Below, in pieces: positions 1-50,145 of a DNA stretch of 50,145 nucleotides; position 1 is the first letter of the stretch, and every line of letters begins with the position of its first letter. The stretch lies in contig JAISCP010000099.1 of assembly GCA_031265495.1 (NCBI GenBank), forward strand, positions 1-50,145, given 5' to 3'. The notes beneath the pieces are model-generated. The model was not told the DNA's origin. It saw only the letters and a list, made by a program, of their open reading frames with translations, and ran no database searches. The position numbers and the translations under genes are program-made. Origin of the DNA: Heliobacteriaceae bacterium (GTDB lineage: Bacteria > Cyanobacteriota > Vampirovibrionia > Gastranaerophilales > Gastranaerophilaceae).

Positions 1-11
1 AATTCAATAAA

Positions 12-54
12 ACCCTCACCCGCCCTCCGGGCACCCTCTCCCAAAGGGAGAGGG
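12..54. repeat. dispersed palindromic repeat fragment
   Basis: This short stretch has CCCTCACCCGCCCTCCGGGC followed by CCCTCTCCCAAAGGGAGAGGG, a small perfect-stem palindrome. Related text occurs at about 22805-22865 (ccctcatccggagcaccttctcccagagggagaagg) and in the 2045-2240 and 17822-18020 elements. It is intergenic and is one member of the repeat families that fill gaps throughout this window. Confidence 0.7.
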
Positions 55-84
55 AAAAGCAAAGAGGTACAAAACAAGTCCGGC

Positions 85-477
85 ATGACAGAGAGGATTC
101 AAGGGACAGCGTGGCAATCTAAAAACAAAAAGTTAAAATCAAAAGAATTTTATTTGAAACAACCGTGGGTGTTTGAATTTGAATATATCCCCGAAGACAA
201 TGCCTATACTGCGGAAGTTAAAGGCCTTAGCTGTTATTCAAACGGCAAAACAATGGATGAGGCTACAAAAAATATATGGGCAGCCCTTGAATTTCACATT
301 GAGGGAATGCTTGAGTGCGGCAAAGAGCCGATACCTATTGACGAAGACAAAGCTACCGGACGCCTTAACATCAGAACATCAAAATCAATTCATTTGAAAT
401 TGATTAAAAAATCAATGGATGAGGATGTTTCCGTTTCCCACCTGATTAACGATGCAATTGTGCGCGTCTACGGCTAG
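85..477 (+). CDS. HicB-like antitoxin (orphan in this window)
   Basis: The 130-residue product resembles HicB antitoxins of type II toxin-antitoxin systems. Residues ~23-80 look like the HicB partial RNase-H-like fold (a YTAEVKGL..YSNGKT core followed by an amphipathic helix). Residues ~90-130 (GRLNIRTSKSIHLKL...VSVSHLINDAIVRVYG) look like a ribbon-helix-helix DNA-binding tail. No HicA toxin follows; one could lie upstream of the window edge. The first ~10 codons derive from the end of a dispersed repeat (cggcatgacag occurs elsewhere), so the true N-terminus is unclear and the natural 5' end may have been replaced. No strong ribosome-binding site is seen at this ATG; TTG at 154 is an alternative start. 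Confidence 0.7.
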   Translation: MTERIQGTAWQSKNKKLKSKEFYLKQPWVFEFEYIPEDNAYTAEVKGLSCYSNGKTMDEATKNIWAALEFHIEGMLECGKEPIPIDEDKATGRLNIRTSKSIHLKLIKKSMDEDVSVSHLINDAIVRVYG

Positions 478-630
478 GTGGTACGGATGTGAGTTCGCCG
501 ACGGCAAGGCGGCAAGAACGACACCGTAGACATTCAACTTGCTAAATGTCCACAGAACCGGGCTGAAGTTCGAATTTTGCCGTCCTGTGAATTCTAAACA
601 CCCAACCGGCCGAAGCCCTTTAAAATCAAA

Positions 631-704
631 TACGCCTGAAGGGATTTGAACCCCCGACCTCACGGTTCGTAGCCGTACGCTCTATCCAGCTGAGCTACAG
701 GCGC
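631..704 (-). tRNA. tRNA-Arg (anticodon ACG)
   Basis: On the minus strand the sequence folds as a complete cloverleaf: acceptor GCGCCTG/CAGGCGT, D-arm GCTC..GAGC, anticodon stem TACGG/CCGTG around loop CTACGAA, and T-arm GGGGGTTCAAATCCCTT. The discriminator base is A and the 3' CCA is not encoded. The anticodon reads ACG, normally converted to ICG by TadA to decode CGU, CGC and CGA. Confidence 0.95.
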
Positions 705-789
705 ATATTCAATTTTACCAACTTCGCGCCCCCGAAACAAGTTCAGGACTCCGCAACTCAATTCTATCAAAAAAAGATTTATTTTCAAC

Positions 790-1095
790 TTATTTTTGTA
801 ATATTAAATTGTCATTCTTATTATAGACCCGCAGCGTAACCAAATTGTTGTTTTCTGTCTTTTTATACCCCCATTTGCCGTCAGTGTACTCTATGACAGT
901 CTCTTTAACGCCGTAACTGCAAATCTTATTCGTTATAATTTTCCCGCCGGACCAACAGTCCTGGCTGTATTTCACTAAATAATCCTCCGTAAAGGTTGTT
1001 CGGACTACTTTTTTATTATTTAAAATAATATTTGTTATTTTTATATTTGAAATATCCTCAGGGCTGAAAACCCGCCCTGCTTTTCCTTGCAACAT
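790..1095 (-). CDS. hypothetical protein
   Basis: A 101-residue protein that I do not recognise. It is preceded by a strong Shine-Dalgarno (GAAAGGAGC, 6-7 nt before the ATG), so it is likely real. The product is rich in beta-prone stretches (TVIEYTDGKWGYKKTENNN), has two cysteines and shows no signal peptide or membrane segment. It lies 164 bp downstream of the response regulator on the same strand, so it may be cotranscribed or have its own promoter. No function is proposed. Confidence 0.65.
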   Translation of the reverse strand: MLQGKAGRVFSPEDISNIKITNIILNNKKVVRTTFTEDYLVKYSQDCWSGGKIITNKICSYGVKETVIEYTDGKWGYKKTENNNLVTLRVYNKNDNLILQK

Positions 1096-1259
1096 AACTT
1101 GCTCCTTTCATGCAAAAAAATTATATATCTAACAAAATCCCGGATTCAAAAATTTTTGAATCTAGCCTCTAAATCGAAAATAATTTGTTAAATAAGTTTG
1201 CATGAATTCCCTTTTTCTTACTATCTTTGTAACATGAAAAATTTTCTTTGTCAAGAGTC

Positions 1260-1922
1260 TTAAACTAATCCCTCTTTAAGCGCTTTAACCGCTGCCTGAG
1301 TCCGGTCGTCGACAACAAGTTTCTGGATTATATTACATACGTGGGCTTTCGCGGTGTGTTCGGAAATCGTCAATTCCTGCGCAATATCATTATTTGATTT
1401 ACCGTCGACTACCAGTTTAAGAACCTCATATTCACGCTGGGTTAAATTGGCATGCTGTTCCTTAAACATTGCTCTTGACATTTGGCGCGGCGGAATTACC
1501 CCGCAGTTTTTATCCCTTAATATAGGTACAACCTGCGGGTCAAGCCACATTGCACCGTCTTTCACCGTCCTGATAACCATTTTAAGAATTTCAGTGTTAA
1601 TATCTTTCATGGCATAAGCGTGTGCGCCCGCATGAAGCGCGTCAAGTACATCCTGCTCGCTGATGTGGGAGGTAAGTATTATAATCTTTGCCTGGCTGTC
1701 TATTTCCATAATTTTCCCGGCTGCTTCTATGCCTGAAATATCCGGCAGTCCGATGTCCATAAGCACAACATCGGGACGCATTTGGCGGAACTTCTCTATT
1801 GCTTCTTTACCGCAGGCAGCTTCAGCATAAACCTCCAGTTCGCTCTGGTCTTCAAACAGAGATTTCAAACCCACGCGCATTAATTTTTGGTCTTCTATAA
1901 GTAATATTTTTATTTTTGTCAT
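1260..1922 (-). CDS. NarL/FixJ-family response regulator
   Basis: A 220-residue two-domain transcriptional regulator. The receiver domain (residues ~4-125) has the acidic pair E10/D11, phospho-acceptor D56 in VVLMDIGLPD, the Thr of IIILTSH and the Lys of AMKDI. The C-terminal LuxR-type helix-turn-helix (~158-216) has LTQREYEVLKLVVDGKSN followed by TISEHTAKAHVCNI. Length and order match the NarL/FixJ family, which binds DNA as dimers after phosphorylation by a sensor kinase. No histidine kinase gene is in the window, so this is an orphan here. The gene reads away from nadB. A near-palindrome around TTAACCGGTTAA lies ~40 bp upstream of its start and could be an operator, possibly autoregulatory. 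Confidence 0.93.
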   Translation of the reverse strand: MTKIKILLIEDQKLMRVGLKSLFEDQSELEVYAEAACGKEAIEKFRQMRPDVVLMDIGLPDISGIEAAGKIMEIDSQAKIIILTSHISEQDVLDALHAGAHAYAMKDINTEILKMVIRTVKDGAMWLDPQVVPILRDKNCGVIPPRQMSRAMFKEQHANLTQREYEVLKLVVDGKSNNDIAQELTISEHTAKAHVCNIIQKLVVDDRTQAAVKALKEGLV

Positions 1923-1958
1923 AGTCCATTTATAAAATATTTTTTCCGGCTTTTTAAT

Positions 1959-1977
1959 CCCTTTAACCGGTTAAGGG
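1959..1977. promoter_or_regulatory. palindromic candidate operator upstream of the response regulator
   Basis: The sequence contains the perfect 12-bp palindrome TTAACCGGTTAA (1963-1974), extended with one mismatch to a CC..GG pair on each side. It lies 40-55 bp upstream of the response-regulator ATG. A half-like motif GCCGGTTA recurs at ~2012. A symmetric site here fits a dimeric regulator, but no binding partner is shown. Confidence 0.35.
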
Positions 1978-2044
1978 AAAGTCAATATTTTTTTGTTTTT
2001 AATTTTAAAGCCGGTTAGAAAATTTGTTATATGACATCGAAAAT

Positions 2045-2240
2045 TCCTCTCCATACGGGAGAGGAAGAATTTCTTAATGAACACGCAGTGTGAATTTAGA
2101 AATTCAGGTGAGGGGACGCAAAACAGAATAAATTTTGGGCAGAGCATGTGTTATGGGTGCAGCCTGCCCCCTCACTCCAAACACTAAGCTCAACCTGCGG
2201 TTTTGCTAAGTGTTTGTACTCTCTCCCGCAGGGAGAGAGT
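2045..2240. repeat. ~200-bp MITE-like dispersed element, copy 1
   Basis: The stretch begins cctctccatacgggagagg and ends ctctcccgcagggagag, short hairpins at both ends, with an internal inverted aattcaggtgagggg/ccccctcac pair. A nearly identical copy occupies 17822-18020, and a partial, rearranged copy lies at ~16160-16262. It contains no ORF and fills the gap between the response regulator and nadB. A further partial end (cctcccgcagggagagg) lies directly before nadB at 2276-2293. Confidence 0.8.
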
Positions 2241-2339
2241 AAGCAGGGTAAGAAATCAATAGTATGTTAACACTGCCTCCCGCAGGGAGAGGAAATGTTA
2301 CCGTTGAAAAGCCAAAATGTTTGGTTTAGAATAAAAGAA

Positions 2340-3968
2340 ATGAAGTATTCTAATTATTCAGCGGTAATAATAGGCAGCGGTATAGCAGGGCTTTATGCAG
2401 CGCTAAAAATCCGGCAGCAGGTAAATCTGCCGGACGGTTTGCTCTTAATCACCAAATCAAAACTGGGTGAAAGCAATTCGCGGTATGCGCAAGGCGGTAT
2501 GGTCGGAGTTATGAAGGAAAACCATGCAGATTCCACGCAGGCGCACATTTCGGATACGATTAAAGCGGGCGCGGGTTTAAGCGAGTTCAATACCGTAAAA
2601 TTTGTTTCCGAAAAATCCGACATGGTGATTAGAGACTTGCTGGAATTCGGCGTTGAATTTGATAAAGATGAAAACGGCGAATTCATGTACACACTTGAGG
2701 CGGCGCACAGCGTCAACCGTGTTCTTCATTCGGGCGGAGACGCCACCGGAAGGATGATTGAGCGAGCTTTATGCGAAAAAGTAAAAGAAAATCCGGACAT
2801 AGATGTTTACGAAAAGACTATGGCTGTTGAACTGCTGGTTAATTCCGAATGCAGAGGCGTTATTGTGTTCAACGAAATTACACAGGAATACGAGGTTATT
2901 TATTCATCATGCGTAATCCTTGCCACAGGAGGAGCGGGACAGCTTTACAGATACACAACAAACCCCGCCGGAGCGTCTTCGGACGGAATTGCGCTGGCTT
3001 ATAAGGCAGGGGCGGTGTTGCAGGATATGGAATTTATTCAGTTTCACCCAACGGCGCTTGCAATTGATACGGAAGAACATCTGTTTTTAATAAGCGAAGC
3101 GCTCAGAGGCGAAGGCGCCAAACTTGTCGATAGTGACGGGCGGGAATTTATGTATAAATATCATGAATTAAAAGAGCTTGCTCCGCGTGATGTAGTAACC
3201 CGTGCAAATTTCAACGAGATGATTGACAAGAGTAATGTTTACCTGAATGCAACCTGCATTGACAGCGGGAAACTGGCAAAACGTTTCCCGAATATTTCCC
3301 GGAAATGCCTGGAATACGGCATAGACATTTCAAAAGATTTTATTCCGGTAACGCCTGCCGCACACTACTTTATGGGCGGGGTTAAGACAAACCTTAACGG
3401 TGAAACTTCCGTAAAAAGACTGTTTGCAATCGGCGAAACTGCGTCTACGGGCTTGCATGGAGGAAACAGGCTTGCCAGCAACTCTCTGCTGGAGTGTGCA
3501 GTGTGCGCTTACGCCATAGCAAAACACCTGAAATCACAGGAGTTAAAAAGTCCAAAGCAAATAGACAAAAAAATTAAAGCCCATATTGATGAATATTCTG
3601 ACGAAGCAGTATTCCTTGAGGAAATTGATATTGAAATTCCGCGTAAAGAATTACGGAACATTATGTGGGAATACGCGGGAATTCTGCGCAGCGAAAAATC
3701 TCTGGTAAAAGCGGCGCAGGAGCTGGAAAAACTAAGATGTAATTTCCCGCGCGGCAGCAAATGCCTTAATATTGAAGAATATGAATTACGGCACATGATT
3801 TGCACGTCAGGTTTAATTATTAACGCCGCGCTTGCCCGTAAAGAATCACGCGGAGCGCACTTCCGGTCGGATTACCCGCAGACAAACGAGGAATGTATCC
3901 ACAGTATTGCCTGCTCGGGTGAAAACATTGAACTTCCGGCTTCAAAGGAGGAAATTTTTGTTAAATAA
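2340..3968 (+). CDS. nadB: L-aspartate oxidase (NadB)
   Basis: FAD-dependent L-aspartate oxidase, the first enzyme of bacterial de novo NAD synthesis, making iminoaspartate for NadA. Sequence support: the Rossmann motif VIIGSGIAGLYAA at the N-terminus, SRYAQGG, the FAD/succinate-oxidase-like block HSVNRVLHSGGDATGR, FIQFHPTAL, EALRGEGA, APRDVVTRA, TPAAHYFMGGV and GLHGGNRLASNSLLECAV. These are the expected order for NadB, with the C-terminal helical domain present. The track start at 2295 gives 15 extra residues read from a dispersed repeat whose ggagagg mimics a Shine-Dalgarno; I prefer the ATG at 2340, which puts the FAD motif at residue ~12 as in relatives. It overlaps nadC. No nadA gene is in the window. 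Confidence 0.95.
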   Translation: MKYSNYSAVIIGSGIAGLYAALKIRQQVNLPDGLLLITKSKLGESNSRYAQGGMVGVMKENHADSTQAHISDTIKAGAGLSEFNTVKFVSEKSDMVIRDLLEFGVEFDKDENGEFMYTLEAAHSVNRVLHSGGDATGRMIERALCEKVKENPDIDVYEKTMAVELLVNSECRGVIVFNEITQEYEVIYSSCVILATGGAGQLYRYTTNPAGASSDGIALAYKAGAVLQDMEFIQFHPTALAIDTEEHLFLISEALRGEGAKLVDSDGREFMYKYHELKELAPRDVVTRANFNEMIDKSNVYLNATCIDSGKLAKRFPNISRKCLEYGIDISKDFIPVTPAAHYFMGGVKTNLNGETSVKRLFAIGETASTGLHGGNRLASNSLLECAVCAYAIAKHLKSQELKSPKQIDKKIKAHIDEYSDEAVFLEEIDIEIPRKELRNIMWEYAGILRSEKSLVKAAQELEKLRCNFPRGSKCLNIEEYELRHMICTSGLIINAALARKESRGAHFRSDYPQTNEECIHSIACSGENIELPASKEEIFVK

Positions 3969-4788
3969 ATTTTACATGGAAGAACATGTTAAGGCCGCAT
4001 TAACAGAAGATATTGGATTTGAAGACATTACAACGGAAAATCTTGCCGCAGACGGTGATTTGCTGAGCGCAAGCCTTAACACGCGCAGTGACGGCATACT
4101 CTGCGGAAGCGAAGTGTTTAAAACAGTTTTTAAAATGCTCTCCAATGATGTAAAAATTGTCTTTTATTTTAAAGACGGAGATGAAATTAAAAAAGGGGAT
4201 AAAATTGCCGATATTTCCGGTCCGGCAAAACATATTCTTACCGGAGAAAGAACTGCGCTGAATTATATACAGCGCATGAGCGGGATTGCAGCTGAAACCA
4301 AAAAATACCGGGACGCAGCGGCGCCGTATCCCGTAAAAATCGTTGACACAAGAAAAACAACCCCAAATTTTCGGGCTTTTGAAAAATATGCAGTCAAAAC
4401 AGGCGGCGGCTCGCTTCACAGATTTAACCTTTCGGATTGCGCCATGATAAAGGACAATCACATTAAATTAGCAGGTTCTGTTACGGCGGCGGTTAACAAA
4501 TTACGCCCGGCAATTTCGCATGTGCATAAAATTGAAGTTGAATGCGATACGTTAGAACAGGTTAAAGAGGCGCTGGAATGCAAAGCTGATATAATTATGC
4601 TTGACAATATGAGCTTAGCCCGAATGAAGCAGGCATGCGAACTGATAAACCATGCCGCAATAGTTGAAGCAAGCGGGAATGTCCGTTTGGAAACAGTTCG
4701 CGCAATTGCCGCATGCGGCGTAGACATAATTTCTTCCGGCGCGATAATTGCGCAAGCGCCGACATTAGATTTAGCGCTTGACATATAA
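3958..4788 (+). CDS. nadC: nicotinate-nucleotide pyrophosphorylase (carboxylating), quinolinate phosphoribosyltransferase
   Basis: Converts quinolinate and PRPP to nicotinate mononucleotide, releasing CO2 and PPi. Motifs of the family are present in order: ERTALNYIQRMSGIA, IVDTRKTTPNFR, EKYAVKTGGGSLHRFNLSD, IKDNHI, VEVECDT-like IEVECDTLEQ, IMLDNMS, and the C-terminal VEASGNV...IISSGAI. The start is TTG at 3958: an excellent AAAGGAGG lies 6 nt upstream inside the end of nadB, giving a 276-residue product of normal size. The track's ATG at 3832 would add an unrelated tail overlapping nadB, and the next ATG is 3976. The 11-nt overlap with nadB implies translational coupling. Confidence 0.95.
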   Translation: MLNKFYMEEHVKAALTEDIGFEDITTENLAADGDLLSASLNTRSDGILCGSEVFKTVFKMLSNDVKIVFYFKDGDEIKKGDKIADISGPAKHILTGERTALNYIQRMSGIAAETKKYRDAAAPYPVKIVDTRKTTPNFRAFEKYAVKTGGGSLHRFNLSDCAMIKDNHIKLAGSVTAAVNKLRPAISHVHKIEVECDTLEQVKEALECKADIIMLDNMSLARMKQACELINHAAIVEASGNVRLETVRAIAACGVDIISSGAIIAQAPTLDLALDI

Positions 4789-4791
4789 TTC

Positions 4792-4820
4792 TTGACAACA
4801 GTCTATGTACACCGTACCAT
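4792..4820 (+). promoter_or_regulatory. sigma70-type promoter of tRNA-Cys
   Basis: TTGACA (4792-4797), a 17-bp spacer, then TACCAT (4815-4820). The expected start site falls about 5 bp before the tRNA. An inverted repeat GTCTATG/CATAGAC (4801-4807 and 4818-4824) overlaps the spacer and -10 and could serve as an operator or be coincidental. Confidence 0.7.
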
Positions 4821-4831
4821 AGACATTATAC

Positions 4832-4902
4832 GGCGGCATGGCCAAGCGGTAAGGCAGGAGCCTGCAAAGCTCTTACCCCCGGTTCGAATCCGGGTGCCGC
4901 CT
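4832..4902 (+). tRNA. tRNA-Cys (anticodon GCA)
   Basis: A 71-nt cloverleaf: acceptor GGCGGCA/TGCCGCC, short D-arm GGCC..GGC, anticodon loop CTGCAAA with anticodon GCA, and T-arm CCCGGTTCGAATCCGGG. The discriminator is T, usual for tRNA-Cys. CCA is not encoded. Confidence 0.96.
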
Positions 4903-4945
4903 TTTAAATACTTTAAAATAAAAAGGTACTTATATACTTAACTAG

Positions 4946-5046
4946 CCATGTCACCCTGAACTTGATTCAGGGTCTATCAGTTTAATTGGAATTGATAGAT
5001 TCCGGGTCAAGCCCGGAATGACAGCAAATTTTATATCGACTAGTTA
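4946..5046. repeat. dispersed palindromic repeat pair
   Basis: Two short palindromes sit in tandem: caccctgaacttgattcagggt and attccgggtcaagcccggaatgacag. They match the family seen at 7510-7540, 16105-16131, 27319-27343 and 49952-49976. Copies flanked by actagc/gactag at each end suggest an insertion unit. No ORF is present. Confidence 0.6.
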
Positions 5047-5072
5047 TGTATATAGTTCCCAATAAAAAATAC

Positions 5073-5101
5073 TTGCATTTATTTAAAAATTGTGTTATAA
5101 T
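5073..5101 (+). promoter_or_regulatory. promoter of the zinc-ribbon gene / rimM / trmD operon
   Basis: TTGCAT (5073-5078), 17-bp spacer, TATAAT (5096-5101): near-consensus sigma70. The transcript would start at about 5108, giving an ~88-nt leader that contains a possible 17-codon ORF (ATG 5129, MFLLMRRNFNPKLFLSN) ending at the ribosome-binding site of the next gene. Confidence 0.75.
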
Positions 5102-5195
5102 TCTTTTATAGAGTTTTTATTTTTTAATAATGTTTTTGTTAATGAGGAGAAATTTTAACCCGAAGTTATTTTTATCTAATTAAGAGGCTATTAAT

Positions 5196-6335
5196 ATGTA
5201 TGTAAACAAGTGTATCAAATGCGGTCGCGAATTTGAAACGAAAAACCCCAAAAGAGTTATCTGTCCTGATTGTCTGTATTCCGATAAAGAAATAGCGGAT
5301 ATTCCAAAAGCGCCCAGCGAGGATGAACCGCCTCGTTATTACAGCGCCGGCGGCGGAGAGGAAACGCGTTCTTATAACCGCGGTAACAGCGGCGGCTACC
5401 GCCAAAATCAGGGCGGCCAAAATCAAGGCGGGTATAACCAGGGCGGATACAACCGGCCTAACAACCAAAACAACTACAATCGCGGTAACAACGGCGGCGG
5501 CTACCGCCAAAATCAGGGCGGCGGGTATAATCAAGGCAGCCGGCCTAACAACCAAGGTGGCTACAATCAGGGCGGGTATAACCGGCCTAACAGCCAAGGC
5601 GGCTACAATCAGGGTAACAGCGGCGGCTACCGCCAAAATCAAGGCGGCGGATATAACCAAGGCGGGCAAGGCGGATATAACCGCGACAATAACAGCGGCT
5701 ACAACCGCAGCGGCGGAAATTACCGCCCCAACAACAGACCGCAAGGCAGATTTCAAAACAACCGCCGACCGATGAATAAAAACAATGCGCACAGACAATT
5801 ACTGGTTAGCAGAGAACAGCTTGAACAAATTGAATTGCTTTATAAATTAATGCTTCCGCTGCCTAACCCGGACGCGCACGAAGTAATCGGCGCAAAAATT
5901 GAACTGGAGCCAAGAAAAGTATTTTTCGGCATTAACCTTGTACGCCAAAAAATGATGCTGCCGAAATTGCCGTTCCCTAAGCGTAAACTGGCAATTTCAT
6001 CAGACCAGATGTTTGCAATAAAAAATCTTTATGAACCGCTGCTTCCACTGCCTCCGATTGGCTGTCATAAAATTATTGCGTCACAGTTGAAAATGGACGA
6101 ATGGCGCGTTCACGTAGGTATCGGATTAATCCGCTCCCAAATGGGCCTGCAGCGCTGGAATCAGGAAAGAGACGACCTTCCGCCTGAATATAAAATTAGA
6201 AAACAGGATGAAAAAACGGAAAAAACGGAAAAACCTAAAAAAACAACTAAAAAAGTAAAAGAAAAAAAGACTGAAGAGCTTGCCGAAGACAAACCGGAAA
6301 AACCTAAACGCGGGCGGAAAAAAGTTGAAAAATAA
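5196..6335 (+). CDS. zinc-ribbon protein with Gly/Asn/Gln/Tyr-rich low-complexity region and duplicated C-terminal domain
   Basis: A 379-residue protein of a family I cannot name. Residues 6-26 carry CIKC...CPDC, a two-knuckle zinc ribbon. Residues ~45-195 are a low-complexity tract of repeated GGYNQGGY/GGYRQNQ units, prion-like in composition. Residues ~203-260 and ~263-320 are two copies of one domain: both have LYK/LYE..LPLP...HxxI...L......V..GI.LIR..M.L, which reads like a helix-turn-helix. The tail (~330-379) is Lys/Glu/Pro rich and basic (KPKRGRKKVEK). The gene overlaps rimM by 11 nt and shares its promoter, so a role in RNA or ribosome metabolism is inferred from context. The Shine-Dalgarno is AAGAGG. 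Confidence 0.85.
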   Translation: MYVNKCIKCGREFETKNPKRVICPDCLYSDKEIADIPKAPSEDEPPRYYSAGGGEETRSYNRGNSGGYRQNQGGQNQGGYNQGGYNRPNNQNNYNRGNNGGGYRQNQGGGYNQGSRPNNQGGYNQGGYNRPNSQGGYNQGNSGGYRQNQGGGYNQGGQGGYNRDNNSGYNRSGGNYRPNNRPQGRFQNNRRPMNKNNAHRQLLVSREQLEQIELLYKLMLPLPNPDAHEVIGAKIELEPRKVFFGINLVRQKMMLPKLPFPKRKLAISSDQMFAIKNLYEPLLPLPPIGCHKIIASQLKMDEWRVHVGIGLIRSQMGLQRWNQERDDLPPEYKIRKQDEKTEKTEKPKKTTKKVKEKKTEELAEDKPEKPKRGRKKVEK

Positions 6336-6828
6336 TATTGAATTTGTTTCGGTCGGTAAAATCCTCAATTTTCACGGAATACGCGGAGAAGCAAAAGTAG
6401 GGTTTTCCGATAAAGATTTTCTGCCTGAGAAAGTTTATGCCGGAGACGAACACGAGCTGCTGGAAATTACGCAAATTCGTTTAAATAAAAAGTTTGCAAT
6501 TGTAAAGTTCAAAGGTATAAATTCTATTGATGAACTTCTGCCTTATAAAGGCATGTTGATTTTTGCCGAAAAGCAATCCGTACAAGAAATGCTTCAGGAG
6601 GATGAGTTTCTGATTGGCGACCTTACCGGTCTGCAGGTTACGGATGAAGACGGCGCCGCGCTGGGCTTTGTAAGCGGAGTTTCCAATAACGGGGCGGTTG
6701 ATTTGCTTTCCGTCAAAACAAAATCGGGAAAGATTTCCCTCGTTCCTTTTGTAAAAGCAATTGTAACAGACGTAAGTCTTAAAGATAAAAGAGTTACAAT
6801 CAATAAAATTGAAGGGCTTATTGAATAA
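6325..6828 (+). CDS. rimM: ribosome maturation factor RimM
   Basis: RimM assists maturation of the 30S head and binds S19. The N-terminal barrel motif VSVGKILNFHGIRGEAKV is clear, and the C-terminal PRC-barrel part (LIGDLTGLQVTDEDGAALGFVSGV...IVTDV) follows. The ORF-track start at 6280 adds 15 residues out of phase with the neighbouring coding end; the TTG at 6325 starts two codons before NNIEFVSVGKI and gives 167 residues, the usual size. It overlaps the end of the upstream gene by 11 nt and abuts trmD directly, the classical rimM-trmD pairing, here without rpsP or rplS. Confidence 0.93.
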   Translation: MKNNIEFVSVGKILNFHGIRGEAKVGFSDKDFLPEKVYAGDEHELLEITQIRLNKKFAIVKFKGINSIDELLPYKGMLIFAEKQSVQEMLQEDEFLIGDLTGLQVTDEDGAALGFVSGVSNNGAVDLLSVKTKSGKISLVPFVKAIVTDVSLKDKRVTINKIEGLIE

Positions 6829-7497
6829 ATGCAATTTGACATTGTTACACTATTTCCTGAAATGATTGAGTCTTACTGTTCGTTCAGTATTTTGAAGCGT
6901 GCGGTTGAAGCGGGCGTAATTAGCGTCAATACGGTTAACCCCAGAGATTTTTCGCTTGATAAACACAAAAAAGTTGATGATACTCCTTACGGCGGCGGAG
7001 CAGGCATGGTCTTAATGCCGCAGCCTTATGTTGACGCGTACGAAAGTCTTGCGGATGCGCCTAATTCGCTTACGGTAATGCTTTCCCCGCAGGGACAGCC
7101 GCTGAATGAAGATATTATCCGTAAATTAGCCGGATTTGACCGTATTATAATGCTTTGCGGACATTATGAAGGGTTTGACGAAAGAATACGCACTATTATA
7201 AAACCGTATGAAATTTCACTCGGAGACTTTGTTCTGACAGGCGGAGAACTTCCCGCACTGTGCGTCATGGACGCTGTAAGCCGTAAAATAGAAGGTACTT
7301 TAGGCAAAATAGAATCTGCGCATGAAGACAGCTTTTCAAACGGACTTCTTGAATACCCGCATTACACAAAGCCGCGAGAATACAGAGGGTTAAGCGTTCC
7401 TGAGGCGCTGCTGAACGGAAACCACAGGGAAACAGAAGAATATCGCCGCACTGAAAGCCTCAAGCGCACAAAAGCAAGACGTCCAGATTTGCTTTAA
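6829..7497 (+). CDS. trmD: tRNA (guanine-N1)-methyltransferase TrmD
   Basis: Methylates G37 of tRNAs reading CNN codons, preventing frameshifts. The SPOUT-fold trefoil-knot motifs are visible: MQFDIVTLFPEM at the N-terminus, DDTPYGGGAGMV, MLSPQGQPL, IMLCGHYEGFDERI and SLGDFVLTGGELPA. At 222 residues it is close to the usual 230-250. It starts immediately after the rimM stop codon and is followed by a terminator hairpin. Confidence 0.96.
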   Translation: MQFDIVTLFPEMIESYCSFSILKRAVEAGVISVNTVNPRDFSLDKHKKVDDTPYGGGAGMVLMPQPYVDAYESLADAPNSLTVMLSPQGQPLNEDIIRKLAGFDRIIMLCGHYEGFDERIRTIIKPYEISLGDFVLTGGELPALCVMDAVSRKIEGTLGKIESAHEDSFSNGLLEYPHYTKPREYRGLSVPEALLNGNHRETEEYRRTESLKRTKARRPDLL

Positions 7498-7550
7498 CGC
7501 AATTTTACATCATGCCGGACTTGGTTCAGGATCTGACCTAAGCCATATTA

Positions 7551-7576
7551 AAAAAGGTTGAAAAATCAACCTTTTA
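7551..7576. terminator. bidirectional intrinsic terminator after trmD
   Basis: AAAAGGTTGA, loop AAAA, TCAACCTTTT: a 10-bp perfect stem with A-tract and T-tract on opposite sides, so it can work for trmD and for the convergent gene at 7574-7939, whose stop codon lies within it. Confidence 0.8.
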
Positions 7577-7939
7577 AGTAATTTGCCATCTCATGTAATA
7601 ATCCAAAATTTGTGAACTTGTTGCTGTTGCAAATGTTTCTTTAACTTTTTGGTCGCTCGGAGTTTCTTTTGGTTCATTTTTGTCTTCTAATGACCGGTTC
7701 TGAGCGGCTTGCTGCGCTGCCTGCTGTGCCTGTGCAACAAGCGCCTGAGCCTGAGCTGCTTCTTCATGTCTGCGCAGTTTTTCTTTATCCGCTGCCATTG
7801 AGCCTGTGGGTTCAATGCCGTTTTTGTTTAACTCTTCTAAAACCTTACTCCACTCGTTATAATCGACTTTATCCTGATATGATGCGCTTGCGGCACGCGC
7901 TTTTTTTATTTCGTCAATTTCGTCAATTTTTTGTACCAT
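7574..7939 (-). CDS. hypothetical Ala/Gln-rich protein
   Basis: A 121-residue protein without a family I recognise. It has a strong AGGAGGG Shine-Dalgarno 4-5 nt before the ATG. The first 45 residues are charged (VQKIDEIDEIKKARAAS). Residues ~58-80 (EEAAQAQALVAQAQQAAQQAAQ) form a probable coiled-coil or long helix. The C-terminus ends DYYMRWQIT. There is no signal peptide or membrane segment. It is convergent with trmD and shares its terminator. The 5' leader contains an inverted repeat GAGGGCT/AGCCCTC (about 7963-7999). Confidence 0.7.
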   Translation of the reverse strand: MVQKIDEIDEIKKARAASASYQDKVDYNEWSKVLEELNKNGIEPTGSMAADKEKLRRHEEAAQAQALVAQAQQAAQQAAQNRSLEDKNEPKETPSDQKVKETFATATSSQILDYYMRWQIT

Positions 7940-8173
7940 AATACCCTCCTGCGTCGTGAGGGCTGTCGATGCCGCACTTTAGACATCATTTAGCCCTCCG
8001 ATTCGCATATCGCTTACATATTATAAGTATTTTATTCCCGCCGGATTTCAAAGATTAAACTTTTTGTAACGCTTCTTAATAGAAGGTGAATAAGTGAACA
8101 AGAGGGAACAGAGTTAAAGGGTTGAAAATACTAGCTTCCGGCCCCTAACCACCGGTCTCTGATAAGGTCGAAA

Positions 8174-8392
8174 TCAGAGCTTAAAACTAAACAGCTCTGC
8201 CATATTCATATTAAATGTTCTTGCTATTTGCAGAAGCGTTGTATAACGCGGATCACTGACTCCGCATTCAATGCAGCTTATTGAGCGCCTTGACAGACCG
8301 GCGAGTTCGGCAAATTCTTCCTGGGAAATATTCCTCTTCATCCTTTCAAGCCGGATTTTATGTCCCAATGTTAATAATTCATCATGTTTCAT
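8174..8392 (-). CDS. XRE-family helix-turn-helix regulator
   Basis: A 72-residue single-domain Cro/cI-type DNA-binding protein. GHKIRLERMKRNISQEEFAELAGLSRRSISCIECG is the canonical helix 1-4 region, and LLQIARTFNMNMAELF is helix 5. It is divergently transcribed from the prepilin-like gene 105 bp away, with a TGTGAT..ATCACA dyad between them, so regulation of that neighbour or of itself is plausible but unproven. Small repressors of this size normally bind as dimers. Confidence 0.9.
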   Translation of the reverse strand: MKHDELLTLGHKIRLERMKRNISQEEFAELAGLSRRSISCIECGVSDPRYTTLLQIARTFNMNMAELFSFKL

Positions 8393-8409
8393 TCATCAAT
8401 ATTAAGTTA

Positions 8410-8438
8410 TTGACAAAAATAACTCTATGCTCTATTGT
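8410..8438 (+). promoter_or_regulatory. promoter of the prepilin-like gene
   Basis: Consensus TTGACA (8410-8415), 17-bp spacer and TATTGT (8433-8438), giving a leader of ~50 nt before the ATG at 8498. Confidence 0.75.
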
Positions 8439-8443
8439 TTATA

Positions 8444-8463
8444 TGTGATAATTAAACATCACA
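8444..8463. promoter_or_regulatory. TGTGAT-N8-ATCACA dyad
   Basis: A perfect 6-bp dyad lies at the expected transcription start of the prepilin-like gene, in the divergent gap shared with the XRE regulator. Its half-sites resemble CRP half-sites, but the spacing (TGTGA-N10-TCACA) is four bases too long for CRP/FNR. A site for the adjacent XRE protein is the simplest guess. Confidence 0.4.
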
Positions 8464-8497
8464 AAAATGCAGAAAAGCACACAGAAAAGAGGTAAAG

Positions 8498-9160
8498 ATG
8501 AAAAAATACGGTTTTACGCTGGCGGAAGTACTAATAACTCTTGCTGTCATTGGTGTTGTGGCAGCGCTTACCATGCCGGCGCTGGTTTCAAATTATAGAA
8601 AAAATGTTGTTGTTACAAGAATGAAAAAATTTTACAGCGTGTTTTCTCAGGCTTTTAAGCTGCTTGAGGCGCAAGAAGGGGATTTAGAGAATATTCCGGT
8701 GCCTGAAATTGACCATAATTCAGACTCTCTTAGAGATTGGTGGAGTACATATTTGGCAAAATATGTTCAGGGAGAATACCCTGACAGTAAAAACGGATGG
8801 TTCCTCATAAAGCTTAATGACGGCAGCGGTGCGGGAATTAAATCCTACAGCCAAATGCGCAACGGGAAATTAGGTATGCAGGTAGTTTTTTGCGTTGATT
8901 ATAATAAATGCCTTAAAGATGATTTTAACACTACCGCCACTTCCGGCGGCAGTACTGACGGAAGAAATTCGTTTACTTTTGTAATTAATCCCGACGGCAA
9001 ATTTACTCATGCTGCAGAAAACAGGACGCGCAGTGAGCTTTTAAATGATAATCAATATGGATGTTCGGTGAGTACAGGTAATCACGCGCACAGATTTTGT
9101 TCAGCTTTAATCATGCATGACGGATGGCAAATTTCTGATGATTATCCGGTTAAATTTTAA
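8498..9160 (+). CDS. type IV pilin / pseudopilin-like protein
   Basis: A 220-residue protein with a type III (prepilin) signal: MKKYG followed by FTLAEVLITLAVIGVVAALTM, where cleavage after G5 would expose an N-methylated Phe and leave Glu at mature position 5. The long hydrophobic helix continues into SNYRKNVVVTRMKKFYSVFSQAFKL. The rest is a globular domain with late cysteines (C..NKCLKD, YGCS, RFCS) and FVINPDGK. Such proteins need PilD and a type II secretion/type IV pilus machine, none of which is encoded here. The ribosome-binding site is AGAGG. It is a lone gene between the XRE regulator and infA. Confidence 0.88.
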   Translation: MKKYGFTLAEVLITLAVIGVVAALTMPALVSNYRKNVVVTRMKKFYSVFSQAFKLLEAQEGDLENIPVPEIDHNSDSLRDWWSTYLAKYVQGEYPDSKNGWFLIKLNDGSGAGIKSYSQMRNGKLGMQVVFCVDYNKCLKDDFNTTATSGGSTDGRNSFTFVINPDGKFTHAAENRTRSELLNDNQYGCSVSTGNHAHRFCSALIMHDGWQISDDYPVKF

Positions 9161-9256
9161 TTATATAGTCCGGTCAGGCTGTCTGATGTTTTTATAAAAA
9201 TTAAATTATTAGAAATATTAAGAAAAATTTACAAATCAGACGTAAAGTTGCTTATG

Positions 9257-9307
9257 GCGGCTTGTTTAAACAAGCGGATAAAGCTTGTTTGTGTGCCGTT
9301 TTTATAA
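9257..9307 (+). terminator. possible terminator after the pilin-like gene
   Basis: Nested hairpins: AAACAAGC-GGATAAA-GCTTGTTT is an 8-bp stem, flanked by CGGC...GCCG and followed by TTTTTAT. The palindrome GCTTGTTTAAACAAGC overlaps it. It lies ~100 bp after the pilin stop codon and ~110 bp before infA. Confidence 0.45.
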
Positions 9308-9414
9308 AAACAATCACCATGTCGCTCTAAAATATCCTGCCCGGACTCTCTAAAACGCTTGCAATTAATAATTTAGCGAATATGATATTAATGTACGAGC
9401 CGAATGAGGAATTC

Positions 9415-9630
9415 ATGTCAAAAGACGTTATCGAAATAGAAGGTACCATTATTGAATCAATGCCGAATGCAATGTTTCGTGTAAAATTAGAAAACGGTCA
9501 TGAAATTCTCGCACACATTTCGGGCAAAATCAGAAAAAACTTTATAAGAATTTTACCCGGCGACAAGGTAAAGGTTGAAATGACGCCTTACGACCTGTCA
9601 AGAGGCAGAATAACATTCAGGCTCAAGTAA
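9415..9630 (+). CDS. infA: translation initiation factor IF-1
   Basis: IF-1 binds the 30S A site during initiation. The 71-residue OB-fold protein [20 protein letters not shown]...[39 protein letters not shown] matches the family throughout. The ORF track starts 33 nt earlier; the ATG at 9415 has ATGAGGA 5 nt upstream and the standard MSK start. It heads the ribosomal-protein cluster. The genes usually upstream (secY, adk, map) are absent, a pilin gene sitting there instead. Confidence 0.96.
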
Positions 9631-9660
9631 TTTTGAAAATAAAAGCAGCTTTAAGAGCTG

Positions 9661-9864
9661 AACGGTTGAAAAATTGCTAAGCGCGTTCATCAAAACAAGC
9701 AAAACAGGTGCGAAGGGAAAAGTCCAAAGGTAGCGCAAAAAGTTCCAAAAGAATCCCCTGAGTGCGTAAAGCCAAGTAAAGCCGGCAACACGACAGCAAA
9801 ATAAGTAACAAGTAAATAAAAGAAAGGCGGCATTACGACAATCGTAAGCTGTATTAAAAAAGAA
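9661..9864 (+). repeat. repeat-filled spacer infA-rpmJ
   Basis: The A-rich spacer has modules that recur in the other spacers of this operon, in the order C-D-B. C is gttcatcaaaacaagcaaaacaggtgcgaaggg, D is ccctgagtgcgtaaagccaa.taaagccgg, and B is gaaaggcggcattacgacaatcgtaagctg, ending ~15 nt before the rpmJ ATG. No ORF is credible on either strand. Confidence 0.8.
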
Positions 9865-9981
9865 ATGAAAGTACGTTCATCAGTAAAACCCATGTGCGAT
9901 AAGTGCAAGGTTATAAAAAGAAAAGGCAGGATTGCCGTAATTTGTGAAGTCAACCCCAAGCACAAGCAAAGACAGGGGTAG
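9865..9981 (+). CDS. rpmJ: 50S ribosomal protein L36
   Basis: A 38-codon gene missing from the ORF track. The translation [20 protein letters not shown] continues [18 protein letters not shown] and ends TAG. It is the zinc-binding (C+) form, with ligands C11, C14, C27 and H33. Position between infA and rpsM is the conserved one in bacteria and plastids. No strong Shine-Dalgarno is present; the start is preceded by ttaaaaaagaa, like the neighbouring repeat-led genes. Confidence 0.97.
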
Positions 9982-9987
9982 GCAAAG

Positions 9988-10260
9988 CAGTTGAAGGGTT
10001 TAAAAATCGTTAAGCATGTTCAACAAAACAAGCAAAACAGATAGGTAACAGCTGACAAAAGCCGATAAAGGTAAAGCCAATAACAAACAAGATAAAAACA
10101 TAAAAAGGCGATAACACCAACATTGACTTGAAAGGGCATAAAAAGCAAAAGAGACAGGTAACAACCGGCAGAAGCCGGACTAAGTAAATTTGTAAAAGGC
10201 GAAGTACATAAACATTTACTTGAGACGAACAAAAAAAAACTTGAAAGGGTATAAAAAGAA
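9988..10260 (+). repeat. repeat-filled spacer rpmJ-rpsM
   Basis: Two tandem diverged units of ~110 bp. Each has aagcaaaa.aga.aggtaacaNcNgNcaNaagccg followed by a copy of acttgaaagggtataaaaag (10127-10147 and 10239-10259). The second copy runs directly into the rpsM ATG. The opening gttgaagggtttaaaaatcgttaagcatgttcaac is repeated at ~11376. Confidence 0.8.
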
Positions 10261-10626
10261 ATGGCAAGATTAGCAGGGGTGGATTTACCCCGTAACAAGA
10301 GAATTATAGTAGCATTGACCTACATCTACGGCGTAGGCCCGTCAAGAAGCGCCAAAATTCTGGATGCTGCAAAGATTTCACCTGATTTGAGAACAGACAA
10401 CCTGACAGATGAAGATATTAAAGTATTACGTGAAGAACTGTCGCATTATAATATTGAAGGTGATTTGAGACGTGAAGTTACGATGAATATCAAGCGTCTT
10501 CAGGAAATAGGCTCTTACAGAGGTATGCGCCACAAACGCAATCTTCCGGTAAGAGGACAGCGGACAAAAACTAACGCAAGAACCCGCCGCGGCAAAAAAG
10601 GGTTGGCGATTACCAAGAAAAAGTAA
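10261..10626 (+). CDS. rpsM: 30S ribosomal protein S13
   Basis: Head protein of the 30S subunit contacting 5S/L5 and P-site t[44 protein letters not shown], and the C-terminal [28 protein letters not shown] are diagnostic; 121 residues is normal. The only plausible ribosome-binding element is AAAGGG about 10-15 nt upstream, part of a module that recurs in the spacers. Confidence 0.97.
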
Positions 10627-10639
10627 TTTAGAGACTAGG

Positions 10640-10978
10640 GGTTAGAGACTAGAAACTAGTGTGAACCGTTCAGCATAACAAGCAGAGCAGACAGGTAACA
10701 ACCGGCAGAAGCCGATAATATAGAAATTTTGAAACAAGTTCAGAATGACATGACAAGGCGAAAACACTAACGTTAACTTGAAAGGGTATAAAAAACAAAA
10801 CAGGCAGGTAGTAACTGATAAAAGCCGGTTTTGTGTAAAATCAACAAAATTCAGGTAAATTTTGAAAAAGGCGACAGAATTAAAATTGACTTGAAAGGGT
10901 ATAAAAAGCAAAATAAGTAACAAGTAAATAAAAGAAAGGCGGCATTACGATAACCGTAAGCTGAAATAGAAAAAAGAA
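10640..10978 (+). repeat. repeat-filled spacer rpsM-rpsK
   Basis: Two tandem units (period ~113 bp) of the type seen before rpsM: acaggtaacaaccggcagaagccg...acttgaaagggtataaaaa (10693-10793) and acaggcaggtagtaactgataaaagccgg...gacttgaaagggtataaaaag (10800-10908). Module B (gaaaggcggcattacgataaccgtaagctg) then ends ~17 nt before rpsK. A rearranged dispersed palindrome (tttgaaacaagttcagaatgac) is embedded at ~10728. Confidence 0.8.
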
Positions 10979-11365
10979 ATGGCGAGACCACAAAAAGCAA
11001 AGAAAAAGGAAAAGAAAAATGTATTGCAGGGAGTTGTGCATATACAATCGACTTTCAATAATACAATAGTAACTTCTACCGACACACAGGGAAATGCTAT
11101 TGCTTGGGCAACGGCAGGAGCGGCCGGATTTAAAGGCGCAAGAAAGGGTACTCCTTTTGCGGCGCAGTCAGCAGCGGAATCCGTAGCGAAAAAATCTATT
11201 GATCAGGGTATGAAGAAAGTTGAAGTTCATATCAAAGGTCCGGGTTCGGGCAGGGAAACAGCTATTAGAGCTATTCAGGCAGCGGGATTAGAGATTACTT
11301 TAATCAAGGATGTAACCCCTATTCCTCACAACGGGTGCCGTCCGCCGAAAAAACGGCGGGTATAA
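10979..11365 (+). CDS. rpsK: 30S ribosomal protein S11
   Basis: Platform protein of the 30S subunit. [46 protein letters not shown] and the C-terminal [18 protein letters not shown] are highly conserved S11 features. Length is 128 residues. It is preceded by the repeat module and a poor Shine-Dalgarno (aaaaaagaa). Confidence 0.97.
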
Positions 11366-11915
11366 TGGTTGAATAGTTGAAGGGTTTAAAAACCGTTAAG
11401 CATGTTCAACAAAACAAGCAAAGCAGGCCGGCGGCAAAAGGTAAAACTAACTTGAAAGGGTATAAAAAACAAAATTCAGGTAAATTTTGAAAAAGGCGAC
11501 AGAATTAAAATTGACTTGAAAGGGTATAAAAAAGTGATAGGTAAAAAAAATGAAAGGCGGCGCTAAGGCAATCGTTAAACGCGTTCAACCAAAAAAGCAA
11601 AACAGATGCGAGCGGATAAGGTTTACAGATATAAATAAAGAACAGAAAAATACCACGAGTGCGTAAAAGCAAATAGAGCCGGTAGTTCGATAGTAAAAAA
11701 AAGTGACAGGTAAATAAAATGAAAGGCGGCATTACAACAACTTAAAAAGCAAAACAGGTGCGAAGGGAAAAATTAAAAGAAAATAGTAAAATTTCTAAAA
11801 AAATACCCTGAGTGCGTAAAATCAAATAAAGCGGTTACATAATAGTTGTAAAAGTTTTAAAAATGTCAATAAAAGCGGTTTTTTAACAGTTGTAAGCTGA
11901 AATAGAAAGAAAGAA
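11366..11915 (+). repeat. repeat-filled spacer rpsK-rpsD (550 bp)
   Basis: The longest spacer of the operon. It contains two copies of acttgaaagggtataaaaa (11449-11468, 11513-11531), then B-C-D-B-C-D modules with a period of ~170 bp (for example aaaagcaaaacagatgcgagcgg at ~11592 and aaaagcaaaacaggtgcgaaggg at ~11747; gagtgcgtaaaagcaaatagagccgg and gagtgcgtaaaatcaaataaagcgg). It closes with gttgtaagctgaaatagaaag before rpsD. The track's ORFs here are low-complexity shadows. Confidence 0.8.
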
Positions 11916-12518
11916 ATGGCAAGATACACAGGACCAACAAACAAATTATTCCGTAATTACGGTGTGAAAGATTTATCAAACAGAAAGCTCACTTCTTCAA
12001 TGCGCCAAAGCCCTTCGGGTCAGCATGGCGCGGTAAGAAAGAAACTTTCTGAATATGCAATTCATTTGAATGAAAAACAAAAAATCAGACTTACCTATCT
12101 GGTAAGCGAAAAGCAGTTTGCGAAATATTACAAAGAAGCTGCAAGAAAAAAAGGCGTAACAGGCGCCATCCTGCTTCAGCTTCTGGAATCCAGACTGGAT
12201 AATGTTCTGTACAGAGCAGGGTTTGGTGTTACCCGCAAGCAGACAAGACAAGTCGTTAACCACGGACATGTTCTTGTTAACGGCAAAAAAGTTGATATCC
12301 CGTCTTACCTTGTTAAACAGGGCGATGTAGTAACAGTTAAGTCAAAGAGTTCCGATTATGTTAAAAGCGTTCAGAGCTTAATTGATTTGGCCTGTGCTCC
12401 GGCATGGATGACAATTGATAAAGACGCTCAAAAAATCACTTTTGACAGAGCGCCGGAAAGAGAAGAACTTGATCCGGATATTAAAGAGCAGTTAGTTATT
12501 GAGTACTATTCAAAATAG
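11916..12518 (+). CDS. rpsD: 30S ribosomal protein S4
   Basis: Primary 16S rRNA-binding assembly protein. It has MARYTGPTNKLFRNYG, GQHG..RKKLSEYAIHLNEKQK, and the S4 RNA-binding domain RLDNVLYRAGFGVTRKQTRQVVNHGHVLVNGKKVDIPS. N-terminal zinc-ligand cysteines are absent, so this is the zinc-free type. Its position between rpsK and rpoA is usual in many bacteria but not in most cyanobacteria, where rpsD lies elsewhere. S4 represses its operon in some bacteria; no pseudoknot was established here. Confidence 0.97.
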   Translation: MARYTGPTNKLFRNYGVKDLSNRKLTSSMRQSPSGQHGAVRKKLSEYAIHLNEKQKIRLTYLVSEKQFAKYYKEAARKKGVTGAILLQLLESRLDNVLYRAGFGVTRKQTRQVVNHGHVLVNGKKVDIPSYLVKQGDVVTVKSKSSDYVKSVQSLIDLACAPAWMTIDKDAQKITFDRAPEREELDPDIKEQLVIEYYSK

Positions 12519-12538
12519 AAGTTAGGAGAAATAAAAAC

Positions 12539-13519
12539 ATGGAATTAAAAATCAAAAATGTTAATACTACAACCAGTTCAGATGGTTCTCAATACGGGAA
12601 ATTCGTAATTGAACCGCTGGAAAAAGGTTTTGGTACAACGATAGGCAATTCTTTGAGACGCGTGCTTTTGTCAAGTCTTGAAGGTACTGCCGTTACATCC
12701 GCAAGGATTGAGGGGATTACCCACGAATACACGGCTATTCCGGGTGTTCTCGAAGACGTCATTGATGTTATGCTTAACCTGAAAGGTCTGGTTGTCAAAA
12801 CAGATTCTAAAGAGGCGCAGCATTTGAGAATAGATGTTGACCGTCCGGGACCGGTACTGGCAAGCGACATTCAGCTTCCTGCCGGTGTTAAAGTGGTTAA
12901 TTCCGACTGGCTAATCGCAACAGTTGCGGACGGCGGCAGTTTCCACGCGGACATTATTGTTGAAACCGGAAAAGGTTATATTGCTAATGATGTTCCGAGA
13001 GACTCAAAAGGCGTTGCTATTGACGTTCTTCCTATTGACGCAACGTTTATGCCTATTAAACGCGTAAGCTACAATGTAGAAAGTACGCGTGTCGGAGACC
13101 AAATAGATTTTGATAAATTGACTCTGGAAATCTGCTCAAACGGTTCAACTGACGTAACTACCGCATTAAGTCAGGCGTCAAGTCTTCTTATTGACCATTT
13201 CATGCAAATATCTTCAATTACAGGCCAGCCGGCGGTTGTTCCGCCTGCGGGCAGCGTTGAAGAAACGGTCGAATGCGATGAGGAAGCTCCTACCATGACA
13301 ATTGAAGAACTTGAATTGTCCGTAAGGGCGTATAACTGCCTGAAACGTGCAAGTATTAATTCAATGCAGGAGTTGTTGAGAAAATCCGAGCATGACTTGT
13401 TGAATATTAAAAACTTTGGTAAAAAATCATCGGATGAGGTTATTGAAAGACTCCACCACTTTGGTTTAGATCTTCTTCCAAACCCCGAAACCGATGATGA
13501 GCCTGTTGGCAGTGTGTAA
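12539..13519 (+). CDS. rpoA: DNA-directed RNA polymerase alpha subunit
   Basis: The 326-residue alpha subunit has the dimerising N-terminal domain (YGKFVIEPLEKGFGTTIGNSLRRVLLSSLEG) and C-terminal domain (LSVRAYNCLKRASINSMQELL...NIKNFGKKSSDEVIERL) that binds UP elements and activators. The Shine-Dalgarno TTAGGAG lies 10 nt before the ATG. The gap to rpsD is only 20 bp and lacks the repeats that fill the neighbouring spacers. Confidence 0.98.
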   Translation: MELKIKNVNTTTSSDGSQYGKFVIEPLEKGFGTTIGNSLRRVLLSSLEGTAVTSARIEGITHEYTAIPGVLEDVIDVMLNLKGLVVKTDSKEAQHLRIDVDRPGPVLASDIQLPAGVKVVNSDWLIATVADGGSFHADIIVETGKGYIANDVPRDSKGVAIDVLPIDATFMPIKRVSYNVESTRVGDQIDFDKLTLEICSNGSTDVTTALSQASSLLIDHFMQISSITGQPAVVPPAGSVEETVECDEEAPTMTIEELELSVRAYNCLKRASINSMQELLRKSEHDLLNIKNFGKKSSDEVIERLHHFGLDLLPNPETDDEPVGSV

Positions 13520-13679
13520 CAAACAATAACCCCCCTCACAGGGAAAAATAAAATAAATAATAATAAAATGAAAGGCGGCTTACGATAATCGTTAAGTACG
13601 TTCACCCAAACATCAACAAAGTTTAGGTAAACTTTGGAAAAGGCGTACAATACGAAAATCTGGAGTTGTATTAAAAAAA
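13520..13679 (+). repeat. repeat-filled spacer rpoA-rplQ
   Basis: A shorter (160 bp) spacer with one module B copy (aaatgaaaggcggcttacgataatcgttaag, ~13567-13595), a C-like gttcacccaaacatcaac, and the inner piece caaagtttaggtaaactttggaaaaggcg also seen at ~10848 and ~11473 (caaaattcaggtaaattttgaaaaaggcg). It ends gttgtattaaaaaaa before the ATG, as before rpmJ. Confidence 0.75.
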
Positions 13680-14108
13680 ATGAGACACCAATGTAAAGTA
13701 CATAAGTTAGGAAAAGCGCAGGATCAGAGAAAAGCATTACTGCGTGCTTTAGCAACCGAGCTTTTCACTTACGGCGAAATAAAAACAACAATGGCGCGCG
13801 CAAAAGCGCTCAGACCTTATGCGGAAGAACTAATCACCCTCGCCAAAAGAGGTGATTTACACGCAAGACGGCACGCCGCTAAGTTCATTTATGATAAAGA
13901 AATAGGTCAGTATATGGACTTAACTACCGGCGAAGTATTTGAAGCGCCGCCGGCAGATAAAAAATCAGCGCCTCAAACCGTGCTGAGAAAATTATTCGCT
14001 GTTATCGGTAAAAAATATTCCGAACGGCAAGGCGGCTATACAAGAATATACCGTTTACCGCCAAGACGCGGCGATGCGGCGGAAATGGCATTAATCCAGC
14101 TGGTATAA
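13680..14108 (+). CDS. rplQ: 50S ribosomal protein L17
   Basis: [58 protein letters not shown] is diagnostic for L17. At 142 residues it is longer than the usual ~116-120 owing to an insertion of about 25 residues ([21 protein letters not shown]) between the conserved HARRHA helix and the [19 protein letters not shown] block. The stop codon overlaps the truA start (TAATG). Confidence 0.96.
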
Positions 14109-14842
14109 TGCGCTATTCCGTTCAAGTTCAGTATGTAGGCAAAAATTATGCAGGCAGCCAGTATCAGCCTGATGTCCCGACAATACAAAACGAACTTGAA
14201 AAAGCAATCCGAACTTTGATAAACGAAAATAAAAGATTTAAAACAGTCTTTTCCGGAAGAACCGATGCAGGTGTAAATTCAGCCGGGCAGGTAGTTCATT
14301 TTGACTTAGATAAAAATATTGTTGCTTCAAATTTTGTCTATTCATTAAATGAAATCCTTCCCGATGATATATCTGTTTCGGATTTGAAAGAAGTATCTCC
14401 TGAGTTTCACGCTCAAAAATCCGCTAAATCACGCCGCTATCGGTATGAACTTATCAACCGTAAGCATAAAAATGCTTTTGACGGAGATTTGTTGAGAGTG
14501 AAATACGATGTTAACTTAGAGCGAATGCAAGAATCGTTAAATTACCTGTTAGGAGAACATGATTTTTCAAGCTTCAAATCCTCCGGAACGCTTAACCCGA
14601 GCAAAGTCTGTTTTATTGAAAATGCCGTTATTCAAAAAGACGGCGATAAGATAATTGTTGAAATTACAGGAAACAGGTTTCTGTATAATATGGTGAGAAC
14701 AATTGTCGGAACCCTTCTGGAAATAGAAGGCCGTAATCTGCCTGCTGAACACATGAAAAATGTTCTTGAGGCAAAAGACCGCCGTAAAGCGGGAAAAACA
14801 GTCAGTCCTTACGGGCTGGCGCTTGTAGAAGTAAAATATTAA
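14108..14842 (+). CDS. truA: tRNA pseudouridine(38-40) synthase TruA
   Basis: Modifies U38, U39 and U40 in the tRNA anticodon arm. The catalytic motif SGRTDAGVNSAGQVVHFD contains the essential Asp; RRYRYELINR and NRFLYNMVRTIVGTLLEIE are the other conserved blocks. 244 residues is normal. Its placement between rplQ and rplM is a typical cyanobacterial/plastid-lineage order (and is also found in Gram-positives). Confidence 0.96.
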   Translation: MRYSVQVQYVGKNYAGSQYQPDVPTIQNELEKAIRTLINENKRFKTVFSGRTDAGVNSAGQVVHFDLDKNIVASNFVYSLNEILPDDISVSDLKEVSPEFHAQKSAKSRRYRYELINRKHKNAFDGDLLRVKYDVNLERMQESLNYLLGEHDFSSFKSSGTLNPSKVCFIENAVIQKDGDKIIVEITGNRFLYNMVRTIVGTLLEIEGRNLPAEHMKNVLEAKDRRKAGKTVSPYGLALVEVKY

Positions 14843-14854
14843 GGAAATAAAAAA

Positions 14855-15295
14855 ATGAAAACGTATAGTGCAAAACCTCTTGAGGTAGAACGCAAATGGT
14901 ATGTAATTGACGCTGAGGGCGAAATTCTCGGCAGACTTGCCGTGCGTATCGCCAATATCCTCAGAGGCAAAAATAAGCCTGAATATACTCCTAATGTTGA
15001 TACCGGTGATTTTGTCATTGTAATTAACGCAGATAAAGTGGCGGTTTCAGGTAAAAAAGAAACAGATAAAATTTATTACCATCACACCGGATATCCGGGC
15101 GGTTTAAAATCAGCAAGCTTTAAAGAATTAATGGAAAAAAACCCTGCGCTTGCAATCGAAAAGGCTGTTAAAGGCATGTTACAACACAATACTTTAGGCG
15201 CTCAGCAGTTTAACAAGCTCAAAGTATATGCAGGCAGCGAGCATCCGCATGCAGCGCAAAATCCGGTTATTCTTGAAAAAAAAGGAGGTAAATAA
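14855..15295 (+). CDS. rplM: 50S ribosomal protein L13
   Basis: [61 protein letters not shown] and [29 protein letters not shown] identify L13. It has 146 residues and an AAGGAA ribosome-binding site. The last codons (KKGGK) double as the Shine-Dalgarno of rpsI. Confidence 0.97.
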
Positions 15296-15297
15296 TT

Positions 15298-15690
15298 ATG
15301 GCGGCAGATATTATGGCAACAGGCAGAAGAAAAACCTCCATTGCAGTGGTGAAGCTGGTTAAGGGCAAAGGCAGAATTTTTGTTAACGGCAAAACCCTGA
15401 AAAATTATATCGGCAACAGACCTGCGGTTGAACTTATGGTTTACAGACCGCTGGTTCTGACAGACAATGCTGAAAAATACGATGTAAAAGTTAAAGCAGT
15501 CGGCGGTGGTGTTGTAGCCCAGTGCGGCGCAATAAGACACGGTATTTCGCGCGCACTGGTGAAAGCCAACGAAGAATATAAAAATGTTCTGAGACAGGAA
15601 GGCTTACTAACAAGAGACCCCCGGGTCAAAGAACGTAAAAAATACGGACGCAAAAGAGCAAGAAAAAGATTCCAGTTCTCTAAACGTTAA
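15298..15690 (+). CDS. rpsI: 30S ribosomal protein S9
   Basis: ATGRRKTSIAVVKLVKGKGRIFVNGK, VKAVGGGVVAQCGAIRHGISRAL and the terminal DPRVKERKKYGRKRARKRFQFSKR, with the C-terminal Arg that contacts P-site tRNA, identify S9. The length is 130. The Shine-Dalgarno AAAGGAGGT lies within the end of rplM. Cyanobacterial rpmE, expected next, is missing; the operon appears to end in repeats. Confidence 0.97.
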   Translation: MAADIMATGRRKTSIAVVKLVKGKGRIFVNGKTLKNYIGNRPAVELMVYRPLVLTDNAEKYDVKVKAVGGGVVAQCGAIRHGISRALVKANEEYKNVLRQEGLLTRDPRVKERKKYGRKRARKRFQFSKR

Positions 15691-15771
15691 TATATAAATT
15701 AGTAAATAGTAAACAGGAAAGAGGGAACAGCAAAGGATTGCCATTGCTGTACATGTCAATGATATTGATAA

Positions 15772-15863
15772 CGTCATTGCGAGAAGCTTGCACAGCAAGC
15801 GACGAAGCAATCCAGAAGAATTTTTACTGGATTGCCGCGTTGGGCTAGCGCGCTGCAATGACG
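15772..15863. repeat. inverted-repeat element, cgtcattgcgag family, copy 1
   Basis: Terminal inverted repeat CGTCATTGC...GCAATGACG enclosing GCAATCCAG...CTGGATTGC, an ~90-bp nearly complete hairpin. It matches copies at 22641-22730 and 23028-23127. This family of small palindromic elements is widespread in bacteria. The rest of the 800-bp gap 15691-16496 holds further repeats and no credible gene. Confidence 0.8.
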
Positions 15864-15965
15864 GGATGGTTATCGTTTGATCTGCCTTCTGTACGGGGAA
15901 GTAAAGCTTAATGAAGTTGAATAGTTGAAAGGTTGAATGGTTTACAAAGCGAACAGGCGAAGAAT

Positions 15966-16062
15966 GAGTGAGCTACCCTCCCCTTGAGGGAGGGTCGAAA
16001 TCTTTGCGGCAACAGGCGTGAGCGAAGCGAACGCATTTGCCGCAGATTTCGGGGTGGGGTAG
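15966..16062. repeat. inverted-repeat element flanked by ctaccc
   Basis: CTACCCTCCCCTTGAGGGAGGGTCGAAATC at one end and GATTTCGGGGTGGGGTAG at the other bracket a tttgcggcaa...ttgccgcag stem. A related piece (ccccaccccgaaatttgcc...aaatttcgaccctccctc) lies at 22966-23005. It is followed by gctgaaacaagttcagcatgacagg (16110-16134) and a partial copy of the 200-bp element. Confidence 0.7.
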
Positions 16063-16159
16063 TCGTAGGTATTGAAAAGGGTTGTTGATTTGATTTTACC
16101 ATTGGCAGATGCTGAAACAAGTTCAGCATGACAGGACGGTTGTTCAAGTGAGGCGGCAA

Positions 16160-16350
16160 TCAAACTTTACTGCCACCTCACCCCAAACACTAAACTCAAC
16201 CTTCGGTTTCGCTAAGTGTTTGCACCCTCTCACGTATGGAGAGGTGCAGGCTGAGCCTGCACCCAAAACACTGGGTTCTACCTGAAATTTATTCAACCAT
16301 TCAACCCTTCAACCATTCAACCCTTCAACTATTCAACCTTTCAACTCAAA
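16160..16350. repeat. partial 200-bp element plus ttcaacc microrepeats
   Basis: The stretch accaccccaaacactaaactcaaccttcggtttcgctaagtgtttgcaccctctc resembles one half of the 17822-18020 element. It is followed by an array of attcaaccc/ttcaacc units (16288-16345) with 7-9-bp periodicity, which also appears at ~18025, ~22905 and ~23213. No gene is seen. Confidence 0.65.
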
Positions 16351-16496
16351 AGCTATCCCTCCAGCCCTCTATACATCTTAATCACCTGTTACGCTTGCAT
16401 GTAAAGTTTTATTAAAAACCTGCGCTAAATAGGGCAATTTTTCTGTTTATATATACTTTATATATTTAAGAGATATTAACAGAGAGGTACTCCGGC

Positions 16497-17708
16497 ATGG
16501 GCTGGGAAAGTATAACAGCATTATCAGGCTTAGGCGCTACTGCAGCCGGTATAATAGGCAAATCATTTACCGACAGAGGAAGCACTGCAAATACTATTTG
16601 GTCCGCTTTAGGCGCTGCCGGTACGGGCGCAATGGGTGTGGGTGCCGTTGGAGCAGTAGCTAACAGTAATGCCAAGCCTTGGACAAAATGGACTATGGGA
16701 GCCGGTATTACGTCGTTTGTTACGGGTCTTGGGATGAAGTTCTTCAACCTTGGCAGTACCGCAAATAAATGGTCAAACGGCTTAATGATAGGCGGCGCCG
16801 GAACATTTGCCGTTGGCGGTATAGGCGCGCTTGTCAGCGGCAGCAGCAATTCACACAACTGCTGTAACAACGGTTATTACAGCGGTTACGGAGGCGGTTT
16901 TGGCGGAGGCTTCGGTATGATGCCCGGCATGGGCTTTGGCATGATGCCAGGCATGGGTTTTGGTATGATGCCCGGAATGGGCTTTGGTATGATGCCGTAT
17001 GGACTTGACTTGGGTTTGAGCACGAATCCGTTATTTAGCCCTGATTATATGTACTCTTACGCCAGAGCTTACGCAGAAAACCGAGACGCAATGGCAAAAG
17101 AACAGGACAGATTAGGTAAAATTGCAAACGGCGAAGCTCCTACAGACAATGAAACAGCCGATAAAGTCGGGGCCAATCAAGACAAAACGCAAGCAGAAGC
17201 ATTTAATACTTTCTTAGAAAATGGAGCGTATGAAACAAAAGAGGGTGAAAATGAGAAGAAAGCAACTGACGAAAAACTTACGTTCTTAACCATTGATGGC
17301 AATAAATCTACAGAGAAACAAGCTGAAGAATATAAAACCAAAATTTCTGATGTCGGTAAGTCATTTGTAGCAAAACTTGATACTGGTGGTGACGGCTATA
17401 TTAATGAAGAAGAATATGTTACTTATGCAAAAGCGCAGTTTGGTGTTACGGATGGTGCAGCCAAAGCGCAGTTTGAGAGATTAAACCAAAACGGAAAAGA
17501 CGGAATTGACTGGAAAGAAGCTGCTGCAATGTTCCATACAATGGATACTTGGGCTACTAACCCAACTATAGCTGACGGTAAAATCAGCGGCAAAAATGTA
17601 GATGCTTTTCTTAAAACATTTAATAGCGCAGAAGATAAAAATAATGTAGCCAGACGTTCATTCTTAATGAGTTACAATAATTTACAATTTGACAAAAAGG
17701 AGGAGTAA
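16497..17708 (+). CDS. glycine-zipper membrane/surface protein with MGFGMMPG repeats and EF-hand region
   Basis: A 403-residue protein of unknown family. Residues ~1-120 hold two related Gly/Ala-rich hydrophobic segments (STANTIWSALGAAGTGAMGVG.. and STANKWSNGLMIGGAGTFAVGG..), apparently an internal duplication and likely membrane-inserting glycine zippers. Then comes a Gly/Met tract with four copies of GFGMMPGM (24-bp DNA repeats at 16909-16999). The C-terminal half is charged and contains one canonical EF-hand loop, DTGGDGYINEEE (~residue 297), plus two degenerate ones (NQNGKDGIDWKE and ADGKISGKNVD). No classical signal peptide is seen. The start has AGAGAGG 9 nt upstream. It is a monocistron between repeat blocks. 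A calcium-sensing surface role is only inference. Confidence 0.8.
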   Translation: MGWESITALSGLGATAAGIIGKSFTDRGSTANTIWSALGAAGTGAMGVGAVGAVANSNAKPWTKWTMGAGITSFVTGLGMKFFNLGSTANKWSNGLMIGGAGTFAVGGIGALVSGSSNSHNCCNNGYYSGYGGGFGGGFGMMPGMGFGMMPGMGFGMMPGMGFGMMPYGLDLGLSTNPLFSPDYMYSYARAYAENRDAMAKEQDRLGKIANGEAPTDNETADKVGANQDKTQAEAFNTFLENGAYETKEGENEKKATDEKLTFLTIDGNKSTEKQAEEYKTKISDVGKSFVAKLDTGGDGYINEEEYVTYAKAQFGVTDGAAKAQFERLNQNGKDGIDWKEAAAMFHTMDTWATNPTIADGKISGKNVDAFLKTFNSAEDKNNVARRSFLMSYNNLQFDKKEE

Positions 17709-17821
17709 TTGTATTGGCAATGGTATAGAGGGCTGATAGCTAAATTAGTAAACAGGAAAGAGGGAACAGCAAAGGATTGTCACAGCCCACCTTAACCTTC
17801 CTGTCATGCTGAACTCGCTTT

Positions 17822-18020
17822 TCCCTCTCCATACGGGAGAGGAAGAATTTCTTAATGAACACGCAGTGTGAGTTTAGAAATTCAGGTGAGGGGGCGCAAA
17901 ACAGAATAAATTTTGGGTAGATGTATTGGCTGCCGTGCTATGCCTGCCCCCTCACCCCAAACACTAAACTCAACCTTCGGTTTCGTTAAGTGTTTGTACC
18001 CTCTCCCGCAGGGAGAGGGT
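17822..18020. repeat. ~200-bp MITE-like dispersed element, copy 2
   Basis: Near-identical to 2045-2240 (cctctccatacgggagaggaagaatttcttaatgaacacgcagtg..., with only a few differences over most of its length). It sits between the EF-hand protein and csaB. Upstream at 17746-17780, taaacaggaaagagggaacagcaaaggattg duplicates 15706-15740. Confidence 0.85.
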
Positions 18021-18076
18021 TAACCGTTCAATTATTCAACCCTTCAACTAAAAAGCCATACCTCCAGCCCTCTATA

Positions 18077-19045
18077 CTATTCCCCGGTAATTATGTTTTC
18101 AAAATTCGTCAGGTTAAAGCAGGCGTTTACGGGCTTGATTTCAAGTTTTTTCAACTGCGTGAATTTCTCATCAAAATCATCATAAGCATTTAGTTGAATT
18201 ATCGGCAAAGAAGCGGTTTGGGCAAGGTTTCGGACTTTTATGTCGTAATCTATTGCAAGAGTTTTTACATTGGATTTTACTGCCGCTAAAACTGCATGAA
18301 AACGCATTGCAATCATAAAATCTAACCCGGAAATCCGTTCAACGGCTTCATCTACGGATAAACCGGATAATATTTCCGGGTTTGGAAGCAGTTTTGCGAA
18401 TTGTTTGCAGATTTTCAGGTCAATCGAGTCCTGAAGGGAGTAAATTTCGATTTTCCTGTCAGGAAAATGCTTTGCTACTGAATTCGCAAGTTGACGCAGG
18501 AATTCATCATTCATTGTTTTGAAATCACGCAATTGAATTCCGACAGCGCCTGTTTTGGGCTGCGCAGGAATTTCCAGCGAGTAAAACGGGTCGCATACCA
18601 AATCGCTCTTAATCTTCCAATTTTCCAGCAGTTTTTGGCTGTTTTCATCACGTACGCTTATACAGGTACACTTTTTGAGCAGATTTTTTACTATAAAGCG
18701 CGCAATTGGTGAATTTACAGGACCAATTCCCTGAGCAAAGATTATGGTTTTTTTCCCGGACAGCAGTGCGGTAAAGATTACCCAGCAGTAGTACAGGAGG
18801 CTTTTTATGCCGGTAACATCCTGCAGCAGGCTTCCGCCGCCGGAAATTAAAATATCGGAGCGGAATATTGCGCGTACAATGTTTTTGAAGTCAAATGTTT
18901 GTATGGTATTGACGGACTGCGGTTTTGCGGAAATAACCGTTATTTCCGCATTGAGCGATTTTAACTTATCAATAAGTATTGATAAAATCGCTTCGTCGCC
19001 AAAGTTACCAAAGCCGTAATAACCTGATATAATAACCTTTGACAC
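18077..19045 (-). CDS. csaB: polysaccharide pyruvyl transferase, CsaB-like
   Basis: CsaB-type enzymes transfer pyruvate from PEP to cell-wall polysaccharide, creating the ligand of SLH domains. The 322-residue protein has the GT-B-like family features: SGYYGFGNFGDEAIL at the N-terminus, DILISGGGSLLQD, IFAQGIGPV, SVRDENSQKLL, VCDPFYSL and IAMRFHAVLAA. It is the last gene of an operon with the aldolase and kinase; its GTG start overlaps the kinase stop (TAGTG). The start codon is GTG (complement of 19043-19045). Confidence 0.9.
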   Translation of the reverse strand: MSKVIISGYYGFGNFGDEAILSILIDKLKSLNAEITVISAKPQSVNTIQTFDFKNIVRAIFRSDILISGGGSLLQDVTGIKSLLYYCWVIFTALLSGKKTIIFAQGIGPVNSPIARFIVKNLLKKCTCISVRDENSQKLLENWKIKSDLVCDPFYSLEIPAQPKTGAVGIQLRDFKTMNDEFLRQLANSVAKHFPDRKIEIYSLQDSIDLKICKQFAKLLPNPEILSGLSVDEAVERISGLDFMIAMRFHAVLAAVKSNVKTLAIDYDIKVRNLAQTASLPIIQLNAYDDFDEKFTQLKKLEIKPVNACFNLTNFENIITGE

Positions 19046-19983
19046 TAGCCCTCCCCGTAGAGAGAGTACACTTCATCTTTGTACGGAATAGGCTTTATTG
19101 CGCCGATTTTTTCCGCCTGAAGTCCTGCGGCGACAGAGGCAAGCTTTGCGGCTTCAAACGGGCTGCAGCCGTGAAGCACTGCATGCAGGAACGCGCCGTT
19201 AAACGTATCGCCGGAACAGGTTGTGTCAACAACATTCTGCGTATAAAATTTCGTAAAAACAATATTGCCGCCGCTGCCGGTGTAATATCCTTTGTCAGCG
19301 CCTGATTTCAGCACAACCGTACCCACGCCGGCATCCCAGAGCTTTTTAATTATATTTTCCACAGAGGTAAGTTCAAGGATATTCACGGTATCGTATTTTG
19401 CGCTTAAAAACAGGATATCGATGTCCGAAATTACCTCGTTAAAATTTTCACGGGCTTCTTCGGGCGTGGTTATGTGCGGATGGAAATTAGGGTCGTAAGC
19501 GGTTATAATACCCAATTCTTTTGCGGCTTTGAACGCGTAAGCAACGGCTTCTTTTACCGAAAGCGACAATGACTGGGTTATGCCGGATGAATAAACCGCC
19601 TTTGAATTGGCAATATAATCCGGCGCAATATCTTCTATTGTCAATTTAGCGGGAGCAATTTTTTTACGGTAATGCACAATTTCTTTTTGCGCAATACTCG
19701 GGCGTGCAATAAAATATATTCCGTTCCGGTCAGGAGAGAATTTAACCTGAGAAATATCCAGACCTTCGGACTTCCAGTTATTAATCAGGTAATTCTTAAA
19801 GCAGTCTTCGCCCACACAGGTTATGAACCCGACTTCCGAACCGAGCCGTAAAGCTGAAACAGCAGCAGCCAGAGTGTCTCCGCCGTAGTATTTATGCAGG
19901 CATTCCGCGTCTTCAAGTTTCATGTCGGTTGAAAATTCTACAAGACTTTCACCTATGGTTATTATATCAATCTTTTTTTCCAA
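19045..19983 (-). CDS. PfkB-family sugar kinase, probably 2-keto-3-deoxygluconate kinase
   Basis: A 312-residue ribokinase-fold kinase. IITIGESLVEFS at the N-terminus, GGDTLAAAVSALRLG (substrate site), YDPNFHPH, VLKSGADKGYY and the PfkB signature DTTCSGDTFNGAFLHAVL with its catalytic Asp are visible. Because it lies 2 nt after an Eda-like aldolase, phosphorylation of 2-keto-3-deoxygluconate to KDPG is the best guess; another aldulosonate or sugar is possible. Confidence 0.88.
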   Translation of the reverse strand: MEKKIDIITIGESLVEFSTDMKLEDAECLHKYYGGDTLAAAVSALRLGSEVGFITCVGEDCFKNYLINNWKSEGLDISQVKFSPDRNGIYFIARPSIAQKEIVHYRKKIAPAKLTIEDIAPDYIANSKAVYSSGITQSLSLSVKEAVAYAFKAAKELGIITAYDPNFHPHITTPEEARENFNEVISDIDILFLSAKYDTVNILELTSVENIIKKLWDAGVGTVVLKSGADKGYYTGSGGNIVFTKFYTQNVVDTTCSGDTFNGAFLHAVLHGCSPFEAAKLASVAAGLQAEKIGAIKPIPYKDEVYSLYGEG

Positions 19984-19985
19984 AG

Positions 19986-20591
19986 TTATTCTCCAAGCTC
20001 TTTTAAGGCTTTTTCCACGCGTCTGCTTATTTCAGCGTAAGAATATCCTTCATATAAGTCCCGTCCGACGCCGACCGCAACAGCTCCGGCATTGAGGTAA
20101 GACTTTACTTCATTAAGCTTAACGTTCCCCAGCGGAAGTACATTCAAAAACGGCATAGGACGCAGCAGGTCTTCCAGATACATTATTCCGCCCAGCGCTG
20201 TTACCGGATAGATTTTAACCACCTGAATACGGGCTTTCCATGCGTTATAAGCCTCGTTCGCAGTGGAAGTTCCGGCTATGTAAGGAATTTTCTTATCTTT
20301 TGAAAGTTTAACCATATTCATGTGGAATATAGGAGAAGATATTATTTTGGCGCCGGCGTCAATTGCCGCTTGGGCCTGAATTGAGGTGATTATGTTCCCG
20401 GCGCACACTATTGAAAACTTTGAAATTTCTTCAATAACCTTTAAAGTCTGTGAGGTTTCAATGTTAACTTCAAATATATTAATGCCGCCGTCTGCCAGAG
20501 CTTTCGCAATATCAGTCATTTTGAGCGGGCCGCCGCGCAGTACCGGAAAAATTTTTGCTTCTGACAAAACGTTAATTAAGTTTTCTTTCAT
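19986..20591 (-). CDS. eda: 2-keto-3-deoxy-6-phosphogluconate aldolase-like protein
   Basis: A 201-residue class I aldolase of the KDPG/KHG family. It shows IFPVLRGGP, INIFEVNIET (catalytic Glu), VCAGNIITSIQAQAAIDAGAKIISSPIF, VVKIYPVTALGG (Schiff-base Lys) and VGVGRDLYEG. The normally conserved KFFPAE is KIYPVT, so the exact substrate may differ. It is the first gene of an eda-kinase-csaB operon and is divergent from the cyclase gene with only 30 bp between start codons. Confidence 0.87.
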   Translation of the reverse strand: MKENLINVLSEAKIFPVLRGGPLKMTDIAKALADGGINIFEVNIETSQTLKVIEEISKFSIVCAGNIITSIQAQAAIDAGAKIISSPIFHMNMVKLSKDKKIPYIAGTSTANEAYNAWKARIQVVKIYPVTALGGIMYLEDLLRPMPFLNVLPLGNVKLNEVKSYLNAGAVAVGVGRDLYEGYSYAEISRRVEKALKELGE

Positions 20592-20621
20592 ATCTATCCT
20601 TTTTTCAAAAAATATTATATC

Positions 20622-22583
20622 ATGAATATCATGGTAAACTTAAAAACATTTGTAAAATCAAAAACATTTTTTATATATTCCGTTTTGGTGCATATATTAC
20701 TTTCTGTGGTTGTGGTGCTTGTATCCTGGAACTTTTTTGAGCCTAAAATTTACAACTCCATGATTAGAAATTTCAACGCTGTAAAAACAGGCTCTGAGGA
20801 TGTAGTTGTTATTGTGATAGATAATAAATCAGTGGCAAGATACCGCTGGCCGTGGAAAAGAGAATTATACGGAAAAATTTTTGAATATTTAAGCGCTTAC
20901 ACCAACGCAAAAACGCTGGGGTTTGACTCGATTATTGTAACTCCTGATTTGCTTAACCCTGAATCGGATATCCGGTTTTATAATTCAATAAGAGATATTG
21001 ACAATTTAGTTGTGGGTTTCAGCCTGTCGCAGAGCCGGTATGAGAATTTTGAAGACGGCGAATTATACAACCGCAGATTTTACGAAAAATTTAAAGTTAA
21101 TATAAAAGATGAGCGCAAAAAAACTCCGCCTTCAGTCTACAACAGCATATTCAAACTGCAGCCGTCATATTTTGACGCCGTAAAATACGCGGGAGCAACA
21201 AGCGTTACATTAGACTTTGATAATTACATAAGGCGCACCGACCAGATTGTGTCTTTAGGCGGTGATAAATACCCGTCTCTTGCGTTAAGGATGTACCTTC
21301 TGCGCAATAACATAACAAATCTTACCTTGTATGACAATAAGATTATTGCGGGCGGACTTAAAATACCCGTGTTTACAAGCAAGTTCGGTATTCAAAATTA
21401 TGTGCATTACTATAAGCTTTACCCTGACAGCGACTGCACCCATAAAAAATATTCCGCAATTGATTTAATTGACTCGCTTGACGCGCTTAAAAAAGGTAAA
21501 AAGCCCGTAATAGACCCCGCCGAATTCAACAACAAATCTGTTTTGGTAGGGATGAACGCCAGCGCTAACGGGGTAAGTCTGGAAGATGTGCTTTCAACCC
21601 CGATACTGCCTAAGCATCCCGGAGTTGATATTCAGGCGACATTTCTGGATAATCTTATTCATAACGAATTTGTAAGACAGACTGAAATCTGGCAGGAAAT
21701 TCTGCTTCTGGTATTCATAAGCATCGGAGCTTTCTTAATTATTAAAGGCAGGTCATTTTTAAAATCGCTTACAATGCTTACAGGCTTTGGCGTTCTCTAT
21801 TATATATTCGCGGTAGTGTGCTTCATGCATAACTTTGCAATGTCCGTTCTTACTCCGCTTGCAGTGCTTTTAGTCACTATGGTTTTTGCGTATTCATACC
21901 AGTTTATTGCGGAGGGCAGACATAAGGAAAAAATTAAAAACGCTATGGGTAAATACCTTTCCCAAGATATTATGAAAAACGTTGTTCAGAATATTGACGA
22001 CATAAGGCTCGGCGGAAAAAGGTCTTATGTAACGGTTCTTTTCTCTGACATAAGGGGTTTTACCTCAATGAGCGAGAATATGAGCGCGGAAGAAATTTCC
22101 GTAGTCCTGAATGAATATTTTTCGGAAATGGAACCGATAATAACCGGATACAACGGAGTTATTAATAAATTTATCGGGGATGCTATTATGGCTATTTTCG
22201 GCGAACCGGTTCAGGACATTAACCATCCGGTAAATGCCGTAAAATGCGCGCATGAAATGCTTAAGAAGGTTCACCAGCTTCAGGGAAAATGGCTTAACGA
22301 AGGCAAACCCGAAATTGAAATAGGAATAGGCATTAATACAGGCGAGGCATTTGTAGGGAATATCGGCTCCGAAAAACGTCTGGAATATACGGTTATCGGC
22401 GATACGGTGAACATTGCAAGCAGAATAGAAAGTTACAATAAAGTTTACAAGACTAATTTTCTCATAAGCAGCTCAACGTATTCTTATGTAAGCGGCATTG
22501 TGGATGTAATAAAAATCAGCGAAGTAACAATTCGCGGGAAAACAAAAAAGATGGATATTTATGAAGTTCTGCGAGTGGCATGA
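20622..22583 (+). CDS. CHASE2-domain class III adenylate cyclase
   Basis: A 653-residue membrane sensor cyclase. TM1 is near the N-terminus (FIYSVLVHILLSVVVVLVSW), followed by an extracytoplasmic CHASE2 domain (~50-340, with VIVIDNKSVARYRWPWKRELY and LVGMNASANG..D...TP). Three TM helices (~355-430) and a catalytic domain (~465-630) complete it. Catalytic features: metal Asp in VLFSDIRGFTS and NKFIGDAIMAIFGEP, and the adenine-selecting Lys/Asp pair (NKFIGD, IGDTVNIASRIE), so cAMP is the likely product. The ATG at 20631 is an alternative start. tattatatc ends one base before the first ATG, suggesting a very short or leaderless mRNA. The extracellular ligand is unknown. Confidence 0.93.
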   Translation: MNIMVNLKTFVKSKTFFIYSVLVHILLSVVVVLVSWNFFEPKIYNSMIRNFNAVKTGSEDVVVIVIDNKSVARYRWPWKRELYGKIFEYLSAYTNAKTLGFDSIIVTPDLLNPESDIRFYNSIRDIDNLVVGFSLSQSRYENFEDGELYNRRFYEKFKVNIKDERKKTPPSVYNSIFKLQPSYFDAVKYAGATSVTLDFDNYIRRTDQIVSLGGDKYPSLALRMYLLRNNITNLTLYDNKIIAGGLKIPVFTSKFGIQNYVHYYKLYPDSDCTHKKYSAIDLIDSLDALKKGKKPVIDPAEFNNKSVLVGMNASANGVSLEDVLSTPILPKHPGVDIQATFLDNLIHNEFVRQTEIWQEILLLVFISIGAFLIIKGRSFLKSLTMLTGFGVLYYIFAVVCFMHNFAMSVLTPLAVLLVTMVFAYSYQFIAEGRHKEKIKNAMGKYLSQDIMKNVVQNIDDIRLGGKRSYVTVLFSDIRGFTSMSENMSAEEISVVLNEYFSEMEPIITGYNGVINKFIGDAIMAIFGEPVQDINHPVNAVKCAHEMLKKVHQLQGKWLNEGKPEIEIGIGINTGEAFVGNIGSEKRLEYTVIGDTVNIASRIESYNKVYKTNFLISSSTYSYVSGIVDVIKISEVTIRGKTKKMDIYEVLRVA

Positions 22584-22640
22584 CGAACAGGGTTGAAGGG
22601 TTAACCCTCTCCCTGCCCCCTCACCTGAATTTCTAAATTT

Positions 22641-22730
22641 CGTCATTGCGAGGACGAATGTAATGAGGACGAAGCAATCCAGTAAATTCAATGTTTTTGA
22701 CTGGATTGCTTCGCTGCGCTCGCAATGACA
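22641..22730. repeat. inverted-repeat element, cgtcattgcgag family, copy 2
   Basis: CGTCATTGCGAGGACGAATG...GCAATCCAGTAAATTCAA...GACTGGATTGCTTCGCTGCGCTCGCAATGACA. It has the same terminal inverted repeats as copies 1 and 3, and sits in the 745-bp gap 22584-23329 that contains repeats only. Confidence 0.85.
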
Positions 22731-23027
22731 TATCAATGAAAAATTGACACTCTCCTCAAGGGGGAGGGTAAACTAACCCTATTCACCTAATCACTTATTC
22801 ACCTATTCACTTAATAAACAATAAAACCCTCATCCGGAGCACCTTCTCCCAGAGGGAGAAGGGCAGGCTGAGCCTGCACCCATTACATGTGTTCTACCCA
22901 AGATTTATTCAACCTTTCAACCATTCAACTAAAAAGCTATCCCTCCAGCCCTCTATACCCCACCCCGAAATTTGCCAAAGCAAATTTCGACCCTCCCTCA
23001 GGGGGCATTGTTAACTTTGCATTGTTT

Positions 23028-23127
23028 CGTCATTGCGAGGAGGGCGTAAGCCCGACGCGGCAATCCAGTAAATTCAACGATTTTGACTGGATTGCTTCGT
23101 CCTCATTACATTCGTCCTCGCAATGAC
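23028..23127. repeat. inverted-repeat element, cgtcattgcgag family, copy 3
   Basis: CGTCATTGCGAGG...CCTCGCAATGACA termini with the inner ctggattgcttcg/gcggcaatccag arms. It is bracketed by ttaacttt..ttaacac and by short ccctc..gaggg palindromes. Copies 2 and 3 share the central gcaatccagtaaattcaa.g.ttttgactgg. Flanks carry the ttcaacc and cctattcac microrepeats (23215-23280). Confidence 0.85.
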
Positions 23128-23329
23128 AAAGCAATAAAAAGTTAACACTCTCCCCTCAAGGGGAGGGTAATCTAACCCTATTCACTAAGCACTATTTACT
23201 AAAAATTAAGCCTTTCAACCCTTCAACCTTTCAACTATCATTCCTATTCACCTATTCACTTAATCACCTATTCACTACTTAATACTTTTGCCTATTGATT
23301 TATCCGCCTGATGATTGTAAAATATATTT

Positions 23330-24505
23330 ATGGAAGGAAGAAACAGAAAAATATGGATTGCGCTGATTGCGCTTGCGGGTCTGATTACAACAATCAAGCT
23401 GGCGTTTATTTATTATGACGCAAATTTTAACCCCTATGCGCTCTCAAGCTTTTGCTCGGTAAATGATTTTATTGACTGTGACGGTATTGCAAAAACATCG
23501 CATTCACAGTTTTTTGGTGTGCCGCTTGCATTGTGGGGAATGTTTCTTTACGCATTTATCTTCCTCATGCTCTGCGCGGACAAGCTGAAAGCCCGTTTGA
23601 AAATCTTTGAAGTTTTCAAAAATCCGCTTGATTACATTGCGGCGCTGGGAATTCTTTCTTTCGCAATATCAATTCTGCTCCTGCTGGTAAGTCTTTTTGA
23701 GATTAAAAAATTATGCGTTTTGTGCATGCTGACTTATATTTTGAATTTAGCAATCGCTTTAGCGGCGGCGGATTTCAGGAACGGCGGTTTTATGCGCGTT
23801 TTCAGGAACAGCGTAATCGATTTTATAGACGGCGTAAAGCGGTATAAAGCGGCGTTTATTGCGGCGGTGATTGCTGCGGCGCTGCTGCTGGCCTATACGG
23901 GCACGAGTTATGTTCTGGCTCCGCAGGTGAAAAGAGCGGCGGATTTTAAAGAATTTGTAGAAGCAAAAATGAATAAATACAAAGTTTCGGGTAATATTCT
24001 CGGCGCACAAAACCCGGAAGTTATTGTAGATGTTTATTCCGATTACAAATGTCCGATATGTTATGCGCATAATATTATGATACACAAGCTTGCAAAAGAG
24101 CTGAAAAATATCCGGGTTATTCACCATAACCTGCCGCTTGATATGGAATGTAATAAGTACTTGCAGCGCGAATTCCATAACGGCTCGTGTCTTGCCGCAA
24201 AATATGAGCTCGCCGCGGAAATTCAGGATAAGGCATGGGATATGAATGATATTTTGTTTCAGTACAGACCGTCGTCCGAAAATGAAATATTGAAATTGTC
24301 AAAAATAGCGGGGTTTGATGTTGAAAGACTTGAAAAAGACGCAAACAGCTCTGAAGTTGCCCAAAAATTAAAATCCGAAATTGACGAAGCTTACAAGACA
24401 GGTCTTGAAGGAACTCCCGTAACAGTAATAGACAAAGAGACAGTAGTCGGTATAAAGCCGTACAAGGATTTTAAAGGCTGGTTTGTTAAAAAAGGCGCAA
24501 AATGA
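23330..24505 (+). CDS. VKOR-DsbA fusion, disulfide-bond-forming membrane protein
   Basis: A 391-residue fusion. The N-terminal VKOR domain (~1-150) has TM helices, the loop cysteines in FCSVNDFIDCDG, the conserved Ser in SHSQFFGVPLALWG and the quinone-side CVLC motif. After another TM (~182-205) comes a DsbA/thioredoxin-fold domain (~225-385) with CPIC in SDYKCPICYAHN and a cis-Pro in LEGTPVTV. It probably oxidises secreted proteins and passes electrons to quinone, as VKOR-Trx fusions of cyanobacteria do. It overlaps queH by 4 nt (ATGA). Cysteine-containing pilins and the HtrA-like protein elsewhere in the window are possible clients. Confidence 0.92.
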   Translation: MEGRNRKIWIALIALAGLITTIKLAFIYYDANFNPYALSSFCSVNDFIDCDGIAKTSHSQFFGVPLALWGMFLYAFIFLMLCADKLKARLKIFEVFKNPLDYIAALGILSFAISILLLLVSLFEIKKLCVLCMLTYILNLAIALAAADFRNGGFMRVFRNSVIDFIDGVKRYKAAFIAAVIAAALLLAYTGTSYVLAPQVKRAADFKEFVEAKMNKYKVSGNILGAQNPEVIVDVYSDYKCPICYAHNIMIHKLAKELKNIRVIHHNLPLDMECNKYLQREFHNGSCLAAKYELAAEIQDKAWDMNDILFQYRPSSENEILKLSKIAGFDVERLEKDANSSEVAQKLKSEIDEAYKTGLEGTPVTVIDKETVVGIKPYKDFKGWFVKKGAK

Positions 24506-25053
24506 CCATACTTTTGCATACCTGCTGTGCAATATGCTCGGGATATCCGATAAAACATCTTCAGGATATAGGATATAATGTCAGCGCGTATTTTTATAAC
24601 CCGAATATTTTCCCCAAAGCGGAATATGAAAAGCGTCTTGAAGCACAGCGGATTTTATGCGGGCATTTGAATTGTGAATTAATTGAAGCGGAATACGAGC
24701 CGCAGGATTTTCTGCAAGCTGCAAAAGGACTTGAAAAAGAACCGGAAAAAGGCAGACGCTGCGATAAATGTTTTGAACTGCGCCTGAGAAAAACCGCGCA
24801 AAAGGCACAAGCATCGGGGATAAAATATTTTTCAACTTCAATTCCGATAAGTCCGCATAAGGATTACAAAAAAATAACACAAATCGGCTTACAGATTGCT
24901 GGCGAAACCGGTTTGACCTACGTTGCAATTGACTTTAAGAAAAAAGACGGATTTTTGAAAACAAATAAAACAGCAAAAGAACTGGGGCTTTACCGTCAAA
25001 ATTACTGCGGCTGCCGGATTAACCCGGAATTTCCCTGCCATTCCGATTGTTGA
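24502..25053 (+). CDS. queH: epoxyqueuosine reductase QueH
   Basis: QueH reduces epoxyqueuosine to queuosine in tRNA without cobalamin, using Fe-S and a second iron site. The 183-residue protein has LLHTCCAICSGYPI (Cys pair), YFYNPNIFPKAEYEKRL, GRRCDKCFELRL, FSTSIPISPHKDYKKI, FKKKDGFLKT and YRQNYCGCRINPE. All metal-binding cysteine motifs are present. It overlaps the VKOR-DsbA gene; an intrinsic link between the two is not established. Confidence 0.93.
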   Translation: MTILLHTCCAICSGYPIKHLQDIGYNVSAYFYNPNIFPKAEYEKRLEAQRILCGHLNCELIEAEYEPQDFLQAAKGLEKEPEKGRRCDKCFELRLRKTAQKAQASGIKYFSTSIPISPHKDYKKITQIGLQIAGETGLTYVAIDFKKKDGFLKTNKTAKELGLYRQNYCGCRINPEFPCHSDC

Positions 25054-25097
25054 AGGGCGAATAAGAGGTATAGAGGGCCGGAGGTATTGAGGTATGG

Positions 25098-25740
25098 CTA
25101 GTTGTCAAGTTTCGCGGTATACTGGTGAGCAAATTCGGGTTTTTTCTTAAGACGTTCCGGTATGACAGGGAGTTTTGCCCTCAAGAGACTTTAATCGTTT
25201 TGCGCAGTTGTATGCTTCAGGATAATCACGCAGGTGACCTCTGAGTTGTTCGTGGGTTTCATAATAGAATATCTTAACGGTTGTTAAAGTCCTGTTAATA
25301 CGCTCTACCTGACCTCCAAGGATGTTCTGCGGTGTTCAATTTCTTCTTCTTCTTCTTTTCAAAGTTTTTGAAACAGCGTTTCAATATTGACGTTTCCCCC
25401 AGTGTCCGTGAACTGGGCATCATTATCTGTCAGTATTTTGTTAATTTTGTATGGCACAACCTCAAGCAATTTCTTCAAAAAATCAGCGGCATCTTATTGT
25501 GTCTTCGTTTTGTAAAGCTTTGCAAATGCAAACTTTGAAGTCCTGTCGATTCCTACAAACATCTGCAATTTCCCTTGCTGATGGTTTGACGTAATACCCA
25601 AAGGCGCATCGTAAGTGAAGTTTCGGTTTTTCCATTTTTGAACGGTTTTGAGGTTAAGCCCGTATTTTTTAGCAAGGGATGGTAATCTCGCTACGCACAC
25701 TCTGTGTCGTTCCGGCGAGTTTGTGTAATATCTGACCCAT
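25098..25740 (-). pseudogene. degraded IS481-family transposase
   Basis: Reading the minus strand from 25740: MGQILHKLAGTTQSVRSEIT, then (frame change) LPSLAKKYGLNLKTVQKWKNRN, then FVGIDRTSKFAFAKLYKTKTQ, then (another frame) ILTDNDAQFTD, and a terminal KPEFAHQYTAKLDN with a stop. These are in the order of IS481 transposases, which are about 320 residues. The segment between the helix-turn-helix region and FVGIDRTSK, including the first catalytic Asp region, is deleted, and there are several frameshifts and stops (one near a ttcttcttc run), so it is dead. It lies directly upstream of the recombinase. Confidence 0.85.
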
Positions 25741-25806
25741 AACGCTTTCCTCTTCTGTTAGAACTATTTAAACATGGATAAAATTATTAAGCAGGAGGTT
25801 AGAAAA

Positions 25807-26358
25807 ATGAATGTAGTAGAACCAATACGAAACAGAAAAGAACTGAAGCGAATCGAAGCAATTCTCGCAAGAAATCAGCAGACCGGTGGGCGGGACTTGC
25901 TGTTTTTTGTCTTGGGAACAAACAGCGGCTTGCGGATTTCGGATATTCTAGGCTTGGATGTCGGTAGTGTCAAATGTAAACACCATATTGACATTATTGA
26001 AAAGAAAACCGGTAAGTACAAGCGTTTCCCCGTAAATAGCAAATTAATGCCGTTGATTTCCGCTTTTGTGCACGGGCGTGATGACGATGAACCCCTGTTT
26101 ATGACACGTTTTAATCATCGATTAGACCGCGTTCAGGCTTATCGAATAATTAACCGAGCATGCAGAACCGCAGGTATCACTTGCAGGGTCGGAACGCACA
26201 CGCTGCGCAAAACCTTTGGTTATCACCATTACCGGCAGTTTAAGGATGTTGCAATTTTGCAGAAAATCTTTAACCATTCAAGTCCTGCCATCACTCTGAA
26301 ATACATCGGGATCGACCAAGATAAAATCGATGAAAGCTACAGTAAGTTCATTTTGTGA
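25807..26358 (+). CDS. short tyrosine site-specific recombinase
   Basis: A 183-residue integrase-family protein consisting essentially of the catalytic domain, in the size range of FimB/FimE-type invertases and of compact phage/plasmid integrases. Catalytic residues visible: Arg in NSGLRISDILGL, Lys in the EKKTGKYKRFPV hairpin, HxxR in HTLRKTFGYHHY, His in IFNHSSPAI and the nucleophile Tyr in LKYIGI. The ORF track begins at 25774, but AGGAGGT 7 nt before the ATG at 25807 defines the start. Downstream lie two inverted tyrosine-recombinase-like sites and then a glycan operon, suggesting it controls DNA inversion there; plasmid or phage origin is an alternative. Confidence 0.92.
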   Translation: MNVVEPIRNRKELKRIEAILARNQQTGGRDLLFFVLGTNSGLRISDILGLDVGSVKCKHHIDIIEKKTGKYKRFPVNSKLMPLISAFVHGRDDDEPLFMTRFNHRLDRVQAYRIINRACRTAGITCRVGTHTLRKTFGYHHYRQFKDVAILQKIFNHSSPAITLKYIGIDQDKIDESYSKFIL

Positions 26359-26415
26359 ACATTTGTAAATACCAACGAAAACCCATGCCTGCGTACCGGT
26401 AAGGCTTCAAACTCC

Positions 26416-26630
26416 TAATACAACACAATTTATGACAACATAATCACCATTGTGTTGTATTAATTCATTCTTAACTTTAAGAATACCACAAGCACAGAAG
26501 TTTTTACGCTTTTTTTGTAAAAATTTGTGTTGTCATTTTTACAAAAAACGGAAAAAAGCATCTTTCAAAGTCCACATGTCTAAAAGGCTCCATGCCTTAA
26601 TACAACACAATGGTGATTATGTTGTGTTGA
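26416..26630. promoter_or_regulatory. candidate invertible segment with 29-bp inverted repeats
   Basis: A perfect 29-bp sequence at 26435-26463 recurs inverted at 26597-26625, enclosing 133 bp. Each copy contains two inverted 9-bp arms around a 6-bp asymmetric spacer: ACAACATAA-TCACCA-TTGTGTTGT on the left and ACAACACAA-TGGTGA-TTATGTTGT on the right. Extra arm copies lie at 26420-26428 and 26525-26533. Inside is a 14-bp AT-rich hairpin (ttttttgtaaaaat at 26511-26524 against 26535-26548). The arrangement is that of tyrosine-recombinase core sites in inverted orientation. It lies between the recombinase and glf. I could not see a consensus promoter in either orientation of the segment. Confidence 0.6.
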
Positions 26631-26653
26631 GTCGAAGTTAGGAATAATACAGA

Positions 26654-27793
26654 ATGGCAAATATAGCTGTTGAAAATTTAATAGTCGGAGCAGGGTTTTC
26701 GGGGGCAACAATCGCAAGGCTTCTTGCTGAGACAGGACAAAAAGTCCTTGTAATTGACAAGAAAGACCACATCGCAGGCAACAGCTTTGATTACGTTGAT
26801 GAAAACGGCATTTGCATCCACAAGTACGGTTCGCATATTTTCCACACCGATAACGAAAAAGTGTGGAGTTTCTTAAAGCAATTTTCAGATTTCAACGGTT
26901 ACACGCACAAAGTCGTTGCGGTGATTGACGGGATTGAAACAGTAATCCCTTTTAATATAAATACGCTCTATGATGTTTTTTCTACCGACACGGCGCAGCG
27001 TTTGGAAGAAAAACTGCTCGGCAAATATGAGTTTGAAACGAAAGTGCCGATTACGGAATTTCAATCGCAGGACGATGAGGATTTGAAATTTCTCGCAGAT
27101 TTTATTTACAAAAAAGTTTTTGAAGGGTACAGCACAAAGCAATGGGGGCAAATTCCCGACAAAACCGTAATGGCGCGAGTGCCTGTTTTTGTAAGCCATG
27201 ACGACCGATATTTTCAGGATAAATACCAGGGCATCCCAACGGGAGGCTATACGAAATTATTAGAAAAAATGCTTGACCATGAGAATATTGAAGTGCGCTT
27301 GAATATGGATTTCAAAGAGATCCTGAAACAAGTTCAGGATGACGTAAAAGTTTTCTACACGGGTTCGATTGATGAGTTTTTTGATTATAAATTTGGCGTT
27401 TTGCCGTATCGCAACGTAAATTTTGAATTTGAAACCATGAAGCGCGAATTCTATCAGTCAAACTCCGTTATCAATTACCCCTGCGACCACGATTTTACAC
27501 GTATTCACGAATACAAATATTATCTGAACGACAAATCAGATAAAACCGTGATTGCTAAAGAATATTCCCAAGCCTTTGAGGTCGGTAAAAACGAGAGATA
27601 TTATCCGATTGCGGCAGAGGATAACCAAGCACTATATGAAAAGTATTTGCGTGAGAGACCTGAGAATGCTTATTTCCTGGGCAGGCTCGGCGACTACAAA
27701 TACTATGACATGGACGATGCGGTGGAACGTGCAATGAATTTGTTTGAGGAATTAAATGCTGTTTCAAAGCCGCTTGCGGAGGTGCCGGTATGA
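26654..27793 (+). CDS. glf: UDP-galactopyranose mutase
   Basis: Flavoenzyme interconverting UDP-galactopyranose and UDP-galactofuranose, supplying Galf for surface glycans. Its 379 residues include FAD-binding NLIVGAGFSGATIARLLAE, VIDKKDHIAGNSFDY, KYGSHIFHTDNEKVW, FEGYSTKQWG, PTGGYTKLLEKML, YTGSIDEFFDYKFG, NYPCDHDFTRIHEYKYY and YFLGRLGDYKYYDMDDAV. Codons ~223-230 (ILKQVQDD) are an exact copy of the dispersed palindrome atcctgaaacaagttcaggat, in frame, in a variable linker. First gene of the glycan operon; AGGA lies 10 nt before the ATG. It overlaps galE by 4 nt. Confidence 0.96.
   Translation: MANIAVENLIVGAGFSGATIARLLAETGQKVLVIDKKDHIAGNSFDYVDENGICIHKYGSHIFHTDNEKVWSFLKQFSDFNGYTHKVVAVIDGIETVIPFNINTLYDVFSTDTAQRLEEKLLGKYEFETKVPITEFQSQDDEDLKFLADFIYKKVFEGYSTKQWGQIPDKTVMARVPVFVSHDDRYFQDKYQGIPTGGYTKLLEKMLDHENIEVRLNMDFKEILKQVQDDVKVFYTGSIDEFFDYKFGVLPYRNVNFEFETMKREFYQSNSVINYPCDHDFTRIHEYKYYLNDKSDKTVIAKEYSQAFEVGKNERYYPIAAEDNQALYEKYLRERPENAYFLGRLGDYKYYDMDDAVERAMNLFEELNAVSKPLAEVPV
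27319..27343. repeat. dispersed palindrome inside glf
   Basis: gatcctgaaacaagttcaggatgac, an 8-bp stem (ATCCTGAA/TTCAGGAT). Its first 21+ bases match 49952-49975, and it belongs to the family at 16107-16134. Here it lies inside a coding region and is read in frame as ILKQVQDD. Confidence 0.8.
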
Positions 27794-28764
27794 TTTTAGT
27801 CACAGGCGGAGCGGGATATATCGGAAGCCATTGTGTTTTGGCTTTACAGGAGGCGGGTTATGAGGTAGTTGTGTTCGACAATTTATCGTCCGGCCATAGT
27901 GAAGTCATCGGCTGTACTGAGTTATTTCAGGGCGATTTGACAAACTTGCCGGATATTATGGCTGTTTTTGAAGGACGCAAAATTGATGCTGTGATGCATT
28001 TTGCGGCGAAGATTGAAGTCGGCGAAAGCGTCATTGCTCCGCAGAAATACTATTACAATAACGTTTACGGCACATTAAACCTTTTAAATGCAATGAAAGA
28101 ATTTAATGTGAGCAAAATCGTTTTCTCATCAACCGCTGCGGTTTACGGCGAGCCTGAATATACTCCGATTAATGAAAACCATCCTAAAAACCCAATCAAT
28201 CCATACGGCAGAACCAAATTAATGATTGAGAATATTTTGGACGATTACGACAAGGCTTACGGGCTGCGCAGCGTTTGTTTCAGGTATTTTAATGTCGCAG
28301 GTGCGGATACCCAAGGGCGCACGGGCGAATGGCACGAGCCTGAAACGCACCTAATCCCTAATATTTTGAAAGCCGGCAGCGGAAAAATTTTTGAAATCTA
28401 CGGGGCTGATTACGATACGAAAGACGGCACTTGCATCAGGGATTACATCAATGTTGAAAATTTGGCACAGGCACACCTTTTGGGCTTGGAATATTTGTTG
28501 AACGGAGGAGCAACCGACTGCTTTAACCTCGGCACGAATGAGGGCAGCAGCGTGAAGGAAGTTTTCGCCGCATGTGAAAAAATCACCAAGTCTGAAATCC
28601 CCGTTAAAATCCACCCGCGCCGTGCAGGTGACGCAGCTGTTTTGGTTGCGGATAATTCAAAAGTAAAATCTGTGCTAGGCTGGTCGCCGAAAAAAACACT
28701 TGAGGACAGCATTGCAAGTGCTTACCAATGGGAAAAATCATTACAGGGGGTGCTGATTGCCTAA
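27790..28764 (+). CDS. galE: UDP-glucose 4-epimerase
   Basis: Interconverts UDP-glucose and UDP-galactose, feeding the Glf reaction. MILVTGGAGYIGSHCVLALQEAGYEVVVFDNLSSGH is the NAD-binding Rossmann start. The catalytic Ser/Tyr/Lys set is in VFSSTAAVYGEP and NPYGRTKLMIE. FNVAGAD, HLIPNIL and TCIRDYINVENLAQAH follow. Length 324 is normal. It overlaps glf (ATGA) and the next glycosyltransferase (8 nt). Confidence 0.97.
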   Translation: MILVTGGAGYIGSHCVLALQEAGYEVVVFDNLSSGHSEVIGCTELFQGDLTNLPDIMAVFEGRKIDAVMHFAAKIEVGESVIAPQKYYYNNVYGTLNLLNAMKEFNVSKIVFSSTAAVYGEPEYTPINENHPKNPINPYGRTKLMIENILDDYDKAYGLRSVCFRYFNVAGADTQGRTGEWHEPETHLIPNILKAGSGKIFEIYGADYDTKDGTCIRDYINVENLAQAHLLGLEYLLNGGATDCFNLGTNEGSSVKEVFAACEKITKSEIPVKIHPRRAGDAAVLVADNSKVKSVLGWSPKKTLEDSIASAYQWEKSLQGVLIA

Positions 28765-29836
28765 AGTTTCGGTAATTGTACCTATTTACAATATGGAAAA
28801 ATACTTGCAAAAGTGTTTGGAAAGCCTTGTTTCGCAGACTTTACAGGATATGGAAATAATCTGTGTTAATGATGGTTCAACTGACCGCTCAGGTGAGATT
28901 ATAAATTCATACGCAGCAAAAGACAGCCGTATTAAAGTTATTAATAAAGCGAATACAGGCTACGGACACACTTGCAATGTCGGTTTGGATGCGGCTGCAT
29001 CAGAATATGTTGCGATTTTAGAAAGTGATGATTTTGTTGACAAAAATATGTACTCTGATTTATACGCACTAATCACCGAAAATAACTGCGATATCGTGAA
29101 ATGCGAATGGTGGGAATACACGGGCAAAAACAAAAAAACGATGAAGGCTGCAACAATTATTACCAAGTTAAAGCCCGGTAAAATATCAAGCACTAAAGAA
29201 AAGAAAAAATTTCTGAAATCCCCTGCATCTATTTGGTCATTCCTGTATAAAAAGAGCTTTCTTGATGAAAATAATATCCGCTTTTTAGAAACTCCGGGCG
29301 CAAGCTATCAGGACACTTCATTCAATTTCAAAGTGGTTACGCTCGCAAAAGATATTTATATCACAAGTAATGCATATATTTATTACCGCAAGGACAATTT
29401 AAGCTGTTCTACGTTAAGACAAGACGGCGGCGAATTTATTTTTGAAGAATACGAAGAAATCAACAGGTTTTTGAATGAACATCCCGACTTGAAAGAGATA
29501 TACAAAGGACGGAAATTCCACAAAGAGTACGATGCCTATTCTTGGAATCTGAAGCGGGTTGCACCTAAGTACAGAAAAGAATGTTTTGAAAAATTTGTGG
29601 ATGCATTTAGGGCTTATTATGAAAACGGCGAGTTGGACGACAAGGCATTTGAATTTTTAAGCAAATCAAAAGCGATGCTTTTGGTGAATGACCCGAAAAA
29701 AGCGTGGAAAAAGTTCCAATGGAAATTTATCGAAACAGCGTGGAAAAAATTCAGACGCAGTTTTATTTCTGTGCGGATTAACCACAAGCGTGCCAGTGTT
29801 GAAATTTTAGGAAAGCAGATTGTGAGGATTGAATGA
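28757..29836 (+). CDS. family 2 glycosyltransferase (first of three)
   Basis: A 359-residue GT-A-fold inverting glycosyltransferase. VSVIVPIYNMEKYLQKCLESLVSQTLQDMEIICVNDGSTD holds the nucleotide-binding DG, and EYVAILESDDFVDKNMY carries the DxD-like ESDD metal motif. The acceptor-side region includes IWSFLYKKSFL and GASYQDTSF. The TTG start overlaps galE by 8 nt and has AGGGGG upstream. Donor and acceptor cannot be told from sequence; UDP-Gal or UDP-Galf are suggested by the two preceding genes. It is paralogous to the next two genes. Confidence 0.92.
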   Translation: MPKVSVIVPIYNMEKYLQKCLESLVSQTLQDMEIICVNDGSTDRSGEIINSYAAKDSRIKVINKANTGYGHTCNVGLDAAASEYVAILESDDFVDKNMYSDLYALITENNCDIVKCEWWEYTGKNKKTMKAATIITKLKPGKISSTKEKKKFLKSPASIWSFLYKKSFLDENNIRFLETPGASYQDTSFNFKVVTLAKDIYITSNAYIYYRKDNLSCSTLRQDGGEFIFEEYEEINRFLNEHPDLKEIYKGRKFHKEYDAYSWNLKRVAPKYRKECFEKFVDAFRAYYENGELDDKAFEFLSKSKAMLLVNDPKKAWKKFQWKFIETAWKKFRRSFISVRINHKRASVEILGKQIVRIE

Positions 29837-30837
29837 AGCCCAAAGTTTCTGTCATAATCCCCGTTTATAACGTCGAAAAATACCTGCACGAATGCCTCGA
29901 TAGCGTGGTTAATCAGACGCTGCGCGAGATTGAAATTATTTGCGTAAATGACGGTTCGCCTGATGGTTGCGGCAAAATTTTGAAAGAATATGTGGCAAAA
30001 GACAAGCGCATAAAAATAATCGACAAGCCAAACGGCGGCTATGGTTCGGCTTGCAATGCGGGTCTGGACAAGGCAGCAGGTGAATATGTCGCAATCGTTG
30101 AGTCTGACGATTTTATCGCACCGAAAATGTATGAAAGGCTCTACACTCTCGCACAAGAACACGATGTCGATATTGTAAAATCTTGTTTTTTTGAAAACTA
30201 CGACACCCCAAAATATAAAAAAGTTAAAAAAATACATTGGAACAAAGATTTTGATTTGCCAACCGCGCCGTTCACAATCTATGAGCATCCCGAATTTTTG
30301 TATTTTCATCCGAGTATTTGGAGCTGTATTTATAGGCTCAATTTCCTGAAAGAAAACGGTATTCGGTTTGTTGAAGCGGGGGGTTCGGGGTGGACTGATA
30401 ACCCATTCCAAGTGCAAACAATGTGCCTTGCAAAAAAGATTTTTTATACCAATGAAGCATTCTATTACTGGCGAAACCTGAATAGGAGCAACGCAGACGA
30501 CTTAAAAGATTACACTGTGCCGTTCAAGCGTAGCGATGAAATCCACAACCGGCTTGCTGTCCAAAGCATAACGGATAAAAATCTGCTTAATTGCTTGCAT
30601 CGGCGCGAACTCACTTACATTAAAATCGTGCTGCAAATATTGAAGTTTAATGAAATAAAAACCGCAAAGCCGTTGATGGCAAAAATGTACAGCCGAATGG
30701 GCAAAAAAATGCCAAGCATATACTTTGCCTGGATAAAGGCGCAAATTAAAAAAACTCAAAAAAGGGTTCTGAGTATTAGATGGAACAGGCGCGAAAAATC
30801 CGTGCGGCTACTGGGGAGGATGGTATATGAAAAATAA
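29833..30837 (+). CDS. family 2 glycosyltransferase (second of three)
   Basis: A 334-residue GT2 enzyme: VSVIIPVYNVEKYLHECLDSVVNQTLREIEIICVNDGSPDGCG, GEYVAIVESDDFIAPKMYERL with the metal-binding motif, and SIWSCIYRLNFLKENGIRFVEAGGSGWTDNPFQ. It overlaps its neighbours by 4 and 11 nt. Close similarity to the first and third GT2 over the N-terminal ~120 residues, with divergent C-terminal halves, suggests duplication followed by change of acceptor specificity. Confidence 0.92.
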   Translation: MKPKVSVIIPVYNVEKYLHECLDSVVNQTLREIEIICVNDGSPDGCGKILKEYVAKDKRIKIIDKPNGGYGSACNAGLDKAAGEYVAIVESDDFIAPKMYERLYTLAQEHDVDIVKSCFFENYDTPKYKKVKKIHWNKDFDLPTAPFTIYEHPEFLYFHPSIWSCIYRLNFLKENGIRFVEAGGSGWTDNPFQVQTMCLAKKIFYTNEAFYYWRNLNRSNADDLKDYTVPFKRSDEIHNRLAVQSITDKNLLNCLHRRELTYIKIVLQILKFNEIKTAKPLMAKMYSRMGKKMPSIYFAWIKAQIKKTQKRVLSIRWNRREKSVRLLGRMVYEK

Positions 30838-31984
30838 GCCAAAAGTTTCGGTGGTTGTTCCGATTTATAATGTTGAAAAATATTTGCACGAATGTGTGGA
30901 TTCCATTTTGGCGCAAACCTTGCCGGATATAGAGGTGATTCTTGTTGATGACGGCAGTCCTGACGGATGCCCGCAAATTGTGGATGAATACGCTGCAAAG
31001 GATCCTCGCGTTGTGGCAATTCATCAGCCGAACAGCGGCTACGGTGTTGCCGTAAACAATGGGGTTTCCGCCGCAACAGGCGAATTTATCGGCATTGTTG
31101 AATCGGATGATTTTATCGTACCCAAGATGTATGAAAAGCTCTACAATAACGCTGTTTGCAATGATTCCGATGTTGTGAAATGTAGTTTTTATGTCTACAA
31201 TCCCGCATACAGAAGCAAGAAACACATCAACGAGCCATGGGACGTAAAATATATGGATTTATTTGATGCCCCGCAGGGCAGTTTTACGATTGCGGAATAT
31301 CCGCCAATCGTTATGTTTCATTCATCTGTGTGGGCCTCGCTTTACCGCGCTGATTTCTTAAAAAACAACAGTATAAAAATGCTTGAAACCCGCAGTGCAT
31401 CTTATCAGGACTTCCCGTTTATGTGCGAGGTAATGTCGAAAGCCAAGCGCATATCCGTTGAAAGCGACTACCTCTTGCATTATCGCATTTTTGCAGAGAA
31501 TAACAGCACGCAACAAAAAAGCGAACGCCTGATAATGATGGCAACACAATGTATAAATGGTATTAATATTTTACAGCAAAATAATATTCTTAATTTTTGT
31601 CGTGAGGAAATTTACTTTCATTCATATATTGCAAACGAACGGTTTTTTGAGCGAATTTCTTGCAAATTCAAGCGACAATATTTTGACGAACTGCACCGCT
31701 TGTTTGCTCCGTTGGCGAACGACAAAACATTTACATTCAAATACTTCCACAAAAAAATGCAGCCACTTGCAAAGGCGATTATTGCGGGCGAGTATAGGAA
31801 AGCACTCCGGCTACTGTATTTAAGCGCCATCAAAAGGGAATTAAAGGTCATCAGAAAAACAATATTTTCCGTAAGAACTCAAAAGCAGCTAAGGATAATC
31901 ATTGCCGGATTGCAAATCGCAAGAAAAGGCGACCTTTCGCACGACATACCGAGTTGGAAGCAGATCGAGATAGGGTGGAAATAA
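30827..31984 (+). CDS. family 2 glycosyltransferase (third of three)
   Basis: A 385-residue GT2 enzyme: VSVVVPIYNVEKYLHECVDSILAQTLPDIEVILVDDGSPDGCP, GEFIGIVESDDFIVPKMYEKL, SVWASLYRADFLKNNSIKMLETRSASYQDFPF. The C-terminal ~120 residues are basic with helical stretches, which may contact membrane or lipid-linked acceptor. Its stop overlaps the next start (TAATG). Confidence 0.92.
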   Translation: MKNKPKVSVVVPIYNVEKYLHECVDSILAQTLPDIEVILVDDGSPDGCPQIVDEYAAKDPRVVAIHQPNSGYGVAVNNGVSAATGEFIGIVESDDFIVPKMYEKLYNNAVCNDSDVVKCSFYVYNPAYRSKKHINEPWDVKYMDLFDAPQGSFTIAEYPPIVMFHSSVWASLYRADFLKNNSIKMLETRSASYQDFPFMCEVMSKAKRISVESDYLLHYRIFAENNSTQQKSERLIMMATQCINGINILQQNNILNFCREEIYFHSYIANERFFERISCKFKRQYFDELHRLFAPLANDKTFTFKYFHKKMQPLAKAIIAGEYRKALRLLYLSAIKRELKVIRKTIFSVRTQKQLRIIIAGLQIARKGDLSHDIPSWKQIEIGWK

Positions 31985-33261
31985 TGAAAAAGGTTTTACA
32001 GAATATTTTTTCAATTAAAAATGAGCAACAACATAAAGTGTTACGTGTGCTTGGTGTAAAACTGAAAATTCGCAAAAAGAGAAAGACCTCCGGTGATTTG
32101 ATTAATGAAAAATTCAAGTTGTTGGTGGATTTTACAGATTCTGATATCAAGTATGAACCTTCGGCAATAACGGCAGAAATTTTTGCAAATAGTATTGGAC
32201 ATGAACCGTTTGATGACAACATTGCAAGAAGCTACTTTTTAAGAGCGATGTATAAGCACAATCTAAAATATACGCCGGAAGAATATGTCCAGGATTTCAA
32301 AGAGGCTGTTTTTAATTGTTCATTTGCAAATAGAAAGTACATTGATTTTTGGGCAACTCAAGCCCATCAAAATCAGATGCCAAATTTCAAAGAAGATTTT
32401 GAAATATTGCTTAATAAGTATAGCATAACGGAGCTTGGATGGTTTGCTGTCTCTTTTTATGCATTAAGCCCGGATAACGAACAAAGAGTTTCAAAAATTA
32501 TTCAAGATATAAAAAGCTCTTTTCCCGAGTATGAATTATGGCACTTTCCTGCCCTATGCCGCATTTGTGTTGAAAATAAAATTTTTATTGACGAAAGAAC
32601 CACAAAGGCTGCAAAAATATTTGAAATCATGCAAAAAACAGACGAAAATACTTTTATTGATTTTGTAAAAGATAAAAATGTAGCAGTTGTAGGGAATTCA
32701 CCTTGTGAAAAAGGACTTAAAAAAGGTAAAGATATTGATGCCCATGATATTGTAATACGTTTCAATAATTTTTCTACTGATGCGGAATACTCTGAGGATT
32801 ATGGACAAAAGACGGATATTTGGTGCAGAGTTGTATCTTCAGATCAAATTTTTAGGGAAATTTCAGATGATACAAAGATGGTAATTCTGCCATCAAAATT
32901 GTGCTACTTTGAATTGTGGGATATTATTGATCGCATAATTGATTGGGACAAGGCAGGTGTGCCAATTGGCTGGTTTCCAATGCATGTTACACAAGAACTA
33001 AAGCAAAATTACGGCATTATGCGAGCTTCAGCGGGAATTAAAATGATTTATTGGATGAAAAAAATCAAAAAAGACTTAAATCCGCAAGATTTTTTCGGCT
33101 TTGCATTTACAGACCAACTGGAAAATTGGAACAACAGGCATTATTTCAAACTTAAAAACGAAACATTACAACACATAGGCTTGAATCACAATTGGCATTC
33201 GGAAAAAAGAGTGTTTGATGAATTAGTGAATAAAATTATTCAGGAGGATACTAATGCATAA
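31984..33261 (+). CDS. GT29 (sialyltransferase)-like protein
   Basis: A 425-residue protein; ATG at 31984 overlaps the preceding stop, preferable to the track's 31954. From residue ~232 comes VAVVGNSPCEKGLKKGKDIDAHDIVIRFNNF, which resembles the L-sialylmotif of GT29 sialyltransferases (CAVVGNSG..G..IDSHDFVLRMN). YGIMRASAGIKMIYWMKK..DFFGFAF resembles the S-motif region, and HNWHSEKRVFDELV resembles the terminal His/Glu motif. The N-terminal ~220 residues are helical and unassigned. No CMP-sialic acid genes are nearby, so the donor may differ. The gene is notably AT-rich compared with the flanking chromosome. Confidence 0.7.
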   Translation: MKKVLQNIFSIKNEQQHKVLRVLGVKLKIRKKRKTSGDLINEKFKLLVDFTDSDIKYEPSAITAEIFANSIGHEPFDDNIARSYFLRAMYKHNLKYTPEEYVQDFKEAVFNCSFANRKYIDFWATQAHQNQMPNFKEDFEILLNKYSITELGWFAVSFYALSPDNEQRVSKIIQDIKSSFPEYELWHFPALCRICVENKIFIDERTTKAAKIFEIMQKTDENTFIDFVKDKNVAVVGNSPCEKGLKKGKDIDAHDIVIRFNNFSTDAEYSEDYGQKTDIWCRVVSSDQIFREISDDTKMVILPSKLCYFELWDIIDRIIDWDKAGVPIGWFPMHVTQELKQNYGIMRASAGIKMIYWMKKIKKDLNPQDFFGFAFTDQLENWNNRHYFKLKNETLQHIGLNHNWHSEKRVFDELVNKIIQEDTNA

Positions 33262-34345
33262 AGTGATTAAATTTTGTGGGTTTAAAATAAAAATCAGACT
33301 TAATGAAGATGATTTGATGCCGTTGAGGGTGGCGAATCGTGAGCTTGAAGTGAAACTTTTAAAGGAACGTGAGAACTTTAGCAGGCTTATGAATTCTGAC
33401 CCTCGAAAGCCTAAATGCTATTTGTTAAATGTAAACATTGGCAAAAGATTTCACGAACACGAAGGCGGCACAAGCGTAAGGGAAAATATTGAATACTTGT
33501 TAGACAAAAACGGCTTGGAGTTAGTTTGGACTGATGTCAACAACCCTGTGGAAGAAATCGATGAAGATTTTTTCAGGTTGATAATGTCAAAGTGCGACTT
33601 ACTTTTGATAAATGGTGAAGGCATTTTACATCATAACCGCGGAGTGAACCATCTTCAAAAATGCAGGATAGCGAAGGAACTCGGCAAAAAAGTTGTCCTG
33701 ATAAACGCAGTATGGCAGGAAAACTCTGAAACCAAAGAATATTTAAAATATTTTGATTTAATAAGCGCGCGGGAATCCTATTCTGCTAATGAAATGAAAA
33801 AAGATGGTGCGCTTGAGCCATTGGTGGTTCCTGATATGACCTTTTATAATCACAAAATTGAAGAGGGGAGATCCTCTTGTAAAAATCAACTGATTTTTAC
33901 AGACAGTGTTGACATAGAAGTGTCGGCTCATTTGTGCAAACTTGCAAAAAATAACAACTCGCCTTATTTTTTCATGACTACAGAATCGGGTAATTTTACA
34001 TCAAACATTAAAGGCAAACAATCCTTGCTAAAATACTCCGATATATCTGAAACTAAATACATTATAACAGGAAGATATCATGCCGCTTGTTTTGCAATTA
34101 TGAACAAAATACCCGTACTTTGTGTTGAATCAAATACCTATAAAGTAAACGGGCTTATGGCCGATGCCGAGCTTGAGGAGCATCTTGTACTAAAGGCGGA
34201 TGCAAAATCTTTGACACAAGATAGAGTCAGAGATTTTATGCTGCAAAACCATAGTGAATTTTGTAATAAAGCCGAAGAGTACTCCAAAAACGCCGTCTTG
34301 AAAATTGAGAACTTATTTGAAAAAATTAAGGAGATAGCGCTATGA
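33254..34345 (+). CDS. polysaccharide pyruvyl transferase family protein
   Basis: A 363-residue protein with features of the PF04230-type fold: CDLLLINGEGILHHNRG (like the GGGSL site), KVVLINAVWQENS, DLISARESYSANEMKKDGA, VVPDMTFY, KYIITGRYHAACFAIMNKIPVLCVESNTYKV (the family's GxRxHA motif). The first ~65 residues carry an extra helix. It may pyruvylate the glycan or be a family member with other function. It overlaps the previous gene by 8 nt and the next by 4 nt. It is only distantly similar to the CsaB at 18077-19045. Confidence 0.82.
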   Translation: MHKVIKFCGFKIKIRLNEDDLMPLRVANRELEVKLLKERENFSRLMNSDPRKPKCYLLNVNIGKRFHEHEGGTSVRENIEYLLDKNGLELVWTDVNNPVEEIDEDFFRLIMSKCDLLLINGEGILHHNRGVNHLQKCRIAKELGKKVVLINAVWQENSETKEYLKYFDLISARESYSANEMKKDGALEPLVVPDMTFYNHKIEEGRSSCKNQLIFTDSVDIEVSAHLCKLAKNNNSPYFFMTTESGNFTSNIKGKQSLLKYSDISETKYIITGRYHAACFAIMNKIPVLCVESNTYKVNGLMADAELEEHLVLKADAKSLTQDRVRDFMLQNHSEFCNKAEEYSKNAVLKIENLFEKIKEIAL

Positions 34346-35337
34346 ATTATTCTATAAACAAATTTGAACAATTAAAGATTCAATTAAATCTGGATAAAGT
34401 CCCAAAATTTACAGAAATAAGGTTGGAAACTTCAAACATTTGCGGATATAGCGGCTTTATGTGTCCAAGGAAAAAAATGACAAGAAAGCTTGGCACTATG
34501 AGCATTGAAGATTTAAATTTAGTTCTCGATCGCTTTGATGATATCAAATACGAATTAGATTTTCACATGCACGGTTATGGCGAAGCTCTGCTTTGTGAGG
34601 ATTTGCCTGAATACCTCAAGCTGGTAACAACACGAAAGCCAAATTTCACACCTTGCATTATTACAACACTGGGCTATAAAAAAGATAAACAATGGGTTGA
34701 AGCTTTATTTAAAAATGGCTTGAGTAAATTATCTATTTCTTGTTACGGTTATGATAAAGAAACGTATAAACAAGTTCACGGAGTTGACAGCTTTGAACTT
34801 GTTAAGGAAAATCTTGAATTTATCGCATCATTGCAAAATAAATACAATTTTCACTTAAAAGTCGTCCTTGATGAATTTGGAGATAATTATCCGCTTCCAA
34901 AAGGATATACGAATAAAAAAATCCAAAAACTAAAAGAAGATTTTGTACAATATTTGAAAAAAACAGGAATATCACGTATAAGCGAACGCGTCTTGCACAG
35001 TTTTGGCGGCGGATTTGAAAAACTTCAATCCGAGCAAAATAAACCCCCTTGTTCTGTTGTTTGGGGCAAAAGGCGGTCGCATATTCAAATTCTTTGGGAT
35101 TTAAATGTTTGCACTTGCTGCCATGACTATGACGGCTCTATTCTTTGGGGCAACTTGAAGGAAAGGTCTCTTGAGCAGATATATAAATCGCCGCAAAGGA
35201 TGGAGTTTATAAAGTCACTTTGCACCTTTGAACAAAGACCGCAATTATGCGTCAAATGCTCTGCTTTATCCAAGCCCGGACATTATGACGAGGAGTATAA
35301 AGCTATACAAGAATTTATGGGGGAGAAAAACAAATGA
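34342..35337 (+). CDS. radical SAM/SPASM-like protein with altered cluster motif
   Basis: A 331-residue protein with radical-SAM layout: EIRLETSNICGYSGFMCPRKKM at residues ~23-45, FHMHGYGEALL (like GGEPLL), LSISCYGYDKETYKQVHG, and a C-terminal Cys-rich SPASM-like region (C..VWGKRRSHIQILWDLNVCTCC...WGNL...S..QIY.S...CTFEQRPQLCVKCSAL). The usual CxxxCxxC reads CxxxGxxC, with GGC replacing the middle cysteine codon. Either the cluster is bound differently, the enzyme is inactive, or there is a sequence error. Within the operon it may modify a sugar or peptide. Confidence 0.8.
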   Translation: MNYSINKFEQLKIQLNLDKVPKFTEIRLETSNICGYSGFMCPRKKMTRKLGTMSIEDLNLVLDRFDDIKYELDFHMHGYGEALLCEDLPEYLKLVTTRKPNFTPCIITTLGYKKDKQWVEALFKNGLSKLSISCYGYDKETYKQVHGVDSFELVKENLEFIASLQNKYNFHLKVVLDEFGDNYPLPKGYTNKKIQKLKEDFVQYLKKTGISRISERVLHSFGGGFEKLQSEQNKPPCSVVWGKRRSHIQILWDLNVCTCCHDYDGSILWGNLKERSLEQIYKSPQRMEFIKSLCTFEQRPQLCVKCSALSKPGHYDEEYKAIQEFMGEKNK

Positions 35338-36527
35338 GTAAAGAAAAGGTGTTATTTTCATTAGATTTTTTGAGACTTTCCGAAACGTCTTACAAGACTA
35401 GGTTGTTAACCTTTTGGAATATTTTAGAGTATCAGCTTAAACTGGCAATTGGCAATAATGTTGAAAGATTTAACCCCTATAATTCAGGTTTTAATGTGGG
35501 AGAATTTTATAAATTAGCCGGTGTTCAACAAAATGAGCCTTTGAGCTGGGTTGGGCTCTATGCGCTAAAAGATGTCCCCGGCGCCGCAGTTCAATATTTT
35601 GCGAAATATCTAAAGGCTCCCCTTGTTATATACTATGGTGCCCCCAAAATTGTTAAAGCAATTCACAATAAGCTCAATATTCCATATATTAGTTTCGAAC
35701 CACATCCCGTTAGATTTTTAGATGATATTTTCTTCTATTTTCAGACAAATAATGAGAAGATATTTAATCGCATAAAAAAATATCAAGTCGATGAAAGACT
35801 TTTTTATATTCAAGCCGGTTTGCATAAAGCAATGTTTGCACCCCAGCATGTTGATGTAAAACCAAATTCAATTCTTTTTGCGGGACAAACAAATGGAGAC
35901 TCCTCTTTATATAAAGACGGAAAACTTTTAAGCATTTTCGATTTTGAGCACAGAATTAAAGAGTTTGGAGAAAAATATGAAAAAATTTATTACAAAGCTC
36001 ACCCTTATAATAAAGATTTAGGTAAAACCATAAGTTTTTTAAAGCAATATCCCTTTGTTGAATTTATCAACGAAAGTGTTTATAAGCTAATGTCAAAAGA
36101 AAATATTGCAAAAGTATGCGCTATAACATCAGGAGTATGTTATGAGGCAAAATATTTTGGCAAAAATGTGGAATTTTTAAGCACGCCTCATCTAAACTTT
36201 AACTATTCAAAAGACTGTATATTTGATGAAACGATATCATTATCTGTGCTTAACGAATTTTTTGACCCACACTTTTGGAGTGATATTTTGCAAGACATTA
36301 TACCAACTGTCCCCTCCCCGGGTTTTTTAATTCCACACAGAGCAAACCGTATCAGAGCCGCAATTGGCGGATGGTGGTCGATAGTTGAAATTGACCCGAC
36401 AATTTGTTTGACAGACCTAAAATACGGCAATCTTGAAAATGAAATTTTAACCCTTAAACGAAGCAGGCCTTATTTTAAAATAAAATCGAAATTGCAAAAA
36501 TTATTTAGAGGAAAAAAATATGACTAA
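35334..36527 (+). CDS. GT-B-like capsule biosynthesis protein (unassigned)
   Basis: A 397-residue protein I cannot assign firmly. IYYKAHPYNKDLGK and VCAITSGVCYEAKYFGKNVEFLSTP resemble the C-terminal domain of GT-B-fold capsule proteins, where a SSV.FEALLLGK motif lies beside the nucleotide site. SILFAGQTNGDSSLY could be the start of the second domain. No TM helices are evident. It overlaps both neighbours (4 and 8 nt). A glycosyltransferase role is inferred from fold-like motifs and operon context. Confidence 0.65.
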   Translation: MSKEKVLFSLDFLRLSETSYKTRLLTFWNILEYQLKLAIGNNVERFNPYNSGFNVGEFYKLAGVQQNEPLSWVGLYALKDVPGAAVQYFAKYLKAPLVIYYGAPKIVKAIHNKLNIPYISFEPHPVRFLDDIFFYFQTNNEKIFNRIKKYQVDERLFYIQAGLHKAMFAPQHVDVKPNSILFAGQTNGDSSLYKDGKLLSIFDFEHRIKEFGEKYEKIYYKAHPYNKDLGKTISFLKQYPFVEFINESVYKLMSKENIAKVCAITSGVCYEAKYFGKNVEFLSTPHLNFNYSKDCIFDETISLSVLNEFFDPHFWSDILQDIIPTVPSPGFLIPHRANRIRAAIGGWWSIVEIDPTICLTDLKYGNLENEILTLKRSRPYFKIKSKLQKLFRGKKYD

Positions 36528-37215
36528 AAATGATTATTTACAACAGTATAAAATTTTGCACACAGAAAACAATTATTACGGTGCAAGCTCTTTACGATAT
36601 CTTGATTACGTTTGTATGATAATTGATTACTTAAAACCTAAAGTGGTACTGGATTTTGGATGCGGCAAAGCTGCTTTAATAAAAGAGCTCACGCAGCGCT
36701 ATCCGACTATTGAGTTTTACGGCTACGACCCTGCAATCCCGGGACGCAATATTTTGCCGATTGAAAAAGCTGACTTAGTTGTAAATACGGATGTTTTAGA
36801 GCATATTCCTGAAGATGCGCTACCGGAAGTCATTGCAAAAATCGCATCCATATCTGATAATGCATTTTTCGTACTCCATCATGCACTTGCTCGCCAAATT
36901 TTACCAAACGGTCAAAACGCTCATTGTACAGTAAAGCCGCCACAGTGGTATTATGAGCTATTCAGTAAATATTTTAAAAATCCTTATCCTCTGCCAAGCA
37001 AAGATTTGCTCCGGTCAGCGGTCATAACTTTTACCCCGTCAGTGGATTTTTTGAATACATACAGCAGCATTACAAGACTTTCGCCGATTGTAGTAATGCA
37101 GGAAAACAGAAAAATTATCCCATATAGGTTAGGGAAGTTGATCTCATACTTTATTCCTAAAAAGAAAAATCGTAAGCATTTCCGCGAAAAGTATGTGCAA
37201 ACGAAGAAAGGTTAA
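36520..37215 (+). CDS. class I SAM-dependent methyltransferase
   Basis: A 231-residue protein. KPKVVLDFGCGKAALIKEL is motif I of the Rossmann SAM-binding fold; IEFYGYDPAIP is motif II; ADLVVNTDVLEHIPEDALPEVIAKIA is the motif IV region typical of O- or C-methyltransferases of this superfamily. The C-terminus is basic (PKKKNRKHFREKYVQTKKG). In this operon it probably methylates a sugar or chain end; the substrate is unknown. Confidence 0.85.
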   Translation: MTKNDYLQQYKILHTENNYYGASSLRYLDYVCMIIDYLKPKVVLDFGCGKAALIKELTQRYPTIEFYGYDPAIPGRNILPIEKADLVVNTDVLEHIPEDALPEVIAKIASISDNAFFVLHHALARQILPNGQNAHCTVKPPQWYYELFSKYFKNPYPLPSKDLLRSAVITFTPSVDFLNTYSSITRLSPIVVMQENRKIIPYRLGKLISYFIPKKKNRKHFREKYVQTKKG

Positions 37216-37217
37216 TT

Positions 37218-39041
37218 ATGAAACTCTCTAAAACAACCGCACAGAACTCATTTGAATACCGATGGCTTTTAAGCCGGATATTTCCGTATATCAAGCCATA
37301 CATGGCACGTATAATAATCGGATTTTTAATTGCCGTTCCTGTCGGTATGCTTGACGGCGTGGTTGCGTTGTCCTTGAAACCATATATGGATTATGTTATT
37401 GGGCAAAAGGATTTGGTATTTGCGCTTTTTGGGCGTGATTTTTCAATAACTTGGCAGACAATCGCCTTTGCGATTCCCTTTGGAGTAGTTGCATTTGCCA
37501 CGATTCAAGGGGTTTTAAGATATCTAAACAGCTATATTTCAAAATGGGTAAGTCAGAAAATTACAAACTGTGTTAAAATTGACCTCTTTAAGCGACTTGT
37601 TTACATGGACGCTTCATTTTTTGACGAAAATCGCTCAGGCATAATTCTTTCAAGATATTCAAGCGATGCCAAAACCGCATCTGACGGAATTGTAGACAGG
37701 TGCGAAGGCATTATTGTGTCGGGTTTTGGCGCTTTGAGTCTGATTGCCGTTATGCTTTATAGTTCTTGGAAGTTAGCAGCAGTGGGCGTTTTCGTTCTGT
37801 GTGTTGCATTTATTCCTGTACATTTAATGAGAAAAAGAATACGCAATGCCTCAAATAAAAATATGAAAATCGGCAGCAGTATTAACACCAATTTCAACGA
37901 AACCTACCATGGCAACCGTGTTATGCGGGCATACCGCCTGCAAGAGCATCGTGTATCCCGTCTTTCTGCGAAGATAAAGGAGTCTTTTGATGTTGATATG
38001 TCGCTAACAAAGCGTTCGGGGTGGATGTCGCCCCTGATGTATTTGATTGCCTCAATCGGGATTGCGATTGTATTGAGCTATGGAACGCAATTAATTACAA
38101 GCGGACAAATGACTGCCGGCTCATTCGCATCGTTTGTAACGTCCCTTCTCTTACTTTACAAGCCTGTTAAAACATTGGGCAATACGATGACGGGGCTTCA
38201 AGGCACGTTCGTTGCAATGGGGCGTGTATTTGAGTTGTTTGATTTATACCCTGAAATACAAGATGGCGAAAATGCCATTGCGATGAAGGGATTGAGCAGC
38301 GGAATTGAATTTAAGGATGTATCTTTTGAATATGTCGCCGAGCGGCCTGTTTTGAAAAATATTAATTTGAAAATCCGGAAAGGTGAAACCCTTGCAATTG
38401 TTGGAAATTCCGGAGGAGGTAAATCTACTCTAATAAGTCTTTTGTCACGCTTCTATGACGTAACATCGGGTGCAATCACAATTGACGGGGTTGACCTGCG
38501 CGACTTGATAACGGATTCCTTGCGAAAAAATATCGCCCTTGTGTTTCAGGATAACTTCTTGTTTTCAGGCACAATTAGAGAAAATATTTTGATGGGAAAT
38601 TATGATGCAAGCGAGAACGAATTGGAGCGCGCGGTAAAATCGGCACACCTTGAAGAAATGCTCGCTGAACTCCCTGATGGACTTGACACTTTAATCGGTG
38701 AGCGCGGCACAACGCTTTCGGGCGGACAGCGTCAACGTGTTGCGATTGCGCGGGCTATGATTGCAAGCGCCCCGATAATTATTCTTGATGAAGCAACATC
38801 GGCTCTTGATAACAAATCAGAAGCGATTGTTCAAAAAGCCCTCGACAATTTAATGCAGGATAAAACTGTATTTGTAATTGCCCACAGGCTTTCCACTATT
38901 AAAAATGCCGACAGGATTGCTGTAATCAATGAGGGCGAATTGACGGAACTTGGTACGCACAGCGAGCTTATGGATATCAAAGATGGCAAATACAGACATT
39001 TGTACAAAATGCAATTCAAAACGCAGGAGGAGGCGCTTTAA
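37218..39041 (+). CDS. MsbA/PglK-like ABC exporter (fused permease-ATPase)
   Basis: A 607-residue half-transporter: six TM helices in residues ~20-315 and an ATPase domain from ~350. It has Walker A GNSGGGKST, Q-loop VFQDNFLFSGTIREN, signature LSGGQRQRVAIARA, Walker B IIILDEATSALD and H-loop IAHRLSTIKNADRI. No C39 peptidase domain is present. As the last gene of a locus without wzx, wzy or an initiating transferase, it most likely flips the completed lipid-linked glycan, as PglK or lipid exporters do. It has a short 2-nt gap after the methyltransferase. Confidence 0.93.
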   Translation: MKLSKTTAQNSFEYRWLLSRIFPYIKPYMARIIIGFLIAVPVGMLDGVVALSLKPYMDYVIGQKDLVFALFGRDFSITWQTIAFAIPFGVVAFATIQGVLRYLNSYISKWVSQKITNCVKIDLFKRLVYMDASFFDENRSGIILSRYSSDAKTASDGIVDRCEGIIVSGFGALSLIAVMLYSSWKLAAVGVFVLCVAFIPVHLMRKRIRNASNKNMKIGSSINTNFNETYHGNRVMRAYRLQEHRVSRLSAKIKESFDVDMSLTKRSGWMSPLMYLIASIGIAIVLSYGTQLITSGQMTAGSFASFVTSLLLLYKPVKTLGNTMTGLQGTFVAMGRVFELFDLYPEIQDGENAIAMKGLSSGIEFKDVSFEYVAERPVLKNINLKIRKGETLAIVGNSGGGKSTLISLLSRFYDVTSGAITIDGVDLRDLITDSLRKNIALVFQDNFLFSGTIRENILMGNYDASENELERAVKSAHLEEMLAELPDGLDTLIGERGTTLSGGQRQRVAIARAMIASAPIIILDEATSALDNKSEAIVQKALDNLMQDKTVFVIAHRLSTIKNADRIAVINEGELTELGTHSELMDIKDGKYRHLYKMQFKTQEEAL

Positions 39042-39058
39042 GCCAAGGTGTATGAGAG

Positions 39059-39164
39059 AAATAACAAATAGAGAGCGGGATTGTCGCTTGTTGCACTCGG
39101 TTATACAAACGAAGAGATTGCAAAATCACTTGCTATAAGCGTTCATGCGGTGAAGCTGATCTAA
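39059..39164 (+). pseudogene. LuxR-type helix-turn-helix fragment, frameshifted
   Basis: ITNRER in one frame is followed, after a one-base shift near 39080, by LSLVALGYTNEEIAKSLAISVHAVKLI and a stop. Together they make the core of a LuxR/NarL DNA-binding domain (..REREVLSLVALGYTNEEIAKSL.IS..TVK). No receiver domain precedes it and the final helix is cut off. It is a remnant, not a gene. Confidence 0.75.
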
Positions 39165-39185
39165 TTAATGAAACTCTTGCGATGC

Positions 39186-39217
39186 CGGGTATTATTAAAC
39201 ACCCGAATTCTTTTTTT
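39186..39217 (+). terminator. probable intrinsic terminator after the glycan operon
   Basis: CGGGT, loop attattaaac, ACCCG, aattc, then TTTTTTT. The stem is short (5 bp) but GC-rich and followed by seven Ts. It lies ~145 bp after the ABC exporter, just past the LuxR remnant. Confidence 0.6.
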
Positions 39218-39295
39218 AGCTCTACCAACCTTATTTGAAGTTTTTCATCATCCAGCTTTCCTATACTGTACAACTAGAGAGGCAAGATAGAAAAG

Positions 39296-39424
39296 TTGAA
39301 GAGATTCAAGGATTTATTAAACAAACTTGGGAACAAGAAAATTATCATATTTTCTTTAATAATTTGTTCTGTGCTGTGTTTTGTTACCGAATTTGCAGTA
39401 AAGGAGATGAAACTTGCAGCTTAA
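39296..39424 (+). CDS. possible small membrane protein (42 aa)
   Basis: A short ORF not in the track, starting TTG: LKRFKDLLNKLGNKKIII is amphipathic/basic, FSLIICSVLCFV is a single membrane helix, and it ends EMKLAA. The upstream AGAGAGG lies ~12 nt away, a weak position. It overlaps the Cys-rich ORF by 11 nt; the AAAGGAG of the second ORF lies inside the end of this one, suggesting coupling. It could instead be the N-terminus of a broken longer gene. Confidence 0.35.
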   Translation: MKRFKDLLNKLGNKKIIIFSLIICSVLCFVTEFAVKEMKLAA

Positions 39425-39572
39425 TGTTGAAAAAATGAAGAATTTTGATGATAAATTAAAAGAAAATACCGTCAAAAAAGGTCATAAAATACCGGGTAAT
39501 CCTATTATCAAGATAGATAACAGTGGCGGCTTATGCTGCAACCAGTTATGCGGCTTGTTACCCTGTGGATGA
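39414..39572 (+). CDS. small Cys-rich peptide ORF (52 aa), possible secreted or modified peptide
   Basis: An ORF not in the track. Start TTG at 39414 has AAAGGAG with ideal 7-nt spacing; an internal ATG at 39435 is an alternative. The N-terminal ~35 residues are charged and leader-like (VEKMKNFDDKLKENTVKKGHK), and the protein ends SGGLCCNQLCGLLPCG. The cysteine pattern is CC-X3-C-X4-C directly after a Gly-Gly pair, as might be expected of a precursor with a cleaved leader and a disulfide- or thioether-bearing core. There is no recognised family; no C39 peptidase or dedicated maturase is adjacent, although an ABC exporter and a radical-SAM-like gene are nearby. It may also be a fragment. Confidence 0.4.
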   Translation: MQLNVEKMKNFDDKLKENTVKKGHKIPGNPIIKIDNSGGLCCNQLCGLLPCG

Positions 39573-39710
39573 GTTTCAGGGATAACAGGGAGGTTGTGTT
39601 GGCGGGGATGTTTTTTCCATACCTCTTAACCTCCTGTTCACTAATCCCTATTTACTAATATTATCAAGTTGTACAATGTGATTTTTTAGTCCGCCTGTTA
39701 TATTAATACT

Positions 39711-41072
39711 ATGAAACTAGTAATTCTCGGAGGTGTTGCCGCCGGAGCAAAAGCTGCCGCAAAAGCCGGAAGACTTTTGCCGGATGCGCAAATCGATATT
39801 TACACAGACGACACTCACGTGTCTTACTCCGCATGCGGTTTGCCTTATTATATTGAAGGAAATTTTGAGAATTACGAAATTCTCCTTGTGCGTTCACCGG
39901 AAGAATTTAAGGCGCAGGGAATTAACGTGCATCTCCAACACCGCGCTATTAAGATTTTACCCGAATCTAAACAGATATTAATATTCAATATAGTTGAAGA
40001 AAAAGGATTTCTTATTGAATATGATAAATTGATTATAGCAATCGGCGCAAGCCCGGTTATACAACAGATTAATAATATTAATTTAAAAAATATCTTTACT
40101 CTGCGAAAAATTGAAGACGGAATTGCCGTTAAAGAAAAGGTTTTGCGCTCAAAGAATGCCGTAATTGTCGGAGGCGGCTACATTGGGGTAGAGCTTCTGG
40201 AAGCTTTTGTACAGCAAGGGCTGCGCACCACATTGATTGAATATGCTCCGCATATTATGCCCATGTTTGACGATGATATTTCAAAAATTATTAAAAATCA
40301 GCTGACAGAACACAGCAACAGCCAATATGAAATTCTGACTTCTGAAATAATATCGGAATTTTCCGGCGATATGGACGGGGTTCGTTCCGTGAGAACTACG
40401 TCGGGGCTTGATATTCAGACCGATTTAGTAATGCTTTGTACGGGTGCGAAGCCAAACGTAGAAATAGCTATGGATGCAGGGATTGCAATAGGAGAAACAG
40501 GCGCTATTAAAGTTAACGAAAAAATGGAAACAAATATTCCCGATATATACGCCTGCGGAGACTGCGCAGAAGAAACTCTTGTGATAAATAACACTAAAAT
40601 TTGGATGCCGCTGGGTTCAATAGCCAACAAGGAAGGACGCTGCGCTGCTATGAATGCCTGCGGTTTTGAAGATATTTTTCCGGGTGTGCTTGCCTCTGCC
40701 GTAACCCGCTGTCTTGATTTAACTATGTCTTTAACGGGTTTAACCGAAAAAAACGCACGAAAACACGGCTTTAAGCCTGTTTCGGCTACCGTAACAAAAA
40801 ACGATAAAGTAGGTTATATGCCTGATGTTAATAATATTACGCTAAAGCTTGTTGCAGACAGCGAAAGCGGACTTTTACTGGGCGCGCAGGCAGTTGGTAC
40901 GGGAGATGCAGATAAGCGTATTAATGTTTTTGCCTCAGCGCTGCTCGGGAAGCTTACGGTTGAAGAGTTCTTGGCGCACGATTTAACGTATGCTCCGCCG
41001 TTCTCTCCCACAATCGACCCGCTGCTCAATGCCGCGCAAATCCTTGCATCAAAGATTAAAAAAACGTTATAA
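39711..41072 (+). CDS. FAD/NAD-dependent disulfide reductase, NADH oxidase / CoA-disulfide reductase family
   Basis: A 453-residue single-Cys flavoprotein. VILGGVAAGAKAAAKA is the FAD Rossmann motif; SYSACGLPYYIEG contains the active-site Cys. AVIVGGGYIGVELLEAF is the NAD(P)H-binding motif; DIYACGDCAEE is the second FAD contact; the C-terminal dimer domain has AHDLTYAPPFSPTIDPLLNAA. Members reduce O2, CoA disulfide, polysulfide or persulfide; the exact substrate is not clear. A lone gene. The gap 39573-39710 upstream contains a palindromic aacagggaggtt/aacctcctgtt repeat. Confidence 0.92.
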   Translation: MKLVILGGVAAGAKAAAKAGRLLPDAQIDIYTDDTHVSYSACGLPYYIEGNFENYEILLVRSPEEFKAQGINVHLQHRAIKILPESKQILIFNIVEEKGFLIEYDKLIIAIGASPVIQQINNINLKNIFTLRKIEDGIAVKEKVLRSKNAVIVGGGYIGVELLEAFVQQGLRTTLIEYAPHIMPMFDDDISKIIKNQLTEHSNSQYEILTSEIISEFSGDMDGVRSVRTTSGLDIQTDLVMLCTGAKPNVEIAMDAGIAIGETGAIKVNEKMETNIPDIYACGDCAEETLVINNTKIWMPLGSIANKEGRCAAMNACGFEDIFPGVLASAVTRCLDLTMSLTGLTEKNARKHGFKPVSATVTKNDKVGYMPDVNNITLKLVADSESGLLLGAQAVGTGDADKRINVFASALLGKLTVEEFLAHDLTYAPPFSPTIDPLLNAAQILASKIKKTL

Positions 41073-41076
41073 AGGC

Positions 41077-41550
41077 TCACGTATTTACAAATCCGCTGCT
41101 CTCAAGTTCTTCATTAAATTGCTCATAAGTACACTGCATATCGGCATTTTGCGCATATTCCATAAATTCTTCATGTTCTACACCTCTGCCGTTACAAATA
41201 TTTTTTATTGAATCGACAAACTGTTGTCCTACTGAATGTTGCTCGGGCAAGTTATATTTAGCTATTTTTTCCGTGAAAATTCCATATTCCGATAAACCTT
41301 CGAGATAATAAGCGGAGCCGTGTATGCTGCCAATGCTATTATCAATACAAAGCGGCACATCAGGCAGTTCTGCCAGTTCAGCCTCAGCAGCTTTGAACTC
41401 ATCTACAAGACCTTCTTTTTCAAGACGCTCCATCATGTAAGGATCAACACCTTTGACGTATCGTGCGTACACATCTTTATAAGGTTCACCGTATTTAAGA
41501 GTGACGAAATAAGCGCCGAAATTTTGATTGTTTATGCTGTTAATTTTCAT
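41077..41550 (-). CDS. FGA-type hypothetical protein, paralogue A
   Basis: A 157-residue protein opening MKINSINNQNFGAYFVTLK. It is closely related to the next gene: both share YVKGV.P.MME.LEKEGL.DEFKAAEAELA.LPDVPLCID and GQQFVDS.KNICN. No signal peptide or TM segment and no domain of known function. Short N-terminal FGA starts of this kind recur in this organism's hypothetical proteins. Its 3' end nearly meets the reductase gene (convergent, 4 bp gap). Confidence 0.75.
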   Translation of the reverse strand: MKINSINNQNFGAYFVTLKYGEPYKDVYARYVKGVDPYMMERLEKEGLVDEFKAAEAELAELPDVPLCIDNSIGSIHGSAYYLEGLSEYGIFTEKIAKYNLPEQHSVGQQFVDSIKNICNGRGVEHEEFMEYAQNADMQCTYEQFNEELESSGFVNT

Positions 41551-41641
41551 GGATATATTAAATCCGCGCAGAAAATTTTTTGCCGGTTAGTTACAAATAT
41601 TTACAACGTGCTTTGCCATTCTTTCATCCATAGCAATAATA

Positions 41642-42121
41642 TTACGCTAAAGAAGAACCAATTACAAATCCGTTACTCACAAGCTCTTTCTTAAATTGCT
41701 CAAAAGAAGCTCGATTATCAAAATAATTTTTTCCGCCTGCATACAGCATAAAATTTTTATGTTCTTTACTGCTGCTGTTACAAATATTATTTGTTAAATC
41801 AACAAACTGTTGTCCGTAACCCTTAGAAGGTGATTTAGTTATTTTTTCTATGAAAACCTTATATTGCCAGAAACCTTTAAGATAATAAGTAGTGCCGTCG
41901 GCGGTGGCAGCACTGGTATCAATACAAAGCGGCACATCAGGCAATTTTGCCAGTTTAGCCTCAGCAGCTTTGAACTCATCTGCAAGACCTTCTTTTTCAA
42001 GATGCTCCATCATGTCGGGGTTAACACCTTTGACGTATCGCGGTAATTCATTACGTTCACGTGATTTAACAGTGACGAAGTAAGCGCCGAAATTTTGATT
42101 GTTTGTGCTGTTAATTTTCAT
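41642..42121 (-). CDS. FGA-type hypothetical protein, paralogue B
   Basis: 159 residues from ATG 42121 (MKINSTNNQNFGAYFVTVK); the track's 42142 start adds seven residues, and homology with paralogue A supports 42121. Similarity to A extends over the full length (about half the residues identical by eye), so this is a tandem duplication. The upstream regions are also alike: ttgccggttagttacaaatatttacaa at ~41580 and ttgcttgttagttacaaatttttacaa at ~42150, with shared cgctctttc/cattctttc. Each copy therefore carries its own promoter. Function unknown. Confidence 0.78.
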   Translation of the reverse strand: MKINSTNNQNFGAYFVTVKSRERNELPRYVKGVNPDMMEHLEKEGLADEFKAAEAKLAKLPDVPLCIDTSAATADGTTYYLKGFWQYKVFIEKITKSPSKGYGQQFVDLTNNICNSSSKEHKNFMLYAGGKNYFDNRASFEQFKKELVSNGFVIGSSLA

Positions 42122-42241
42122 GGATATATTAAAGCAGCGCACAAAATTTTTTGCTTGTTAGTTACAAATTTTTACAATGTGCTTTGCCGCTCTTTCGCCC
42201 AAAGAGTGCTAACATTCATAGAGATACTTATTCACCGGTAC

Positions 42242-42994
42242 CTAAACTAATTGAATGTTTTTTTGTATATTTTTGGAGGCAATATCTACGATATTTCTGA
42301 TAGCAGCCATCATAGAAATTTCAGACTCCAGTTTATTTACGCATGAGCCGACGCCGACAGCGCTTGCGCCGGCAGTGAAGGCAAACGGAGCCGTAACCGC
42401 ATTAATACCGGTTGCGCTCATAACAGGTGTTTCAATATTTGCACAAAGTTCAATTGTGTTGGAAATTGTCAATTGAGCCCGTTCCATTAACCCTTTTACG
42501 CCGTCAGACTGTTCCGAGCCGAAGTGTCCTTCTGTCTGGATTAAATCAACCCCGATTTCTTCAAGCTGTCTTGCCAGCTGAATTTGTTCGTTTACCGGGA
42601 TTTCGCCGGGAATTGTGACACAGAAAAATACATTGCGTCCTGCCAGTTCAACGGTTTTTTCCGCTAACTCAAGAACATCTTCCGCACATAATAATAAACC
42701 TTTTTTGTAAAGTGCATCAAAGTTTCCCAGTTCAATGGCGTCAGCGCCGAGTTCAACTGCTTTTGCCAGTTCTTCAGGGATAATTGAAGAAACGAACACC
42801 GGTAAATCTGTCATATTGCAGACTTCGGTTATAATTTCTTCTTTTGCGCAAATATCAATTGCGCTTGCGCCCGAACTTTGCGCAGAAGCAACTACTTTTC
42901 GGATATTGTCAATATCAAAGTTGTCAATACCCGCGATAATTTTTACCGCTCTTTTTTCATCTAAATGCTGTTTGAATAAATCAATCCTGCTCAT
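42242..42994 (-). CDS. ycf23: Ycf23/DUF561 TIM-barrel protein
   Basis: A ~250-residue protein of the DUF561 family, known as Ycf23 in red-lineage plastids and conserved in cyanobacteria. Features: RAVKIIAGIDNFDIDNIRKVVASAQSSGASAIDICA, LPVFVSSIIPEELAKAVELGADAIELGNFDALY, FCVTIPGEIPVNEQIQLARQLEEIGVDLIQTEGHFG, TPVMSATGINAVTAPFAFTAGASAVGVGSCVNKL. The strand pattern with a C-terminal phosphate-binding-like G.GSCV loop is TIM-barrel-like. GAAAGGGT is 6 nt before the second ATG (42994), so that start is preferred over 43000. Biochemical function is not established. Confidence 0.88.
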   Translation of the reverse strand: MSRIDLFKQHLDEKRAVKIIAGIDNFDIDNIRKVVASAQSSGASAIDICAKEEIITEVCNMTDLPVFVSSIIPEELAKAVELGADAIELGNFDALYKKGLLLCAEDVLELAEKTVELAGRNVFFCVTIPGEIPVNEQIQLARQLEEIGVDLIQTEGHFGSEQSDGVKGLMERAQLTISNTIELCANIETPVMSATGINAVTAPFAFTAGASAVGVGSCVNKLESEISMMAAIRNIVDIASKNIQKNIQLV

Positions 42995-43117
42995 TTTCAT
43001 ACCCTTTCAATTACTTACTATTGAATTGTACATTAAAATTGTAAGAAAAACAATAACTAGCCTGATTTTTCCATTTTCAGCGAATGAAATTATATGCCGG
43101 TGTTTCATAATTTTAAT

Positions 43118-43807
43118 ATGTTTAAGAGAATAATTTTGTTAATGATGTTTTTAGTTTTGCCGGTCTTTGCCTACGAAGCGGACGAACTTATAAACATAAG
43201 CGTTTACGAAAAGATTAACCCTGCGATAGTGGCTATTGACGCGCAGATTCCGGACGGTTTTTCAGCGGGAACCGGCTGTGTTATAAAGTCAAACGGATTA
43301 ATCTTGACCGGCTCGCATGTTGTTGAAGGCGCTAATACTATTGAGGTGAAAATTAATAACGGACAGGTTTACAAGGCGGATGTAGTTGCAAAAGCCGGCA
43401 AAAATAACGATTTAGCTGTTTTGAAAATAAATCCGAAAACACCTTTGAAGACTATAGAATTCGGGGATTCGGAACAGGTTAAGGTAGGGCAGAGGGTTCT
43501 TGCAATCGGGAATCCGTTCGGGTTTTCGGGAACGCTTACGCAGGGGATAGTTTCCAGAATTGACTACGCGAAAGGCCGTATTCAGACAGACGCTTCCATA
43601 AATCCGGGATGTTCGGGCGGGCCTCTGCTCAATTCTAAAGGGCAGGTAATCGGCATAAGCCAGTCAATTTATAACCCTGACAATAATATTTCCAATATAG
43701 GAATAGGGTTTGCAATTCCGATAAATGACGCAAAGAAATTTGTAGCGGCAGTGCTTGCGGACGACAGCACAGTCCGGCGAAAAAACAAAATAGTTATTAG
43801 TAAATAG
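43118..43807 (+). CDS. secreted trypsin-like serine protease (HtrA/Deg-like, no PDZ)
   Basis: About 229 residues from ATG 43118. N-terminal signal peptide MFKRIILLMMFLVLPVFA with cleavage after AYA-like VFAY. Chymotrypsin-fold catalytic motifs: His in ILTGSHVVEGA, Asp in NNDLAVLKI, Ser in NPGCSGGPLLN, where the residue before the GGPL-linked Ser (normally Asn) is Cys. Blocks GTGCVIKSNGLILTG, VLAIGNPFGFSGTLTQGIVS and GIGFAIPI are typical of DegP/HtrA. PDZ domains are absent; the protein ends soon after the protease domain with a basic tail. Confidence 0.9.
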   Translation: MFKRIILLMMFLVLPVFAYEADELINISVYEKINPAIVAIDAQIPDGFSAGTGCVIKSNGLILTGSHVVEGANTIEVKINNGQVYKADVVAKAGKNNDLAVLKINPKTPLKTIEFGDSEQVKVGQRVLAIGNPFGFSGTLTQGIVSRIDYAKGRIQTDASINPGCSGGPLLNSKGQVIGISQSIYNPDNNISNIGIGFAIPINDAKKFVAAVLADDSTVRRKNKIVISK

Positions 43808-43921
43808 GGAATAGGGAATAGTAAATTTCATGGGCTCTTTGCTTCTCCCTCTCCCTTAAGGAGAGGTCATTAACTTTTCAACCCTATTTACTATTTACTA
43901 ACTTATATTATAATTAATACT

Positions 43922-44632
43922 ATGGACAGAAGAACCGTAAAACTGCAAGGGTTTTGTATAGACACTTTTTCACAGGAGGAGGCGCTGGAGTTTGCGCAGT
44001 CAGGGCAGGTTATAACAATTAACCCGGAAATGGTTGTTAACGCAAAGAAAAATCCTGAATTCGCCAAAATTATCCGCGAAGCGCAGCTTGTAATCCCGGA
44101 CGGCATAGGCGTGGAAACAGGATTAAGAATTCTGGGGGCTAAGGTTAAAAGAATTCCGGGTATTGAGTTTGCGGCAAAACTTCTGGAACGCTCGGCAGGC
44201 AAGCCGGTTGCGTTAATCGGCGCAAGCCATTCCGTAATTGAAAAAACAGTTAAGAATTTGCACAATGTAAATATTGTTTACTATCATGACGGATTTTTTG
44301 ACGACCCGGCCGGAATAATTGAGCGGCTGAAAGAAAAACAGCCCGCAATACTGCTGGCGGCTATGGGTTCGCCCAAGCAGGAAGAATTTATTTACAATTT
44401 GAAAGAAATCCTGCCGAATACTTTAATGGCCGGAGTTGGCGGAAGTTTTGACGTCTGGGCGGGCGAGGCGGAAAGAGCGCCCTTAATCTTGCGGAAACTC
44501 GGGCTGGAATGGCTTTACAGAACTGTTAAAGAGCCGAAAAGGTTTAAGCGGATTTTTCCGGCATTGCCTTTGTTTATTTTGGAAGTTATAATAGAGAAAG
44601 TTACGGGGTATGTATATGTTAAGCAAAGATGA
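43922..44632 (+). CDS. WecG/TagA/CpsF-family glycosyltransferase
   Basis: A 236-residue GT26 enzyme. VITINPEMVVNAKKNPEFAKIIREAQLVIPDGIGVETGLRILGAKVKRIPGIE is the family's core (with the catalytic Asp region), followed by VALIGASHSVIEKTV, ILLAAMGSPKQEEFIYN and GVGGSFDVWAGEAERAP. The C-terminal appendage (LRKLGLEWLYRTVKEPKRFKRIF...) directs membrane binding in TagA. It typically adds N-acetylmannosamine(uronate) to a lipid-linked GlcNAc. It overlaps the transketolase gene. It is separate from the main glycan locus but could act on the same or a wall polymer. Confidence 0.92.
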   Translation: MDRRTVKLQGFCIDTFSQEEALEFAQSGQVITINPEMVVNAKKNPEFAKIIREAQLVIPDGIGVETGLRILGAKVKRIPGIEFAAKLLERSAGKPVALIGASHSVIEKTVKNLHNVNIVYYHDGFFDDPAGIIERLKEKQPAILLAAMGSPKQEEFIYNLKEILPNTLMAGVGGSFDVWAGEAERAPLILRKLGLEWLYRTVKEPKRFKRIFPALPLFILEVIIEKVTGYVYVKQR

Positions 44633-45494
44633 AATTCAGGAATTAAGCAGGCTGGCGAATGAGTCCAGACGTAATATTATTAAAATGGTCTATAACGCGC
44701 AGTCAGGACATATCGGCGGTGCGTTGTCAGCAGCGGATATTTTAACAACGCTTTATCACAAGTCCATGAGGGTTCCGAAACCCAAAGGCCGGCCGGGTTA
44801 TAATGAACAGGATTACGAGAAACGCGACAGGTTTGTGCTTTCCAAAGGTCATGCATCTGCGGCGTTATATTCCGCGCTTTCCCAGCGGGGGTATATTTCA
44901 AAAGAAGATTTAATGACCTTCAGATTATTCGGGTCAAAGCTTCAGGGGCATCCTACGCTGCTTTGTCCGGGAGTTGAGGCTGCAACGGGTTCGCTCGGAC
45001 AGGGTTTGTCGATTGCGTGCGGAATTGCAATGGCTTTGAAGCTTGACGAAAATAAAGACGGCGTTCCCCCTCAGGGGGGGGACATTAGAACCCCGAATGT
45101 ATTTGTACTTATGGGGGACGGAGAGCTTCAGGAAGGAAGCGTTTGGGAAGGGTTTATGCACGCTTCTCACAGGAATTTAGACAATCTTATTGCAATCATA
45201 GACAAAAACGGCTTACAAATTGACGGCTGCACCGAGTCTGTAAAATCCGTCGAACCGGCTGCCGATAAAATAAAAGCGTTTAATTGGGATGTGATTGAAA
45301 TTGACGGGCATGACTTCAACCAAATTTACGATGCGGTTGAAAAAGCAAAAGCAAGTAAAAAGCCGGCCGCAATAGTTGCCCGCACGGTCAAGGGCAAAGG
45401 CGTGAGCTTTATGGAGAACAACGCCGGCTGGCACGGGACAGCTCCGAATAAAGAAGATTTTGAAAAGGCGATGAGCGAATTAAAGGAGAAATAA
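44616..45494 (+). CDS. transketolase, N-terminal (ThDP pyrophosphate-binding) subunit
   Basis: About 292 residues, the size of split transketolase subunit A. ARRNIIKM-like SRRNIIKMVYNAQSGHIGGALSAADILTTLYH, DRFVLSKGHASAALYSALSQRGYI, GHPTLLCPGVEAATGSLGQGLSIACGIAMALK, the ThDP motif GDGELQEGSVWEGFMHASHRNLDNLIAIIDKN, and GKGVSFMENNAGWHG. The C-terminal partner usually follows immediately but is absent here. Between ALKLDE and VFVLMGDGE is an extra ~12 residues, KDGVPPQGGDIRTPN, encoded by a ccccctcaggggg palindrome like the intergenic repeats. Starts at 44610 or 44616 are both possible; it overlaps the TagA-like gene. Confidence 0.93.
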   Translation: MLSKDEIQELSRLANESRRNIIKMVYNAQSGHIGGALSAADILTTLYHKSMRVPKPKGRPGYNEQDYEKRDRFVLSKGHASAALYSALSQRGYISKEDLMTFRLFGSKLQGHPTLLCPGVEAATGSLGQGLSIACGIAMALKLDENKDGVPPQGGDIRTPNVFVLMGDGELQEGSVWEGFMHASHRNLDNLIAIIDKNGLQIDGCTESVKSVEPAADKIKAFNWDVIEIDGHDFNQIYDAVEKAKASKKPAAIVARTVKGKGVSFMENNAGWHGTAPNKEDFEKAMSELKEK

Positions 45495-45496
45495 TT

Positions 45497-46300
45497 ATGA
45501 AAGAAAGACGCAATGCATTTACACTTGCCGAGATAATGGTTGCTTTAGCGGTAATTACCATATTGCTCACGGTAACCCTTTCGGTTAGTAAAAGTAAATT
45601 GGAAAATGCAATAAGATATTCATATTATGCAGCATACACCGTACTTCAGCAGGCGGTTAAAGAGATAGTTTATGAAAATGCCAATGCGGCAACTCCGATT
45701 TCAGGGCTGGATACTTCCGGCGCTAATGTTTGTACAAAAATGAGAGATTTTTTGAATTTAAACTCGGCAACGCCTTGCGCCGGAACACCTAACTTAACGG
45801 ATACTTCAAACTTTGCCGCCGACAGTACTAAACCCGATTTAGTCCTTCGCAACGGGATTAAATTATACAATATCCAAACTTATAAAACAGGTCTTACCGG
45901 ATTAGACGGTACGGATGATGAAAAAAACGGATATGTTGTTTATGCTGATGTTAACGGAACGCAGGGTAAGTCTCAGTTATACAAAGATGTGTTTCCCTTC
46001 TACATAACAATTTCGGGCAAAGTAGCGCCTGCATGGAAATCCGGTACAACTGCCGGCGGTAACTACAACAGACATCTGGAAGTAAGCGTTAAGTATTTTC
46101 AGGTTGACGGTTCCGGAAAACGTACTGTTATGTGGCTCGATAAAAGCGTAAGTTTCCGTGAAGCGGCATGCCACAGCGGATATATAACAGGAACTTATTG
46201 CACAGCCGCTCCTGCTGTTTCAAAAAGCGCCGTATGTACGAATACTGCTGATTACACTGCTGATTGCAGAATAGTTCCGATTAAACCGGGAATAATTTAA
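45497..46300 (+). CDS. type IV pilin / pseudopilin-like protein
   Basis: A 267-residue protein with a prepilin leader ERRNA|FTLAEIMVALAVITILLTVTL; the residue before Phe is Ala rather than Gly, acceptable to some prepilin peptidases. Glu lies at mature position 5. The globular part contains DGTDDEKNGYVVYADVNG, KDVFPFYITISGK and several Cys pairs (NVCTKM..TPCAG, ACHSGYITGTYC, AVCTNT..DC). It starts 2 nt after the transketolase stop and overlaps the YhcH gene, so the three may be cotranscribed despite unrelated roles. Confidence 0.86.
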   Translation: MKERRNAFTLAEIMVALAVITILLTVTLSVSKSKLENAIRYSYYAAYTVLQQAVKEIVYENANAATPISGLDTSGANVCTKMRDFLNLNSATPCAGTPNLTDTSNFAADSTKPDLVLRNGIKLYNIQTYKTGLTGLDGTDDEKNGYVVYADVNGTQGKSQLYKDVFPFYITISGKVAPAWKSGTTAGGNYNRHLEVSVKYFQVDGSGKRTVMWLDKSVSFREAACHSGYITGTYCTAAPAVSKSAVCTNTADYTADCRIVPIKPGII

Positions 46301-46755
46301 TGATTTATGACGACCTTTCAAACCTTTCCAAATATAATATTGTATCTGACAAAGTTTTGGAGTTTTTGTACGGAACAAATGTTGAAATTCTTCAGGGCTG
46401 TTACGATATAGATAACCGCGTGACTGCCAATGTAAGCGTTTACTACACAAAAAATCCGCAGGACTGCACGCTTGAGTCTCATGAAAAATATATTGACCTC
46501 CAAATGATAATCAAAGGTGAAGAACAGCTGGATTTCATTGACGTTGATGATTTGGACATAAAAAATGTATATGACGAACAGCGCGATATTACGTTTTATG
46601 ACGACCCGCAAACTCCGTTGAATTCCGTTATGTTAACCCCGTACAAATTCGCGCTTATTTTTCCGTACGAAGCGCACAAGCCTCAGATGAATTATAATGG
46701 TGTATCAAAAGAAGTCCGAAAAGTTGTTGTGAAAATTCCTGTTAAAATTTCGTAA
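46300..46755 (+). CDS. YhcH/YjgK/YiaL family protein
   Basis: A 151-residue cupin-like protein of the DUF386 family (YhcH, YiaL, EbgC). MIYDDLSNLSKYN, ESHEKYIDLQMIIKGEEQLDFID (conserved EaHrkyiDlqyil-type block with metal-binding His/Glu), FYDDPQTP, and FALIFPYEAHKPQM (second metal His) are typical. Relatives occur in sialic-acid and other sugar catabolic operons and may be sugar anomerases. The start overlaps the pilin stop (TAATG). Confidence 0.9.
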   Translation: MIYDDLSNLSKYNIVSDKVLEFLYGTNVEILQGCYDIDNRVTANVSVYYTKNPQDCTLESHEKYIDLQMIIKGEEQLDFIDVDDLDIKNVYDEQRDITFYDDPQTPLNSVMLTPYKFALIFPYEAHKPQMNYNGVSKEVRKVVVKIPVKIS

Positions 46756-46763
46756 TACTACGC

Positions 46764-46791
46764 TTGTAATATTTTTTGTTTGCGGTAATAT
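46764..46791 (+). promoter_or_regulatory. promoter ahead of the Trp-codon leader ORF
   Basis: TTGTAA (46764-46769), 16-bp spacer, TAATAT (46786-46791), with transcription expected to start at ~46798, just before the leader ORF's Shine-Dalgarno. Confidence 0.55.
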
Positions 46792-46815
46792 AAAAATAAA
46801 AAAGGAAATATTTTT

Positions 46816-46863
46816 ATGTCAAACTTTAAATTCAATTACCAATCTTGGTGGCGCCTGTTATAG
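46816..46863 (+). CDS. candidate leader peptide with tandem Trp codons
   Basis: A 15-codon ORF too short for the track: MSNFKFNYQSWWRLL, stop TAG. AAGGAA lies 8 nt before the ATG. Adjacent TGG TGG codons sit at positions 11-12, right before the first strand of a downstream hairpin, as in classical trp attenuator leaders (for example WWRTS endings). The initiation region aggaaatatttttATG closely resembles that of the downstream gene, aggaaatatttcaATG. Confidence 0.5.
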   Translation: MSNFKFNYQSWWRLL

Positions 46864-46933
46864 GAGACAGGTAGTTTGACAACATCTAAAATGCAGCGCC
46901 TGTACTCTATTGTGTGCAGGCATTTTAGACAGG
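46854..46933 (+). promoter_or_regulatory. candidate attenuator with alternative hairpins
   Basis: Region 1 CCTGT (46854-46858) can pair with region 2 ACAGG (46867-46871). Region 2 can instead pair with region 3 CCTGT (46899-46903). Region 3-4 forms GCCTG/CAGGC within a larger stem TCTAAAATGC (46885-46894) with GCATTTTAGA (46920-46929), 10 perfect bp. The last stem ends at the Shine-Dalgarno of the next gene (ACAGGAA). No long U-run follows, so control of translation rather than termination is possible. Confidence 0.45.
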
Positions 46934-46943
46934 AAATATTTCA

Positions 46944-48185
46944 ATGAAAACCGACAAAATTAACAACAATAAACCATTTACCGCAAATATAGGCTTGGGA
47001 CTTCAGGCAGCAAGTAAAATCGTTGCAATTCAGGAAGGCGGCGCAGGTTTATCAAATATCCGATTTATTCAGGATACTGCCACAAATCTTACCCCCAGAG
47101 TGATTTTTGCCAGAAGTAAGGCGGATTTGGTTGAAAATACTTTTCTTGAATTGACTGAGTCCCTGCTTGTGTACTACTGTCCGGCATTGCTTGGCGAGAA
47201 AATTTTCAGAAAACTTTACTCTAAAAAGTTATCTCCGGCAGCAAGGAAACTCATTTCCACTCCGGCAAATGAACTGCTGAAAAGCAAAATACCGGATAAT
47301 AAGCTTCTGATGCCCGTTAAGGCTGCGCTTGCCCTGAGCTGCTTTGCAATCCCGCTTGTTGAATTCACGCTGAATTATTTCAAAAATCTGGTAACACTGG
47401 GCGCTTTCAGACAAGGGAATTTTGAAAACATTGCAAATCTTGATAAAACAAATAAAGTTGATAAAAAATTAAATCAGGAAGTCGAAAAAAGCGCAAAGAA
47501 AAACATTAAACGCGCTGCGGCAATATACGGCGGCTGTCTTGCGGCAAGCGCTCTGTTAATCAAAAAAGGCGCGGGGTCAAAGCTTCTGCGTAATGTTTCC
47601 GAAGCAATTCTGGCGCCGGGCACGAAGTTCTTTAAAGGAAAAGAAAAAAGTGAAAAATTCCTTAATAAATATTTAAGCCTTGATTTTGCCGATAACAACG
47701 GTAAATTAACCATGAGCCGCGGTCAGCTTACATCCTGCGTTCTGGTCGGCGGCGCGGGGTACTTCGGCGCCTCAAAAGACAGAGGCAGACAAAACTTCCT
47801 TGAAACGCTTTTCAGATTTCCGCTGGTAGGGTTTTATGTTATTTCCGGCCACGAACTGCCGGAAAAAGGCCTGAAAAAACTGCTTTACAAAAACGGAAAA
47901 TGCAAAGACCTGATTGATAAGAATTTGAATGTTCCCAAGCTTGATGAATTAAAACAGCTTGCGCAGGCTATTGTCAATAAGCGCGGCGGAGATTACAATG
48001 AAGTTTACAAAAAGCTTCTCAGGCAAAAGACTTTTATAGCCGGAGTTCCGTTGTTGTTCGGAATAGGCGTTATGGGATTTTTTGTTACCAAATCGTCTAA
48101 TATGTTCACAAAATTCAGGTATGAAAAAGAAAAGGCAAAAAACAGCATGTTAATGCCTGTATCGTCAAAAAGGTTTTTTACTTAA
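46944..48185 (+). CDS. hypothetical membrane-associated protein
   Basis: A 413-residue protein of no family I can name. It opens MKTDKINNNKPFTANIGLGLQAASKIV, similar in style to the FGA proteins. Hydrophobic segments include VKAALALSCFAIPLVEFTLNYF (~115-140), RAAAIYGGCLAASALLIKKGAG (~190-212), LTSCVLVGGAGYFGA (~258-272), and FIAGVPLLFGIGVMGFFVTK (~368-388), suggesting several membrane passes; the remainder is Lys-rich. AGGAA lies 8 nt upstream of the ATG. It converges with and overlaps the next gene by 8 nt. Expression may depend on the Trp leader described. Confidence 0.75.
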   Translation: MKTDKINNNKPFTANIGLGLQAASKIVAIQEGGAGLSNIRFIQDTATNLTPRVIFARSKADLVENTFLELTESLLVYYCPALLGEKIFRKLYSKKLSPAARKLISTPANELLKSKIPDNKLLMPVKAALALSCFAIPLVEFTLNYFKNLVTLGAFRQGNFENIANLDKTNKVDKKLNQEVEKSAKKNIKRAAAIYGGCLAASALLIKKGAGSKLLRNVSEAILAPGTKFFKGKEKSEKFLNKYLSLDFADNNGKLTMSRGQLTSCVLVGGAGYFGASKDRGRQNFLETLFRFPLVGFYVISGHELPEKGLKKLLYKNGKCKDLIDKNLNVPKLDELKQLAQAIVNKRGGDYNEVYKKLLRQKTFIAGVPLLFGIGVMGFFVTKSSNMFTKFRYEKEKAKNSMLMPVSSKRFFT

Positions 48186-48723
48186 TCAAGACTTTATCTT
48201 TGTACTGTTCAACCTGCTTATGGTCCAGCCTTAAAAGACCCGGCCGGACAAATTTCTTTATAATAACATTTTCCACAAAACGGTCTATGGGGTTAATTGC
48301 TAAGGCGAGCGCGGCAAAGCCTCCGATAGTTTTCAAAGTGACCGCTTTTTTATGTTTAACTTTTTTGGGTGTAAGCCGTGATACGATTTGCTGGCCGGTA
48401 AAAACAGCGGTAGTCGGCAGGATAAGGCCGGATAAAGCCTGAAAAATAGCTTGCTGTGTTCCGCGATAACCGTTTGGGTTATACAGCGTTTTATCGTTTT
48501 TATATTTGTCGTAAATATCCGCGCCAAAATACATCATAGTCGGAAACCACAGCAGTGTTCCGAGTTTGGGAGCAACGGGGTTTATTGCTGCGCCTATTTC
48601 GTTTGTATATGATAATCCGCGCAGCGGCCATCGTGTTAAAGGGTCAACGTATGCGGGTTCTTCTTTTTTTTGTTCGAATTTGGCTGTATAATCTTTAAAA
48701 TCAACCGGGGCTATTCCTGACAA
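48178..48723 (-). CDS. hypothetical membrane-associated protein
   Basis: A 181-residue protein beginning at TTG (MSGIAPVDFKDYTAKFEQKKEEPAYVDPLTRWPLRGLSYTNEIG). AAAGGAG lies 13 nt upstream, a long spacing. Hydrophobic stretches LGTLLWFPTMMYFGADIY, AIFQALSGLILPTTAVFTG and TIGGFAALALAINPIDRFVENV suggest two or three membrane segments. The composition resembles the convergent gene at 46944-48185 (Lys-rich ends, LTP/K motifs), so the two may belong to one process; that is only suggestion. Confidence 0.7.
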   Translation of the reverse strand: MSGIAPVDFKDYTAKFEQKKEEPAYVDPLTRWPLRGLSYTNEIGAAINPVAPKLGTLLWFPTMMYFGADIYDKYKNDKTLYNPNGYRGTQQAIFQALSGLILPTTAVFTGQQIVSRLTPKKVKHKKAVTLKTIGGFAALALAINPIDRFVENVIIKKFVRPGLLRLDHKQVEQYKDKVLIK

Positions 48724-48901
48724 GTTTGTTAATATCTCCTTTTAAGATTTTAAGTATCCTGAATATTTTTTTTTGCCGGTAGCGGATAACTGAAAAAGGG
48801 AATAAGTGATTAGGTGAACAGGAGAGGATAAGGGTGACGCATGTTAGCAAGTACCGGTATTCGGAATTTTATCGGGCTTCTTTAGTTCTGATTTTTTTTT
48901 G

Positions 48902-48935
48902 CTTACTTTTTCTTTTTTCTAAAAGAAAAAGTAAG
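48902..48935. terminator. long AT-rich hairpin beyond the 3' end of tRNA-Leu
   Basis: CTTACTTTTTCTTTT, loop, AAAGAAAAAGTAAG: a 14-bp near-perfect stem directly downstream of tRNA-Leu (minus strand). The U-rich strand comes first and A residues follow, so it is not a textbook terminator but may aid 3' end formation. Confidence 0.4.
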
Positions 48936-49021
48936 TGCCGATGGCCGGAGTCGAACCGGCACGGGGAGCGAACCCCACCAGATTTTGAGTCTGGCACGTC
49001 TACCAATTTCATCACATCGGC
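48936..49021 (-). tRNA. tRNA-Leu (anticodon CAA)
   Basis: An 86-nt class II tRNA on the minus strand: acceptor GCCGATG/CATCGGC, discriminator A, D-arm with TTGGTAGAC, anticodon stem CCAGA/TCTGG around CTCAAAA (anticodon CAA), a long variable arm (TGGGGTTCGCTCCCC) and T-arm GCCGGTTCGACTCCGGC. It decodes UUG. CCA is not encoded. Confidence 0.96.
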
Positions 49022-49121
49022 ATAATTTTTATCTTACCAGAAACATTTTAAATTTCAACCGTGCAGCCTAATCCGGCAGGCCAATTTATTATTTTTATAC
49101 AATGTTTAAAATATAAATTAT

Positions 49122-49898
49122 ATGAAACACAAAATTGTATTAACTTTATTATTATTTACCGGTATTTGTACTTCTTGTTTTGCTGCTCTGGAAGGACGGG
49201 TATCCGAAAGCGGCGCTGTAAACTCTGTTGTTGACCGGCATACCGGAGAGCCGGTTGCAAACGCAAAAGTTTCCCTGCCAAAGCAAAAGTATTCAACATA
49301 CACGGACAGCAGCGGCGGTTTTAATCTGGACTCCGGTATAAAAGGCAATACGCTTTTATCTGTGGAAAAAGAGGGTTACAGACCGTATTCTTTAACGATT
49401 GATGAAAGCATTGCCGCAAAACCTATGGCACTCAGTATTGAAAAAAGTAATGCCCATGATATTGTGCTGGCGGCAGAGCTGTTTCATCTGGGCGATAATA
49501 ATTTTTCCGGCAATTCCGCGAACTCGGGCGAATTCAAAGCTGATTCATCAGGACCGTTTTATACAAAGACTTTCAAAATGGGCGTTGAGGCGCTTTCGCG
49601 CGGGAATTATCTTGTAGTCGGTTCTATTATAGGAATTGACACATTAATGGCGCGCTCGTTGGGACAAAACAAAATTACCCACTCGTACTCCAGCCCGCCG
49701 GAGGTTTATTTTAACGGCAGCAAGATAGCGGAAATCAGTCTTAATGGGGATAATCAGCGCATAAAACTGCCTAATAACTTAATCCGCCCTGATAATATTA
49801 ACGAAATAACGCTCAAAACCGGTAAAAACCTTATGCAGACCGCATACGTAGACTACGATGATATAGAGTTAATGAATTTGTCGGTACAGCCGGAGTAA
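49122..49898 (+). CDS. secreted protein with carboxypeptidase-regulatory-like domain
   Basis: A 258-residue exported protein. Signal peptide MKHKIVLTLLLFTGICTSCFA|ALEG; the Cys in TSC could alternatively suggest a lipoprotein but lacks a good lipobox. Residues ~35-90 read DRHTGEPVANAKVSLPKQKYSTYTDSSGGFNL..LLSVEKEGYRPYS, the beta-sandwich (CarboxypepD_reg-like) pattern. The C-terminal ~150 residues form a beta-rich domain (EVYFNGSKIAEISLNGDNQRIKLPNNLI..NEITLKTG) with ligand-binding-module feel. Probably a surface or periplasmic adhesin/binding protein; specific role unknown. Confidence 0.82.
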   Translation: MKHKIVLTLLLFTGICTSCFAALEGRVSESGAVNSVVDRHTGEPVANAKVSLPKQKYSTYTDSSGGFNLDSGIKGNTLLSVEKEGYRPYSLTIDESIAAKPMALSIEKSNAHDIVLAAELFHLGDNNFSGNSANSGEFKADSSGPFYTKTFKMGVEALSRGNYLVVGSIIGIDTLMARSLGQNKITHSYSSPPEVYFNGSKIAEISLNGDNQRIKLPNNLIRPDNINEITLKTGKNLMQTAYVDYDDIELMNLSVQPE

Positions 49899-49951
49899 TC
49901 CAAGACAAGTTCAGCATGACAGGAAGGTTATGGTGTGATTTGCCAAGTGCC

Positions 49952-49976
49952 AGATCCTGAAACAAGTTCAGGATTG
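49952..49976. repeat. dispersed palindrome, same family as inside glf
   Basis: agatcctgaaacaagttcaggattg, with a second arm acaagttcagcatgacagg at ~49903-49921. It matches the glf copy for 23 bases. Confidence 0.8.
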
Positions 49977-50023
49977 TATAGGTTAGGTAAGACGGTGACA
50001 AAAATATTTTTTTCTTAACCTGA

Positions 50024-50145
50024 AATATCAAAGAAAAAGCCGGAGAATTGGCACACATAGACTGTCACTATTTGCCAAGAGGAATAATAGAAAACAACAC
50101 CCGGAAATATTATCTTGTGGCAGTAGTAGATGATTGTACAAGAGT
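50024..50145 (+). pseudogene. IS481-like transposase fragment, 5'-truncated, running off the window
   Basis: The open frame to the window end reads EKAGELAHIDCHYLPRGIIE..NNTRKYYLVAVVDDCTR, the start of an integrase core (first catalytic Asp in HIDCHYLP; the VVDDCTR strand follows). It lacks the N-terminal helix-turn-helix; a TGA stop lies at 50021 and repeat DNA directly precedes it. It could be a truncated IS or the middle of a frameshifted one. Different from the copy at 25098-25740, which is more IS481-canonical. Confidence 0.7.

Follow-up and report, generated by a model that had tools for sequence, protein, structure and literature searches.

A conserved, probable tryptophan-codon attenuator precedes the gene of a tryptophan-free, predicted membrane protein in Gastranaerophilales

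In Actinobacteria, classical attenuators with tandem UGG codons have been described upstream of trp operons and of trpS, and such attenuators have long been known in Proteobacteria (PMC1262725); the view in 2010 was that leader peptides were known from those two groups only and, newly, from Firmicutes (PMC2965389). For the Met operons of Actinobacteria, no RNA elements were found, with S-box control operating elsewhere (PMC1262725). The leader described here shares with the enterobacterial trp operon attenuator and with the classical attenuators predicted for Actinobacteria (PMC1262725) a short ORF with tandem TGG codons, segments 1 to 4 and mutually exclusive 2:3 and 3:4 pairings, with a U-run terminator in most members. 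However, it belongs to a different phylum and precedes the gene of an orphan, predicted membrane protein rather than trp genes or trpS, and in one class of relatives (class B) the leader ORFs apparently begin leaderless transcripts. Biosynthetic enzymes use little of their cognate amino acid (Fasani and Savageau, PMC4209129), and the present case is similar in that genes required when an amino acid is scarce make little use of it; here, in contrast, the purge is near total (more than 100-fold for Trp), affects a protein not assigned to any known biosynthetic family and is accompanied by a sister clade in which another leader goes with the depletion of another amino acid. Like T-box riboswitches, which precede genes for amino-acid transporters and tRNA synthetases, the leader would read tRNA charging and control starvation genes, but its sensor would be a translated leader ORF. 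An Rfam scan of the leader retrieved neither a trp leader family nor a T-box, only two weak, unrelated matches with E values of up to 5. Mazel and Marliere are said to have described, in 1989, a sulfur-sparing alternative phycocyanin of Calothrix, an isoform with little of the limiting amino acid that is made during shortage; such an isoform is what the two systems have in common, whereas the regulation by a leader peptide and the protein family are different here. A literature search to which subscription journals did not belong found no report of amino-acid attenuation for Melainabacteria or their phylum, which is weak evidence; within the literature searched, classical amino-acid attenuation is thus new for this phylum, and it is tied to an orphan protein in auxotrophs and not to biosynthesis.

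The window, by which we mean the whole stretch of 50,145 nucleotides that was analyzed (contig C111), comes from a 2.05-Mb genome that is 95% complete and whose closest named relatives are Candidatus Gastranaerophilales MAGs. The features of the leader and of the gene behind it are as follows.

46764 to 46791, plus strand: probable sigma-70-type promoter, TTGTAA - 16 nt - TAATAT, read from the sequence
46802 to 46808, plus strand: Shine-Dalgarno sequence of the leader ORF, AAGGAAA
46816 to 46863, plus strand: leader peptide ORF, ATG start, 15 codons MSNFKFNYQSWWRLL, stop TAG (46861-46863)
46818 to 46882, plus strand: stem TGTCAAACT/AGTTTGACA (46818-46826/46874-46882), predicted by folding to occlude the start of the leader as long as it is not being translated
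46846 to 46851, plus strand: regulatory codons TGG TGG
46853 to 46859, plus strand: segment 1, pairing with segment 2
46866 to 46872, plus strand: segment 2, partner of segment 1 or 3
46885 to 46892, plus strand: 5' arm of the outer stem, at the place of a covarying 12-bp outer stem in class A relatives
46898 to 46905, plus strand: segment 3, partner of segment 4 (terminator or sequestering hairpin) or of segment 2
46914 to 46921, plus strand: segment 4
46922 to 46929, plus strand: 3' arm of the outer stem with the degenerate U-run AUUUUAGA, from sequence and folding
46931 to 46936, plus strand: Shine-Dalgarno sequence of the controlled gene, AGGAAA
46944 to 48185, plus strand: controlled gene, encoding a predicted helical membrane protein of 413 amino acids without Trp

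The elements listed in the preliminary description, a Shine-Dalgarno sequence downstream of a probable promoter, a 15-codon ORF with TGG TGG, hairpins 1:2 and 3:4 and a competing 2:3 pairing, are all present, and the leader region folds with a z score of -4.57, none of 200 shuffles being equally good. Segments 2 and 3 are able to pair as GAG-ACAGG/CCTGT-A-CTC, and TGGTGGNNNCTG...ACAGG occurs a single time in the genome. In relatives, boxes resembling TTGAC(A)-N16/18-TATAAT occupy the position of the probable promoter, and two short-type relatives carry, in the same place, stems analogous to TGTCAAACT/AGTTTGACA with a different sequence (ATGCCAA/TTGGCAT in L002 and ATGCCAAAT/ATTTGGCAT in L134). 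The 10-bp final stem that had been described (TCTAAAATGC/GCATTTTAGA, 46885-46894/46920-46929) exists and ends one base before AGGAAA; two of its base pairs, the innermost, draw on segment 4, which makes an 8-bp outer extension of hairpin 3:4 the more apt description. The lack of a U-run noted for this stem corresponds, in the window and its genus, to a degenerate run, a point that counts against attenuation, but most relatives carry a canonical run of 5 to 8 U.

Relatives of the product were found in 101 of the 191 genomes of the window's family and fall mainly into two groups, an ortholog clade (48 to 71% identity) and a paralog clade (about 40%). Upstream DNA was inspected at 131 ortholog loci, three of which were truncated by contig ends; the 128 usable loci were drawn from two overlapping collections and represent 75 distinct leader sequences. 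At all 128 loci, TGGTGG is found inside a short ORF upstream of the gene, the stop of which lies 64 to 204 nt before the matched coding start, and the codon pair is invariant in the 75 distinct leaders. Three layouts can be distinguished. In class A, of which the leader in the window is a shortened form, an ORF led by a Shine-Dalgarno sequence mostly ends in SWQ/SWR-stop, and a U-run terminator is nested in an outer stem of 12 to 14 bp that begins at the leader stop and finishes just 5' of the Shine-Dalgarno sequence of the gene. Class B leaders read ..LNxxWWRL-stop, and at 20 distinct loci (among the L123-L153 upstream regions) a -10 box is located exactly 6 nt 5' of the leader ATG and the Shine-Dalgarno sequence is absent, so that, judging from this spacing, the leader ORFs appear to start leaderless mRNAs. 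In class C, with leaders of the WWRGLV type, GGGTTAG/ACTACCC or GCAGC/GCTGC stems take the place of CCTGT/ACAGG, the same 1:2 and 2:3 logic is kept despite the unrelated sequence, and the last stem touches the Shine-Dalgarno sequence. At class C loci L141, L145, L160, L161, L164 and L168-L172, the palindrome TATCGATATATCGATA or a near variant is present beside the leader Shine-Dalgarno sequence and is perhaps an operator for a repressor.

A MAFFT alignment of all class A leaders plus the window misaligned the 3' part, and the count of covariation was therefore based on 23 clean class A leaders, excluding the window, in an alignment built from sequence alone. In this set, 92.4% of the cells in the 1:2, outer and 3:4 stems were paired, compared to 31 to 44% in slid controls, and two-sided changes numbered 57, compared to 21.1 +/- 3.6 after shuffling (0 of 500 shuffles reached this value). 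The antiterminator pairing 2:3 was formed in 82.6% of cells, against 39 to 47% when slid. In seven sequences, U-A-U has become C-G-C at columns 27 (segment 2), 80 (segment 3) and 102 (segment 4), as is characteristic of two mutually alternative pairings that draw on the same segment 3; 2:3 and 3:4 are thereby linked. A covariance model, R1, made from the 23 leaders without the window, scores the window site at 37.8 bits, and in 117 genomes its top-scoring matches, judged by coordinates, lay upstream of the ortholog. Nine weaker full-length matches were considered as further leaders and rejected, as they were bare terminators without WW. The earlier reading of the leader as attenuator logic with a Trp signal thus stands: the Trp codons are missing from none of the homologous leaders, and pairings 1:2, 3:4 and 2:3 have all covaried.

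Equilibrium folding was unsuitable for predicting termination, and nascent-RNA states were used instead, in which the RNA ended just 3' of segment 3 and a ribosome was placed on it; such states reflect geometry and pairing, not kinetics. With the ribosome on the Trp codons, 2:3 was paired with a mean probability of 0.99 in 43 of 43 leaders, that of the window included, and this mean dropped to 0.03 when the ribosome was on the leader stop. Longer RNAs from the window always preferred 3:4 on folding, and hence the switch has to operate while the RNA is being made, as it does in known attenuators.

The product, about 400 amino acids long in the family, was modeled by AlphaFold2 as nearly all helical (pLDDT 84, pTM 0.80), with about six hydrophobic helices when counted by eye, and is accordingly predicted to be a helical membrane protein. 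That it is not the product of a trp gene, as first proposed, was borne out: no family or relative was found among Pfam, NCBIfam and PDB sequences, including any enzyme of Trp synthesis or charging, and a fold search of the PDB with the model gave no relative either (best E value 0.04, TM 0.15). The suggestion that homologues might neighbour trp genes was not confirmed, since gene-context comparison across the ortholog loci found no conserved neighbours of any kind, a lack of trp neighbours that counts against the Trp reading, and a link to the trp operon was rejected because no convincing WW leader was found in the fetched trpB and IGPS regions. Of 82 distinct orthologs, 81 contain no Trp at all, and Trp accounts for 0.003% of ortholog residues compared to 0.82% in neighbouring genes; 13% of neighbouring proteins of similar length (n = 115) lack it. 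A Trp in a TNW(L/V)PKA motif is kept by most paralogs; orthologs mostly have Leu there.

Neither indole-glycerol-phosphate synthase (IGPS) nor a full-score TrpB was found in the genome of the window. Among 97 genomes, IGPS was found in 5, a full-score TrpB in 38 and the Trp-leader gene in 44. TrpB was present in 8 of the 44 genomes with the gene and in 30 of the 53 without it (p = 1.4e-4, uncorrected for phylogeny), an anti-correlation that weakens to p = 0.011, likewise uncorrected, when only high-quality genomes are used. In the window's genus, TrpB is missing from the two genomes that carry the gene; the third genome carries TrpB but lacks the gene.

We regard it as very probable that the leader acts by ribosome-mediated attenuation, sensing charged tRNA-Trp and controlling a starvation-induced, Trp-free membrane protein. 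When Trp is plentiful, the ribosome would clear TGG TGG, reach the leader stop and mask segment 2, so that hairpin 3:4 could form and transcription would stop at the U-run terminator of most relatives; in the window's genus, 3:4 would act as a weak terminator or as a stem that abuts the Shine-Dalgarno sequence of the gene and hinders initiation. When charged tRNA-Trp is scarce, the ribosome would stall at the Trp codons and cover segment 1, 2:3 would pair, 3:4 would not form in time and the protein would be made. We infer that this protein most likely helps a mostly Trp-auxotrophic cell to survive or relieve Trp shortage, by scavenging or uptake or by a membrane function in starvation. The pairing of leader and purge points to the exact condition under which the function of this gene, which is widespread in gut Gastranaerophilales, could be found.

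The preliminary description had hinted at translational control. Under this explanation, the leader would govern access of ribosomes to the Shine-Dalgarno sequence of the gene and not termination. The degenerate U-run and the last stem ending at the Shine-Dalgarno sequence in the window, L002 and L134 are consistent with it, as are the CTTGT/ACAAGTTTTAAGGA-type final stems of class C, which touch this sequence with no obvious terminator, and the covarying 12-bp outer stem of class A, which terminates just before it. However, class A leaders for the most part, and many of class B, have strong GC hairpins with 5 to 8 U behind them, and in the window the stem leaves the Shine-Dalgarno sequence itself outside. 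Translational control is not the general mechanism and, overall, is rather unlikely; it is possible in the window's genus and in those class B and C leaders in which the final stem runs up to the Shine-Dalgarno sequence. Taken together, this is a genuine, conserved leader and very probably a Trp attenuator of classical logic; the canonical terminators of most relatives point to transcriptional control in the family at large, and the window's genus, the only one with a degenerate run, may have a weak terminator or translational control.

The peptide itself deserves consideration as well. Class B and C leaders have L-N conserved at positions -4/-3 before WW at the amino-acid level (41 distinct leaders, all six Leu codons being used), which suggests a role of the nascent peptide and which plain attenuation would not require, so that this motif counts against it within these two classes. 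A nascent or released WW peptide could then be the sensor or effector, as for TnaC or peTrpL. Nevertheless, class A peptides, that of the window included, vary around WW, the RNA pairings covary and are positioned for classical stalling, and a Trp-free product suits Trp shortage rather than excess. Furthermore, the stops right after WWRL are TAA or TAG, unlike the TGA of TnaC, and overall we consider an arrest or trans-acting peptide improbable. Even less credible is a general sensor of slowed translation, responding to antibiotics or global starvation. Leader ORFs of some resistance genes do respond to general stalling, and by analogy such a role might be imagined here, but the leader codons differ between the paralog clades, Trp in one and Met in the other, and in each clade they specify the very amino acid of which the product has been purged, which speaks against such a sensor.

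The second clade is represented in the same genome by a paralog (contig 41, L054, about 3551-3900, minus strand) with the leader MNKQMKNMDMMMSMMMDMPFSPAIIFQE-stop followed by a terminator. Leaders with at least 4 internal Met codons were found at 31 of 33 paralog loci, the exceptions being L092, with an Ile/Leu-rich leader, and L069, a weak case; because the search chose the most Met-rich ORF, single weak cases could be due to chance, but the conserved 28-codon layout could not. In most of these leaders (L054-L085), an automatic search, with a few weak rows, found a U-run terminator whose 5' arm could alternatively pair with a segment inside the leader ORF. The paralog clade contains 0.77% Met, compared to 1.42% in the Trp clade and 2.13% in the background. 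Its Cys content is also low (0.45%, compared to 1.20% and 1.30%, respectively), as it is in leaderless relatives, and may therefore not stem from the leader. MetE and MetH were both searched for and not found in the 97 genomes, and control genomes gave matches. The paralog leaders are apparent Met attenuators; no precedent for a systematic set of Met-codon attenuators was found in the literature searched. The Trp and Met leaders suggest natural gut sensors of Trp and Met shortage.

In a tree, the Trp-leader rows of Gastranaerophilales form one supported clade, and L092 is nested among Met-leader rows; its protein has 16 Met residues, compared to 1 to 6 for those rows. In other families of the class, distant homologs are likewise preceded by leader-like ORFs containing codons for Trp (L261, L278 and L279), Met (L262, L265 and L276) or aromatic residues (L268), and the purge varies among them: L278 and L279 hold 0 to 1 Trp, whereas two environmental homologs with CWWC leaders keep 7 to 8 Trp, which counts against attenuation. 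Leader-like ORFs rich in Met/Ile or aromatic residues or containing CWWC, as seen in environmental homologs L277, L268 and L263/L264, hint at further amino-acid specificities. Tentatively, this membrane-protein family of Vampirovibrionia/Melainabacteria could consist of amino-acid-specific starvation isoforms, each induced through a leader peptide with many residues of one limiting amino acid (Trp, Met and possibly aromatic or Ile/Leu) and itself depleted of it, in which case the same function would be supplied whichever amino acid is exhausted. One family with several amino-acid leaders and matching depletion is the more surprising part of this work, for which the evidence is weaker but consistent.

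The gene adjacent to the controlled gene (48178-48723, minus strand) gives a Pfam match to MTP18 (mitochondrial 18 kDa protein) that barely exceeds the cut-off, which is odd in a bacterium; homology to this MTP18-like neighbour was considered and rejected. A short N-terminal motif of the (V/S)F(K/N/T)G type recurs in unrelated proteins, namely those encoded at 41077-41550 and 48178-48723 in the window and by neighbouring genes in L094-L173; within the first 30 residues it was observed 39 times compared to 12 expected, and it is a possible sorting signal.
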